From an uncultured Lachnospiraceae bacterium (GTDB lineage: Bacteria > Bacillota > Clostridia > Lachnospirales > Lachnospiraceae), in contig CACZFF010000023.1 in assembly GCA_902780385.1 (NCBI GenBank), positions 1 to 42,019 on the forward strand: a stretch of DNA of 42,019 bases, written 5' to 3'. Under the pieces are notes generated by a model. That model was not told where the DNA came from, did not search any database, and saw only the letters and a program-made list of their open reading frames with translations. The number at the start of each line of letters is the position of its first letter. The stretch's first letter is position 1. Both the position numbers and the translations under genes were made by a program. Positions 1 through 42,019 of this stretch are shown piece after piece.

Positions 1-99
1 GGTCAAGACGGCCTGCGATGCGGTCATCATACGGCTGGGGTACAGAGGATGCACTTCGGGCAAAATCGTCTACGATGAGCAGTTTAAGACGTTTCTGGA
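1..99. repeat. Terminal direct repeat, left copy
   Basis: Bases 1-99 are identical to 41921-42019. An exact repeat confined to the two contig ends is what a circular or circularly permuted genome gives when an assembler leaves one overlap. It lies inside the endolysin gene, whose reading frame continues across the joined ends, so it is an assembly overlap rather than a biological terminal repeat. Confidence 0.95.
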
Positions 100-1312
100 T
101 GCCTGCAAAAAGTACGGCATCCCCTACAGCATCTATTTCTTCCCGACTTCTGTCAGCGATACGGAAGCTAAAGAAGAGGCAGATTTCATTATCAATGCCA
201 TCAAAGCGTTCGATATGAAGCTGTCTCTGCCTGTATTCCTGGATTCCGAGGTGGTCAAGCGCAATAAATCAGGACGGTCAGACAATCTGAGCAAGGCCCG
301 CAGAACACAGTATGCAAACAGAATCTTTAAAGAACTGAAAAAAGCCGGCATCCCCTACGGCATTTACGCAAGTACCTATTGGTATTCTGATTGTCTCCAC
401 GATGGCGACCTTGACGAAGATTGTGAGCGGTGGGTCGCTCAGTATGCTTCAAAGTGTACCTATAAGCGCACTTACATAATGTGGCAGTATACGCCCTCTG
501 CATCCATAGCAGGCGTCAAGGGTAACTGTGATGCGTCCCATCTGTACACACAGCTTCTGGAAAATCAGACGCTTTTACAGTCTCAGGACAGCCATGAGGA
601 CGTCGTCGAGAAAGCCGTCAAATGGATGGTAGACACAGCCAACGACAGCGCCCATGGTTACGATCAGAAATACCGCTGGGGCGAAAAGGGCGATTATGAT
701 TGCTCTTCTGCCGTCATCACGGCATGGCAGTATGCAGGTGTACCCGTCAAGACAGCAGGTGCTACGTATACAGGGAACATGCTCAGCGCCTTCCACAAGT
801 GCGGATTCACGGACGTTACGGATTATGTAGACCGCCAGACCGGCAAGGGCCTGATTCGTGGTGACGTCCTCTTGAACACTGTCCACCATACCGCCATGTA
901 TATCGGTGATGGTCAGGAAGTGGAAGCATCCATCAATGAACGTGGTAAGGTCACAGGCGGTCAGCCGGGCGACCAGACCGGGAAAGAGTTTTTGATCCGT
1001 TCGTATCGTAACTACCCGTGGACGCATATTCTCCGTTTTAAGGGCTCTTCTGCCACCGGCGGGGATTTCCGTGCACCATCCAAAACAGTGCGCTACACGG
1101 GCATCGTAGCCACCAAATCAGACCCGTTAAACGTCAGGAAGGGACCGGGAACAGAGTACGCACTCTGCCAGACGTTCGGGCCATTAGCAAAGGGAACACA
1201 GGTTGATGTGTGCGATACCGTGACTGCTGCGGACGGCTCCACGTGGCTGTATATCTGCTATCGTGGCGCTAAGTATGGTTTTGTGAGTGCTAAGTATATC
1301 AGGGAGGTATAA
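1..1312 (+). CDS. Endolysin, C-terminal portion (GH25 + NlpC/P60-like + SH3)
   Basis: This is the main part of a peptidoglycan hydrolase whose first codons are at 41865-42019; joined, it encodes 455 aa. Residues 1 to about 205 are a GH25 lysozyme: an early DIS motif (Asp7) and the FLDSE active-site strand with Asp100 and Glu102. Residues about 215-365 look like an NlpC/P60 or phage Amidase_5 cysteine hydrolase, with DCSS (Cys253) and a later HH pair (His314/315). Residues about 385-455 form an SH3_3-type wall-binding domain (LNVRKGPGT motif). It therefore should cut both glycan and peptide bonds. It follows the holin (41405) and precedes a second wall-binding protein (1313). Position 1 is the third base of a codon, so there is no start inside this portion. 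Confidence 0.93.
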   Translation, partial: VKTACDAVIIRLGYRGCTSGKIVYDEQFKTFLDACKKYGIPYSIYFFPTSVSDTEAKEEADFIINAIKAFDMKLSLPVFLDSEVVKRNKSGRSDNLSKARRTQYANRIFKELKKAGIPYGIYASTYWYSDCLHDGDLDEDCERWVAQYASKCTYKRTYIMWQYTPSASIAGVKGNCDASHLYTQLLENQTLLQSQDSHEDVVEKAVKWMVDTANDSAHGYDQKYRWGEKGDYDCSSAVITAWQYAGVPVKTAGATYTGNMLSAFHKCGFTDVTDYVDRQTGKGLIRGDVLLNTVHHTAMYIGDGQEVEASINERGKVTGGQPGDQTGKEFLIRSYRNYPWTHILRFKGSSATGGDFRAPSKTVRYTGIVATKSDPLNVRKGPGTEYALCQTFGPLAKGTQVDVCDTVTAADGSTWLYICYRGAKYGFVSAKYIREV

Positions 1313-2227
1313 ATGGCTTATCAGTGTATTAATTACCTTGAAAGAGTCGGCGACAATGCGGAAAAGGTATTCAAAGAGGCTGTTGCTCTCAGGTGCCGTC
1401 ATGTCAGTACGGCATCATGGGAGCAGATGCACCGGGACAAGACGATTAACTGCAACGGGTCTGGGGCCATAGCTTTACAGCTGTCCGGCTGTCTTGACAA
1501 AGGCGTGCGTATGGGACACGTATCTACAAAAGGCATCGATGAAAGCCAGATCACATCGATCGACAAGGCAATGTATAATCGGGACAAAATCCGACATTGC
1601 AGATTTGTATGGGTCGGCGGATGCAAATATAAAGACCTTCCATATTGGCTAAGGCAGCGAGGCGTGATCTATATCCAATGGTCTAACTGCTGCACTAATG
1701 CGGGAGATGGCTGGATTTGGTCGTGTAACGAGGAAGGGGGATATAACAAGCAGTCAGATGGATCATATAGATATGATCAGTATAAAGGCGGTGTCTTAAC
1801 ACATAGTGGCCATTATCCGAGAAACGGGATAATTTTTGTATGTATCGTTCCGGAAGAGAAATGGGACCAGCACTTTGCTGTGGAAGTTCTGCTTGAAAAA
1901 CACGGCAAAAAGGAAACCAGAATGGAGCACTTCGGGAACCATTATGAGAAGATACAGAAAATGGTAGACCGTATGTGCCGTGATCATGAGTATTTCTGCA
2001 GGTGGTGCGCAGACTATATCCTGGAACGCTACGGCACAATCAACGATTTCTATAAGCCAGGTCATTTCGACTACAGGGCCGAGGTGAAGGAAATGGTCAA
2101 TGAGATCTGCAAAGGGGCACATGAGTGCTGGGCCGGCAAGCACGGCGGAGAAAAACAGCGCAGAAAGGACTTCGGCGAAGATATGTACCAATTCGTCCAG
2201 CGTCAAGTCAACAGAACGACTAAATAA
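1313..2227 (+). CDS. Wall-binding lytic-type protein with three CW_7-like repeats
   Basis: A 304-aa protein starting directly after the endolysin stop, behind AGGGAGGTATAA. The C-terminal third holds three degenerate repeats of the CW_7 (Cpl-7-type) wall-binding pattern, E-x-(4)-GK/R-x-G then a ..R... FG/GHFDY ..V..MV/QVN helix, at about residues 189-221, 231-266 and 269-300. The N-terminal 180 residues hold a possible cysteine-hydrolase start (NCNGSGA, Cys47) and a later HSGHY with His164/His167, loosely NlpC/P60-like, but I cannot place the family firmly. Nine or more further cysteines are unusual. Position in the lysis cassette suggests a second lysin or a wall-remodelling accessory. The call of wall binding is firmer than the catalytic call. 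Confidence 0.7.
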   Translation: MAYQCINYLERVGDNAEKVFKEAVALRCRHVSTASWEQMHRDKTINCNGSGAIALQLSGCLDKGVRMGHVSTKGIDESQITSIDKAMYNRDKIRHCRFVWVGGCKYKDLPYWLRQRGVIYIQWSNCCTNAGDGWIWSCNEEGGYNKQSDGSYRYDQYKGGVLTHSGHYPRNGIIFVCIVPEEKWDQHFAVEVLLEKHGKKETRMEHFGNHYEKIQKMVDRMCRDHEYFCRWCADYILERYGTINDFYKPGHFDYRAEVKEMVNEICKGAHECWAGKHGGEKQRRKDFGEDMYQFVQRQVNRTTK

Positions 2228-2320
2228 CAACTTGGCATCAACTTAGTCAACGATTAGTCAACTAAATTCAACTTTCTTTGACTAAATTCAACTTTAGTCA
2301 ACTAAATTCAACTAATTAAG
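2228..2320. repeat. 20-bp iterons (AT-rich)
   Basis: The block ACTAAATTCAACT begins at 2261, 2281 and 2301, exactly 20 bp apart, preceded by a related unit at 2241. TTAGTCAAC also recurs at 2243, 2254 and 2294. A two-helical-turn period puts the units on one face of DNA, as expected of binding sites for a small protein. It is non-coding, between the lysis genes and a ribbon-helix-helix gene read from the other strand. Possible roles are a partition site, a replication iteron set or an operator; none is shown. Confidence 0.75.
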
Positions 2321-2355
2321 TGAGAGACACACATTCCATGGAATAAGTGTTTCAC
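2320..2355. other. 36-bp imperfect palindrome around ATTCCATGGAAT
   Basis: A perfect 12-bp palindrome, ATTCCATGGAAT, at 2333-2344, is extended by ACAC/GTGT and GTGA/TCAC arms with small bulges. It lies between the iterons and a terminator, and could be a dimer binding site, a cruciform or part of an origin. Confidence 0.55.
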
Positions 2356-2361
2356 AATAAA

Positions 2362-2395
2362 GCCCCGGGAACTGCTATCCCGGGGCGATTTTTTT
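2362..2395 (+). terminator. Rho-independent terminator of the late/lysis operon
   Basis: A 9-bp perfect stem, GCCCCGGGA/TCCCGGGGC, with a 7-base loop, followed by GA and seven T. It ends rightward transcription just before the convergent minus-strand gene. Confidence 0.9.
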
Positions 2396-2834
2396 ATTTC
2401 ATCATATCTTTTCTGATCAGGTTCTCAATGTATTCGCTGATTCCAATTCCTTTGGATGACGCTGTCCTTTTGGCTGTCTCCCAGATTCCAATGTTGACCG
2501 AGATGGTAGCGGTCATCTTACCCTCATCCTCTTCAATGACTCCGAAGATCTCTTCATACTCATCAGCTTCCAGATGGTCCTCTGCCCACTGTCTTGCTGA
2601 TTCATAGGTCAGGGGGATGATCTTCTCAGATCCGCACCAGTTGTTCTCCCCGCAGGACTCTGCGTATCTGGATGCCGGTCCGCCGGATCCGTACAGGAAG
2701 AACTCACCGGTCTTCTTCTGGTACAGGTGCTCTTCAAAGAAAGAGAAATCCCGGTAGCTGCCGGGGGCGTAATAGTCGCCCCGGAGCTTTGCCTTTTCTG
2801 TGTCGTAAACCTTGCCTTTAATGATCTTTTTCAT
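2394..2834 (-). CDS. Ribbon-helix-helix domain protein
   Basis: A 146-aa protein. The last 40 residues (TATISVNIGIWETAKRTASSKG ... EYIENLIRKDM region) fit a ribbon-helix-helix DNA-binding fold: one strand and two helices. The first 100 residues match a conserved domain I recall from mobile elements of gut Clostridia (MKKI-x-GK-x-YDT, YRDFSFFEE-LY-KKTGEFFL, YAESCG-N-CG, LTYE-A-WAE). Its function is not known to me. The start was chosen for GAGGAGG six bases upstream; the ATG overlaps the TGA of the upstream gene (2836), so the pair is one operon. RHH proteins typically bind tandem repeats, and the iterons at 2241-2320 lie just beyond its 3' end, which makes a partition or antitoxin-like role a fair guess. 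Confidence 0.75.
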   Translation of the reverse strand: MKKIIKGKVYDTEKAKLRGDYYAPGSYRDFSFFEEHLYQKKTGEFFLYGSGGPASRYAESCGENNWCGSEKIIPLTYESARQWAEDHLEADEYEEIFGVIEEDEGKMTATISVNIGIWETAKRTASSKGIGISEYIENLIRKDMMK

Positions 2835-2835
2835 T

Positions 2836-3447
2836 TCATGCCTCCTCATAAAGTGTATCTGTGATTGTGTCATTGACTTCCTTGCCGGAAACTCTCTGAT
2901 CATATACAAACTGCTGGAACATCATATCCTTGTCCAGAGCAGGCCTAACGTGCGTGCCGGCTGTGCAGATAAACTCTGTGCAGTCTTCATCGGCGTAGTA
3001 GTTAAGGTGCGGGACCGGGATGTCAGAGCGCCTTGCGTAGCACTTGATTGTGGGAACCTGTGCGAATACGGCGGTGCTGGGTTCGTATACTGTAAAGGTG
3101 TCGCCGTTATCAGCTGCGTAATGAGCAACAGGCTGCAGCTCCTGAGCATTTTCCTCTTCCTTCTGGAGCTTGTCCAGGATCTCTTCAACGGCTTCCTTCA
3201 GAGTGGTATTGTCGCTGTGGACGCGATCCGTGTTAAGGTCGATATATGTCTTAGCAGCTTTCATCCTGCGGGCTTCGCAGTTGCTGATGGAGTCGCCGTT
3301 AAACTCTGCGCTGCTGATGTTGCCGGTATTGTAGTAGGTACAGGTGAGACCGATCTGGCCGGCATTGATATAAAGCCTGTCGTAACTGCCCTTCTGCCAT
3401 CTCTTAAATCCCATCTCTTCAAGTTTCCTGATCATTTCGCTTGTCAT
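2836..3447 (-). CDS. Hypothetical protein, partner of the RHH gene
   Basis: A 203-aa soluble protein of unknown function, first gene of a two-gene minus-strand operon with a clear AGGAGG eight bases before ATG. Residues 1-70 are basic with several aromatics (MGFKRW, YDRLYINAGQIGLTCTYYNTGNISSAEFNGD), and a lysine/glutamate helix follows (KEAVEEILDKLQKEEEN). No motif is recognised. It is transcribed from the promoter at 3495-3523, apart from the repressor-integrase transcript, so both products may be made in the lysogen. Confidence 0.7.
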   Translation of the reverse strand: MTSEMIRKLEEMGFKRWQKGSYDRLYINAGQIGLTCTYYNTGNISSAEFNGDSISNCEARRMKAAKTYIDLNTDRVHSDNTTLKEAVEEILDKLQKEEENAQELQPVAHYAADNGDTFTVYEPSTAVFAQVPTIKCYARRSDIPVPHLNYYADEDCTEFICTAGTHVRPALDKDMMFQQFVYDQRVSGKEVNDTITDTLYEEA

Positions 3448-3494
3448 TTTTATTTCCTCCTGTGCTGTTGGTTTGTATTTGTTTTGTTGAGTTT

Positions 3495-3523
3495 ATTGTA
3501 ACTCTATTCTTAAATAAAGTCAA
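3495..3523 (-). promoter_or_regulatory. Sigma-A type promoter of the RHH operon
   Basis: On the minus strand, TTGACT, a 17-base spacer and TACAAT, in AT-rich DNA, about 50 bases upstream of the 3447 start. GAGTTTATT occurs at 3489 and again at 3533, flanking the promoter, and may be an operator pair. Confidence 0.75.
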
Positions 3524-3658
3524 TAGGAAATCGAGTTTATTTAAAGTAAATCAAAAAAACATGAAGTGTATCGAGAAATGAAGGCGAAAGAACATGAAAA
3601 AGTACACGGGATTGGAGAAACCGCATATTATATAGAAGAAACAGGCATCATAAGAATA

Positions 3659-3682
3659 TTCAAGTCCCCCCCTCGCTACGCA
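3659..3682 (+). other. Candidate attP core resembling a tRNA 3' end
   Basis: The sequence reads as a tRNA T-loop (TTCAAGT), five C (T-stem 3' side), CCTCGCT (acceptor 3' side) and A, with no matching 5' half in the window. It is followed at once by a terminator hairpin, which would restore termination of a host tRNA gene after integration. It sits between the putative arm sites. This is inference: no attB is available. Confidence 0.4.
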
Positions 3683-3685
3683 AAG

Positions 3686-3730
3686 AAAAATGGCTTAAAT
3701 CCGAGAAATGACGGATTTAAGCCATTTTTT
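3686..3730 (+). terminator. Strong bidirectional-looking terminator hairpin
   Basis: Perfect 18-bp arms (3686-3703 and 3712-3729, core TGGCTTAAATCCG) around an 8-base loop. A-rich on the left and T-rich on the right, it can terminate in both directions. It lies downstream of int on the minus strand and directly after the tRNA-like stretch on the plus strand. Confidence 0.85.
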
Positions 3731-3848
3731 CATGCTCTCAACCTGCCGGTATGAGAAGTTAAACAGTCAGATTTGATGCAAAAAAGCCAGAAATGAAAGA
3801 AAAAAAGTACACGGAAAAGCACAGGATAAGTACACGCCGTGCACACGG

Positions 3849-4859
3849 TCACAGGAGAGCGCCAAAATGGTCGTTGGCCAGCTGCACCATATTCTTATCC
3901 TGGTCAGCCAAAGTATGCCTGTAGACATTTTTCATGACGTAATCGGACATCCACCCGCCGCGCTGCATGATGTAGCTGTCCGGGACCAGGATGGCATGGA
4001 GGGACGAGACCATATAGTGCCGGTAGTCGTGGAAACGGAAGGCCGGGAACCCATGGGCCTGCAGGAAGCGCCGGTGCATGTCGGTCAGTGAGTGCGGGGA
4101 GACATTCGTGACGTATCCCCTCTCTCGGATCAGCGTGACCACGGCCTCCGGCAGCTGGACGTACCTGTCGGACCCGAATGTCTTCGGCCTCTGTTTGATG
4201 ATCCACTTCCGGTCCGGCCCCATTACCATGTCCTTATTGACATGGACGGTGTTGCCGTCAAAGTCATCCAGAGTGAGCGCACAGATCTCACCGCGGCGCA
4301 GGCCCCCGATCGCGGCCAGAAGGACCGGCGCCTCCAGCTCCGTTCCTTTGATGGCTGCGAAGATCTGTTTGACCACATCGTCATCCGGGACCGTGATTTC
4401 TGTCCTGGTCTTGGCCGGCAGTACCACAGGAGGCAGGTACGCCTTCTTATATTTCATCACCGCAGAAATAAGCCCGTAGTAATTGCGGACCGTCTTAGCG
4501 GACAGGCCGGCAGCGGTCAGGTCCAGGATCAGCTTCTCGACCTTCTTGTCATCTACGGCATCCAGACGGGTGTCGCAGAACTTCGGGAAGTCATTAGAGA
4601 GCCGTCTCTGGATATTCCGGTACCCGCGGATAGTAGCCGGGGACAGCAGAGCCTCTTTGCTCTGGATGAACGCTTCGATGGCGGAGCCGATCGTGTCCCC
4701 TGTCGGGCTCTTGTGCAGGGCCTGGTATTCCAGAGCCTTCATTTTGACGTCCTTCTTTGAAGCGCCGGTGATAGACTTCCGGATCTGCTTGCCGTTGACG
4801 GTGCCCAGGTTCAGCACCATACGATAGCTTCCTGATTTCAGTTTTTCAATTTTGGGCAT
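3849..4859 (-). CDS. int: Tyrosine-type integrase
   Basis: A 336-aa site-specific recombinase for integration and excision. Residues 1-50 form a small arm-binding domain, 55-145 the SAM-like core-binding domain, and 155-336 the catalytic domain. Catalytic residues visible: Arg188 (GGLRRGE), Lys226 (RPKTFGS), His277 and Arg280 (FHDYRH), Trp303 in the His/Trp position (GGW) and nucleophile Tyr313 (NVYRHT). The length is typical. The start has AAAGGTGG nine bases upstream. It lies downstream of the repressor and ImmA genes on the same strand, separated by a leader with alternative hairpins (4860-4950), and its 3' end abuts the candidate attP. Confidence 0.97.
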   Translation of the reverse strand: MPKIEKLKSGSYRMVLNLGTVNGKQIRKSITGASKKDVKMKALEYQALHKSPTGDTIGSAIEAFIQSKEALLSPATIRGYRNIQRRLSNDFPKFCDTRLDAVDDKKVEKLILDLTAAGLSAKTVRNYYGLISAVMKYKKAYLPPVVLPAKTRTEITVPDDDVVKQIFAAIKGTELEAPVLLAAIGGLRRGEICALTLDDFDGNTVHVNKDMVMGPDRKWIIKQRPKTFGSDRYVQLPEAVVTLIRERGYVTNVSPHSLTDMHRRFLQAHGFPAFRFHDYRHYMVSSLHAILVPDSYIMQRGGWMSDYVMKNVYRHTLADQDKNMVQLANDHFGALL

Positions 4860-4867
4860 AATAAAAA

Positions 4868-4907
4868 ACCACCTTTCTAAAATTTGAGTTACTTTAAAAA
4901 AGGTGGT
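4868..4907 (-). promoter_or_regulatory. Integrase ribosome-site sequestering pair
   Basis: In the int mRNA the ribosome site AAAGGTGGT (4868-4876 on plus) is the perfect complement of ACCACCTTT (4899-4907), a 9-bp stem with a 22-base loop. That ACCACC segment is also the 3' arm of the terminator hairpin at 4896-4946, so the two structures exclude each other. Both would keep integrase synthesis low. Confidence 0.5.
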
Positions 4908-4912
4908 ATACT
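4884..4912 (+). promoter_or_regulatory. Rightward promoter inside the int leader
   Basis: TTGAGT, a 17-base spacer and TATACT on the plus strand. It points away from int and towards a terminator only about 70 bases on, so it would make a short RNA antisense to the int 5' leader. Confidence 0.55.
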
Positions 4913-4946
4913 AAACCATGTCGAATGGTTTGCGTAGCATACCACC
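4896..4946 (-). terminator. Terminator/attenuator between immA and int
   Basis: On the minus strand: outer stem GGTGGTAT/ATACCACC (8 bp), inner stem AAACCAT/ATGGTTT (7 bp), 5-base loop, then six T (A-run 4896-4901 on plus). It should stop most transcripts from the repressor operon before they reach int. Confidence 0.7.
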
Positions 4947-4990
4947 TATAAGATCCGTGAGGGATGGCGGTCCCTTGCGGGTCTTTTTTT
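4919..4990 (+). ncRNA. Putative short RNA antisense to the int leader
   Basis: Predicted from the promoter at 4884-4912 and the terminator ending at 4990; about 70 nt, with no open frame of note. Its 5' part is complementary to the hairpin in the int leader. The existence of the transcript is inference. Confidence 0.4.
4950..4990 (+). terminator. Rho-independent terminator (15-bp stem)
   Basis: Arms 4950-4964 and 4971-4985 pair over 15 positions with a few G-T pairs and a 6-base loop, followed by seven T. Only the plus strand has the T-run, so it ends the short rightward RNA. Confidence 0.8.
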
Positions 4991-4992
4991 AT

Positions 4993-5006
4993 TTGCGCCG
5001 GCGCAA
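4993..5006. promoter_or_regulatory. Palindrome TTGCGCCGGCGCAA, copy 1
   Basis: A perfect 14-bp palindrome that recurs at 12967 and 17895. This copy lies between the immA stop and the int leader terminators. Likely a protein binding site. Confidence 0.7.
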
Positions 5007-5008
5007 TT

Positions 5009-5485
5009 TTAGGCCGGTGAAATCGATTCGAAAACTCCGAAGCAGGGTTCGAAGTATATGACGAAGTTGTCTACCTGGTACATGATTCCGTATTTGCCGC
5101 GATAGTAATTTACGGCCTCCTCCAGGAGCTCCTCGGTGACGTCCAGGAACTCGGCTGCTTCATAGCGGTTCCTGCATCCGTGACGGTGCGCAGCAATCAG
5201 ACCCTGCAGGCCGATCATTCTATTATATGCCCAGACGCGGGCCTGTAGCTCCTGCTTTCGGTTACCAGTATCATTCATATCTAATATGATCCCGGAGGAC
5301 GTATAGTGATGCCCCAGCTCTTCGGCCAGGACAGCTGACCGGTCTGCAGATGTCTGCAGATCAGCAGATAAAGCAATGTTGCCGTCACAGTACAGTCCTT
5401 TGATCCGTTCTGATTCAAATCTTATGGTGTCGATCGGGATGCCTTCCTGATCGGCCTCCTCTTCAAGTTTTTCCAGATTAGTCAT
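5009..5485 (-). CDS. immA: ImmA/IrrE-family metalloprotease (anti-repressor)
   Basis: A 158-aa protein of the ImmA/IrrE (peptidase M78-like) family. In ICEBs1-type systems the family cleaves or inactivates a partner CI-like repressor after DNA damage. The zinc motif is LAEELGHHY at about residues 53-61: the usual HExxH appears as EELGH, with Glu55 in place of the first His, a variant I recall from other Clostridial phage proteins. A downstream ELQARVWAYNRM helix supplies the family's third-ligand region. The ATG overlaps the repressor stop by four bases (ATGA), so the pair is translationally coupled, the classic ImmR-ImmA order. Confidence 0.85.
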   Translation of the reverse strand: MTNLEKLEEEADQEGIPIDTIRFESERIKGLYCDGNIALSADLQTSADRSAVLAEELGHHYTSSGIILDMNDTGNRKQELQARVWAYNRMIGLQGLIAAHRHGCRNRYEAAEFLDVTEELLEEAVNYYRGKYGIMYQVDNFVIYFEPCFGVFESISPA

Positions 5486-5799
5486 TCTTCCCTTCGTGAC
5501 CTCACAAACTCTGCGTATTTTCTTATTTCTTCTAATTCTTCCGGAGTGTAATCCTTACCATCAAAGTGGGCTGCCAGCGTTTTAGGAGATTCGTCGACAA
5601 GATCTTCGGATAATAATTCATCAGCCGTCACTCCCAAAGCATGAGCGATTTTGATTATCAAATTAATATCCATTCTGTTGCTATCTCTCTGAATTAAAGA
5701 ATAGATTGTAGACGCTCTTACACCAATCTTCTGAGCAAGTTCGTTGGCGTTAGTATTCCTGCTTTTCATGAGATATTCAAGTCTTTTACCGATTCCCAT
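5482..5799 (-). CDS. CI-like repressor, XRE family
   Basis: A 105-aa protein with an N-terminal XRE/HTH domain at residues 5-62 (ELAQKIGVRASTIYSLIQRDS is the HTH) and a short charged tail (YTPEELEEIRKYAEFVRSRREE). It lacks a LexA-like autocleavage domain, which fits regulation by the ImmA protease encoded next. It has a good GGAGGG ribosome site. It should bind the TACGCA-type operators in the divergent region 5800-5963, repress the early promoter and hold lysogeny. Confidence 0.92.
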   Translation of the reverse strand: MGIGKRLEYLMKSRNTNANELAQKIGVRASTIYSLIQRDSNRMDINLIIKIAHALGVTADELLSEDLVDESPKTLAAHFDGKDYTPEELEEIRKYAEFVRSRREE

Positions 5800-5824
5800 A
5801 ACGTGCCCTCCTTTATTTAATTCA

Positions 5825-5853
5825 AATTTAGCACCTGTGCGTAATTAAGTAAA
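5825..5853 (-). promoter_or_regulatory. Leftward (repressor) promoter
   Basis: Minus strand: TTTACT, 17-base spacer, TAAATT. A TGCGTA half-operator (5838-5843) lies in the spacer, which suggests autoregulation. The hexamers are weaker than those of the rightward promoter. Confidence 0.5.
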
Positions 5854-5939
5854 TAGGAATTTACGCAACTGAATAAAAAAATATTGACAAGATACGCATA
5901 AGCGTATATCATAAGGCTTAAATGATACGCAGGTGCGTA
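5838..5939. promoter_or_regulatory. Operator cluster TACGCA-N2-TGCGTA
   Basis: The perfect site is TACGCAGGTGCGTA (5926-5939). A near-perfect site TACGCATAAGCGTA (5893-5906) lies in the spacer of the rightward promoter. Half sites occur at 5862-5867 (TACGCA) and 5838-5843 (TGCGTA). The arrangement is that of a CI/Cro-type genetic switch. Confidence 0.8.
5884..5912 (+). promoter_or_regulatory. Rightward early promoter
   Basis: TTGACA, 17-base spacer, TATCAT. The spacer is occupied by an operator, so repressor binding would block RNA polymerase. It drives the early operon starting at 5964. Confidence 0.85.
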
Positions 5940-5963
5940 AATATCAAAAGAAAGGAGTTATAG

Positions 5964-6182
5964 ATGGGATATCGGAACTTAAAAGCAGAGATGGCAAGAA
6001 AAGATATCACTATTAAAGACCTTATGGCCGTGACGGGAAAATCCAGACCCGGTATTTCGAACAACTTGAACGGCAGAGGCAGATTTACGGTGGAAGAGAG
6101 TCTTGCTATCAGAAGAGCATATTTCCCGGAGATGAGTATCGACTACTTATTTGAGAGCGATGAGGATCGGGAAGAAAACTAA
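5964..6182 (+). CDS. Cro-like HTH regulator
   Basis: A 72-aa single-domain XRE-like protein (IKDLMAVTGKSRPGISNNLNGRGRFTVEES is the HTH, about residues 17-47), first gene of the rightward operon behind AAAGGAG. Position opposite the repressor, with shared operators between, is that of Cro. It could also act as an excision or early-gene regulator. Confidence 0.82.
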   Translation: MGYRNLKAEMARKDITIKDLMAVTGKSRPGISNNLNGRGRFTVEESLAIRRAYFPEMSIDYLFESDEDREEN

Positions 6183-6193
6183 GGAGGGAAGTC

Positions 6194-6343
6194 ATGGTGG
6201 CAGCAGTATTCATTGGAACATTTTCCGCTACATACTTTTGGCTCCGGAAGGCTGCCGGGGCAGCGGTGCTCAATGCAGTCATGGGATCTTCCCTGATGGC
6301 ACTGGCATTCATCACGGCCGGCCGGGTCTGGGGCCTGATCTGA
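6194..6343 (+). CDS. Small membrane protein
   Basis: A 49-aa frame with ATG behind AAGGAGGG. It reads as two hydrophobic segments split by a basic WLRKAAG turn (MVAAVFIGTFSATYF and AVLNAVMGSSLMALAFITAG). Tight spacing (12 bases after the previous stop, 12 before the next start) fits an operon member. Function unknown. Confidence 0.65.
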   Translation: MVAAVFIGTFSATYFWLRKAAGAAVLNAVMGSSLMALAFITAGRVWGLI

Positions 6344-6355
6344 AAGGAGGGCACT

Positions 6356-6589
6356 ATGCGCAAAGCCATTCGACAGCTGGATTTCAAGGAGATGATCCGG
6401 AGGAAAGCGCACGACCTTGGGATGTCCCTGGAGCAGGTCAGGGAAAAGACAGGGATGTCGGAATCCACATTTTACAGGCGGGTGAAGCATCCGTCGGATC
6501 TGACGCTGAGAGAGGTCTACATTCTGGACCTGTACCTGCATTTTGATGACAAAGAAAAATTGGAACTCGCGAACCTGAAATACAGATAG
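6356..6589 (+). CDS. HTH DNA-binding protein
   Basis: A 77-aa protein with an XRE-like helix-turn-helix (MSLEQVREKTGMSESTFYRRVKHPSDLTLREVYIL, residues 23-57). Strong AAAGGAGGG site. It resembles Firmicutes phage early regulators. Its target is unknown; excisionase or auxiliary repressor are possible. Confidence 0.78.
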   Translation: MRKAIRQLDFKEMIRRKAHDLGMSLEQVREKTGMSESTFYRRVKHPSDLTLREVYILDLYLHFDDKEKLELANLKYR

Positions 6590-6596
6590 GAACCAT

Positions 6597-7316
6597 ATGA
6601 ACTCGAAAGCCAAAGCCCAGAAAGCCAAAGCACTCCGCTATAAAAAGCCCATCGTCAGGGACATGAACCTGTGCACGATCAAGGAAGAACTCTGGGAGAT
6701 GATCGATACCTGTGACCAGGTCAGATATTTCATAGAGTGCGACACAGACGAAACGCTCCTGGACGCAATGCTGGGCGACGAGGAAGAAGTGACTGAATTT
6801 AAATGGATGTTCGCGGACCTTTCGGCGGAGTGCGAACGCTTTTCAGAAGATCTCGATGATTGGGAATGGAGCGACTACATCGAGCGGTACTACGACCTGT
6901 TCATGGTGAACGGCCATATCCATAACGACTTTGGAGGGCTGCTTGGATACGACCAGAGCGAGGGCGATTACTTCGGCCTTGACAGTACCTACGAGAGCGA
7001 CATGGCGGAGAAGGAAGCGGGAAAGAAGCTCATGCATGACCTGACCAAGGAAAAGATGCTGGATCTGTTCGGCCGGTGCATGAGGCTCTTCACCCAGTAC
7101 TTGGGCATCCGGTACAGGTATGACTGCCTGGAGGCGTCAATGGCCATCCTCCGCGACCAGAACGCAGCCCGCTTCAAGATGGTGAAAAGGATTAACGAAT
7201 TATACGAGAAGGTGGACGAGGAGACGCGTGGCTTTGAATTCTGCTTTGCGAGCAAAGAGGCATACCAGGAGCTGGATAACCTGATCGAAGCCATGCCGCA
7301 GGAAGCCTTCCTTTGA
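6597..7316 (+). CDS. Hypothetical acidic early protein
   Basis: A 239-aa protein with a basic start (MNSKAKAQKAKALRYKK) and a long acidic, aromatic-rich middle (DDWEWSDYIERYYDLFMVNGHIHNDFGGLLGYDQSEGDYFGLDSTYESDMA), followed by helical sequence. Similar proteins are, from memory, common in early regions of gut Clostridia phages without assigned function. It lies seven bases after the HTH gene. Confidence 0.75.
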   Translation: MNSKAKAQKAKALRYKKPIVRDMNLCTIKEELWEMIDTCDQVRYFIECDTDETLLDAMLGDEEEVTEFKWMFADLSAECERFSEDLDDWEWSDYIERYYDLFMVNGHIHNDFGGLLGYDQSEGDYFGLDSTYESDMAEKEAGKKLMHDLTKEKMLDLFGRCMRLFTQYLGIRYRYDCLEASMAILRDQNAARFKMVKRINELYEKVDEETRGFEFCFASKEAYQELDNLIEAMPQEAFL

Positions 7317-7326
7317 GGAGAAAACT

Positions 7327-7662
7327 ATGAAAAAAGCATTATTGACAATGATCCTGTGCATGATGACCACGATGTCGGTCATGGCCGGGGAAGACTACTC
7401 AGACGGGGACCGGCAGCAGGTGTACGTCTGGATCCAGGAGGGAGACGGACGGTTCTGTTATATCAATGACGGCGGCTGGTCTGAGGCCCAGATGCTGACA
7501 GGCTGGCACACCATTGATGGGGAGACCTATTACTTCTATCCCCAGGAGATGGAAGACGCCAGGTATGGCCAGATGGCCACCGGGGAAGTCTGGATCGGCG
7601 CATGGGTGTGCTACTTCGATTCGGAGGGCCATCTGACAGACTGCCAGAGAGGAGTCTGGTGA
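7327..7662 (+). CDS. Exported protein with choline-binding-like repeats
   Basis: A 111-aa precursor: residues 1-20 are a signal peptide (MKKALLTMILCMMTTMSVMA, AxA-like end), and the rest contains CW_binding_1/choline-binding-type repeats (GWHTIDGETYYFYPQ at 59-73; TGEVWIGAWVCYFDSEGHL at 85-103). It should be secreted and bind the host wall or its teichoic acids. It is in the early operon, not the lysis cassette, with the L,D-transpeptidase-like gene two genes on, which suggests wall alteration such as superinfection exclusion. That role is inference. Confidence 0.78.
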   Translation: MKKALLTMILCMMTTMSVMAGEDYSDGDRQQVYVWIQEGDGRFCYINDGGWSEAQMLTGWHTIDGETYYFYPQEMEDARYGQMATGEVWIGAWVCYFDSEGHLTDCQRGVW

Positions 7663-7946
7663 TGATCATCCTTACACAGAACAAGCAGGCCATCTGGAAT
7701 TTCGATGATATCTCCCGGCTCCATGTGACCGGAAGAGGGACCGGTATTCAGGCGGTGGCCAGGAACGGATCCGGGGGAGAAGTCGCCCAGTACCGGGACA
7801 GAGAACAGGCTACTTATGTCATGGAGATGCTGGCCTCAGCAATATCCGCACAGGAAAATGTCTTCGCGTTTCCCTCAGAGCGGGAACTGCAGCATGCCAA
7901 ACAGCATACATCAACAGGTGGAGGAAAACGCCATGGGAGTTCTTAA
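7662..7946 (+). CDS. Small conserved protein, unknown function
   Basis: A 94-aa protein; ATG at 7662 overlaps the previous TGA, behind GAGAGGAG. It begins MIILTQNKQAIWNFDDISRLHV, a pattern I know from short Firmicutes mobile-element proteins (I-x-TQNK-x-x-I-x-NFD). It has one compact beta-rich domain followed by a YRDREQATYVMEMLASAI helix and a polar tail. A longer frame from 7602 lacks a ribosome site. Confidence 0.7.
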   Translation: MIILTQNKQAIWNFDDISRLHVTGRGTGIQAVARNGSGGEVAQYRDREQATYVMEMLASAISAQENVFAFPSERELQHAKQHTSTGGGKRHGSS

Positions 7947-8634
7947 CGCAAAGAGGATGAAACGGATCCTGTTGGTAGCCATGGCCTGCCTGTTGGCGGC
8001 CTCCCCTGTATATGCCGGTGACGGAAAGATGGGGAAGCGCCAGAAGACCAAGGAAGAAAAGGAGATAGAAAAGGCCGAAAACGAGAAGAAGTACAAAATG
8101 TTCGACAGCAACGGCGTCCGCATAAATCTCTTTTTCGACCACGGCAAATACTCAAAGACCCCATCTGCAGATGTGAAGAAGAAGGCCCAGACGGTCAGCA
8201 GTGATACAGAATACCTAATCGTCGCAGATCTGCGATACGGGAAGATGTGCCTCTTCGCGTATCGCGGCCGCAGGGGCAAGCGCAAGCTGGTGAAGGCTGC
8301 GCCATGCAGCTCCGCGGCGAATATACCGGGAACCAAGACGACGAAAACACCGTCCGGTTCCCACAAGATTGGGTGGAAGACAGACCGCCTGGTCTACAAG
8401 AACAAGGAAGGGAAACGGTGGCAGTACTGGAGCTGCTCCATGACCTGGGAAGGCTGGGGCATCCATTCCCTTACATACCACATGTACGCCCGGTATAAAT
8501 ACGACCGGATGTACCTCCTGGGCGGCAAATTGGGCGCCCATAACTCCCCGGCCTGCATAAGGACCGAAAACGCTATGGCCGACTGGATCTATAAGCACTG
8601 CGGCCGGGGAACAGTGATCTACGTGATCAGATAA
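7933..8634 (+). CDS. Exported L,D-transpeptidase-like (YkuD) protein
   Basis: A 233-aa protein with signal peptide residues 1-28 (KRMKRILLVAMACLLAASPVYA), a basic/acidic linker (31-58) and a YkuD domain at about 90-233. The family motif region is GAHNSPACIRTENA: His203, Ser205, Cys208 (nucleophile) and Arg210, with an upstream His178 (GIHSL). Variants replace the usual HGC with PAC. YkuD enzymes make 3-3 crosslinks in peptidoglycan or attach wall proteins. The ATG at 7933 has GGAGG ten bases upstream and overlaps the previous gene by 14 bases. Early-operon location implies a change of the host wall in infection or lysogeny rather than lysis. Confidence 0.82.
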   Translation: MGVLNAKRMKRILLVAMACLLAASPVYAGDGKMGKRQKTKEEKEIEKAENEKKYKMFDSNGVRINLFFDHGKYSKTPSADVKKKAQTVSSDTEYLIVADLRYGKMCLFAYRGRRGKRKLVKAAPCSSAANIPGTKTTKTPSGSHKIGWKTDRLVYKNKEGKRWQYWSCSMTWEGWGIHSLTYHMYARYKYDRMYLLGGKLGAHNSPACIRTENAMADWIYKHCGRGTVIYVIR

Positions 8635-8736
8635 CAAATATGCGAGCGTGGGCAATAAGAGAACAGCAATCCTAAGACTGGAGACAAACACGAAAGACCC
8701 ATGCCATGACCATATAGGGACTTGCCGGGTCCCAAA

Positions 8737-8862
8737 GCAGCCTTAGCACAGCAGCGAGTGCAGAGCCTTTTAACCAGTCCCAGACGGAAAGGAAAAATGT
8801 TTTTATCTCCTGATACTTACCCACGGAAGGCAAAAGACGCCGGTGCGAGTCCGGCAGGCTGT
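8737..8862 (+). ncRNA. tRNA-like RNA A with enlarged anticodon loop
   Basis: It can fold as a cloverleaf: acceptor GCAGCCT/AGGCTGT (7 bp, one G-U), TA, D-stem GCAC/GTGC with loop AGCAGCGA, anticodon stem GCCTT/AAGGC, and T-arm GCCGG-TGCGAGT-CCGGC. The anticodon loop is about 57 nt, not 7. The T-loop has G for T55 and the D-loop lacks GG, so it is more diverged than its neighbour. A CCTTTTAACC stretch near the D-stem resembles a tRNA-Lys loop. A short ribosome site + ATG frame inside (8797) is probably chance. Confidence 0.45.
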
Positions 8863-8867
8863 GATCA

Positions 8868-8991
8868 GCACCTTTAGCTCAGCAGGGAGAGCATCCGCGC
8901 AATCTATCTGTATCCATAAGCCATTCAGACCTCCAGGAATGCTTATCAATAACCTACAGCGGAAGACGCCGGTTCAAATCCGGCAAGGTGC
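8868..8991 (+). ncRNA. tRNA-like RNA B with 60-nt anticodon loop
   Basis: Every cloverleaf helix is intact: acceptor GCACCTT/AAGGTGC (7 bp), TA at 8-9, D-stem GCTC/GAGC with loop AGCAGGGA (A14, GG, A21), anticodon stem TCCGC/GCGGA, variable AGAC, T-arm GCCGG-TTCAAAT-CCGGC, then five T. The anticodon loop (8899-8958) is 60 nt and contains a hairpin: ATAAGC-(C)-ATTC/GAAT-GCTTAT with loop AGACCTCCAG. No T33 or purine-37 loop can be recovered by removing a simple block, so it is probably not a decoding tRNA. A minimal intron or a tRNA mimic are alternatives. Confidence 0.6.
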
Positions 8992-9025
8992 TTTTTGTAA
9001 AAAGTAGACCAAGGAGGAGACCTCG

Positions 9026-9238
9026 ATGTCCAGAGAACCAGTCAACAACCCATGCCGGCCCTGCTGGCAGTGGACATACTGCATGGAGAGATCCAGAGGC
9101 ATGAAATGCAAAGGATTCATGACATGGGAAGAGGCCAGAGAGGCCAGCGGATATGAAAGGTTAGACCTCCACAACAAAAAGAAAGGAGACGCAAATTGTT
9201 CGACAGATTTGGAGAGTTCGACAGCTATGAGCAGCTGA
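9026..9238 (+). CDS. Small cysteine-rich protein
   Basis: A 70-aa protein behind AAGGAGGAG. Cys10, Cys13, Cys19 and Cys28 (CRPCWQWTYC ... GMKC) could hold one metal ion. It ends inside the next gene (43-base overlap). Its ribosome site can fold into GAGG-AGA-CCTC (9014-9024), which may limit its translation. Function unknown. Confidence 0.6.
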   Translation: MSREPVNNPCRPCWQWTYCMERSRGMKCKGFMTWEEAREASGYERLDLHNKKKGDANCSTDLESSTAMSS

Positions 9239-9684
9239 ACGAACTGGCAGAAAACCTCTTTAACGAGGGAGACCTTGACGGGATCCGGATCCTGGCAGAA
9301 GAGAACGGGATCGGGGAATTCGCAGGCCCTTACATCGAGGGCGATATCCCGTCGCTTTGCGACGCCGAGACGGCAGCAGTAGGCAAGCTGACCGTCGAGG
9401 CGGACGCGCTGAAACTGAAAGGCCTGATGCTCGACTGGCTGGAATATGCCAAGGCCCTGGCAGCCAAAAAGGAGGAGGTTGCCATCGGGATTAGGCGCAA
9501 GAACAGGAGCCTGGAAGGCTGCATGGCCGTGCTCCTCAAAGCTGCATTCCAGTTCCAGATGCCGGTGGATGACAAGATCATTAAGGCGGCCGGCATCAAG
9601 GGAGCCGGTAAAGTCACCTTCGGCGTGCCGTCCATGGGAGAAGCTAAGAAACTGATCAGCCAATATTACGGAGGCAAAAAGTGA
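9196..9684 (+). CDS. pcfK: PcfK-like protein
   Basis: A 162-aa protein with a TTG start chosen for GAAAGGAG eight bases upstream. It resembles PcfK, which pairs with PcfJ in pCF10-type conjugative plasmids and in many Firmicutes phages: FDSYEQLNELAENLFNEGDLDGIRILAEENGI at the N-terminus and a C-terminal helical KVTFGVPSMGEAKKLISQYY. The pair is adjacent here and coupled by a GTGA overlap. Its role in phages is unestablished; proximity to replication genes suggests DNA metabolism. Confidence 0.72.
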   Translation: MFDRFGEFDSYEQLNELAENLFNEGDLDGIRILAEENGIGEFAGPYIEGDIPSLCDAETAAVGKLTVEADALKLKGLMLDWLEYAKALAAKKEEVAIGIRRKNRSLEGCMAVLLKAAFQFQMPVDDKIIKAAGIKGAGKVTFGVPSMGEAKKLISQYYGGKK

Positions 9685-11867
9685 TCCGGAAGCTCCTCCT
9701 GGAGATGCTCCCTCCGGAGCCGGCATCCAGGGAGGCTGTAGAGAGGATTCGCGCCGATCAGCTGAAGAGGACCGACAGCAAAGAACTGCATGGTATTTAC
9801 TGGGGACCGAACCGTACGGATTGTGCCTACGTCTGGACAAATGTCACATATTTCGAGTACGCCGTCCAGGCCGTCGTCGAAGCGGAGGTCTGTGACCATC
9901 TCCTGAGGCTTAGCATCTACAGCAGATATGCCCTGCACAGGGGAGACCTGCAGCCGGAAGTGGTGGTCTATATCGACAAGCACGAAAAGAGGTGGATGAA
10001 CTATTTCCCCCAGACTGGGAAGTGGACCACGGCCATGATCGACCACGTATCTGATGTCAAGACCTGCAGGGCGACCAACAGCTATGGATACGTTCAGCAC
10101 GATGAGATAGCTTCCACTGGGACGGAGAAGGCGATCTCATATCTTGAATCAGATATAGAGATACAGCCCAATGACACCGCCTATGATGCGGTCCTCAGGT
10201 GGCAGCGGTGGACCCGCGTGGAAAAGAACGAAAGAAAGAGGGAGGCCAGGGTCGACAAGTGGAACAGGGCCATGGAGCTGGTCCCGCCGCTACCGGACGA
10301 TTTTGAGGAATGGTCCTTCCGGGACGGGATGCGGCGCCATAACTTCCTCCTCCGCCAGGTCATTCCCAAATATAACCAGAGGAGGACATGGACCGGGAAA
10401 TACAGGTATATCTGTACATTCTGCGAAGGCGAATGGGAATCAAATGATCCGGGAACACACAACTCAGAATGCGAGTGCCCTTTTTGTGACACCAAGCTGG
10501 TCCTTAAGTATTGGGGCAGGCAGAAGGAACTATACAGGGAAGGGTACACCGGGATCATCCAGAGGTATGGCGACGGCTTTATCCTGCGCAGGTTTTATTT
10601 GAGAATCCGCCGCAGCAGGGGCACTGATTACGTCCCGGTCAGGGCCATAACGGAGGCCCGCCGGCTGGTGCTCAATAAGGATTTCGCCCCACAGGCCTGC
10701 TACGAACACGATGACCGTCAGGGCAGTGTCGCACCCTGCTGGAACCCGAAGCTCGTGATGGTCGGATACAGCTATCCGCCCACGCCCATGATCAAACGCT
10801 TTGAATACGCTGTCATGTATACAGCGAACATCCGGGAGGTCATGCAGGGCAAGAACAGATGGATGGCCAAGCTGGGAGAGAAGGATTCGCTGTGGCACCC
10901 GGGAGAAGGGGAAGATGTCTATCCGGTAGAGGTACTGGAGAGGATGAAGATATATTCCTTCCTGGAATATGTAGAGCGGGCCGGCCTGATCAAACTGACC
11001 CAGCAGATCTTCCACTATGGCAAAACGGAAGGCATGGATACATCCGCCGGCCGGCTGAGGGGCCTGCTCGGCGTATCCGGGAATTCGATCGCCCGGATGA
11101 AGCAAGGGAATATCGGACGTTACGGCCTGCAGGCCCTGCGCTATGCGGAGCAGCATGGAGAAAAGCTGGGGGACGAAGCCTTACAGTTCATCGACGAAAA
11201 AGAGATAAACATAAGTCCCCTGCAGCTGGACCGGACAGGCCTGACCCTGCAGAGAGCTGTCCTGTACCTCAACAGGATGGCCATCCGGAGCAGGAGGTCC
11301 TTCGGTCAGACGGCAACACGCTACAAGGACTATCTGGACCTTGCCCAGGAAAGAGGGATAGATCTGCATGACGATATTGTCCGCCGGTCTTCAAAGGTAG
11401 ACGAACTCCATGACAGATGGTCGGAAGAAAAACAAAAGGCCAAAGACGCTAAAAGAGAAAAAGACGTAGACCGGAAATACAAACGGATAGCCCAGGACCT
11501 CAGTATCAACAAGGAACACTTCCACTACGAAGCGAAAGGGTTCTGCATCGTCGTTCCGGAGAAAGCATCGGACCTGGTCAGGGAAGGCCGCATTCTCCAT
11601 CACTGTGTGGGAGCCAGCGACAGGTACATGAAGAAGATGACAGAGAGAGAGTCCTTCATCCTCTTCCTCCGCAGGGAGCACCAGCAGGAGAGTCCATATT
11701 ATACGCTGGAGTGCACCTGGGAGGGGAAGATCCTGCAGGCCTACAGCGAATATGACCGCAAGCCAGATTACGAGGCCATAGGCCCATGGCTTCAGAGGTT
11801 TACCAGAGCCATCCAGAAGAAGATCGCGAAAGAGAACACGCAGAAATTGATGCAGGCAGCAGTGTAA
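9681..11867 (+). CDS. pcfJ: PcfJ-like protein
   Basis: A 728-aa protein with a GTG start (GGAGG upstream) overlapping pcfK by four bases. A zinc-ribbon-like CTFC ... CPFC (Cys245, Cys248, Cys266, Cys269) lies in the first half. The C-terminal PcfJ domain (about 590-715) carries the typical ILHHCVGASDRYMKKM and ESPYYTLECTWEGKILQAY segments. The central part is helical and basic (SEEKQKAKDAKREKDVDRKYKR). PcfJ homologues accompany conjugative relaxosome genes and phage replication modules. Biochemical function is not settled. Confidence 0.82.
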   Translation: MIRKLLLEMLPPEPASREAVERIRADQLKRTDSKELHGIYWGPNRTDCAYVWTNVTYFEYAVQAVVEAEVCDHLLRLSIYSRYALHRGDLQPEVVVYIDKHEKRWMNYFPQTGKWTTAMIDHVSDVKTCRATNSYGYVQHDEIASTGTEKAISYLESDIEIQPNDTAYDAVLRWQRWTRVEKNERKREARVDKWNRAMELVPPLPDDFEEWSFRDGMRRHNFLLRQVIPKYNQRRTWTGKYRYICTFCEGEWESNDPGTHNSECECPFCDTKLVLKYWGRQKELYREGYTGIIQRYGDGFILRRFYLRIRRSRGTDYVPVRAITEARRLVLNKDFAPQACYEHDDRQGSVAPCWNPKLVMVGYSYPPTPMIKRFEYAVMYTANIREVMQGKNRWMAKLGEKDSLWHPGEGEDVYPVEVLERMKIYSFLEYVERAGLIKLTQQIFHYGKTEGMDTSAGRLRGLLGVSGNSIARMKQGNIGRYGLQALRYAEQHGEKLGDEALQFIDEKEINISPLQLDRTGLTLQRAVLYLNRMAIRSRRSFGQTATRYKDYLDLAQERGIDLHDDIVRRSSKVDELHDRWSEEKQKAKDAKREKDVDRKYKRIAQDLSINKEHFHYEAKGFCIVVPEKASDLVREGRILHHCVGASDRYMKKMTERESFILFLRREHQQESPYYTLECTWEGKILQAYSEYDRKPDYEAIGPWLQRFTRAIQKKIAKENTQKLMQAAV

Positions 11868-11879
11868 GGAGAAAAAAAC

Positions 11880-13124
11880 ATGGAATATGTACAGATGACA
11901 TTAGACGAATGGGCCCGGATGAAGCAGTCCATTGAGGATGATCTCCGGAGCCTGTCAGAGGGATTTGTCAGAGTAGGGTATAAGCTGCGGCAGATCCGGG
12001 ACCAGGAGCTTTATAAGCATGACGGCTATGAAACCATAGCGGAGTGGGCCAGGGCGGAATACGGCCTGAATGCCTCTACGGTCTCCCGATTTATAGCGAT
12101 CAACCAGAAGTATTCGGTGGACGGCAATTCGGACCGGCTCCGGCCGGAATTCGGGAAGCTGGGCCAGAGCAAGCTGGCGGAGATGCTGACCCTGCCGGAC
12201 TCAGATCTGCAGATGGTGGAGCCTGCCATGAGCAGGGACGGGATCCGGGAGTTGAAGCAGTTCAATAAGCAGGAGCCGGATAAAGGCGTGGCTGACGATC
12301 TCTATGAGCTGATCGAACAGTTCTGGAAAGACAACCTTGACCTCAAAGCAGAACTGATCAAGGCAGGCGGACTGGATGTGGATGAAGCGAAGGAGATGGT
12401 CAATCCCTCCGGGAACAGGACATACCGCAAGGGCCTTTTCTTCATGGCCATGTATGAGGGGAACATCCAGTTCAAGAAGTTCAGATGCGATCCCCAGACC
12501 ATGGAGTGGGGCGAGTTCTTCCGGATAACCCGCATCATCTTTGATGAACAGGCGGAAGAGGAAGCTGCCAGAAAAGCGGCGCAGGATATCAAGAAAGCGC
12601 AGGAAAGTGCCCAGAAACCGGAGGAAAGTGCCCAGAAACCGGAGGAAAGCGCCCAGAAACCGCAGGAAACTGCACAGGAACCGCAGGAAAGTGTCCGGGA
12701 AGATCCGGAAGAAACAGAGCATGAAGAATTGAAAGGAGGGGAGCTTGAAGAGGCTGAGACAGCGGATGACGGGGGCAGGCCTGATCCTGCTGTTGAAGAT
12801 CCGGAACCTGCAGCTGTGGATCCTGGAGAGAGCATCGGACAGGTATCTGAAGCGGGCCGAGAAGGATCTGGAGAAGAGCAGGAAGATGAGGGTCAGGGCG
12901 CTGAAGCTGATGGAGAAGACGATCAGGACGATGGATGGATGAACCTGCCGGAGACGGCAGAAGTAATTGCGCCGGCGCAACAGAACGGCCTTGAGGCATC
13001 GATCCATATCATCCTGGAGAACCTGCAGAAGGCAGTGAATGTCAAGGCTTACAAGTCCGCCCTGTCTTCCGCGGAGAATCTTGTGGACCAGCTGAGGAAG
13101 CTGGTGGAAGGAGGCGACCAGTGA
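11880..13124 (+). CDS. HTH / coiled-coil DNA-binding protein with low-complexity tail
   Basis: A 414-aa protein. Residues 1-60 are helical, 45-75 contain a likely HTH (YETIAEWARAEYGLNASTVSRFIAI), and 80-130 resemble ParB/KfrA-type families (LGQSKLAEMLTLPDSDLQMV). Five 7-residue repeats (ESAQKPE type) at about 241-276 lead into a long acidic tail, and a final helix (ILENLQKAVNVKAYKSALSSAENLVDQLRKLV) may oligomerise. Similar proteins occur in Firmicutes mobile elements without a firm function. One copy of the 14-bp palindrome lies in its coding sequence (12967), where a DNA-binding product might act. Confidence 0.72.
   Translation: MEYVQMTLDEWARMKQSIEDDLRSLSEGFVRVGYKLRQIRDQELYKHDGYETIAEWARAEYGLNASTVSRFIAINQKYSVDGNSDRLRPEFGKLGQSKLAEMLTLPDSDLQMVEPAMSRDGIRELKQFNKQEPDKGVADDLYELIEQFWKDNLDLKAELIKAGGLDVDEAKEMVNPSGNRTYRKGLFFMAMYEGNIQFKKFRCDPQTMEWGEFFRITRIIFDEQAEEEAARKAAQDIKKAQESAQKPEESAQKPEESAQKPQETAQEPQESVREDPEETEHEELKGGELEEAETADDGGRPDPAVEDPEPAAVDPGESIGQVSEAGREGSGEEQEDEGQGAEADGEDDQDDGWMNLPETAEVIAPAQQNGLEASIHIILENLQKAVNVKAYKSALSSAENLVDQLRKLVEGGDQ
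12602..12706 (+). repeat. Five 21-bp tandem repeats in coding sequence
   Basis: GGAAAGTGCCCAGAAACCGGA-type units begin at 12602, 12623, 12644, 12665 and 12686; the first three are almost identical. They encode seven-residue Ser-Ala-Gln-Lys-Pro-Glu-Glu units, a flexible charged linker, and are probably variable in copy number. Confidence 0.92.
12967..12980. promoter_or_regulatory. Palindrome TTGCGCCGGCGCAA, copy 2 (intragenic)
   Basis: Identical to the copies at 4993 and 17895, but here within the reading frame of the 11880 gene (codes for IAPAQ). Conservation inside a coding region argues for selection on the DNA word. Confidence 0.7.
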
Positions 13125-13774
13125 TACTGATCAACGAAGTCCTGGTAGATCCTTTTGGAATCGATGCCTTGAAAAAGGGGAAATGGATCAGCCAGAAGAG
13201 CGGGACAACGGTAGACGGGATCCTGCTCTACACGAAACAGGGTGCCACGATCCCGATCGAATGTGACTCTCCGGAGCAGGCCATGAGGGAATTCAACGCT
13301 GCGTGTGAGACCATCATGCAGCTGGACGAGGAGAGGAAGGCACGGGAGACAGATCTGTCCATGAAGATCGGAGAGATGCATGTAGCATGTGCCGCCCTCT
13401 CCAAGAAGGCCGAAGAGCTGAACAAGCGCCAGAAGGAGAACAAGAAGAAGCTGGACAACCTGAGCAAGGCCGTGGCGGAAGTCAAGAAGCCGGTCATCAT
13501 TCGGCCTGATAAGCCGGTCCCGGTGACGGGAGACATAGGAGAAGACATGGAGCTGAAAAAGTATGAAGAGTTTGGCCAGAAGATCAAGACCTATACCGAA
13601 CAGAAGGGCATCACGCTCAACGAGTTCGCGGAATCCATAGGGATGTCCGGCGTGACCATGCACAGGATCGTCAAAGGGCGGATCGTGGTCCATGCGCCCA
13701 TGATCATCAAGATCATCAAAGCCATGGGCATGGATGTAGATGCAGAGATGAAGGAGATGTTCGGTGCCGTTTGA
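13121..13774 (+). CDS. Coiled-coil protein with C-terminal HTH
   Basis: A 217-aa protein with a GTG start behind GGAGG, overlapping the previous stop (GTGA). It has an N-terminal beta-rich domain (1-60), a long coiled coil (65-125, EERKARETDLSMKIGEMHVACAALSKKAEEL ... KKKLDNLSKAV) and an XRE-like HTH at 145-205 (TEQKGITLNEFAESIGMSGVTMHRIVKGR). Probably a regulator or a replication accessory protein. No specific family recognised. Confidence 0.7.
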   Translation: MILINEVLVDPFGIDALKKGKWISQKSGTTVDGILLYTKQGATIPIECDSPEQAMREFNAACETIMQLDEERKARETDLSMKIGEMHVACAALSKKAEELNKRQKENKKKLDNLSKAVAEVKKPVIIRPDKPVPVTGDIGEDMELKKYEEFGQKIKTYTEQKGITLNEFAESIGMSGVTMHRIVKGRIVVHAPMIIKIIKAMGMDVDAEMKEMFGAV

Positions 13775-14081
13775 TTTCCGGGACGACAGCGCCAGGGCCC
13801 TGCCGAAGGAATACTACGGGCAGGCCCGGGACGCTGACAGCATCTGGGGCGACGACGACTGGCGCCAGATGGAATATATGGGCTCCACCCAGTCCAAATA
13901 CGAGCAGGACGGGTGGAGGTCCATAACGGACTATTTTGTCGATGCCAAAGGAAAGTGGCGCACTCATAACCGATATATGAAGAAGGGACCGGACGGGACG
14001 CCTGTGTATGTATCGTCATCCGTCCGGATCTTCGGGAAACACATTAAAGAGTGGGAATCTGCAGGAAAGAACAAGAAATGA
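13764..14081 (+). CDS. Hypothetical protein
   Basis: A 105-aa protein with a GTG start behind GAAGGAG, overlapping the previous gene by 11 bases. Charged and aromatic-rich (YYGQARDADSIWGDDDWRQMEYM, DGWRSITDYFVDAKGKWRTHNRYMKK), with no known motif. It lies between a DNA-binding gene and the Rep gene. Confidence 0.6.
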   Translation: MPFDFRDDSARALPKEYYGQARDADSIWGDDDWRQMEYMGSTQSKYEQDGWRSITDYFVDAKGKWRTHNRYMKKGPDGTPVYVSSSVRIFGKHIKEWESAGKNKK

Positions 14082-14290
14082 TCACACGTATTCTGGAAAT
14101 CTTATGCGGTATGGCAATGACCGCGCTCATATCGATCATACCTTGCTGGGACCTGATCGAGTCAGCGAGGGCAGACAGGCATTGTACCGCGCTCGGCGGG
14201 GAGCTCCTGCCAGTCTTCCTGATCATCCTGGCAGCGGCCGTCGTGTCCGCGTGGGTGGTCGAGAGGATCGACCGAACCTTCAATATCTGA
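14078..14290 (+). CDS. Small membrane protein
   Basis: A 70-aa protein whose ATG overlaps the previous TGA (ATGA). Two transmembrane helices (ITRILEILCGMAMTALISIIP and LLPVFLIILAAAVVSAWVV) are separated by a charged loop with one Cys. A start nine codons upstream is possible. Function unknown. Confidence 0.6.
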   Translation: MITRILEILCGMAMTALISIIPCWDLIESARADRHCTALGGELLPVFLIILAAAVVSAWVVERIDRTFNI

Positions 14291-14296
14291 CGATAA

Positions 14297-14320
14297 GCCC
14301 GGAGGCAGCCGCCCCCGGGC
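14297..14320. other. GC-rich hairpin upstream of rep (possible origin)
   Basis: GCCCGG-A-GGC-AGCC-GCC-C-CCGGGC: a 6-bp plus 3-bp stem with one mismatch and a 4-base loop, 85 bases before the HUH Rep gene. HUH initiators nick within or next to such hairpins. Assigning it as the origin is inference. Confidence 0.3.
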
Positions 14321-14341
14321 GTTACAAATAGCAGTCGCGGG

Positions 14342-14363
14342 AAGCGGGCAGACACCCGCTTTT
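14342..14363 (+). terminator. Possible weak terminator before rep
   Basis: AAGCGGG/CCCGCTT stem with a 6-base loop followed by a short T-tract (TTTT then C). It may reduce read-through from the upstream early genes. Confidence 0.45.
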
Positions 14364-14405
14364 CTCCCTCGATAAAGATATTAAAGATAGGACCGGGAGG
14401 CGGAT

Positions 14406-15170
14406 ATGTATAAGCAGAATAGATATCGGTTTCCCGATGCCATTGAGGTGGAGCAGTACCACACTGGTAAGTACGGGGCACCGGGGCAGAAGAGGGAGGC
14501 TCCGGCCAATGCCACTCCGGAGCAGATCCAGAGAAGGAATGATCTGAACAAGAAGATCCGGTGCAGGCGGAAGCTGAGGGCCCACTTCACGGCAGGAGAC
14601 TATTTCGCGACATTGACATACCGGAAGGATGCCCGTCCCGCGAATATGGACCAGGCGGTGGAAGACTGGAAGAAGTTCATCCGCCGTGTCCGAAGGGAAT
14701 ACCAGAAGCGGGGAGCAGAGCTCAAATGGATCCGCAACATCGAGGTGGGCACCAAGGGAGCATGGCATATCCACATGGTGATCAACCGGATCCCGGACAC
14801 GGACGAGATCATAGACGAGGCCTGGGGGCATGGCATGACGGATTTCAAGCACATCCGGAAGATGGGCGATATGGAGAAGATCGCCTCTTACATCACCAAG
14901 TCTCCCAGGACGGAGAAGCGGCTGAAGGAATCTTCCTACAGCAGTTCCCGGAACCTGCCGATCCCGAAGCCGGAGACGAGGGTCATCATGCGCTGGCCCA
15001 CATGGAAGGAGCCGATCGTGAAGAAAGGCTGGTATCTGGACAAGGAGTCCATGCACGAAGGTATCAACCCTGTGACGGGTTACAGATACAGGACATACAC
15101 GCTGTTGAGACTGAAAGGAGGAGAAAGTGAAGCTGTTGATCGCATTCATATTAGGGGTTCTGGCCGGTGA
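14406..15170 (+). CDS. rep: HUH endonuclease replication initiator
   Basis: A 254-aa protein of the rolling-circle Rep type (ORF2/G2P-like). Visible motifs: motif I FATLTYRK (67-74), motif II HUH as WHIHMVIN (His121, His123) binding the metal, and motif III SYITKSP (Tyr162 nucleophile, Lys165). Such enzymes nick the origin and stay bound to the 5' end. A strong GGGAGG site precedes the ATG. No helicase or primase gene of the usual theta kind is present in this genome, so Rep is the best candidate initiator. Confidence 0.85.
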   Translation: MYKQNRYRFPDAIEVEQYHTGKYGAPGQKREAPANATPEQIQRRNDLNKKIRCRRKLRAHFTAGDYFATLTYRKDARPANMDQAVEDWKKFIRRVRREYQKRGAELKWIRNIEVGTKGAWHIHMVINRIPDTDEIIDEAWGHGMTDFKHIRKMGDMEKIASYITKSPRTEKRLKESSYSSSRNLPIPKPETRVIMRWPTWKEPIVKKGWYLDKESMHEGINPVTGYRYRTYTLLRLKGGESEAVDRIHIRGSGR

Positions 15171-15246
15171 TGCCGCCACGATTTTTTCCATGGCCATGGG
15201 CGGGGCCGCAAAAGAAAGGGACGACTGGAAGGAAGAGAAAGAGTGA
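15127..15246 (+). CDS. Small membrane protein, DUF3789-like
   Basis: A 39-aa protein with a GTG start behind AAAGGAGGAG, inside the 3' end of rep in another frame (44-base overlap). One transmembrane helix (KLLIAFILGVLAGDAATIFSMAM) and a charged tail, the pattern of the short DUF3789 proteins in Firmicutes phages. Function unknown. Confidence 0.65.
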   Translation: MKLLIAFILGVLAGDAATIFSMAMGGAAKERDDWKEEKE

Positions 15247-15506
15247 ACGATAAATGGCAGCAGGCGCAGGTAAGGCAGATGGTGCTCAGCATGTATGATG
15301 CCGGCGATTCGGTAGACGATATCATGGCCGCGTCCGGACTTGGAGGAAGCTGGATCAGGCAGGTCATCCTTGCCAGCGGCCGGGTAGTAGCATTCCGTCC
15401 TTATGGCAAGCCGGATTCGCCGCCTGCAAAGGAATTTGCAAAGAACTGGAAGGAAGTAACGGGCATGGTCATGCGCAGGCTGGCCATGGACAGGAGGAAG
15501 AAATGA
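15243..15506 (+). CDS. Small HTH-like protein
   Basis: An 87-aa protein with a GTG start overlapping the previous stop. VRQMVLSMYDAGDSVDDIMAASGLGGSWIRQVIL (10-43) reads as a resolvase/sigma-like helix-turn-helix. A basic tail ends in MRRLAMDRRKK. Possible DNA-binding regulator. Confidence 0.6.
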   Translation: MNDKWQQAQVRQMVLSMYDAGDSVDDIMAASGLGGSWIRQVILASGRVVAFRPYGKPDSPPAKEFAKNWKEVTGMVMRRLAMDRRKK

Positions 15507-15664
15507 CAGGAAGCGTGGTATTGGACATTATCGTACTGGCAGCATCGAACATGATGTGGTTCATCATCGGGCGGGATACAGGTTTTCAGAAAGCGCTGAA
15601 GATAGTCGCGAATGGAGTGAAGGTGGTCATCGAAGACCATATGGAGGACGAGGATGAAGAATGA
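15503..15664 (+). CDS. Small membrane-anchored acidic protein
   Basis: A 53-aa frame with ATG behind AGGAGGAAG, overlapping the previous stop. One hydrophobic helix (VVLDIIVLAASNMMWFIIG) is followed by an amphipathic segment and an acidic end (EDHMEDEDEE). Function unknown. Confidence 0.6.
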   Translation: MTGSVVLDIIVLAASNMMWFIIGRDTGFQKALKIVANGVKVVIEDHMEDEDEE

Positions 15665-16001
15665 AGAGGCCGCCAGGTTACTGGAACGCATCCTGGATGA
15701 AGATGGATGCTATCTCACGGAAGCAGCAAAGAAGGCGCTGCAGAAAGGGATATATGCCCTCCTGGATGCAGACCGCAGCGAGGAAGAAAGGGAGCAGGCC
15801 CTCTGGATCCCGATCAGCGTGGAGAAGCCCGTCGTAGGACATGACGTCCTGTTCTCGCTCGCAGGAGTATATGCTGCGGAAGGCTGTCTTCGGGACGATG
15901 GGGACTGGTGGCAGTTCCGCTGGGACGCCACTGTACCGGGACACCAGGTGGATGCATGGCGGCCCCTTCCCGGATCCTATAGAGGGCCGAAGCAGACGTA
16001 A
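15654..16001 (+). CDS. DUF551-like protein
   Basis: A 115-aa protein with ATG behind GGAGGACGAGG, overlapping the previous gene by 11 bases. The C-terminal half follows the DUF551 pattern common in phages: WIPISVEKP then VLFSLAGVYAAEG and a final DAWRPLP. A second DUF551-like gene lies at 19682. Function unknown. Confidence 0.7.
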   Translation: MKNEEAARLLERILDEDGCYLTEAAKKALQKGIYALLDADRSEEEREQALWIPISVEKPVVGHDVLFSLAGVYAAEGCLRDDGDWWQFRWDATVPGHQVDAWRPLPGSYRGPKQT

Positions 16002-16017
16002 GCAAAGGAGGACGTAT

Positions 16018-16242
16018 ATGGCATACAAGAAACAAAGGGCCGTCAAGTTTCTAGGCTTAGATGTGGATCATGACAATCTGCAGTTCCGGAATGTGGATGT
16101 GGGCATGGACGAAAGCGGGACGTTTGTGATCATCGACGGGGAAGACAGGGATGGGAATCCCGCGTCTGAGTATTACGCGGTATCCAGGATAGAGCATATG
16201 TGCATCGTGAGGAACAAAGGAGGACTGGACATTGAACCATGA
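16018..16242 (+). CDS. Small conserved-looking hypothetical protein
   Basis: A 74-aa protein with AAAGGAGGACGTAT before ATG. Beta-rich (VKFLGLDVDHDNLQFRNVDVGMDESGTFVIIDGEDRDG), ending with a SRIEHMCIVRNKGG segment. No family recognised. Confidence 0.6.
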   Translation: MAYKKQRAVKFLGLDVDHDNLQFRNVDVGMDESGTFVIIDGEDRDGNPASEYYAVSRIEHMCIVRNKGGLDIEP

Positions 16243-16432
16243 AGGCTATAAGGACGATACCGCAGAAAGAGCGATCAAGAACATGAACAGGCAGCATACA
16301 GCTGATCCGGACGCCTCTTACCGCAACAACAGGGCCATGGTGGCTATCCGTGCGGTAGCGGAGGCCTGCGGTCTGGAGATCGTCGGCAGGATCGCTCTCA
16401 GAGACAAGGAAAGCGGGTGGGTGTTCAAATGA
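16232..16432 (+). CDS. Hypothetical protein (TTG start)
   Basis: A 66-aa protein; TTG at 16232 has AGGAGG eight bases upstream and overlaps the previous gene by 11 bases. Helical and charged (DTAERAIKNMNRQHTADPD, AMVAIRAVAEACGLEI). Function unknown. Confidence 0.55.
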   Translation: MNHEGYKDDTAERAIKNMNRQHTADPDASYRNNRAMVAIRAVAEACGLEIVGRIALRDKESGWVFK

Positions 16433-16797
16433 GCATGATGTTCCCGAAACAGAAGACCAAAAAGCGCCGGCGCCACCACCCGGAGAGCATCATCCAGAAG
16501 AAGAACGGACGGTGCCTCCTGTGCCAGATCATGGATGGAGATACCAGCATAAAGAGGGGTCTGCAGAAGCACCACATTTATGACGGGCCCAACAGGCAGA
16601 TATCGGAAGAGAACGGCTTTTACTGTTACCTTTGCCGGCGCCATCATACAGACGGCAGGGATGCTGTCCACCAGAACGCCTCCAATATGCGCAGGCTCCA
16701 GAAGGCCTGCCAGAAGATCTATGAGAGGCGGCACTCCAGGAAGGAGTTCATGGACCTGATCGGCCGCAGCTATTTAGGAGATGAGGAGGATGTATGA
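16429..16797 (+). CDS. HNH-like endonuclease
   Basis: A 122-aa protein with an ATGA overlap of the previous stop. Zinc and HNH elements: CLLCQ, LQKHHIYDGPNR and YCYLCRRHHTDGRDAVH, a CxxC ... HH ... CxxC-HH pattern as in small phage HNH nucleases. A basic N-terminus (KTKKRRRHHPE) fits DNA binding. It is in the early region, distinct from the packaging-linked HNH gene at 21269. Confidence 0.7.
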   Translation: MSMMFPKQKTKKRRRHHPESIIQKKNGRCLLCQIMDGDTSIKRGLQKHHIYDGPNRQISEENGFYCYLCRRHHTDGRDAVHQNASNMRRLQKACQKIYERRHSRKEFMDLIGRSYLGDEEDV

Positions 16798-17042
16798 ATT
16801 CAAGATGCAGATCCTGCGGGGCAGAGATTAAATGGATCAAGATGACAAGCGGGAAGATGATGCCGGTGAATGTCAGGCAGATCAGATATAACCCGGCTTC
16901 ACAGTCAGATGAGGATGCCCTGGTACTGGTCACCGAGGACGGGAGGATAGAGAAAGGGCATTTCAACCCGAGCGCATGCCGGATCGGATATACGAGCCAT
17001 TTCGCGTCCTGCCCGGCAGCGGCCAGCCACAGGAAAAGATAA
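16794..17042 (+). CDS. Small zinc-finger-like protein
   Basis: An 82-aa protein with an ATGA overlap. An N-terminal CRSCGAEIKWIKMTSGKMMPVNV treble-clef-like half site and a C-terminal HF ... CRIGYTSHFASCP could complete a metal site. Similar proteins are common in phage early regions. Role unknown. Confidence 0.65.
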   Translation: MNSRCRSCGAEIKWIKMTSGKMMPVNVRQIRYNPASQSDEDALVLVTEDGRIEKGHFNPSACRIGYTSHFASCPAAASHRKR

Positions 17043-17053
17043 AGGACACAGAA

Positions 17054-17323
17054 ATGGAGTTATGGTTGAAAGTGACGGCCGATGAATATGAGCTTCCAAT
17101 GGCCGTCGCTGACAGCTGTCCGGAGCTGGCCGCCATATTAGGGATAGACAGGTCGACCATTTTCCGTTCGGCTCAGAAGTATGAAAAACAGGGCCGAGGA
17201 GGAAAGCGCCGATACATCTACAGGAGAGTCAGAGTAGAAGGAGACATTGAAGAATGGTTAAAGGAGGAATCGGATGTTCCTGAAACGAAACGTGTTGAAG
17301 AAGATCATGAAGGAAAGCTATAA
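17054..17323 (+). CDS. HTH protein
   Basis: An 89-aa protein behind AAAGGACAC. LPMAVADSCPELAAILGIDRSTIFRSAQKYEKQG is a clear helix-turn-helix (residues about 14-47), followed by a basic strand (GGKRRYIYRRVRVEG) and an acidic tail. Probable early regulator. The start upstream at 16976 is rejected for lack of a ribosome site. Confidence 0.68.
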   Translation: MELWLKVTADEYELPMAVADSCPELAAILGIDRSTIFRSAQKYEKQGRGGKRRYIYRRVRVEGDIEEWLKEESDVPETKRVEEDHEGKL

Positions 17324-17870
17324 GCGCAGCGGCCTTCATGTGTCCAAGGATGACGGGCCTTCGCGTCCGGGATATACGGTCAGCGGATATGGCTGGGCTG
17401 TATGGGTAGACGAGGCGCTTATGACAAAGGAGTTCAAGGCGGACATCGTCGAACTGGCCGGAGAGCTTCCTGATCCGGGGACCCAATTCTGCGCATCGAC
17501 CGCAGAAGATGGTCTGCAGATGGAAGTGTACATCGAGAGGGAACGCTGGATGCAGGAATGGTGGAACAAGAAGGGCGACCGGGCCCATATCACCAGGCTG
17601 GTCATAGCCCCGCAGGGCCGGAGGATCGTCCAGACCAATTCAGGGTCCGGATTCATAAGCCAGATATTCGTGGATCTTCTCGCACCGGACCAGATCGACG
17701 AGAAGAAAGGGGAGACTGTCCCGGACGGGCCCTATGAAACAGAGCAGGGGATCCTGATCGGCAACAACGCCTGCTTCCTCTTCGTCCAGATGTGGAGGGA
17801 TGAGGAACTGAGCAGGTTCTGGGAAGAAGTAGACAGGATGGACATCGACGAATTGATGAAGCCGGAATGA
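17274..17870 (+). CDS. Hypothetical protein
   Basis: A 198-aa protein with AAAGGAGGAATCGG before ATG, overlapping the previous gene by 50 bases. A basic N-terminus (KRNVLKKIMKESYKRSG), an aromatic-rich middle (YTVSGYGWAVWVDEAL, RERWMQEWW) and an acidic end. No motif recognised. Confidence 0.65.
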   Translation: MFLKRNVLKKIMKESYKRSGLHVSKDDGPSRPGYTVSGYGWAVWVDEALMTKEFKADIVELAGELPDPGTQFCASTAEDGLQMEVYIERERWMQEWWNKKGDRAHITRLVIAPQGRRIVQTNSGSGFISQIFVDLLAPDQIDEKKGETVPDGPYETEQGILIGNNACFLFVQMWRDEELSRFWEEVDRMDIDELMKPE

Positions 17871-17894
17871 TAAGGCGCGCCGGCAGCAGGCCAA

Positions 17895-17908
17895 TTGCGC
17901 CGGCGCAA
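17895..17908. promoter_or_regulatory. Palindrome TTGCGCCGGCGCAA, copy 3
   Basis: Identical to 4993 and 12967; here in a 53-base gap, three bases before the AGGAGG of the next gene. A bound protein or the RNA hairpin it would form could block translation of that gene. Confidence 0.75.
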
Positions 17909-17923
17909 ATATAGGAGGTCGAA

Positions 17924-18460
17924 GTGAGAGCAAGGTATCTCAAAGAGTTGGAAAGAGATATGGACCGGGAGCTGATGCGCCAGTGCCGCCTGATCTACTC
18001 ATGCACAGCTGTAGCCTTGAAAAGGTCTTACAACTGGGAAAAGCGCGGGATCCTGAAGTTGCTGGACCTGACGGAAGAGATCTGGAAGGAATGCGGGAGC
18101 ACCATCCTCAAATCCCTGGTGCAGATGCTCGATGAGGAGACCGGCGTAGAGATCCAGCGGGGAGACGGAAAGAGCTGGCGTGATCTGGTCTATCTCAACG
18201 CGGAGCAGGCTGTGGGATATATGACCAAAGAGAAATGGACGTACATGAGGGTCCAGCAGAAAAAATGGGTAGCCCCGCAGGTGACAGCCGGCATCCTCCT
18301 CGCCCTGCATCGCAAATGCGGGTTCGATTCTGACCGCATAGCGGAGACCTATGCCAGGATCCTCGAAGTGGAAGAAGAGGTAGGATACAAGGAAGACCGC
18401 GCCATAGATCTCTGCAGACGGGAGACCATGGTGAACATCGCAGAGGAAGGGAGATTATGA
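17924..18460 (+). CDS. Hypothetical helical protein
   Basis: A 178-aa protein with a GTG start behind AGGAGGTC, directly downstream of the palindrome. Nearly all helical, with several Cys and Trp (RQCRLIYSCTAVALKRSYNWEKRG, KEKWTYMRVQQKKW). No family recognised. Its position makes it a candidate target of regulation through the palindrome. Confidence 0.65.
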   Translation: MRARYLKELERDMDRELMRQCRLIYSCTAVALKRSYNWEKRGILKLLDLTEEIWKECGSTILKSLVQMLDEETGVEIQRGDGKSWRDLVYLNAEQAVGYMTKEKWTYMRVQQKKWVAPQVTAGILLALHRKCGFDSDRIAETYARILEVEEEVGYKEDRAIDLCRRETMVNIAEEGRL

Positions 18461-18768
18461 TGCTAAGACGCAAAGACCTGGAATATTCATGGATATTCAA
18501 GGCATCGTTCTATGTCAATGCCTATACAGTTACGCTAAAGAATGGGAAGACATATATAGTATTCGCGCATGATTTCAATGACATGGAGTTCTTTTTAACA
18601 AGGCTCTATGCAAAAGAAGCGGGAATAATGACAGTAGCGACAGACTCCGATTTTGTTCCATACCGGAAAAAGCTCAGCTATATCCCAGACAAGAACGACG
18701 AACCAGTCAAGAGGCCGTTCTGGTACCGCGGCAGGGTCTACGAGCTGGCCGATGAGGAAATGAGGTGA
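18457..18768 (+). CDS. Hypothetical protein
   Basis: A 103-aa protein, ATG overlapping the previous TGA. Beta-rich start (KASFYVNAYTVTLKNGKTYIVFAHDFNDMEFFLTRLYA). From here to about 20455 base use is visibly more AT-rich than in the preceding operon, suggesting a recently acquired accessory block. Confidence 0.6.
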   Translation: MMLRRKDLEYSWIFKASFYVNAYTVTLKNGKTYIVFAHDFNDMEFFLTRLYAKEAGIMTVATDSDFVPYRKKLSYIPDKNDEPVKRPFWYRGRVYELADEEMR

Positions 18769-18772
18769 TGGA

Positions 18773-19018
18773 ATGAGGCTGATTGATGCAGATGTGGCGA
18801 TTGAATCGCTGACTGAATACGGAAACGGACGAGCAGTATACATCGGTGTGGAAGAAGCGGTTAGACGAATTGAGCAGTTGCCGTCCGCACAGCCAGAACA
18901 CATGCACACTGTCATGCTGAAGATTGCAGAAAAGTACGAAAAAGCCATGAACACGTCTTACATCCTTAATCCGATGGCATGGGCACTGTATCAGACATGG
19001 AAGGAGTACGACAGATAA
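18773..19018 (+). CDS. Small phage protein, RLIDAD type
   Basis: An 81-aa protein behind GAGGTGATGGA. It starts MRLIDADVAIESL and continues VEEAVRRIEQLPSAQP, a pattern of many short phage proteins of unknown role. The 19682 gene starts with a related MRQIDADAL, pointing to duplication or domain swapping in this cluster. Confidence 0.65.
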   Translation: MRLIDADVAIESLTEYGNGRAVYIGVEEAVRRIEQLPSAQPEHMHTVMLKIAEKYEKAMNTSYILNPMAWALYQTWKEYDR

Positions 19019-19032
19019 GGGAGGACACATTG

Positions 19033-19368
19033 ATGAAAGCATATATCGGGAGCGACAGGAACGGTGATGAGGGAACTGCAATTGTTGTCTTTGCAGAATC
19101 CTCAGGAAAGGCAAAAGCCTATGTCGCAGGTACAGACACATTCTGCGAATATGGTTTCACAGGGATCAGGATAAACAGGTGTGCAGCACTCGATCCATAC
19201 TACAAAGGCAGGAGAGAAATGGACTGGTCTAACATGGAAGACCGTGTTGCGATGGTTCGGTATGCTGACTTTGAGTGTTCCTCAGAGATGGATTGGGACA
19301 GCTGTGACTGCGAATACTGCGATGCAAGAAAGTGGTGTGGCCGGTACGAAATGATGACGGAGAGGTGA
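19033..19368 (+). CDS. Hypothetical protein with Cys-rich end
   Basis: A 111-aa protein starting at ATG 19033, GGGAGG upstream. The C-terminus carries ECSSEMDWDSCDCEYCDARKWC, a likely metal site. The N-terminal part is beta-rich. Function unknown. Confidence 0.58.
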   Translation: MKAYIGSDRNGDEGTAIVVFAESSGKAKAYVAGTDTFCEYGFTGIRINRCAALDPYYKGRREMDWSNMEDRVAMVRYADFECSSEMDWDSCDCEYCDARKWCGRYEMMTER

Positions 19369-19369
19369 G

Positions 19370-19390
19370 CTGTTCGGAATATCCGAACAG
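19370..19390. promoter_or_regulatory. Perfect inverted repeat without T-run
   Basis: CTGTTCGGA-ATA-TCCGAACAG, 9-bp arms. It follows the previous stop and lacks a T-tract, so it looks like an operator or mRNA processing hairpin rather than a terminator. Confidence 0.65.
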
Positions 19391-19436
19391 TTAATGTTCC
19401 TGATTTTGGGAAGGTGTCAAGGAGTGAGGTGAGCGA

Positions 19437-19685
19437 ATGAAAGTCGAAGAAGGAAAAATATATCCGGGAAGCAGAAAGGTCAAGGGTGCATTGCCTTGTA
19501 AAAACTGTGGCATAAATCCAGTAATGGAAGTGTGGAAAAGCGGCAAAATGACCTATGCGATCAGATGCAATAACATGTATAGACCAGATGATTGTGACAA
19601 CGGATTTTATCGGTCTAAATGTAACAATCCCGAAGAAGCAATACGGCGATGGAATGAATGGGTTAAGGAGTGTGTTGACGAATGA
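19437..19685 (+). CDS. Lar-like zinc-ribbon protein
   Basis: An 82-aa protein. LPCKNCGINPVMEVWK, then YAIRCNN ... CDNGFYRSKC and EEAIRRWNEWV follow the Lar restriction-alleviation-like layout (CPFCG ... C ... EEAI..WN). Lar proteins modulate host type I restriction. For this short divergent member, anti-restriction is only a suggestion. Confidence 0.6.
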   Translation: MKVEEGKIYPGSRKVKGALPCKNCGINPVMEVWKSGKMTYAIRCNNMYRPDDCDNGFYRSKCNNPEEAIRRWNEWVKECVDE

Positions 19686-20047
19686 GACAGATTGATGCAG
19701 ATGCGCTGACGGAAAAATACGGAGACTGGTATGTTGAAGAAGGCTCAGAAGAGGGGTTTATCGGCACGATTAAGCAGCTGATAGATGCACAGCCAACCAT
19801 ACAGTCAGAACAGCGATGGATACCTGTTACGGAGAGATTGCCAGAAGATGAGTATGTGCTTATTAGCAAAAAACCAACAAAGATATCGGGTAGCAAATGG
19901 AGCGTTGCTATAGCCATACGAACAGCAGACCCAAGAAGTAGAAAAATCCAATGGAGAGATAGCGGATTCGGCGTTATACAGGACGATAAAGTGCTTGCAT
20001 GGATGTCCTTGCCCGAACCATATCAGGAAGGCGGTGAGCAGGAATGA
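19682..20047 (+). CDS. DUF551-like protein with RLIDAD-type N-terminus
   Basis: A 121-aa protein, ATGA overlap. Residues 1-40 resemble the 18773 protein (MRQIDADALTEKY ... IKQLIDAQPT) and residues 44-115 are DUF551-like (RWIPVTERLPEDEYVLISKKP ... VLAWMSLPEP). Function unknown. Confidence 0.65.
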   Translation: MRQIDADALTEKYGDWYVEEGSEEGFIGTIKQLIDAQPTIQSEQRWIPVTERLPEDEYVLISKKPTKISGSKWSVAIAIRTADPRSRKIQWRDSGFGVIQDDKVLAWMSLPEPYQEGGEQE

Positions 20048-20187
20048 CATACACACAGCACCTGATCAAAAATTGGCGTGTAGCGTTTCACGCACTACAC
20101 GACTTCTTTGCACACTTCATTCATGGTCTGTTCCCGTGGATAAAGATACAGCATCATCAGCCGTATCAGGAAGGATATGAAGAATGA
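20044..20187 (+). CDS. Small histidine-rich protein
   Basis: A 47-aa frame with an ATGA overlap on both sides. Amphipathic, with eight His (VAFHALHDFFAHFIHGLFPWIKIQHHQ). Tight coupling supports its being real. Function unknown. Confidence 0.5.
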   Translation: MTYTQHLIKNWRVAFHALHDFFAHFIHGLFPWIKIQHHQPYQEGYEE

Positions 20188-20264
20188 CAGGCAACATTAC
20201 AGCAATCATTATGCTCCTGCTCATGTGGGCATATTATTCTGGAAAGTGGGGTGAGGGTAAATGA
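20184..20264 (+). CDS. Very small membrane peptide
   Basis: A 26-aa frame, ATGA overlaps at both ends. One transmembrane helix (TAIIMLLLMWAYYSG) with a short charged tail. Kept for its coupling to neighbours. Function unknown. Confidence 0.42.
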   Translation: MTGNITAIIMLLLMWAYYSGKWGEGK

Positions 20265-20455
20265 TCAAACTGATATGCGCGATAGGTATCGCTGTATTTT
20301 GGCTTATTGTGGTCGCGCTTATAACGATAACGAGCCATGATACTCTTTACCATTGTGACCCTGAGAAAAACACCGAATGCCCAAAGACGCACTGTCACAT
20401 TAATGGCGGAGATTGCCGGCTCACAACTCACAGAAAGTACAGGAGGAAGAAATGA
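20261..20455 (+). CDS. Small membrane protein with Cys-rich tail
   Basis: A 64-aa protein, ATGA overlap. N-terminal transmembrane helix (LICAIGIAVFWLIVVALITI), then a tail with Cys32, Cys40, Cys45 and Cys52 and a basic end (RKYRRKK). Function unknown. Confidence 0.5.
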   Translation: MIKLICAIGIAVFWLIVVALITITSHDTLYHCDPEKNTECPKTHCHINGGDCRLTTHRKYRRKK

Positions 20456-20598
20456 CGTTGGCTGAAATTGTAGCAGATATCAGACGGATGTTTGACGACT
20501 ATGCTGGACGCATGAACTATTATGACGCTCAATGGTTACAGTTTCGCATCGAGTGGCTTGAAGATTATGCACGGGAACATGAGGACGACCTGAAATGA
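20452..20598 (+). CDS. Small hypothetical protein
   Basis: A 48-aa frame from ATG 20452 behind AGGAGGAAGA, overlapping both neighbours by four bases. Entirely helical and acidic (AEIVADIRRMFDDYAGRMNYYDAQWLQFRIEWLEDYAREHEDD). Function unknown. Confidence 0.55.
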   Translation: MTLAEIVADIRRMFDDYAGRMNYYDAQWLQFRIEWLEDYAREHEDDLK

Positions 20599-21047
20599 GC
20601 AATACCAAACTGCTGTATGAGTTACCAAAGCTCCGCTGCCAGATACGCATCCTGCAGAGCCAGATAGACGACCTGAGGCTGCAGGCTGAATGCGTGGGGT
20701 CGATAAGACCAAAGGAACATGTGCAGACTTCTCCCGACCTGTCAGCAAGGTTTGAGGATACCATCGCTGAGCGGGCCGAGCTGGAGGAGAAGCACCGGGA
20801 GCTGTGCGAGGTCTACTACGAGAAGGCTGAGATTGTGCAGGCGATGATAACACGGCTGCACGACCCGGAGCTGGACGCAGAGAAGATGTACCGGATCCGG
20901 ATGATCCTGACACTGCGGTATATCTTTGATCAGGACTGGAAGCACATAGCGATCCAGATGGGGACATCGCTGAGGCATACCCACCGGCTGAAAAGTCTGG
21001 GGCTGGATATGATAGACGCGCTTGACGATGTCACACCTATCTGCTAA
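20595..21047 (+). CDS. ArpU/RinA-like late transcription regulator (DUF1492 type)
   Basis: A 150-aa protein, last gene of the early operon. Coiled-coil first half (LQSQIDDLRLQAE ... ELEEKHRELCEVYYEKAEIVQAMITRL) and a sigma-70 region-4-like HTH at about 105-143 (RMILTLRYIFDQDWKHIAIQMGTSLRHTHRL). Proteins of this kind sit just before the packaging genes in Gram-positive phages and activate late transcription. A promoter is embedded at its 3' end (21022-21050). Confidence 0.82.
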   Translation: MSNTKLLYELPKLRCQIRILQSQIDDLRLQAECVGSIRPKEHVQTSPDLSARFEDTIAERAELEEKHRELCEVYYEKAEIVQAMITRLHDPELDAEKMYRIRMILTLRYIFDQDWKHIAIQMGTSLRHTHRLKSLGLDMIDALDDVTPIC

Positions 21048-21050
21048 AAT
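21022..21050 (+). promoter_or_regulatory. Candidate late promoter
   Basis: TTGACG, 17-base spacer, TAAAAT, overlapping the last codons of the ArpU-like gene. It is followed about 37 bases later by a terminator. Compare lambda pR' and tR'. Confidence 0.6.
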
Positions 21051-21086
21051 TGCTATGATAGAAAAAGTGTCAGATAACTCTATCAC

Positions 21087-21116
21087 AAAAGGCATCCTTA
21101 ACCGGGTGCCTTTTTT
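21087..21116 (+). terminator. Terminator between early and late regions
   Basis: AAAAGGCATCC/GGGTGCCTTTT (11 bp, one T-G) with a 6-base loop and six T. Confidence 0.9.
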
Positions 21117-21268
21117 CATGCGATCAATAAGCGGTTTGCCAGAGCCTGCGGTTTTTGCAAATTTTCCCGTCATAGCCTTCCCTCCTTTCGCGTTACCCTT
21201 TTTCTTGCAGCTGTAGTGGTCAGTCTGTGAAGGTAAGGCTCTGGCAGTGTGCCGCGTTCAGGAGGAGT
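21117..21268 (+). other. Leader of the packaging operon
   Basis: No gene of weight. A CCTCCTTTCGCG stretch (21181) is the complement of a ribosome site. GTG at 21227 is in frame with the HNH gene but lacks a ribosome site. Confidence 0.4.
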
Positions 21269-21685
21269 ATGATCTGGAAACGCTGTCCCCGCTGTGGGAA
21301 ACGTATCCCCGAAGGGACCCAGTGTGAGGGCTGTAAGCGCAAGAGAGATAAAGCCCGGGACCGCTACTACGACAAGCACGTCAGGAACAAGGACGCCAAA
21401 GCCTACTATGCCTCTGAAGAATGGAGGATAGCAAGGGAGCTGGCACTGGACAGGGCTGATGGTATCTGCCAATGGACGCTGGCGACTGAGGGAAGAGTCG
21501 AAGCTGCCGAGGATGTCCATCACATCATACCCCTGAGAGAGGACTGGAGCAGACGGTCCGACCCCGGAAACCTGATTGCGCTGTCGCATTCGTCGCACGC
21601 ACGCATAGAATATATATATAAGCATGGTGAGCGCGAGAAGATTCAGAAAAAACTTTTTGAAATCGTAAAATCGTCTGACAGCTGA
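21269..21685 (+). CDS. HNH endonuclease of the packaging module
   Basis: A 138-aa protein starting at ATG 21269 (AGGAGG close upstream). N-terminal zinc site CPRCG ... CEGC, then the HNH core EDVHHIIPLREDW, NLIALSHSSHARIEYIYK. HNH proteins immediately before TerS in HK97-like cos phages assist terminase in cutting cos. The position here is identical, so this role is likely. Confidence 0.88.
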   Translation: MIWKRCPRCGKRIPEGTQCEGCKRKRDKARDRYYDKHVRNKDAKAYYASEEWRIARELALDRADGICQWTLATEGRVEAAEDVHHIIPLREDWSRRSDPGNLIALSHSSHARIEYIYKHGEREKIQKKLFEIVKSSDS

Positions 21686-21795
21686 CCCCCAGGGGCATAG
21701 TTCAAGGTTTTTCCCGAGCCGCCAGGACCGCGTGATCCAGGTTAGATTTTGCAAAAATCCCAATATTTTTCAAACAGTCAGAAAGGAGGCGGGTT
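21686..21795. other. Gap between HNH and terS; candidate cos region
   Basis: 110 bases without a gene. Contains ACCCCCAGGGG (21684-21694) and an imperfect GGACC/GGATCC-like inverted repeat near 21725-21737. In HNH-TerS-TerL phages cos usually lies here. Assignment by position only. Confidence 0.3.
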
Positions 21796-22263
21796 ATGCC
21801 GAGATCTCGGAAGGTTGTCTCCCTGCAGACACGACATAACACTAAGGCCGAAACGGAAGCCCGCCGCCGGGAAGAGGCGATGGTTGCTCTTCCCTCCGAT
21901 CAGCTGGTCTCTCCCCCGCCCTATCTGAAGGGGAAGGAAGCCCGGCGTGAATGGCGCCGGGTTGTCCCTCTCCTGGAACAGATCGGAGTGTTTGGCAATC
22001 TGGATAAATCAAACCTTGCAGCATACTGCTATAATTACGGCGAATGGGTGGAGCTGATCAGAAAACGGTCCGCTCTCTCCATCACTGAACCGGAGGACTT
22101 CAAGCTCCTCCAGGCAATCGATAAACAGATCAAGGTCCATGAGGACCAGTTCAGACGCTTTGGCTCTGCGTGCGGTATGGATCCGTCTGGCCGCTTAAAG
22201 GCTGCAGCCAAGCAGACGCAGACTGAGCAGGAAACCATCGAGGCAAGGTTCGGAGCGATTTGA
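21796..22263 (+). CDS. terS: Terminase small subunit, P27 family
   Basis: A 155-aa protein behind AAAGGAGGCGGGTT. P27-type sequence: PPYLKGKEARREWRRVVPLLEQIGVFGNLDKSNLAAYCYNYGEW (41-84) and a central helix with KLLQAIDKQIKVHEDQFRRFG. It recognises the packaging site and recruits TerL, whose start overlaps its stop. Confidence 0.92.
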   Translation: MPRSRKVVSLQTRHNTKAETEARRREEAMVALPSDQLVSPPPYLKGKEARREWRRVVPLLEQIGVFGNLDKSNLAAYCYNYGEWVELIRKRSALSITEPEDFKLLQAIDKQIKVHEDQFRRFGSACGMDPSGRLKAAAKQTQTEQETIEARFGAI

Positions 22264-24056
22264 GCGACTTGCTCCCTGTACCGGAGTATCTTACCGAGAT
22301 CCACGGTGAGACCACACTGGAACAGATCACTTACTATGCCAGGGCCTGCATAGCAGACCCGAAGCACAATAACAGAAAACACATCTGGGCATGTCAGCGC
22401 CTTCTGGGCGACCTTCAAAGGTCGGAAGACGCGGCGTGCCCTTTTTACTGGGACGAAACTGAGGCCCAGAACATCGTAGAGTGGTTCTCTCTCCTTCGGC
22501 ACAGCAAAGGCGTCCTGTCGGGACAGCCTATCGTTCTCACCCCCTGGCAGAGGTTTTGGTTGTGCCAGCTTTACGGCTGGAAGAGGAAAGAGAACGGACG
22601 AAGAAGGTTCAGGAAGAGTTTTACGCAGGTCGGCAGGAAGAATGCCAAGTCGCAATTGGAGGCTGGCGTTGCCCTGTATGAGATCTCTGTTACAGCTGTG
22701 AAGAATGGCGAGGTTGATGAGGCTTACACGGCCGGTACCAAAAGAGACCAGTCAAAAATCGTGTTTACAGAGGCCGGTCTCATGCTCCGGGGCTCTCCCC
22801 TGTTCGGTAAATTCAAAATCAACAAGAACAACATTATCCATCTTGCCACCAAGTCGCAGATTACTCCTCTGTGTAAGGACGACGGCAAGAATGGAGACGG
22901 TACCAACCCTGCTTTGTTGGTCATCGATGAGTACCACCAACATAAAACAACTGAATTTTACGACTTAGCATTGGGCTCCAACACAAAAGAACCCCTGCTG
23001 ATGATCATCACGACGGCCGGCATGGACCTGACCTTCCCGTGCTATGTGCAGGAGTACGCATACTGTTCGGATGTCCTGAACCCGGATGTAGATATCCAAA
23101 ACGATGAATACCTGATAGATATTCTGGAGCTTGATCCAGAAGACTATAAAGACCTGTCCAACATTGCCGATGAGGAGCTCTGGTTCAAGGCAAATCCCAT
23201 CCGCATGACCTACAAGGATGGTCAGGAGAAGATCCGGGGCGACTATGAAGTTGCTAAGCAGATCCCGGAGAAGATGATCGCCTTCCTGACCAAGATGCTG
23301 GACATCTGGGTGCAGGCCAAAGAGAACGGCTATATGAACATGGCCAAGTGGAAGGCCTGTGAGGTGGAGCCGGACCAGCTCCCTGACACAAAGCACTGGC
23401 CGGTCTACGTCGGCTTTGATATGTCGTCTAAAATCGACCTGACGTCGGTGGCTTTTGTCCTACCCTATGAAACACCGGAGCGGGATGAGGTCGGAAAGCC
23501 GGTCGTCAAATATATCCTGTATTCGCATTCCTTTATTCCTTCCCGGGAGAAGCTGATGGAGCATGTTGTTGTAGACAAGGCCCCATACGACGCCTGGGAA
23601 CAGCAGGGATTTATAACCATCACCGATACCCCAATCGTGGACCAGTCGGCGGTCATGCGTTATGTGATCGACACATGCGCTGCTCATGACTGGGACATCC
23701 AGTGCCTCTGCTTTGATCCGGCGAACGCCTCAAAGCTGATGCTGGACCTGTCAGAGGAAGGCTACGACGTGGAAGAGGTCTTCCAGAGCCACAAGAGCCT
23801 GAACGAATCGACACAGGGCTTCCGGGAGCAGGTCTACTGTAAGAACATCCTCTACACCTACAACCCGGTCCTGAATTACTCCATGTCCAATGCTGTGATC
23901 CGCCGCAACAACGGCCTGATCAAGATAGACAAGGACGCCACAGCGAAGAGGATTGACCCGGTTGACGCCGCCCTGTGCGGCTACAAGCTGGCCATGTATC
24001 ACGATTTTGGTACTTCATACATTGACGCTATCGATGCTTTTTTAGGAGCTGATTAA
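22260..24056 (+). CDS. terL: Terminase large subunit
   Basis: A 598-aa protein with a TTG start overlapping the terS stop (TTGA). ATPase: Walker A-like QVGRKNAKS (123-131) and Walker B LLVIDE (219-224, Asp223/Glu224). Nuclease domain from about 380 (GFDMSSKIDLTSVAFV), with acidic residues near the C-terminus (RIDPVDAA). Length and order fit the Terminase_1 family. It drives DNA into the prohead and cuts it. Confidence 0.96.
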   Translation: MSDLLPVPEYLTEIHGETTLEQITYYARACIADPKHNNRKHIWACQRLLGDLQRSEDAACPFYWDETEAQNIVEWFSLLRHSKGVLSGQPIVLTPWQRFWLCQLYGWKRKENGRRRFRKSFTQVGRKNAKSQLEAGVALYEISVTAVKNGEVDEAYTAGTKRDQSKIVFTEAGLMLRGSPLFGKFKINKNNIIHLATKSQITPLCKDDGKNGDGTNPALLVIDEYHQHKTTEFYDLALGSNTKEPLLMIITTAGMDLTFPCYVQEYAYCSDVLNPDVDIQNDEYLIDILELDPEDYKDLSNIADEELWFKANPIRMTYKDGQEKIRGDYEVAKQIPEKMIAFLTKMLDIWVQAKENGYMNMAKWKACEVEPDQLPDTKHWPVYVGFDMSSKIDLTSVAFVLPYETPERDEVGKPVVKYILYSHSFIPSREKLMEHVVVDKAPYDAWEQQGFITITDTPIVDQSAVMRYVIDTCAAHDWDIQCLCFDPANASKLMLDLSEEGYDVEEVFQSHKSLNESTQGFREQVYCKNILYTYNPVLNYSMSNAVIRRNNGLIKIDKDATAKRIDPVDAALCGYKLAMYHDFGTSYIDAIDAFLGAD

Positions 24057-24058
24057 GT

Positions 24059-25369
24059 ATGAGCAGAAAAAAGAGAAGGCGCCGCCAGGAACGGGCGGAT
24101 CCGGTAATTAACGTAAAGAACACCGCGACAGAGACAGCGGGCCTCATGGATGATGAACTTCTGGAGTGGCTGGGAGTCAGGACGAACCGGAAGAAATCAA
24201 TCCAGGAGGCGACTTACTATACATGCCTCAGGATCCTGTCGGAAGCCATCGGCAAGCTCCCGATCAAATACTATCAGGAGACCGAAAGAGGCAAGATCCG
24301 GGCAGAGCCCACAGAGGTCACGCGCCTGCTGACAAGGCGGCCCAATCCTTACATGACGCCGACACAGCTGTTCACAACGGTGGAAGCAAACTGCCAGCAT
24401 TATGGAAACGGCTATATCTGGATCCAGCGTGGGACCATCGATACACCTTACGGCCCTGTCTGGGGCATCAAGGGGCTGTATCCGATGCAGTCCTCCGCCG
24501 TGACGGTCTGGTTTGACGATGCCGGCGTCTTCGGCAAAGAGGGCGGCCTGTATTACCAGTACTCAGACCCCCGGACCGGCAGGACATACATGTTTTCCAT
24601 GTGGGACGTGGTCCACATTAAAACATGGTGCACGTTTGACGGGATCATGGGCAAGTCCGTTTCGAATATCCTCCGGGATACCGTCGGCGGGTCCCTGAAG
24701 AGCCAGGACTACATGAACAGGCTCTATGAGCAAGGCCTGACCGCTGCCATGGCGCTCCAGTATACCGGCGATCTGGATAACGAACGGATCAAGAAGCTGC
24801 AGAGGAAATTTGCCGATAAGCTGACCGGGTCAGCCGCAGCCGGCAAGGTCATCCCGATTCCTATCGGCCTGCAGCTCCAGCCGCTGAACATCAAGCTGAC
24901 AGACGCTCAGTTCTTTGAGCTGAAAAAATACAGCGCCCTTCAGATTGCGGCAGCCTTCGGTATCAAACCCAACCAGATCAATAACTACGACAAGTCTTCC
25001 TACGCCAACTCAGAAATGCAGCAGATAGATTTCCTGACCGACACGGAACTCTACCGGCTGAAGACATGGGAGGAGGAGCTGAACGCTAAGCTCCTCATGC
25101 CCAGAGAAGCAGAGGAAGGTAAATTTTACAAATTCAACGAAAAGGCCATCCTGCGGACCGATTCCAAGACACAGATGGAGATCGTTACCGGATATGTCCA
25201 GAACGGCCTTTATACGCCTAATGAGGGCCGTGAGCTCCTGGATAAGGAGTGGCGCCCTGAAGGCGATGTACTGATGGCCAACGGTAACTACATTCCGCTT
25301 GAAATGATCGGCACTCAGTACAGCAGCGATCGGAATACGCAGGAAGGAGGTGGAGATGGCAACAGTTAA
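24059..25369 (+). CDS. Portal protein, HK97 family
   Basis: A 436-aa protein. Typical segments: YYTCLRILSEAIGKLPIKYYQ (54-74), LLTRRPNPYMTPTQLFTTVEANCQHYGNGYIWI and LQIAAAFGIKPNQINNY near 300. It forms the DNA channel at one capsid vertex. It starts three bases after terL and overlaps the protease gene by 14 bases. Confidence 0.95.
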   Translation: MSRKKRRRRQERADPVINVKNTATETAGLMDDELLEWLGVRTNRKKSIQEATYYTCLRILSEAIGKLPIKYYQETERGKIRAEPTEVTRLLTRRPNPYMTPTQLFTTVEANCQHYGNGYIWIQRGTIDTPYGPVWGIKGLYPMQSSAVTVWFDDAGVFGKEGGLYYQYSDPRTGRTYMFSMWDVVHIKTWCTFDGIMGKSVSNILRDTVGGSLKSQDYMNRLYEQGLTAAMALQYTGDLDNERIKKLQRKFADKLTGSAAAGKVIPIPIGLQLQPLNIKLTDAQFFELKKYSALQIAAAFGIKPNQINNYDKSSYANSEMQQIDFLTDTELYRLKTWEEELNAKLLMPREAEEGKFYKFNEKAILRTDSKTQMEIVTGYVQNGLYTPNEGRELLDKEWRPEGDVLMANGNYIPLEMIGTQYSSDRNTQEGGGDGNS

Positions 25370-26021
25370 CATCAAGGGAGACATCATTCCCAATGACCTT
25401 ACCTGGGTTTATGAGTGGTTCGGATTCGACCACACCTCCCCCGCTATGGTCAAGACGGTCATTGATGAAGCCGCAGAAGATGAGACCATTGACGTCATCA
25501 TTAATTCCGGCGGCGGATATGTGATGGCCGGTCAGGAGATCTACACAGAGCTGACAAAGAATCCCAATGTCAACATTGAGATCCAGTCACTGGCAGGATC
25601 AGCAGCGTCTGTCATTGCGATGGCGGGCCACAGCAGAATCAGTCCGGTCGGAATGATCATGATCCATAACGTCAGCGGACGCTCTGAGGGCGATTACCAT
25701 GACATGCAGAAGTCCGCTGAAATCCTGAAGAACATGAATGCCGCCATGGCAAATGCTTACGTGCAGAAGACCGGAATGGACCGGGCCGAAGTGCTCAGGC
25801 TCATGGATAAAGAGACATGGCTCACAGCCAATCAGTGCGTCGAGATGGGATTTTGCGACGAAATCATGGGCGAGGAAGAGCCTATGCTGATGACGGCTTC
25901 CCTGGGCCTGCAGGTCACGCCGGACATGATCGAAAAAGCAAAAGCCGAGATGGCACAGCAGGAAGAGCTGAATCAGCTCAGAGAAATCACCAACTTGCTC
26001 GTCGAGATCGACGAGTCCTGA
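25356..26021 (+). CDS. Head maturation protease, ClpP-like
   Basis: A 221-aa protein; ATG 25356 is preferred over GTG 25350 for spacing from AAGGAGG. ClpP fold: DVIINSGGGYVMAGQEIY (48-65), nucleophile Ser in SLAGSAASVIAMAG, His in MIMIHNVSG and a later acidic residue. S14-type proteases cut the capsid delta domain. Confidence 0.93.
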   Translation: MATVNIKGDIIPNDLTWVYEWFGFDHTSPAMVKTVIDEAAEDETIDVIINSGGGYVMAGQEIYTELTKNPNVNIEIQSLAGSAASVIAMAGHSRISPVGMIMIHNVSGRSEGDYHDMQKSAEILKNMNAAMANAYVQKTGMDRAEVLRLMDKETWLTANQCVEMGFCDEIMGEEEPMLMTASLGLQVTPDMIEKAKAEMAQQEELNQLREITNLLVEIDES

Positions 26022-26044
26022 AAACCTTATGGAGGTATGACACC

Positions 26045-27304
26045 ATGAAGAACAAGATCATGGAGCTGCGGAACACAGCCGTAGCAAAACGTAAAGAGGC
26101 ACAGTCTTTTGCCGCTTCTGCGGACATCACATCTGCAAAGGCTTCTCTGGAAGAGGCCAAGAAGGCCGACGCCGAGGCTGATATGCTGCAGGAGATCCTG
26201 GACAGCACTCCTGCTGTTCCCCAGGTCAATGTGAAGCCTGAGAACCAGAACGATCCCGTCCACGAGTTCGCACAGGCAGTCCGCCGCGGATTTAAGAACC
26301 TGAACAATGAGGGCACCGGCGCCGACGGCGGCTACACTGTCCCCGAAGACATCCAGACCAGGATCGAAAAGTACAGAGAGGCAAAATTCTCCCTGGCTAC
26401 TCTGGTCAGATCTGAGAATGTCACGACCAATCAGGGCCGCAGGACCTTCCAGACCAAGGCACAGCACGCAGGCTTTTCCAAAGTCGCTGAGGCCGGGAAC
26501 ATCGGATCCGTAAACGGTCCCCAGTTCGAAGTACTGAACTACTCCATCGACAAATTTGCCGGCTATCTGCCTGTGACCAACGAGCTCCTGGAGGATTCCG
26601 ACGCCAACATCACTGCTGTTATGGTCGAATGGCTCGGTGAAGAGGCTGTCGCTACCGACAACGCTCAGATCCTTGCCAAGATCGCCAGCAAGGCAGAAAC
26701 AAACCTGTCCAATATCGACGGCATCAAAGAGGCCCTGAACATCACTCTGGGTCAGGCATATGCTCCTACTTCCATCATCGTCACCAACGACGATGGCCTG
26801 AACTATCTGGATACCCTGAAGGTTTCTGCCAGCTCCAATGAGTACCTGCTGAAACCCGTTCAGGATCAGACATCCCCTTATGAGTATGTCATTGCTGTCG
26901 GTGCCCGCCGCGTGCCCGTAGTCGTGGTGCCCAACGGAATCCTGGCATCCACTCCCACCTATTCCGCTTCCGCAGACACTACCGTGAAGTCCGGCAAGAC
27001 CTATTACACCGTTTCCGACGGTGTTTATACTGCGGTAGCATCTCCTGCCGGCAATCCTTCCACTTCCAGCTATTATGAGATGGACGCGACCGCCAAGATC
27101 CCGTTCGTCATCGGCGACTTGAAGGAAGGCATTGAGAAATTTGACCGCAAGCAGCTGACCCTGCTTACATCCAATACCGCGTCCATCGGCCTGGTCAACG
27201 CTTTCGAGCAGGATCTGACCATCTTCCGCGGCATCATGAGAGCCGACTACAAGGTCCGCGACGCTGGCGCGTTCGTAAATGGCTACATCCAGCCCTCAGC
27301 TTAA
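26045..27304 (+). CDS. Major capsid protein, HK97 fold
   Basis: A 419-aa protein. Residues 1-90 are a charged helical delta (scaffold) domain. The capsid core starts near GADGGYTVPEDIQTRI, with FAGYLPVTNELLEDSDANI later. A ~45-residue Ser/Thr/Tyr-rich stretch (SADTTVKSGKTYYTVSDGVY and following, about 308-355) is probably a surface insertion; similar TYYT..DGVYTAV modules occur in other phage structural proteins. ATG 26045 follows GGAGG. Confidence 0.94.
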   Translation: MKNKIMELRNTAVAKRKEAQSFAASADITSAKASLEEAKKADAEADMLQEILDSTPAVPQVNVKPENQNDPVHEFAQAVRRGFKNLNNEGTGADGGYTVPEDIQTRIEKYREAKFSLATLVRSENVTTNQGRRTFQTKAQHAGFSKVAEAGNIGSVNGPQFEVLNYSIDKFAGYLPVTNELLEDSDANITAVMVEWLGEEAVATDNAQILAKIASKAETNLSNIDGIKEALNITLGQAYAPTSIIVTNDDGLNYLDTLKVSASSNEYLLKPVQDQTSPYEYVIAVGARRVPVVVVPNGILASTPTYSASADTTVKSGKTYYTVSDGVYTAVASPAGNPSTSSYYEMDATAKIPFVIGDLKEGIEKFDRKQLTLLTSNTASIGLVNAFEQDLTIFRGIMRADYKVRDAGAFVNGYIQPSA

Positions 27305-27340
27305 TGGCTGAACCGGGAACATAAAGAAAGGCGGCAGGAC

Positions 27341-27631
27341 ATGCTGGATAGTGTAAAAAACAAATGCGGCATTCCCGCCGCCATCACAACCTATGACGAC
27401 CAGATTCAGGATTACATAGAGGACGCCCTGGAGGATATGAGGAACTCCGGCGTCCCCTATAACATCTGTGACCAGAACACCGACGATAAGCGCGTGATCA
27501 CAGCGGTCACGCTGTACGTCAAGGCGAATCTGGGCGATGATCCTGACAACTACGAATCATACCTGAGACGCTATAAGGCAAAGGTGTTCCGGCTTACGAT
27601 GGAACCGGGGGAGGATGATGATGTGGAATAA
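27341..27631 (+). CDS. Head-tail connector (gp6-like adaptor)
   Basis: A 96-aa helical protein (YDDQIQDYIEDALEDMRNSGVP, ITAVTLYVKANLGDDP) in the gp6/adaptor position directly after the capsid gene. It binds the portal. Confidence 0.82.
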   Translation: MLDSVKNKCGIPAAITTYDDQIQDYIEDALEDMRNSGVPYNICDQNTDDKRVITAVTLYVKANLGDDPDNYESYLRRYKAKVFRLTMEPGEDDDVE

Positions 27632-27944
27632 ATCTATATCGCTTCCCCTGCCGGTCCTTCCGGAGCAGGACGCTGACGGATTCCCGGTGCCTGCGGGGGA
27701 CAGCCTTATTGAGCATATCCCGGCCAGACAGTGCACGACATCGAGAATCGATGAAACACTGGCGTCCCAGGACGGATACACCATAGACATGGCGGTCGAT
27801 ATCAACAAGGTCGCCTACTCCGGTCAGTCTTATTTTATCGACGAGGCTGATGGAGCCATCTATGATATCCGGGCGACACGTCCCAGACAAAGGGGCGTAC
27901 TGATCCAGTTGACAGGGGAGCTTAGAGAACATGGCAAGGTTTAA
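27621..27944 (+). CDS. Head closure/stopper protein
   Basis: A 107-aa protein; of three consecutive ATG codons the third (27621) has the best spacing from GGGGGAGG. Beta-rich (IDMAVDINKVAYSGQSYFIDEADGAIYDIRATRP). Gene order fits the stopper. Confidence 0.75.
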   Translation: MWNKSISLPLPVLPEQDADGFPVPAGDSLIEHIPARQCTTSRIDETLASQDGYTIDMAVDINKVAYSGQSYFIDEADGAIYDIRATRPRQRGVLIQLTGELREHGKV

Positions 27945-28350
27945 ATGCGACGGCCTTGATCTGGTCATATCTGAATTTTCGTCTTTTGCCCAGCAGACCT
28001 TTGTAAAGGACGCCCTGAAACAGGCGGCCCCAACTGTCGAGAAGGAAATGAAGCGGGAGATATCCTCCCACCACAAGACCAAGAGAGACAGGACAAGGGG
28101 ACAGCTTGCGGCGTCCGTGAAGACGACCGGACCCAAACAGGTCGGTTCTGAGTGGCAGGTTGAAATAGCCCCATCCGGGACTGACAGCAAAGGCGTCCGG
28201 AACGCTGAAAAGCTGGCCTATCTGGAGTATGGCACCAGTAAGCAGACCGCTACGCCTGTTGTGGCTCCTGTTGTGGCAAGGACGGAAGACAGGGTCGTGA
28301 GAGAAATAGAGACCTATATCGAGAAGAAACTGGAGAAACTGAGCATATGA
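27931..28350 (+). CDS. HK97 gp10-like head-tail protein
   Basis: A 139-aa protein with a basic middle and the family's YLEYGTSKQTATPVVAPV segment (90-107). It overlaps the previous gene by 14 bases. Involved in joining head and tail. Confidence 0.88.
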   Translation: MARFKCDGLDLVISEFSSFAQQTFVKDALKQAAPTVEKEMKREISSHHKTKRDRTRGQLAASVKTTGPKQVGSEWQVEIAPSGTDSKGVRNAEKLAYLEYGTSKQTATPVVAPVVARTEDRVVREIETYIEKKLEKLSI

Positions 28351-28697
28351 GCGCATTTTCCAAGATCATCGCGGCAGCAGAATCCTGCGGTCTCAGGGCT
28401 TTTCCTGATGTTTATGAGGGCAAGGACCTTGACCGCTGGGTCGTCTACCAGTACACAACCGAATACGGCGACCTGTACGGGGACGATGCTCCCGAAGCGA
28501 TCACCGGAACAGTGCAGGTCAAGCTCATTCTGCCGGAAATGGAGAACTTCCTGAGTATCCGGGATCGTTTCCGGCAGGCTCTTTTCAGCCAGGGATTCAC
28601 ATTTCCCAGAGTAACAGAAAACTTCGTGGACCCGGACGGGCCCCACAAAAAGAGAAATATCGTCTTCGAACTTGAAGAGGACGAAATGGAGGAATAA
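28347..28697 (+). CDS. Tail terminator/completion protein
   Basis: A 116-aa protein, ATGA overlap. It has VVYQYTTEYGDLYGDD and VQVKLILPE strands and sits in the order adaptor-stopper-gp10-terminator. It likely caps the tail tube. Confidence 0.75.
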   Translation: MSAFSKIIAAAESCGLRAFPDVYEGKDLDRWVVYQYTTEYGDLYGDDAPEAITGTVQVKLILPEMENFLSIRDRFRQALFSQGFTFPRVTENFVDPDGPHKKRNIVFELEEDEMEE

Positions 28698-28699
28698 TC

Positions 28700-29293
28700 A
28701 TGGCATATGTAGGACTGAGAAAGCCTATTATCGCGCCCCTTACAGCTGAGGGTACATACGGCACCACAGTCGCGTGGGGCAAAGCTGTTGCCTTCTCCGA
28801 AGCGCCCAACAGCACATCCGCAGAGCTTTACGGTGACGACGCTCTGGCAGAATCCGAAAAGGCCACCACAGGCGCGGGCCTGACACTGGGCACCACAGAT
28901 ATCCCGGATACCGTTCAGGAGCCCCTGTTTGGTCATTCCGCTACCGATGGCGAGAGAGTCGCCAACATCAGCGATGAGGCCGGCTACTGCGGCGTAGGCC
29001 TGATCGGCGTAAAGAAGGTAAACGGCGTCAGGGCTTATGAAGCACGTTTCTATCCCAAGACACAGTGGAACGATCCTTCTGTTGACATCAACACCAGAGC
29101 AGGTTCCACAGAGTTCCAGACACCCAGCACCGAGGGCACAGCGATGCCTCTGGATAATGGTGACTGGAGATACGTGGAAGAGTTTTCCACCGAAGCGGCT
29201 GCCCTTGCGTACATCAACGGCAAGTTTGGTGTGACCGGATCAACCGGAGGATCAACCGGAGGATCAACCGGAGGGTCAACCGGCACACCCTGA
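28700..29293 (+). CDS. Major tail protein
   Basis: A 197-aa tube protein (GLRKPIIAPLTAEGTYG start; PKTQWNDPSVDINTRAGSTEFQTP middle). The C-terminus ends with four Gly-Ser-Thr-Gly repeats coded by a 12-bp repeat (29237). The strong gene start and the following terminator fit high expression. Confidence 0.85.
   Translation: MAYVGLRKPIIAPLTAEGTYGTTVAWGKAVAFSEAPNSTSAELYGDDALAESEKATTGAGLTLGTTDIPDTVQEPLFGHSATDGERVANISDEAGYCGVGLIGVKKVNGVRAYEARFYPKTQWNDPSVDINTRAGSTEFQTPSTEGTAMPLDNGDWRYVEEFSTEAAALAYINGKFGVTGSTGGSTGGSTGGSTGTP
29237..29284 (+). repeat. Four 12-bp tandem repeats
   Basis: GGATCAACCGGA three times, then GGGTCAACCGGC, coding GSTG units at the end of the major tail protein. Flexible tail; copy number probably varies. 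Confidence 0.92.
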
Positions 29294-29322
29294 GGCCAAC
29301 AGTTAATCATTAAGTTGTAATC

Positions 29323-29374
29323 AAAAGCGAGAGACATCAGGAGAGACATCATCCGTGGTGCCTCTCGCTTTTTT
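29323..29374 (+). terminator. Terminator after major tail gene
   Basis: AAAAGCGAGAG/CTCTCGCTTTT, 11 bp, with an inner CATCA/TGGTG stem, then six T (29369-29374). Probably partial, limiting read-through to the chaperone and tape genes. Confidence 0.85.
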
Positions 29375-29394
29375 CTGTATGGAGGGAAACAGAA

Positions 29395-29799
29395 ATGTTA
29401 ACTAACAATGTCAGCACGCTCAAATTGGGCGGGATTGAATATCCGTTCAAATGCGATCTGATTGTCCTGGAAAAGGTCCAGGAAAAATATGAGGACCTTG
29501 TAAAGGTCGAAGACGGCCTGCGGGGCTTTATCCCGCGTATTGACGCTGATGGAGTCATTGACCGGTCTATTGGCAACATGACACTGCCCAATGTCGGAAT
29601 GGTCTGCCAGATCCTGACATGGATGGTGGAGGAAGGCATCGAGATCACAGGTTCTGAGATTGAAGTGCCGGACCCCAATTTCTGGAAGCGTCAGGACGAA
29701 CTGACACTGTCGGAGCTGGGCATCATCGTCTACACAGATTTTGAGGAGTGTATCGGCGGCAGGGGCCGAAAAAAAAAGACGACCAAGCCGAAGAAATAG
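29395..29799 (+). CDS. Tail assembly chaperone (gpG-like)
   Basis: A 134-aa protein behind GGAGGG. In the gpG position between major tail and tape measure genes. A slippery A AAA AAG (29772-29778, in frame) near its end allows a -1 shift into 29778-29987, giving a 197-aa gpGT-like fusion. The alpha-rich middle and basic tail (GRKKKTTKPKK) fit. Confidence 0.85.
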   Translation: MLTNNVSTLKLGGIEYPFKCDLIVLEKVQEKYEDLVKVEDGLRGFIPRIDADGVIDRSIGNMTLPNVGMVCQILTWMVEEGIEITGSEIEVPDPNFWKRQDELTLSELGIIVYTDFEECIGGRGRKKKTTKPKK

Positions 29800-29987
29800 A
29801 CGGATACCGGAATCCGGAGGACAAGACCACCATTGATTTTGCATGGATCCTTTACGTAGGAGCCGCGTCCGGCCTGTCCCGGAAGGAGACCGGTCAGCTG
29901 ACATTCGATGAATGGGGACGGCTCAGCAATCAGTTCAAACGGATGCACAACATGTCCGTTAAGAGGCTGGTTTTTTCAGGAGTATAA
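29778..29987 (+). CDS. Frameshift extension of tail chaperone (gpT-like)
   Basis: Frame -1 relative to the 29395 gene, 69 residues after the slip (DDQAEEIDGYRNPEDKTTIDFAWILYVGAASGLS ... FKRMHNM). There is no ribosome site of its own. It is made as the tail of the 29395 product and recruits the tape measure protein in known phages. Confidence 0.8.
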   Translation, partial: DDQAEEIDGYRNPEDKTTIDFAWILYVGAASGLSRKETGQLTFDEWGRLSNQFKRMHNMSVKRLVFSGV

Positions 29988-29990
29988 CCT

Positions 29991-32900
29991 ATGGCGAGAC
30001 GGAAGATAGGCGCTACGATAGCGCTTGACGGCGAAAAGCAATTCAGACAGGCCGTCACAGAGTGCTCTCGGGCGCTTACGAATATGCGCTCAGAAATGCG
30101 TCTGGTGCAGACAGAGACTGCAGGGCAGGCAAACAGCCTTGAATCCCTGCAGAAAAAGCACACTGTCCTGACAAGGGCGCTGGAAGAGCACGAAAAGAAA
30201 GAGGCGGCTGTTGCAGCCGGTCTGGCACATGCCCAGCAGGACTACAGCCGCGTCGGATCAGAACTTGAAAACTACAAAAAGAAACTCCAGGACGCCAAGA
30301 CCAAGCTGGAAGAAATGGAGAAGTCCGGCGATGCCACCGATGAGGAGCTGAAGGAACAGCGTCAGGTCGTCGCAGACCTGTCCAAGGTCGTTGAGCAGGG
30401 CGAACAGGCCTACCAGAAGGCGGGCAACCGTGTTCAGGATTGGGAGACCAAGCTCAACAATGCCAAGGCGGAGACCATTGACGCCAGCAGGGCCGTTGAC
30501 GAGAACGCCAGATACATGGATGAGGCCGCTTCCTCTGCGGATGGCTGTGCCAAATCCATCGACGAATACGGCAAAAAGACAGAGGACGCCGCTGAGAGCT
30601 CTGAGAAGCTCGGCCAGTCCAGTACAGAAGCGATTAGTGATCTGGAATCCGTCCTTGCTTCTGCCGGTATCCTTGCCGCTCTGGACAGACTGAAAGACGG
30701 CTTCATGGAATGCGCTGCGGCGGCTGAATCTTTTGAATATGCTGTTGCTCAGGTCGGCACCATAGCAGGCGCCGGCAATATGGACGCTATGGCAGACCAG
30801 ATACTGGCCCTGTCCAATGCCTCCGGGCAGGCTTCGGAGGAGCTGGCCCAAACGGCTTACAGCGCCCTGTCGGCCGGATCCGCAGTGGAGTCAGCTGTAG
30901 GAGACGCTCAGATAGCGACCGAACTGGCAACAGCAGGATTTACGGATACCACATCCGCTCTGCAGGTTTTAAAGACGGCCATGAACAGCTACGGGGACGC
31001 ACAGAGTGACCTGCAGCATGTATCAGATTCCCTGATTATGACCCAGAATCTGGGCGTCACAACCATTGCTGAGCTGTCCCAGAACATGGGTGTCGCTATA
31101 GCATCTGCATCGGCCTACAACGTCAGCCTGGAGAACCTTGAGGCGGCCTATATCGCTACTACCAAATCAGGCATCAATACGGCCAACTCCACAACCTACC
31201 TGTCGAGGATGTTCTCCGAACTGGGTGATTCCGGGTCTACGGTCTCCAAAATCATCACCAACCAGACCGGTAAGAGCTTCGGCCAGCTGATGAAAGAGGG
31301 ATATTCCCTTGCCGATGTCCTGGAAATCCTTTATGAATCCTGCGGAAATGACGCAGAAGCCATGATGCAGCTGTGGCAGCAGCAGTCTTCCGGTAAAGCA
31401 GCCAACGCCATTGTCAATCAGGGACTGTCGCAGTTCAGGCAGAATCTGGACAGGGTCACCAACAGCGCCGGCGCTACATCTAAGGCTTACGGCATCATGG
31501 AGAGCACCACACAGCACGCTCATGAGCGTATGGCTAACTCCATGAAAAACCTTGCCTCTGTTGTAGGCGGGGAACTCAATCCCGTTCTGGAGGATATTTA
31601 TAACGCTGTCGCTGATATGTCGGATGGCATGCAGGAATTTGTCAAAGACAATCCCGGAGTTGTCGCGGCGGTCACTGCTGTCGCGCTGGGTCTGGGTACT
31701 CTTGTAGCTGCTGTCGCTGCTTACAGTATCGGCGTCAAGGCGGCTTCTGTCGTGACAGCCCTCTGGACGGCGTCAATGGCGGTCAATCCCATCTTTGCTA
31801 TCATTACCGCTGTCACAGCGGCTACGGTGGCAATCGGGGCATTTGTGGCGATCATCCGAAAAGGCGTGGAAGAATCCGCGCAGGCCATCACTCCCGTAAC
31901 TCAGGAGATGAAGGAGATGACCAAGGCCACACAGGAAGCCAACGACAAGGTCAAATCCTCTCTGGACGGCATGAACAAGGGCTTCAACGACTCCAAGGCC
32001 GCCGCTGAAGGAAGTGCCACACAGGCAAAGAAGCTGGCAGACAGGTTGAAAGACCTTGCCGGCAAATCAGAGCTGACGGCTGCCGAGCAGGCAGAGATGT
32101 CTGATATCATCGGCAAGCTCAATGGCGCCTACCCTTCACTGAATCTTAAAATTGACGAACACACAGGCAAGCTGAACAAATCTGCGGAAGCTATCGATGA
32201 CTACATCGAAAAGATGAAGCAGATGCAGATCACTCAGGCTTACTATGACGCCGCTTCTGACGCCTATAAGGCGGTAGCCGAAGCGCAGATCGCTGTCACC
32301 GACGCTGAGACAAATCTCAATGCCCTGCAGGAAGAGGGCAACAAACTGAAACAGGATCAGCTGGAGCTCCTGGGCAAGAACGCTGATGAGATGGTCGAGT
32401 ATAACGGCCAGCAGATGAGCGTCTTTGAAGCCCTAAACCTGATCGGGACAGCGCTGACAGATAACAACAAAGCGCAGGAAGAAGCCAACGCTGCCATTGA
32501 AGAGGCTAACGGCCTCACCGAAGAGGCAACAGCAAAAGCCGACGCCTACATGAACAAATACGGCGAGCTCACCGCTGCTACCGAGGCCAACACAGCTGCT
32601 CAGGAAGCCGGAAACGCTACTCAGCAGGCATCCATCGAGGTCTCTGAGCAGGCCCTGTCAGCATGGGGCAACCTGTCAGCAGGACAGCAGCAGACAGCCG
32701 CCGATTTTGCAAATGCTGTCACAAGCCTTGTAGACAGTACTCAGCAGGCTCTGGACTCCCAGATGAACATGTTTGAAGAGTTCAATGGCGGCGCTGAGAT
32801 CTCTACCGAAACGCTCCTGTCAAACATGCAGAGCCAGATTGACGGCGTTGCCAACTGGGAGCGCAACATGGCAGAGCTGGCTGATCGTGGTATCAATCAG

Positions 32901-34262
32901 GATCTGCTGCAGCATCTGGCTGAGATGGGACCTGAAGGCTCCAGCTATGTTGAGGCATTTGTAAACATGTCTGACGAGGAGTTCGCCCAGGCGAATGACC
33001 TGTGGGCCCAGTCGGTAGACATGAAGAACATGACGGACCAGTGGGGTCAGGACCTCATGGATTCGGGCGCTGAGAACATTGCCAATTCCATGGACGGCAT
33101 TAGCGAAATCATGGAGACTTCTGGAGCTGAGACGGCACTGGGCCTTGCCAGAGGCATTGAGTCCGCAGCCGCTCAGGCCGGAGACGCCGCTGACGCCATG
33201 GGCGTGGATGTCATCGAGAGAGCCAACGCGGCACTCGGTGTACAGTCCCCGTCCTGGAAGATGGAAGAATCCGGCATGAACATGGACCAGGGCCTTGCCA
33301 ACGGCATGATCAACGGAATCGGCGTGGTTGACGCGGCCTGCTCTCAGCTTGCCAATTCTGTCGTCACTGGTGTGACCGCAAAGGTTCAGAACGCGGGCGG
33401 CGGACTTAACGCTGCCGGCAGACAGATGGGCGTGTCCCTCGGTTCCGGTCTCCGGTCCAGTATCGGAGCGGTGCAGGGAGCTGCCAATGAGGTCGGACGC
33501 ATCACCGTCACCATGATCAACACCACAAACAGTTATCAGGGACCGGCCAATAACGCCGGCCTGCAGCTGTCAACCAAACTGGCAACCGGTATCCGGTCCG
33601 GCATAGGACTTGTGCAGACAAACTCCCGGTCCGTCGGCGAGATCACTAAAGAACTTGTAAATGCCGCTACAGCCCAGCAGACGCCTGCCTACAACGCCGG
33701 CAAAGGCGTAGCTGACAAGCTGGCATCCGGTCTCAAAGATGGTCAAAGCGGTGTCAGCACTGCCGCAAAGAATACCGGCGGAAAGGCCAGCGCTCTGGTA
33801 GACGCAGCCAACAACGTGAAGGGCGACGCGCACAGCGCCGGTGTCAACATTTCCAAAGGCCTTGCCAATGGTATCTCTGACGCTGTCGGTTATATCACAT
33901 CAGCGGCAAGGGCGGCGGTCAGGGCCGGTATCAACGCCGCAAAAGATGAGGCCGGCATCGCGTCCCCGTCAAAGGTAGCCCGGTTTGAAATCGGTCAGAT
34001 GTGGGGCAGAGGACTTGCCCTTGGTATCCTGGATTCGTCCAGGGAAATTGAGGCGGCCGTAAAGGATACCATGTCGCCGATGACAGAGACCTTTAACTCT
34101 GACGGCGGTCTTGTCAATGCCCTGAATCAGCTGTCAGGCGGAAATCTGTATAACGCCGTGAAGGAAGGTATGGAATCTGCCAACCTGGGCATCTATCTGG
34201 ATGGCAGAGAGGTCGGCAGAACGGTCAGAGACATGAGAGGAGGATCGGTGGCATGGGCTTAG
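29991..34262 (+). CDS. Tail tape measure protein
   Basis: A 1423-aa protein. Coiled coil at 30-200, a phage tail-tape core with helical repeats at 220-520, hydrophobic segments near 555-625 (VVAAVTAVALGLGTLVAAVAAYSIG; VNPIFAIITAVTAATVAIGAFVAII), a second coiled coil at 640-900 and about six C-terminal repeats of some 40 residues (LANGMINGIG-, LGSGLRSSIG-, LATGIRSGIG-, LASGLKDGQS-, LANGISDAVG-type). Length sets the tail length; at about 0.15 nm per residue a tail near 200 nm is expected (inference). Confidence 0.95.
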   Translation: MARRKIGATIALDGEKQFRQAVTECSRALTNMRSEMRLVQTETAGQANSLESLQKKHTVLTRALEEHEKKEAAVAAGLAHAQQDYSRVGSELENYKKKLQDAKTKLEEMEKSGDATDEELKEQRQVVADLSKVVEQGEQAYQKAGNRVQDWETKLNNAKAETIDASRAVDENARYMDEAASSADGCAKSIDEYGKKTEDAAESSEKLGQSSTEAISDLESVLASAGILAALDRLKDGFMECAAAAESFEYAVAQVGTIAGAGNMDAMADQILALSNASGQASEELAQTAYSALSAGSAVESAVGDAQIATELATAGFTDTTSALQVLKTAMNSYGDAQSDLQHVSDSLIMTQNLGVTTIAELSQNMGVAIASASAYNVSLENLEAAYIATTKSGINTANSTTYLSRMFSELGDSGSTVSKIITNQTGKSFGQLMKEGYSLADVLEILYESCGNDAEAMMQLWQQQSSGKAANAIVNQGLSQFRQNLDRVTNSAGATSKAYGIMESTTQHAHERMANSMKNLASVVGGELNPVLEDIYNAVADMSDGMQEFVKDNPGVVAAVTAVALGLGTLVAAVAAYSIGVKAASVVTALWTASMAVNPIFAIITAVTAATVAIGAFVAIIRKGVEESAQAITPVTQEMKEMTKATQEANDKVKSSLDGMNKGFNDSKAAAEGSATQAKKLADRLKDLAGKSELTAAEQAEMSDIIGKLNGAYPSLNLKIDEHTGKLNKSAEAIDDYIEKMKQMQITQAYYDAASDAYKAVAEAQIAVTDAETNLNALQEEGNKLKQDQLELLGKNADEMVEYNGQQMSVFEALNLIGTALTDNNKAQEEANAAIEEANGLTEEATAKADAYMNKYGELTAATEANTAAQEAGNATQQASIEVSEQALSAWGNLSAGQQQTAADFANAVTSLVDSTQQALDSQMNMFEEFNGGAEISTETLLSNMQSQIDGVANWERNMAELADRGINQDLLQHLAEMGPEGSSYVEAFVNMSDEEFAQANDLWAQSVDMKNMTDQWGQDLMDSGAENIANSMDGISEIMETSGAETALGLARGIESAAAQAGDAADAMGVDVIERANAALGVQSPSWKMEESGMNMDQGLANGMINGIGVVDAACSQLANSVVTGVTAKVQNAGGGLNAAGRQMGVSLGSGLRSSIGAVQGAANEVGRITVTMINTTNSYQGPANNAGLQLSTKLATGIRSGIGLVQTNSRSVGEITKELVNAATAQQTPAYNAGKGVADKLASGLKDGQSGVSTAAKNTGGKASALVDAANNVKGDAHSAGVNISKGLANGISDAVGYITSAARAAVRAGINAAKDEAGIASPSKVARFEIGQMWGRGLALGILDSSREIEAAVKDTMSPMTETFNSDGGLVNALNQLSGGNLYNAVKEGMESANLGIYLDGREVGRTVRDMRGGSVAWA

Positions 34263-35137
34263 TCAATATCTCATATACATCATCTGACGGCACCAAGTTC
34301 GATCTCATGGCAAAAGGGTTCCGCCGGATCAGTGCAGGCGCCTTCCATGACTGGAAATGGGCGCCTGATACCACCGCCCGCCAGTACGGCGTCAGAATCA
34401 ATAAGATGCAGAAAAAAGCCCTGGAATATGAAGCCAAGATCATGTTCCAGGGTACTGCCAACGAGCGCCGGAAAGCCCTGAACAGCTTCCACAGCGCTAT
34501 TGATATGGACTGTTTCAATCAGGATCCAGGCACGCTCAGATGGGGCAACTCATACATCCGAAGCTATATCACTGAATCATCGGTGGAGCCTGACAAAGAG
34601 CGCCCGGACAGAACGATCAATAAGGTCAAATTCTACTGCCCCGTGCCCTTCTGGTACACAGAACAGACCATCAGTGTCGCCCCGGTCAGTGACCACACGG
34701 CGCTCGATACGGATAAAGCCTACATCGACACTGAGGGCGAGAATTTCGGATACGGCTATCCGTACAGCTACAAGGTGGAGCTGGCCGCCCCTCACATGGA
34801 CATCAACCATTATGCCCCGTCGGATTTCAGACTTATCATATACGGCCCTGCTGTCAATCCCACGATCAATATTGCCGGGAATCAGTACAAGGTCAACTAT
34901 TCCATGGAGGATGGTCAGGTCCTGATCATCGACTCCCGGAGCACACAGCCATGGGACAGACGAGTGTATCTGGTAGCTGGTCAGACTGTTATCAACGTTT
35001 TTGATTATAGAGACCCTGCCGGATCCATTCTGAAGAAGATCCCGCCCGGAGACATTGCCATCGGCTATGCCCGGACCTACGGCATAGAGCTGACGGTCTA
35101 CAAAGAAAGGAGTGAGCCTGAATGGATAACCAGCTGA
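34253..35137 (+). CDS. Distal tail protein (Dit)
   Basis: A 294-aa protein overlapping the tape measure gene by 10 bases. Siphovirus Dit features: FRRISAGAFHDWKWAP, FHSAIDMDCFNQDPGTLRWGNSYI and KVKFYCPVPFWY. It forms the hub between tube and tip. Confidence 0.88.
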   Translation: MGLVNISYTSSDGTKFDLMAKGFRRISAGAFHDWKWAPDTTARQYGVRINKMQKKALEYEAKIMFQGTANERRKALNSFHSAIDMDCFNQDPGTLRWGNSYIRSYITESSVEPDKERPDRTINKVKFYCPVPFWYTEQTISVAPVSDHTALDTDKAYIDTEGENFGYGYPYSYKVELAAPHMDINHYAPSDFRLIIYGPAVNPTINIAGNQYKVNYSMEDGQVLIIDSRSTQPWDRRVYLVAGQTVINVFDYRDPAGSILKKIPPGDIAIGYARTYGIELTVYKERSEPEWITS

Positions 35138-36099
35138 TCATGCTCACGTCATCCCGGCATGAGCTGGGACCTGCTGACTTTGACGGCGATTTTGAAGTCG
35201 GCTCCTCCGATGTGGCAAGCAACTCACTCTCTTTTACAGGGGACTTCCCCGCCGGCTGTGCCGGTCTGTACGTCCCGGGTACTGAGTTCGGCGGCCTTTT
35301 TGAGTTTGTCAAAGAGGCATCTGACGACGATCAGACGGTGTCTTACAAGGCGTGGACGTGGCGGGGGCTCCTATCTCAGTGGATCATCTGCCCGCCTTCC
35401 GGCCAGGATTATTACACCGTCACCAATCAGGACGCCAATATCGTAATCAGGAATCTGCTGTCCACCATTCTGGGCGGCTTTTTTAATGTCCCCACAAGAG
35501 ACAGTGGTATCACGATCAGCAGTTATACCTTTGCTTTGTATACAACCGTTCTGGACGGCCTGATGGCTATGCTGGACTCAGTGGACGCAAAGCTGTACAT
35601 ACACGCTGATAAGACTGCTGCAGGAGCTCCCATACAGGTCACTGTTGAGGCGGTGCCGGCAGTAACGCTGGACACGGTCTACAACACTGATTCGCAGCTG
35701 ACCCTGACCTATACGGATGACAACATGGGTATCAACCATCTGATCTGTATGGGCTCCGGCAAGCTGCAGAACAGGATGCGGGTAGACCTGTACACCAATG
35801 CCAGAGGAGCGATCTCACAGACAAAGACCTTCACTGGCTTTAAAGAGCGCCAGGCTTATTTTGATTACTCTTCTGCCCAGTCTGAGGAAGATCTGATCAA
35901 GTACGGCACCAAACGCCTCAATGAACTGAAAAGCTACAAAAACATGCAGGCCAATGACGCTGAGTTGGAAGGCGACATCGGAGACAGGCTGTATGGTTAT
36001 TTCCATGGGACAGGCGTTACTGTCCCGATCGCCCGGAAGACATTGAAGATCTCCGGCGGAATGTACACCTATGTTTACAAGTTAAAAGGAGAAAAATGA
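35122..36099 (+). CDS. Tail-associated tip protein (Tal/gp37-like)
   Basis: A 325-aa protein overlapping dit by 16 bases. Resembles the siphovirus ReqiPepy6 gp37-like tip proteins (YKAWTWRGLLSQWI ... GSGKLQNRMRVDLYTNARGAISQTKTFTGF). No lytic domain is fused, unlike many Tal proteins. Confidence 0.8.
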   Translation: MDNQLIMLTSSRHELGPADFDGDFEVGSSDVASNSLSFTGDFPAGCAGLYVPGTEFGGLFEFVKEASDDDQTVSYKAWTWRGLLSQWIICPPSGQDYYTVTNQDANIVIRNLLSTILGGFFNVPTRDSGITISSYTFALYTTVLDGLMAMLDSVDAKLYIHADKTAAGAPIQVTVEAVPAVTLDTVYNTDSQLTLTYTDDNMGINHLICMGSGKLQNRMRVDLYTNARGAISQTKTFTGFKERQAYFDYSSAQSEEDLIKYGTKRLNELKSYKNMQANDAELEGDIGDRLYGYFHGTGVTVPIARKTLKISGGMYTYVYKLKGEK

Positions 36100-36100
36100 T

Positions 36101-36994
36101 ATGGCTATCTTAGTCAATGGCTCCGGGTTTAAGTTTGTGTCCGGCCAGATTGATGCGGATCTCTTCCGGGGCCTTACGGGCGGTGATGGAGTCTTCCTCC
36201 AGACTGGCAGCAACATGGCCTACTCTGTGCCGTCAGCCAACACGGTTAGGATCCTGGACGGCGAGTTCATTACCAATGAGGGCCGCCGCATCCAGATCAG
36301 GGCCGGCAACTACGATGATTTTGCCATCCCTTCCGGATCCCAGGGCGTCACGACTTACTACTTCATCGGATATCGCTTTTACATCGGGACCGGCGAGCGG
36401 GAAGGCTATGAGCTCTGCGAACAGTATGTTTACACCGGCTCCAGCGCCTCCGACGACCCTACGACCGGCAAGCTCCGGGATGGAGCTCAGGAAGTCATCG
36501 TGGCGCTCTACAGAGTCAAGCAGGTCGGCATTACGATCTCAGAGGTCAAAGCGCTGCGGAAGACCGTAAAGCCTCTTGCCTATATCGACACGCTGGAATC
36601 AGCGCTGAATACTGCTGCAGCCACAGCTAAATCCTACACTGACGCCCAACATCTCCATCCCGGACGGACTGATGTCCTGACACCTGTCTGCTTCGGGCAT
36701 ATCACCAACAGCAAGAAAACCATCGAGGTCATGGTGCCGCTCAAAAAGACACTGGGCAGTGATGTCAGCGGCATCAGCGTCTACAGCCTTTACGCTACGG
36801 TCCGGCAGACCGGGCCCGGCTATCTGTACGGCGCCGCCGGCACGCCGAAAGCTATCGACCCGGCGCACTGCACCGTATACGACACCAGAGGCGGTCTGAG
36901 ACTGGTCTGGACGGAGAGCAAGGCTATCAATGACAAAGCCATCAACAACGGTCTGGTATCCATGGACGTACAGCTCCGGCTGACACTGACCTGA
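36101..36994 (+). CDS. Baseplate/tail fibre-type protein
   Basis: A 297-aa protein. N-terminal beta-rich region (SANTVRILDGEFITNEGRRIQIRAGNYDDFAIPSG) and a short helical stalk at 185-205 (LESALNTAAATAKSYTDAQHLHPG), followed by a small C-terminal domain. Probably a baseplate or side-fibre component. Confidence 0.72.
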   Translation: MAILVNGSGFKFVSGQIDADLFRGLTGGDGVFLQTGSNMAYSVPSANTVRILDGEFITNEGRRIQIRAGNYDDFAIPSGSQGVTTYYFIGYRFYIGTGEREGYELCEQYVYTGSSASDDPTTGKLRDGAQEVIVALYRVKQVGITISEVKALRKTVKPLAYIDTLESALNTAAATAKSYTDAQHLHPGRTDVLTPVCFGHITNSKKTIEVMVPLKKTLGSDVSGISVYSLYATVRQTGPGYLYGAAGTPKAIDPAHCTVYDTRGGLRLVWTESKAINDKAINNGLVSMDVQLRLTLT

Positions 36995-37012
36995 GGAAGG
37001 AGGGAAAAGTAA

Positions 37013-40000
37013 ATGACAATCTTATGTACTATAGACCTGCTCACAAGAGAAGTCTTCCTTCCTGCCGACCAGCGTATTGCGGCTTACGACCATAATGTCG
37101 ATGTCATCCATTTTCAGGCTGAACCTGTAGAGGATTTTTCTTTCGACTTATCCTCCATCCGTATCGCCGCCAAAGGCCCCAACAAAGCCCGGCACGACTA
37201 TCCTGTCGACCCGTCCACCGTCCAGATTGAGGAAGAGACCGGCTATATCACTTTTGACTGGCCTATCCCTCAGGGCGTCACTGAAATGCCCGAGGACATG
37301 TTCGGTTATGGAGCCACCGGTCAGCTTATCTTTGCGGTTTGCGCCGAGATTATCAGCGGTTCGACCCTGTCAAAAGCGTGGCACAGCGATGACGGAATCA
37401 TAACTGTTGTCGCTCATTTAGAACCCGAATCAGGCGGTGGAGAAGACCCCGAAGAGGAAGCGACCAACAGGCAGATGATTGGACAGCTCCAGACCGATGT
37501 AGCTGTCGTACAGAGAGAGGTCGCAGCAGTCGCAGGCGGCGTCCCCACAGTTGTTGATTCCATATCAGATATGACCGACACAGGGCTTATCTATATCCTG
37601 TCATCGGACGGCTACTGGTACTACTACGATGGCGCACAGTGGACGCAGGGCGGTTTTTATGGTGGAGCAGTGACAAGCACAACGTTCACGGAACATGGTG
37701 TTCCTGCGGATGATTTTGCGGTTGGACAAGCACTTGCTGAAAAGGCTGATGCAGATGATGTTGGTGACCTGTCACAGCTTACGACAACGGCAAAAGACAA
37801 TCTGGTGGCGGCTATCAATGAAGCGGCGCAGACTGGAAGCAGTGGTAAAGTAACACACGAACTGCCTGTGCTGAAAATCTACGGTGACATCAGTGCATCA
37901 AACAAAGAGACAGAGACAAAGGCATACCGTTATGTCTGGGAAAATCCTGATGAAGGAGAACAGCGGACTGGATACTGCTCTTTGAAATGGCAGGGGGAAA
38001 GCTCACTGACCTACCCCAAAAAGAACTATACGATCAAGTTTTTCCACGATAAGAAGTACAAACGGAAAGATAAGATTTCTCTGTTCGATGAACTTGTCCT
38101 CAAGAAAAATAAATGGGTGATCAAGGCGAACTGGGTAGACCGCAGTCAGGCGAAGAATGTCGTGTCCTGCCGTCTGTGGGGACAGATGGTCAAGAGCCGG
38201 ATTACCGAGCCGGAAAGCCACATGAAAGCCGCACCGAATTTCGGGGCAGTTGACGGCTATCCTGTAAAGGTTTATGTCAATGATGAGTGGCACGGCTTGT
38301 ATAGCTTTAATATCCCGAAGGATGAAGACCTCTTTGGAATGGAAGAGGATAATCCATTACACTGCGCTGTCTGCGGTGATGACCAGCTGTCAGACGCTGT
38401 CAAGTTCCGTAAGGCATCAACCAATGGATGGGAATTGGAGGTCCCTGACGCATGGGCAAGCTATGAGGTCGAAGAGGAAGGGCAGACCGTCACTAAATAT
38501 GTGGCTGATGGCTTTACAAGCATGATTAACTTTGTGATGACAGCAACGGATGAGGAATTTAAGTCAGGACTTGATGACTATCTGGATGTTGAGAGTGCTA
38601 TTGACTATTACCTTTTTGCCTATTATGCCTGTGCCATTGACTCGCTGGGACGGAACCTCATGCTCGTCACTTATGACGGCGGTAACAAATGGTACTGCTC
38701 ACTCTATGATGCTGACACCACATGGGGCAACGGCTTGAGCGGTGGAGGAGCGTACAATCCTCAGTTACCTTGCCCGGAAATGTACGAATGTCCGTCATCT
38801 CTGCTGTGGGAGAGGATGGAAGCGTGCTTTGGTGATGAGCTGTGGGAGCGGTGGTCAGACTTAAGGCAGACGGTTTTTGACCCGGACTACATCAAAAACG
38901 AATTTTCGCTGTTCTGGCGGTACATCACAGACGAGGACTATCAGGCAGACATCGACAGATGGACTAACGTCGACCCCAGCAGACCGTTTGTTCCTCAGTG
39001 GAATGTCAACATCAGGAAGGCTATTCCGGATTTTATCGAGGAGCGTGTGGTCTATTGCGATGCACAGATTAAAGCAATGCGGACACCTGTGCCTTGTACT
39101 GGCATCACGCTTGACCAGTCCAGTATCGCTTTTGCGACTGGTGACCCTATCACGCTAACGGCAACTGTTGAGCCTGAGAACACGACCGATGATATCGTCT
39201 GGACAGTTTCAGATAGCACGATCCTAACGGTCGAGGACGGAGTGGTAAGACCGCTGAAAAACGGAACCGCTACAATCACAGCGACCTGCGGAACACAAAC
39301 AGCTACATGCACAGCAACTGTTACAGCTCTTAGTTATAGCGTGACATTGACAGGCGCACATGCGCATCTGTCCAACACGAGTGATGTACAGCCTAACGCA
39401 TCTTACACAGGCACGTTGACCACAGATACAGGCTATAGCCTGACATTTGTCAGCGTATCAATGGGAGGAGTCGACATAACTGAGACAGCCTACAACAACG
39501 GAGTCATCACGATTGCACAGGTCACAGGTAACATTTCCGTGGCTGTCGATACGGTCTATGAATATGACACGACAGACCTTGTCTATCGTCTGCCTGCGGA
39601 GTTTAACGTTGACGGACAACACTACATCGATACGCTGTGGCAGTATGACGGTGTATCGTCCTTTACTGTTGCGCTCGACCTTACACAGCCGGAAGATGTT
39701 GTCACAAATGGCACGGGTCTTTTGGGAGCATTGTTGGCGGCTGGGTATAACTTCCGATACGACCCAGCATATCGTGGTTTCAGAAACATCTTAAATCAAA
39801 ACATGATGTCAGGATTGCCTGCTGTAACCGGGGACAGGGCAAAGATCGTGCTGAGATATGACAGCACAAGACATGTACTTTCGTGCAGGTCATGGAGTAG
39901 ATATAACAGTATCCAGTATCCAGACAGGACGGGCGAATCGACATCGTCATATGGTCATGTGACTGTCACGGGACAGGCAAATCGTGACGCATTTACTCAG

Positions 40001-40171
40001 ACGCTCTATCTTGGTGCTATCCACACAGCCAGCGGTGCGGAATATAGTCAGGATTCTGGCACGTTCCACGACTGCCGTATTTATGACAGGAGATGGACCG
40101 ATGCAGAGGTCATGGAGTGGCTCGGTGTAGACAGCTTATCAACCGTATTTACTGACGATATGGATGCGTAA
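37013..40171 (+). CDS. Large tail protein with CotH-like, Ig-like and LamG-like domains
   Basis: A 1052-aa protein. Residues 1-140 resemble BppU-type N-termini; a stalk region with one YILSSDGYWYYYDGAQW unit follows at about 180-220. About 280-690 is CotH-kinase-like: LKWQGESSLTYPKKNYTIKF, NKWVIKANWVDRSQAKNVVS, VNDEWHGLYSF and the acidic SLYDADTTWGNG motif (near 565). About 694-772 is a BIG2 Ig domain, 773-848 a second Ig-like domain, and 853-1043 a LamG/concanavalin-like domain (FTVALDLTQP ... FHDCRIYDRRWTDAEVMEWLG). Likely receptor binding. Base use shifts near 37560, suggesting the distal part was exchanged. Confidence 0.85.
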   Translation: MTILCTIDLLTREVFLPADQRIAAYDHNVDVIHFQAEPVEDFSFDLSSIRIAAKGPNKARHDYPVDPSTVQIEEETGYITFDWPIPQGVTEMPEDMFGYGATGQLIFAVCAEIISGSTLSKAWHSDDGIITVVAHLEPESGGGEDPEEEATNRQMIGQLQTDVAVVQREVAAVAGGVPTVVDSISDMTDTGLIYILSSDGYWYYYDGAQWTQGGFYGGAVTSTTFTEHGVPADDFAVGQALAEKADADDVGDLSQLTTTAKDNLVAAINEAAQTGSSGKVTHELPVLKIYGDISASNKETETKAYRYVWENPDEGEQRTGYCSLKWQGESSLTYPKKNYTIKFFHDKKYKRKDKISLFDELVLKKNKWVIKANWVDRSQAKNVVSCRLWGQMVKSRITEPESHMKAAPNFGAVDGYPVKVYVNDEWHGLYSFNIPKDEDLFGMEEDNPLHCAVCGDDQLSDAVKFRKASTNGWELEVPDAWASYEVEEEGQTVTKYVADGFTSMINFVMTATDEEFKSGLDDYLDVESAIDYYLFAYYACAIDSLGRNLMLVTYDGGNKWYCSLYDADTTWGNGLSGGGAYNPQLPCPEMYECPSSLLWERMEACFGDELWERWSDLRQTVFDPDYIKNEFSLFWRYITDEDYQADIDRWTNVDPSRPFVPQWNVNIRKAIPDFIEERVVYCDAQIKAMRTPVPCTGITLDQSSIAFATGDPITLTATVEPENTTDDIVWTVSDSTILTVEDGVVRPLKNGTATITATCGTQTATCTATVTALSYSVTLTGAHAHLSNTSDVQPNASYTGTLTTDTGYSLTFVSVSMGGVDITETAYNNGVITIAQVTGNISVAVDTVYEYDTTDLVYRLPAEFNVDGQHYIDTLWQYDGVSSFTVALDLTQPEDVVTNGTGLLGALLAAGYNFRYDPAYRGFRNILNQNMMSGLPAVTGDRAKIVLRYDSTRHVLSCRSWSRYNSIQYPDRTGESTSSYGHVTVTGQANRDAFTQTLYLGAIHTASGAEYSQDSGTFHDCRIYDRRWTDAEVMEWLGVDSLSTVFTDDMDA

Positions 40172-40183
40172 GGGGGTGACCGC

Positions 40184-40534
40184 ATGGACAAAGAAATGTG
40201 CCGTGGGGATACGATGCTTATCAGCATTGACGCTCCCACAGAATATCCCGTAACGACCCTGCAGGATGTAAGGATGTCGATTAAGCAAGGGCAGAACGAA
40301 ACGCTGATTCCGCTGTCGGAATTTCAGCTTGTGACCATCCCAGAAACAGGCAATCAGGAATACCAGTACGTGATTTCTCAGGAAATGTCCCTTGGATTCG
40401 AAGAGACAAAGAAGCATGGTTACAAGGTCGAGATTTCACTTGTCTGGCTTAATCAGTCAGGCACAAGACGGCAAGACCCCAGAAAGGTCGTTTACAACAT
40501 TAAACCCACAATTTACAACGAGGTGATGACATGA
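40184..40534 (+). CDS. Small tail/fibre accessory protein
   Basis: A 116-aa protein behind AAGGGGGTGACC. Beta-rich (DTMLISIDAPTEYPVTTLQDVRMSIKQGQN; YKVEISLVWLNQSGTRRQDP), following the large tail protein. Probably part of the tail tip or a fibre chaperone. Confidence 0.62.
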   Translation: MDKEMCRGDTMLISIDAPTEYPVTTLQDVRMSIKQGQNETLIPLSEFQLVTIPETGNQEYQYVISQEMSLGFEETKKHGYKVEISLVWLNQSGTRRQDPRKVVYNIKPTIYNEVMT

Positions 40535-41361
40535 GCTGTGAACATGAGGTCAGATTTACAATTAAACCAACAGACGATGCCTGTAGATTCCATTTTGATG
40601 TACGTGCCTACAAGGACAGAATCGTTGCTCCTGACGAATACTCAGGGGCAACGGAAGTCACTCCGTCACATATAGAACAGGTACTTCCGACAACGGACAA
40701 ACTGGTAAGGGATGACATTACTGTACTTCCTGCGCCGACCGAATACCTGTCTACTGACCATAACGGCACTTTTACACCATCTGACGGCAAGGTAGGCTTT
40801 TATCAGGTCGATGTTGATGTTCAGCCAGACCTGCGACCGCTATCCGTCAGCGAAAATGGGCAGTATAGTCCTGATGGGTTTGATGGGTATAGTCAGGTGA
40901 ATGTCAACACAGGCATCAAAGCTATCACTGGCAAATTTGAGATAACAAGAAATTTGTCATGGGTAGAGGCACTCGAAACATCCATACCCCATGAGTTGGG
41001 GGCTGTCCCGTCCATGATTGTTATCTGGACACACAATAACGATGAGGCAAGACAAGGTGGTATCGTAATTATAGCTAAATGGATAAATAAAAATGAGTTC
41101 AATTTCCCATGGTCGGAAGACTGTTTAAATCCTTTTGTCGAGCGGTGGTTTTTACGTATAAATACTGATGCCAACTTATCGTTAGCCACTCCTACGCACA
41201 ACATACTTGGTCTTAAGCACTTGCCCACGGCTACGGAGTTCCATCTCATAGAGACTAACAACACGGGTAGCTACAAGGTGGGAACATATTATTATCTACT
41301 GGTAGCAGGCAGTTGGGAGCAGTATGCGGATGATAACAGCGGTAACGTAGTTAGACCATAA
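40531..41361 (+). CDS. Tail fibre-type protein
   Basis: A 276-aa protein, ATGA overlap. Two Ser/Asn-Gly-x-Tyr/Phe-x-Pro repeats (TDHNGTFTPSDGKVGFYQVDVDV; SENGQYSPDGFDGYSQVNVN) typical of Firmicutes phage fibre proteins, then a beta-rich distal domain. Likely host-range related. Confidence 0.7.
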   Translation: MSCEHEVRFTIKPTDDACRFHFDVRAYKDRIVAPDEYSGATEVTPSHIEQVLPTTDKLVRDDITVLPAPTEYLSTDHNGTFTPSDGKVGFYQVDVDVQPDLRPLSVSENGQYSPDGFDGYSQVNVNTGIKAITGKFEITRNLSWVEALETSIPHELGAVPSMIVIWTHNNDEARQGGIVIIAKWINKNEFNFPWSEDCLNPFVERWFLRINTDANLSLATPTHNILGLKHLPTATEFHLIETNNTGSYKVGTYYYLLVAGSWEQYADDNSGNVVRP

Positions 41362-41404
41362 CCCACCATCCCCACCTGACATGTGGGTAGAGGAGACAAC
41401 AATC

Positions 41405-41812
41405 ATGGACTTCATAACATCATTAATTCTCAACTTCCGTACCGAACTCACCGAGGAAATCCACTATTCGCATGATTACTGGATTTTTCTGCTTCCTTTA
41501 ATCCTGATTGCTACAGATGTTGTCAGCGGATGGATACAGGCTACGATTAATTCCACATGGGACAGTACCAAAATGAGAAAGGGTCTGTTCCGCAAGGGCG
41601 GTGAAATGCTTGTTGTCGTGGTGGCATGGCTTATCGGCATCGCTATTCCGTTAGACTTCAACATCGCCTTTTTCTTTTCCATTTACATTGTCCTGATGGA
41701 AACAGTTTCCGTCATTGAGAATCTTGACCTTGCAGGTATTCCTATGCCCGTCTGGATTATCAAGAGACTTAAAAAGACCATGCAGGATATGACGGATGGA
41801 ACGGATAAATAA
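41405..41812 (+). CDS. Holin, phage_holin_4 type
   Basis: A 135-aa protein; ATG 41405 has AGGAG nine bases upstream. The membrane segments (WIFLLPLILIATDVVSGWI; MLVVVVAWLIGIAIPLDF; FFFSIYIVLMETVSVIENL) and the KGLFRKGGEML motif fit the Cph1/TcdE family. A CCCAC/GTGGG hairpin (41371-41387) precedes its ribosome site and may tune expression. It forms the pore that lets the endolysin act. Confidence 0.92.
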   Translation: MDFITSLILNFRTELTEEIHYSHDYWIFLLPLILIATDVVSGWIQATINSTWDSTKMRKGLFRKGGEMLVVVVAWLIGIAIPLDFNIAFFFSIYIVLMETVSVIENLDLAGIPMPVWIIKRLKKTMQDMTDGTDK

Positions 41813-41823
41813 ATATGATCATT

Positions 41824-41850
41824 GGGAGTCGGGGAACCGGCTCCCTTTTT
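41824..41850 (+). terminator. Terminator between holin and endolysin
   Basis: GGGAGTCGG/CCGGCTCCC (9 bp) with loop GGAA and five T. The endolysin ribosome site follows in a few bases, so it probably reduces endolysin mRNA relative to holin. Confidence 0.85.
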
Positions 41851-41864
41851 AATTTGGAGGATAT

Positions 41865-42019
41865 ATGGCTCTCAAAGTAATTGACATATCCTACTACAAT
41901 ACCATCACTGATTGGTCAAAGGTCAAGACGGCCTGCGATGCGGTCATCATACGGCTGGGGTACAGAGGATGCACTTCGGGCAAAATCGTCTACGATGAGC
42001 AGTTTAAGACGTTTCTGGA
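41865..42019 (+). CDS. Endolysin, N-terminal portion
   Basis: The start of the 455-aa lysin that continues at position 1 of the window. ATG 41865 has TTTGGAGG eight bases before. The first residues, MALKVIDISYYNTITDWSKV, are the GH25 N-terminal strand with Asp7. Bases 41921-42019 equal 1-99, so the frame joins seamlessly at the ends. Confidence 0.93.
   Translation, partial: MALKVIDISYYNTITDWSKVKTACDAVIIRLGYRGCTSGKIVYDEQFKTFL
41921..42019. repeat. Terminal direct repeat, right copy
   Basis: Identical to 1-99; shows the contig closes into a circle. Confidence 0.95.

What the first reader, a model, noticed from the sequence alone, without database searches (positions are those of the whole stretch)
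8737..8991. Two adjoining tRNA-like RNAs with roughly 60-nt anticodon loops
Both copies can form acceptor, D, anticodon and T helices, separated by only five bases (GATCA), and both share the AAGAC-GCCGG...CCGGC T-arm block. In copy B every helix is perfect and canonical D- and T-loop bases are kept, yet the anticodon loop is 60 nt; in copy A it is about 57 nt. This is much shorter than any group I intron and the loop lacks T33, so a decoding tRNA seems unlikely. It could be a tRNA mimic: a decoy for host anticodon nucleases or processing enzymes, a regulator, or a pair of degraded tRNAs with small insertions.
Basis: partly seen in the sequence, partly recalled or inferred. Interest (0 to 1): 0.78.

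Follow-up and report, generated by a model that had tools for sequence, protein, structure and literature searches.

The report
Phage tRNA mimics with giant anticodon loops
A bacterial virus carries two RNAs folded like transfer RNAs whose decoding loop is replaced by a long variable stretch; related viruses keep the tRNA shape and a distinctive RNA leader but change the stretch, so this looks like a new kind of viral tRNA mimic whose job is unknown.

Summary
Copy B scores 51.1 bits against Rfam's tRNA model despite a 60-nt anticodon loop. Copy A has the same fold with a displaced anticodon stem and a 57-nt loop, but no Rfam match. Against a sister phage, 0 of 128 arm positions changed, versus 9 substitutions and 4 indels in the 122 positions of the two loop regions.

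It was examined at 12 loci in related phages (fewer lineages). All 12 have a tRNA-like element 2-57 nt downstream, versus 1 of 3600 shuffles. Anticodon loops run from 11 to 170 nt.

For the four element types with a canonical stem, no single intron removal gives a 7-nt loop with U33: they are not intron-bearing tRNAs. Blastn of three of these units in annotated phages found nothing.

Best reading: a new family of non-decoding, tRNA-mimicking phage RNA. Its use (decoy for host tRNA enzymes, scaffolded small RNA, or operon element) is inferred and undecided.

The parts
8635..8716 (+). Leader RNA; starts right after the stop codon of the L,D-transpeptidase gene (ends 8634)
   Evidence: Model R1 73.4 bits (the window is one of the model's own sequences); 0 of 82 changes against the sister phage L050; covariation
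8638..8642 (+). Leader helix P1, 5' strand (pairs with 8711-8715)
   Evidence: 5 of 5 pairs have a both-side change among 10 sequences, 84% of cells paired
8644..8645 (+). GA of the kink-turn, non-bulged strand
   Evidence: Invariant in all 10 sequences of A2; the kink-turn consensus is recalled
8646..8652 (+). Leader helix P2, 5' strand (pairs with 8698-8704)
   Evidence: 100% of cells paired; 2 of 7 pairs change on both sides, 5 never vary
8705..8709 (+). Kink-turn bulge (CAT) and GA, bulged strand
   Evidence: S-A-(T/C)-G-A in 10 of 10
8717..8733 (+). Short hairpin GGGAC...GTCCC between leader and copy A; longer hairpins in L012, L036, L042, L043, L045, L066
   Evidence: Folds; 1 change in 8717-8736 against L050
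8737..8862 (+). tRNA-like element A
   Evidence: scan2 score 38; all annotated pairs standard; no Rfam match
8770..8826 (+). Anticodon-loop region of A, 57 nt; carries AAAGGA-AAA-ATG
   Evidence: Position checked; letters
8863..8867 (+). Linker GATCA
   Evidence: Unchanged in the sister phage
8868..8991 (+). tRNA-like element B
   Evidence: RF00005 51.1 bits; scan2 score 43
8899..8958 (+). Anticodon loop of B, 60 nt, with an inner hairpin ATAAG/CTTAT plus CATTC/GAATG
   Evidence: by eye its outer part is weakened in L050
7816..8634 (+). Upstream gene, YkuD L,D-transpeptidase
   Evidence: PF03734 1.7e-9
5884..5912 (+). Promoter-like site of the early operon that runs toward the RNA
   Evidence: TTGACA-17-TATCAT, 11 of 12; the only site in 5700-9300, where shuffles give 3.0 on average, so a consensus match only

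Best explanation
SHOWN (by sequence comparison): 8635-8991 is a selected, structured noncoding RNA of temperate phages, made of a kink-turn leader, usually a spacer hairpin, and one or more tRNA-shaped modules whose anticodon loop is replaced by a variable stretch. INFERRED: it is transcribed with the early operon. Host tRNA enzymes (RNase P, RNase Z, CCA-adding enzyme) recognise the intact elbow and acceptor stem and cut out stable RNAs of about 125 nt that cannot decode. The tRNA body is handle and shield, and the anticodon-arm insert is the variable part. Most likely use, at low confidence: a decoy that occupies host proteins which bind the tRNA elbow, acceptor or tail, including tRNA-targeting defences (about 0.35). 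Next come a tRNA-scaffolded regulatory RNA acting through the insert (about 0.25) and a cis-acting processing or antitermination element of the operon (about 0.25). The leader is probably a protein-binding or folding module needed in cis. The confidence below is for a maintained, non-decoding tRNA-mimic RNA with a dedicated leader, not for any one use.
For: Copy B: tRNA model 51.1 bits. Window against L050: 0 of 128 arm positions and 0 of 82 leader positions changed, against 13 events in the 122 positions of the two loop regions, Fisher p 6e-5. Compensatory changes between L045 and L066 in acceptor, T and anticodon stems (alignments). Leader: 7 of 12 pairs change on both sides; covariation score 0.407 against 0.140 shuffled, 0 of 500 shuffles as high; slid controls at most 0.126. 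12 of 12 leader loci have a tRNA-like element 2-57 nt downstream, against 1 of 3600 shuffled downstream sequences. Five of those loci (L036, L042, L043, L045, L066) were found by leader pattern alone. Canonical anticodon stems, which scan2 does not use: B reached by 1 of 4000 shuffles, L012 by 1, L020 by 0, L011 by 0. In L011 an 11-of-12 promoter match ends about 60 nt upstream of the leader, and the next gene has an HTH_3 domain.
Against: No expression data. The 12 loci are fewer lineages: window/L050, L036/L042 and L011/L013/L006 are close relatives, and L012 shares the window's leader. Four of 13 tested elements (L043, L045.2, L045.3 and the second-family L049) show no anticodon stem under the set rules, and L066.2 only a weak one (229 of 4000 shuffles). 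Rfam's tRNA model does not report copy A, nor, with default filters, the elements of L020, L011, L013 and L006. The score threshold of 37 used was set after seeing the L011 type. The 11-nt loop of L012 shows that a large insert is not obligatory. P1 is partly broken in L011, L013 and L006, and one of the five covariation measures (further pair types, 9 against 8.2 shuffled, 206 of 500) does not exceed chance. Nothing tests a decoy or regulatory role; no convincing complementarity of the inserts to their own phages was found.
Confidence: 0.85

Rival explanations
1. Decaying or insertion-damaged tRNA genes left in the phage.
For: The arms resemble ordinary tRNAs; the second L066 copy shares 37 of 41 compared arm positions with a tRNA of G000. 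Copies L045.3 and L043 are imperfect.
Against: 0 of 128 arm changes against 13 loop events in sister phages; compensatory arm changes; the same architecture with the same leader at 12 loci.
Confidence: 0.05
2. Real tRNAs carrying a new small intron in the anticodon loop.
Against: No single contiguous removal gives T33 in B, L050 B, L012, L020, L011, L036, L045.1 or L066.1; of the nine loops tested only copy A allows it. No group I intron match. ARAGORN's anticodons differ between sister phages.
Confidence: 0.04
3. Cis-acting operon element: the tRNA shapes are cut by RNase P/Z to split the early mRNA, or leader plus fold act on RNA polymerase as an antiterminator (put RNA of phage HK022, recalled).
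For: Leader starts within 5 nt of an upstream stop codon at 9 of 12 loci and in L011 lies just after an early promoter-like site. One leader per phage record in 9 of 9 records, some of them fragments.
Against: Does not explain long variable inserts, arrays, or conservation of D and T loops. No boxA-like site noticed by eye (not searched).
Confidence: 0.25
4. Regulatory or antisense RNA carried on a tRNA scaffold (analogues recalled: P4 CI RNA, P1 C4 RNA).
For: Inserts are the fast-changing part; early-operon location; copy A insert holds AAAGGA-AAA-ATG.
Against: 26 complementarity tests (13 inserts, 2 strands; L042, L012, L006, L013 and L049 not tested) against own phage or contig gave one nominal hit (L020, 0 of 40 shuffles), as expected from that many tests. 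The small reading frame in copy A is not kept in L050 (by eye).
Confidence: 0.25
5. A relative of bacterial Y RNAs (YrlA) used with a Ro protein.
For: Rfam's second hit is YrlA across the A/B junction at 17.1 bits, E 0.74. YrlA also has a tRNA-like domain (PMC7790460, passages).
Against: Gathering score is 69. Of the 12 loci only the window and its sister have two adjoining elements that make this junction. TROVE is absent from all 3 leader-bearing genomes (7 of 62 in the genus have it), which are drafts.
Confidence: 0.03

Closest known systems
Transfer RNA (Rfam RF00005) and phage-encoded tRNAs
   Same: Acceptor, D and T arms, D-loop GG and T-loop TTCRA in copy B; copy B passes the family cut-off.
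   Different: Anticodon loop 11-170 nt instead of 7 nt, and no possible U33 loop in 8 of 9 loops tested; dedicated kink-turn leader; cannot decode.
YrlA, bacterial Y RNA (Rfam RF02553)
   Same: Noncoding RNA with a tRNA-like module joined to another domain.
   Different: In the alignment the YrlA model runs T arm, acceptor-like stem, D arm (permuted); here the order is that of a normal tRNA. 17.1 bits against a cut-off of 69; no Ro protein found in the leader-bearing genomes.
ROOL and GOLLD RNAs
   Same: Noncoding RNAs of phages and prophages, often near tRNA islands (PMC12286853, passages).
   Different: Hundreds of nt long, other folds, no Rfam match here.
Phage tRNAs that escape anticodon nucleases
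   Same: Phage-borne tRNA bodies with changed anticodon loops (PMC10264068, abstract and passages).
   Different: Those are taken to restore the tRNA pool and so still decode; these cannot.
Artificial tRNA scaffolds (recalled)
   Same: Foreign RNA inserted in the anticodon arm of a tRNA body for stability.
   Different: Man-made; this would be a natural case.

Membership tests
tRNA | Acceptor, D and T arms with conserved loop bases | tested here: met
   Copy B. Copy A forms the arms but has a TGCGAGT T loop and no Rfam match
tRNA | 7-nt anticodon loop with U33, or an intron whose removal gives one | tested here: not met
   0 of 8 possible removals for B and for each of 7 other elements; copy A could (6 of 8)
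tRNA | Aminoacylation and decoding | not testable with these tools
   Needs biochemistry
Group I intron in tRNA | Covariance model match | tested here: not met
   window; 12 loci, gathering threshold
YrlA / Y RNA | Rfam gathering score 69 | tested here: not met
   17.1 bits
YrlA / Y RNA | Ro (TROVE) protein in the same genome | tested here: not met
   none in G000, G001, G019; 7 of 62 in the genus. Draft genomes
ROOL / GOLLD / tmRNA | Rfam model match | tested here: not met
   ARAGORN finds no tmRNA in the window
Kink-turn | Two helices, 3-nt bulge, tandem G-A/A-G | tested here: met
   sequence consensus and covarying flanking helices; consensus recalled
Kink-turn | Kinked fold and protein binding | not testable with these tools
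   Needs structure probing

The most novel reading that the evidence does not exclude
A natural tRNA-scaffold system: phages use the tRNA body as an interchangeable carrier, led by a kink-turn module, for variable RNA payloads placed where the anticodon loop was, as RNA effectors that jam or redirect host tRNA enzymes or defences. Between window and L012 the leader is the same at 81 of 82 bases while hairpin and tRNA-like module are swapped, which would make it a modular, fast-evolving arsenal.
Probability: 0.35. Interest if true: 0.9.

Novelty: new variant of a known kind. Interest (0 to 1): 0.77.

Why it matters
tRNA genes in phages have been debated for decades. A family that keeps the tRNA body but gives up decoding separates 'being tRNA-shaped' from 'translating' and makes the decoy and scaffold ideas directly testable. 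It also shows a blind spot: ARAGORN without introns and the default Rfam scan both miss it in this window, so more may be hidden in phage genomes, as the second family found here suggests.

Tried and rejected
Rejected: decayed tRNAs, small-intron tRNAs, Y RNA, any other family in Rfam (for the window; 41 for 12 loci at gathering threshold).

Led nowhere: blastn of the window RNA in annotated phages and plasmids, and of the L045 and L011 units in phages: no match; the other units were not searched there. Complementarity of inserts to own phage: nothing convincing. PcfJ-gene search: no relative. T-arm DNA pattern: 11 stretches, none with an odd-gap element of score 33 or more. Leader pattern scans of viral contigs returned mostly chance stretches: 6 of 14, 5 of 15, 2 of 13 and 3 of 17 are family. 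Of 41 distinct chance loci I gave 38 to R1; the best reached 17 bits (L060, L061 and L064 not given), against 59 or more for members. One class-level hit at 24.9 bits (G572) has no element of score 36 or more nearby, though a normal-looking tRNA lies downstream by eye, and it reads as coding by eye. Leader searches in genomes: genus 3 of 62; order 1 of 392, the own genome; class 2 of 196, own plus that chance hit.

Literature: of nine searches, searches returned no paper; others (2 listed; 12 of 14 listed; 15 of 42; 15 of 64) listed no paper on this element by title and abstract. Only open-licence papers are searched, and the unlisted ones were not seen. PMC4201824 (bacterial Y RNAs mimic tRNAs) is not held; I know it here only from the reference list of PMC7790460. 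I saw passages of PMC10264068, PMC12286853, PMC7790460 and PMC12851939, not whole texts.

Choices to know: the scan score threshold (37) was set after seeing the L011 type. L007, L034, L040, L075, L085, L088, L091 and other re-fetches of the same places were dropped before counts. L006, L011, L012, L013 and L020 were found through the YkuD gene, which biases any count of that neighbour. The third L066 element is seen by eye only.

Full report
WHAT IS THERE. The window is a circular-looking phage contig (99-nt terminal overlap) with integrase, repressor, portal and terminase genes, held as contig C23 of a 3.3-Mb draft genome. At 8737-8862 and 8868-8991 lie two tRNA-shaped sequences separated by GATCA. 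Rfam's tRNA model matches B at 51.1 bits with a 60-nt loop. Default scans miss it. Copy A has a displaced anticodon stem and a 57-nt loop, and no Rfam match. The unconstrained minimum-energy fold of 8635-8992 contains every helix annotated here.

THE MISSED HALF. A sister phage in another genome of the genus (G019, L050) is 94% identical over the region. That comparison and a related viral contig (L012) showed an 82-nt leader, 8635-8716, that is as conserved as the tRNA arms. Pattern and model searches found it in further phages. Ten sequences give two helices: P1 (5 of 5 pairs change on both sides; 84% of cells paired) and P2 (100% paired; TGGG/CCCA, GAGG/CCTC, AAGG/CCTT, ATGG/CCAT). The covariation score is 0.407 against a shuffled mean of 0.140, with 0 of 500 shuffles as high; one of the five measures (further pair types) does not exceed the shuffles, and the structure was drawn from these same sequences. 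Between the helices, GA faces S-A-Y-G-A in 10 of 10 sequences, which is the kink-turn consensus as I recall it.

LEADER AND tRNA SHAPE GO TOGETHER. Twelve leader loci were examined; 12 of 12 have a tRNA-like element 2-57 nt downstream, against 1 of 3600 shuffled downstream sequences. Five of these loci (L036, L042, L043, L045, L066) were found by leader pattern alone. The loci fall into fewer lineages. L045 carries three elements by scan; L066 carries two by scan and a third by eye. The anticodon loops are 11 (L012), 26 (L045.1, L066.1), 44 (L036), 55-61 (window, L050), 83 (L020) and 170 nt (L011). Four of 13 elements tested (B, L012, L020, L011) have a 5-bp anticodon stem in the canonical place, which shuffles reach 0-1 times in 4000. 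Four more (A, L036, L045.1, L066.1) have a displaced GC-rich stem, reached 1-43 times in 4000; L066.2 is weaker (229). Four (L043, L045.2, L045.3, L049) have none under the set rules. Rfam's tRNA model reports eight elements of these loci at its cut-off, but not L020 or the L011 type; it reports L012 in another search (46.7 bits).

SELECTION. Window against L050: 0 changes in 128 arm positions and 0 in 82 leader positions, against 9 substitutions and 4 indels in the 122 positions of the two loop regions, 5 of which are an unchanged stem strand of A (Fisher p 6e-5). The stretch just after B has 3 substitutions and 2 indels in 34, and the flanking genes differ at 16 of 704 (YkuD, compared part) and 23 of 213 positions. 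L036 against L042: loop changes and one T-loop change only. L045.1 against L066.1: compensatory changes in the acceptor, T and anticodon stems and one broken terminal pair; L045.2 against L066.2: one compensatory acceptor change (alignments). So the shape is kept and the loop is free.

NOT A DECODING tRNA. For B, L050 B, L012, L020, L011, L036, L045.1 and L066.1, no single contiguous removal leaves a 7-nt loop with T33; of the nine loops tested copy A alone could. None of the elements listed carries an encoded CCA, but neither do the 31 host tRNAs that my scan recovered from the 20 stretches fetched, so that says nothing about processing.

WHERE IT SITS. At 9 of 12 loci the leader starts within 5 nt of the stop codon of the upstream gene. 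At the other three (L006, L011, L013) no ORF on that strand ends within 80 nt upstream; in L011 an 11-of-12 promoter match ends about 60 nt upstream, the next gene downstream has an HTH_3 domain, and a 221-aa ORF that looks like a repressor by eye is divergent. In L006 the promoter match is weak (9 of 12, among four found). In the window an early promoter-like site lies at 5884-5912, about 2.7 kb upstream. Early expression is therefore likely but unproved. The unit often lies near YkuD or choline-binding-like genes, but five loci were found through YkuD.

DISTRIBUTION. Leader in 3 of 62 genomes of the genus, 1 of 392 of the order, the own one, and 1 credible hit, again the own one, of 196 of the class. 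No blastn match of the window unit in annotated phages or plasmids, or of the L045 and L011 units in phages. One matching public contig is titled uncultured Lachnospiraceae.

HOW IT PROBABLY WORKS. The acceptor, D and T arms are what RNase P, RNase Z and the CCA enzyme read (established knowledge), so processing to small tRNA-like RNAs is expected though untested. Such RNAs cannot decode. The most economical use for a phage is to occupy proteins that bind the elbow, acceptor or tail. Tail-targeting immunity exists (Cas12a3, PMC12851939, passages: contacts to the T arm and CCA tail; [quoted passage not shown] A tRNA-like domain acting as a competitive inhibitor of an anticodon nuclease has been put forward as a possibility for YrlA (PMC7790460, passage). 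Against a plain anticodon-nuclease decoy is that the anticodon loop itself is what is missing. A scaffolded regulatory RNA or a cis operon element fits almost as well; complementarity tests gave no support to the former.

STATUS. A new, narrow RNA family with a tRNA-mimic core is well supported; its function is open.

Noticed in passing
L101-L120, L141-L159; e.g. L103:1499-1611 (G028:C21), G019:C42:25433-25545: A second tRNA-like family with an expanded anticodon arm holding a conserved hairpin AAATCC-TGNNCG-GGATTT; 25 places in 15 of 62 genus genomes. 5 of 11 regions counted are dense tRNA arrays with 10 or more hits. R1 finds no leader in 13 of these 15 genomes; G001 and G019 carry it on other contigs. 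22 distinct sequences; 11 of 26 predicted pairs show both-side changes.
   Followed up: partly
L045:11080-11774 (-); L066:1135-1436 (-): Arrays of tRNA-like elements with other predicted hairpins between them: three over about 0.7 kb in L045, two by scan over 0.3 kb in L066.
   Followed up: partly
window 8780-8799; L020; L011; L045.2: Shine-Dalgarno-like AAGGA(G) in several inserts; in copy A it is followed by ATG, but the frame is not kept in L050 (by eye).
   Followed up: partly
L048:451-548 (G000:C84): tRNA-Trp-like gene whose anticodon arm is duplicated in tandem; could be an assembly error.
   Followed up: no
L161:1501-1530 (Gordonia phage Boopy): Unannotated 5' half of a tRNA-like sequence inside a tRNA/tmRNA array, near a gene annotated as Ro-like RNA binding protein; no complete element found by my scan.
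   Followed up: partly
window 8839-8893: The T arm of A, the junction GGCTG-TGAT-CAGC and the D arm of B could form a YrlA-like permuted tRNA module (17.1 bits, E 0.74).
   Followed up: partly
window 1-99 and 41921-42019: Identical 99-base ends: the contig is probably a circular phage genome.
   Followed up: no
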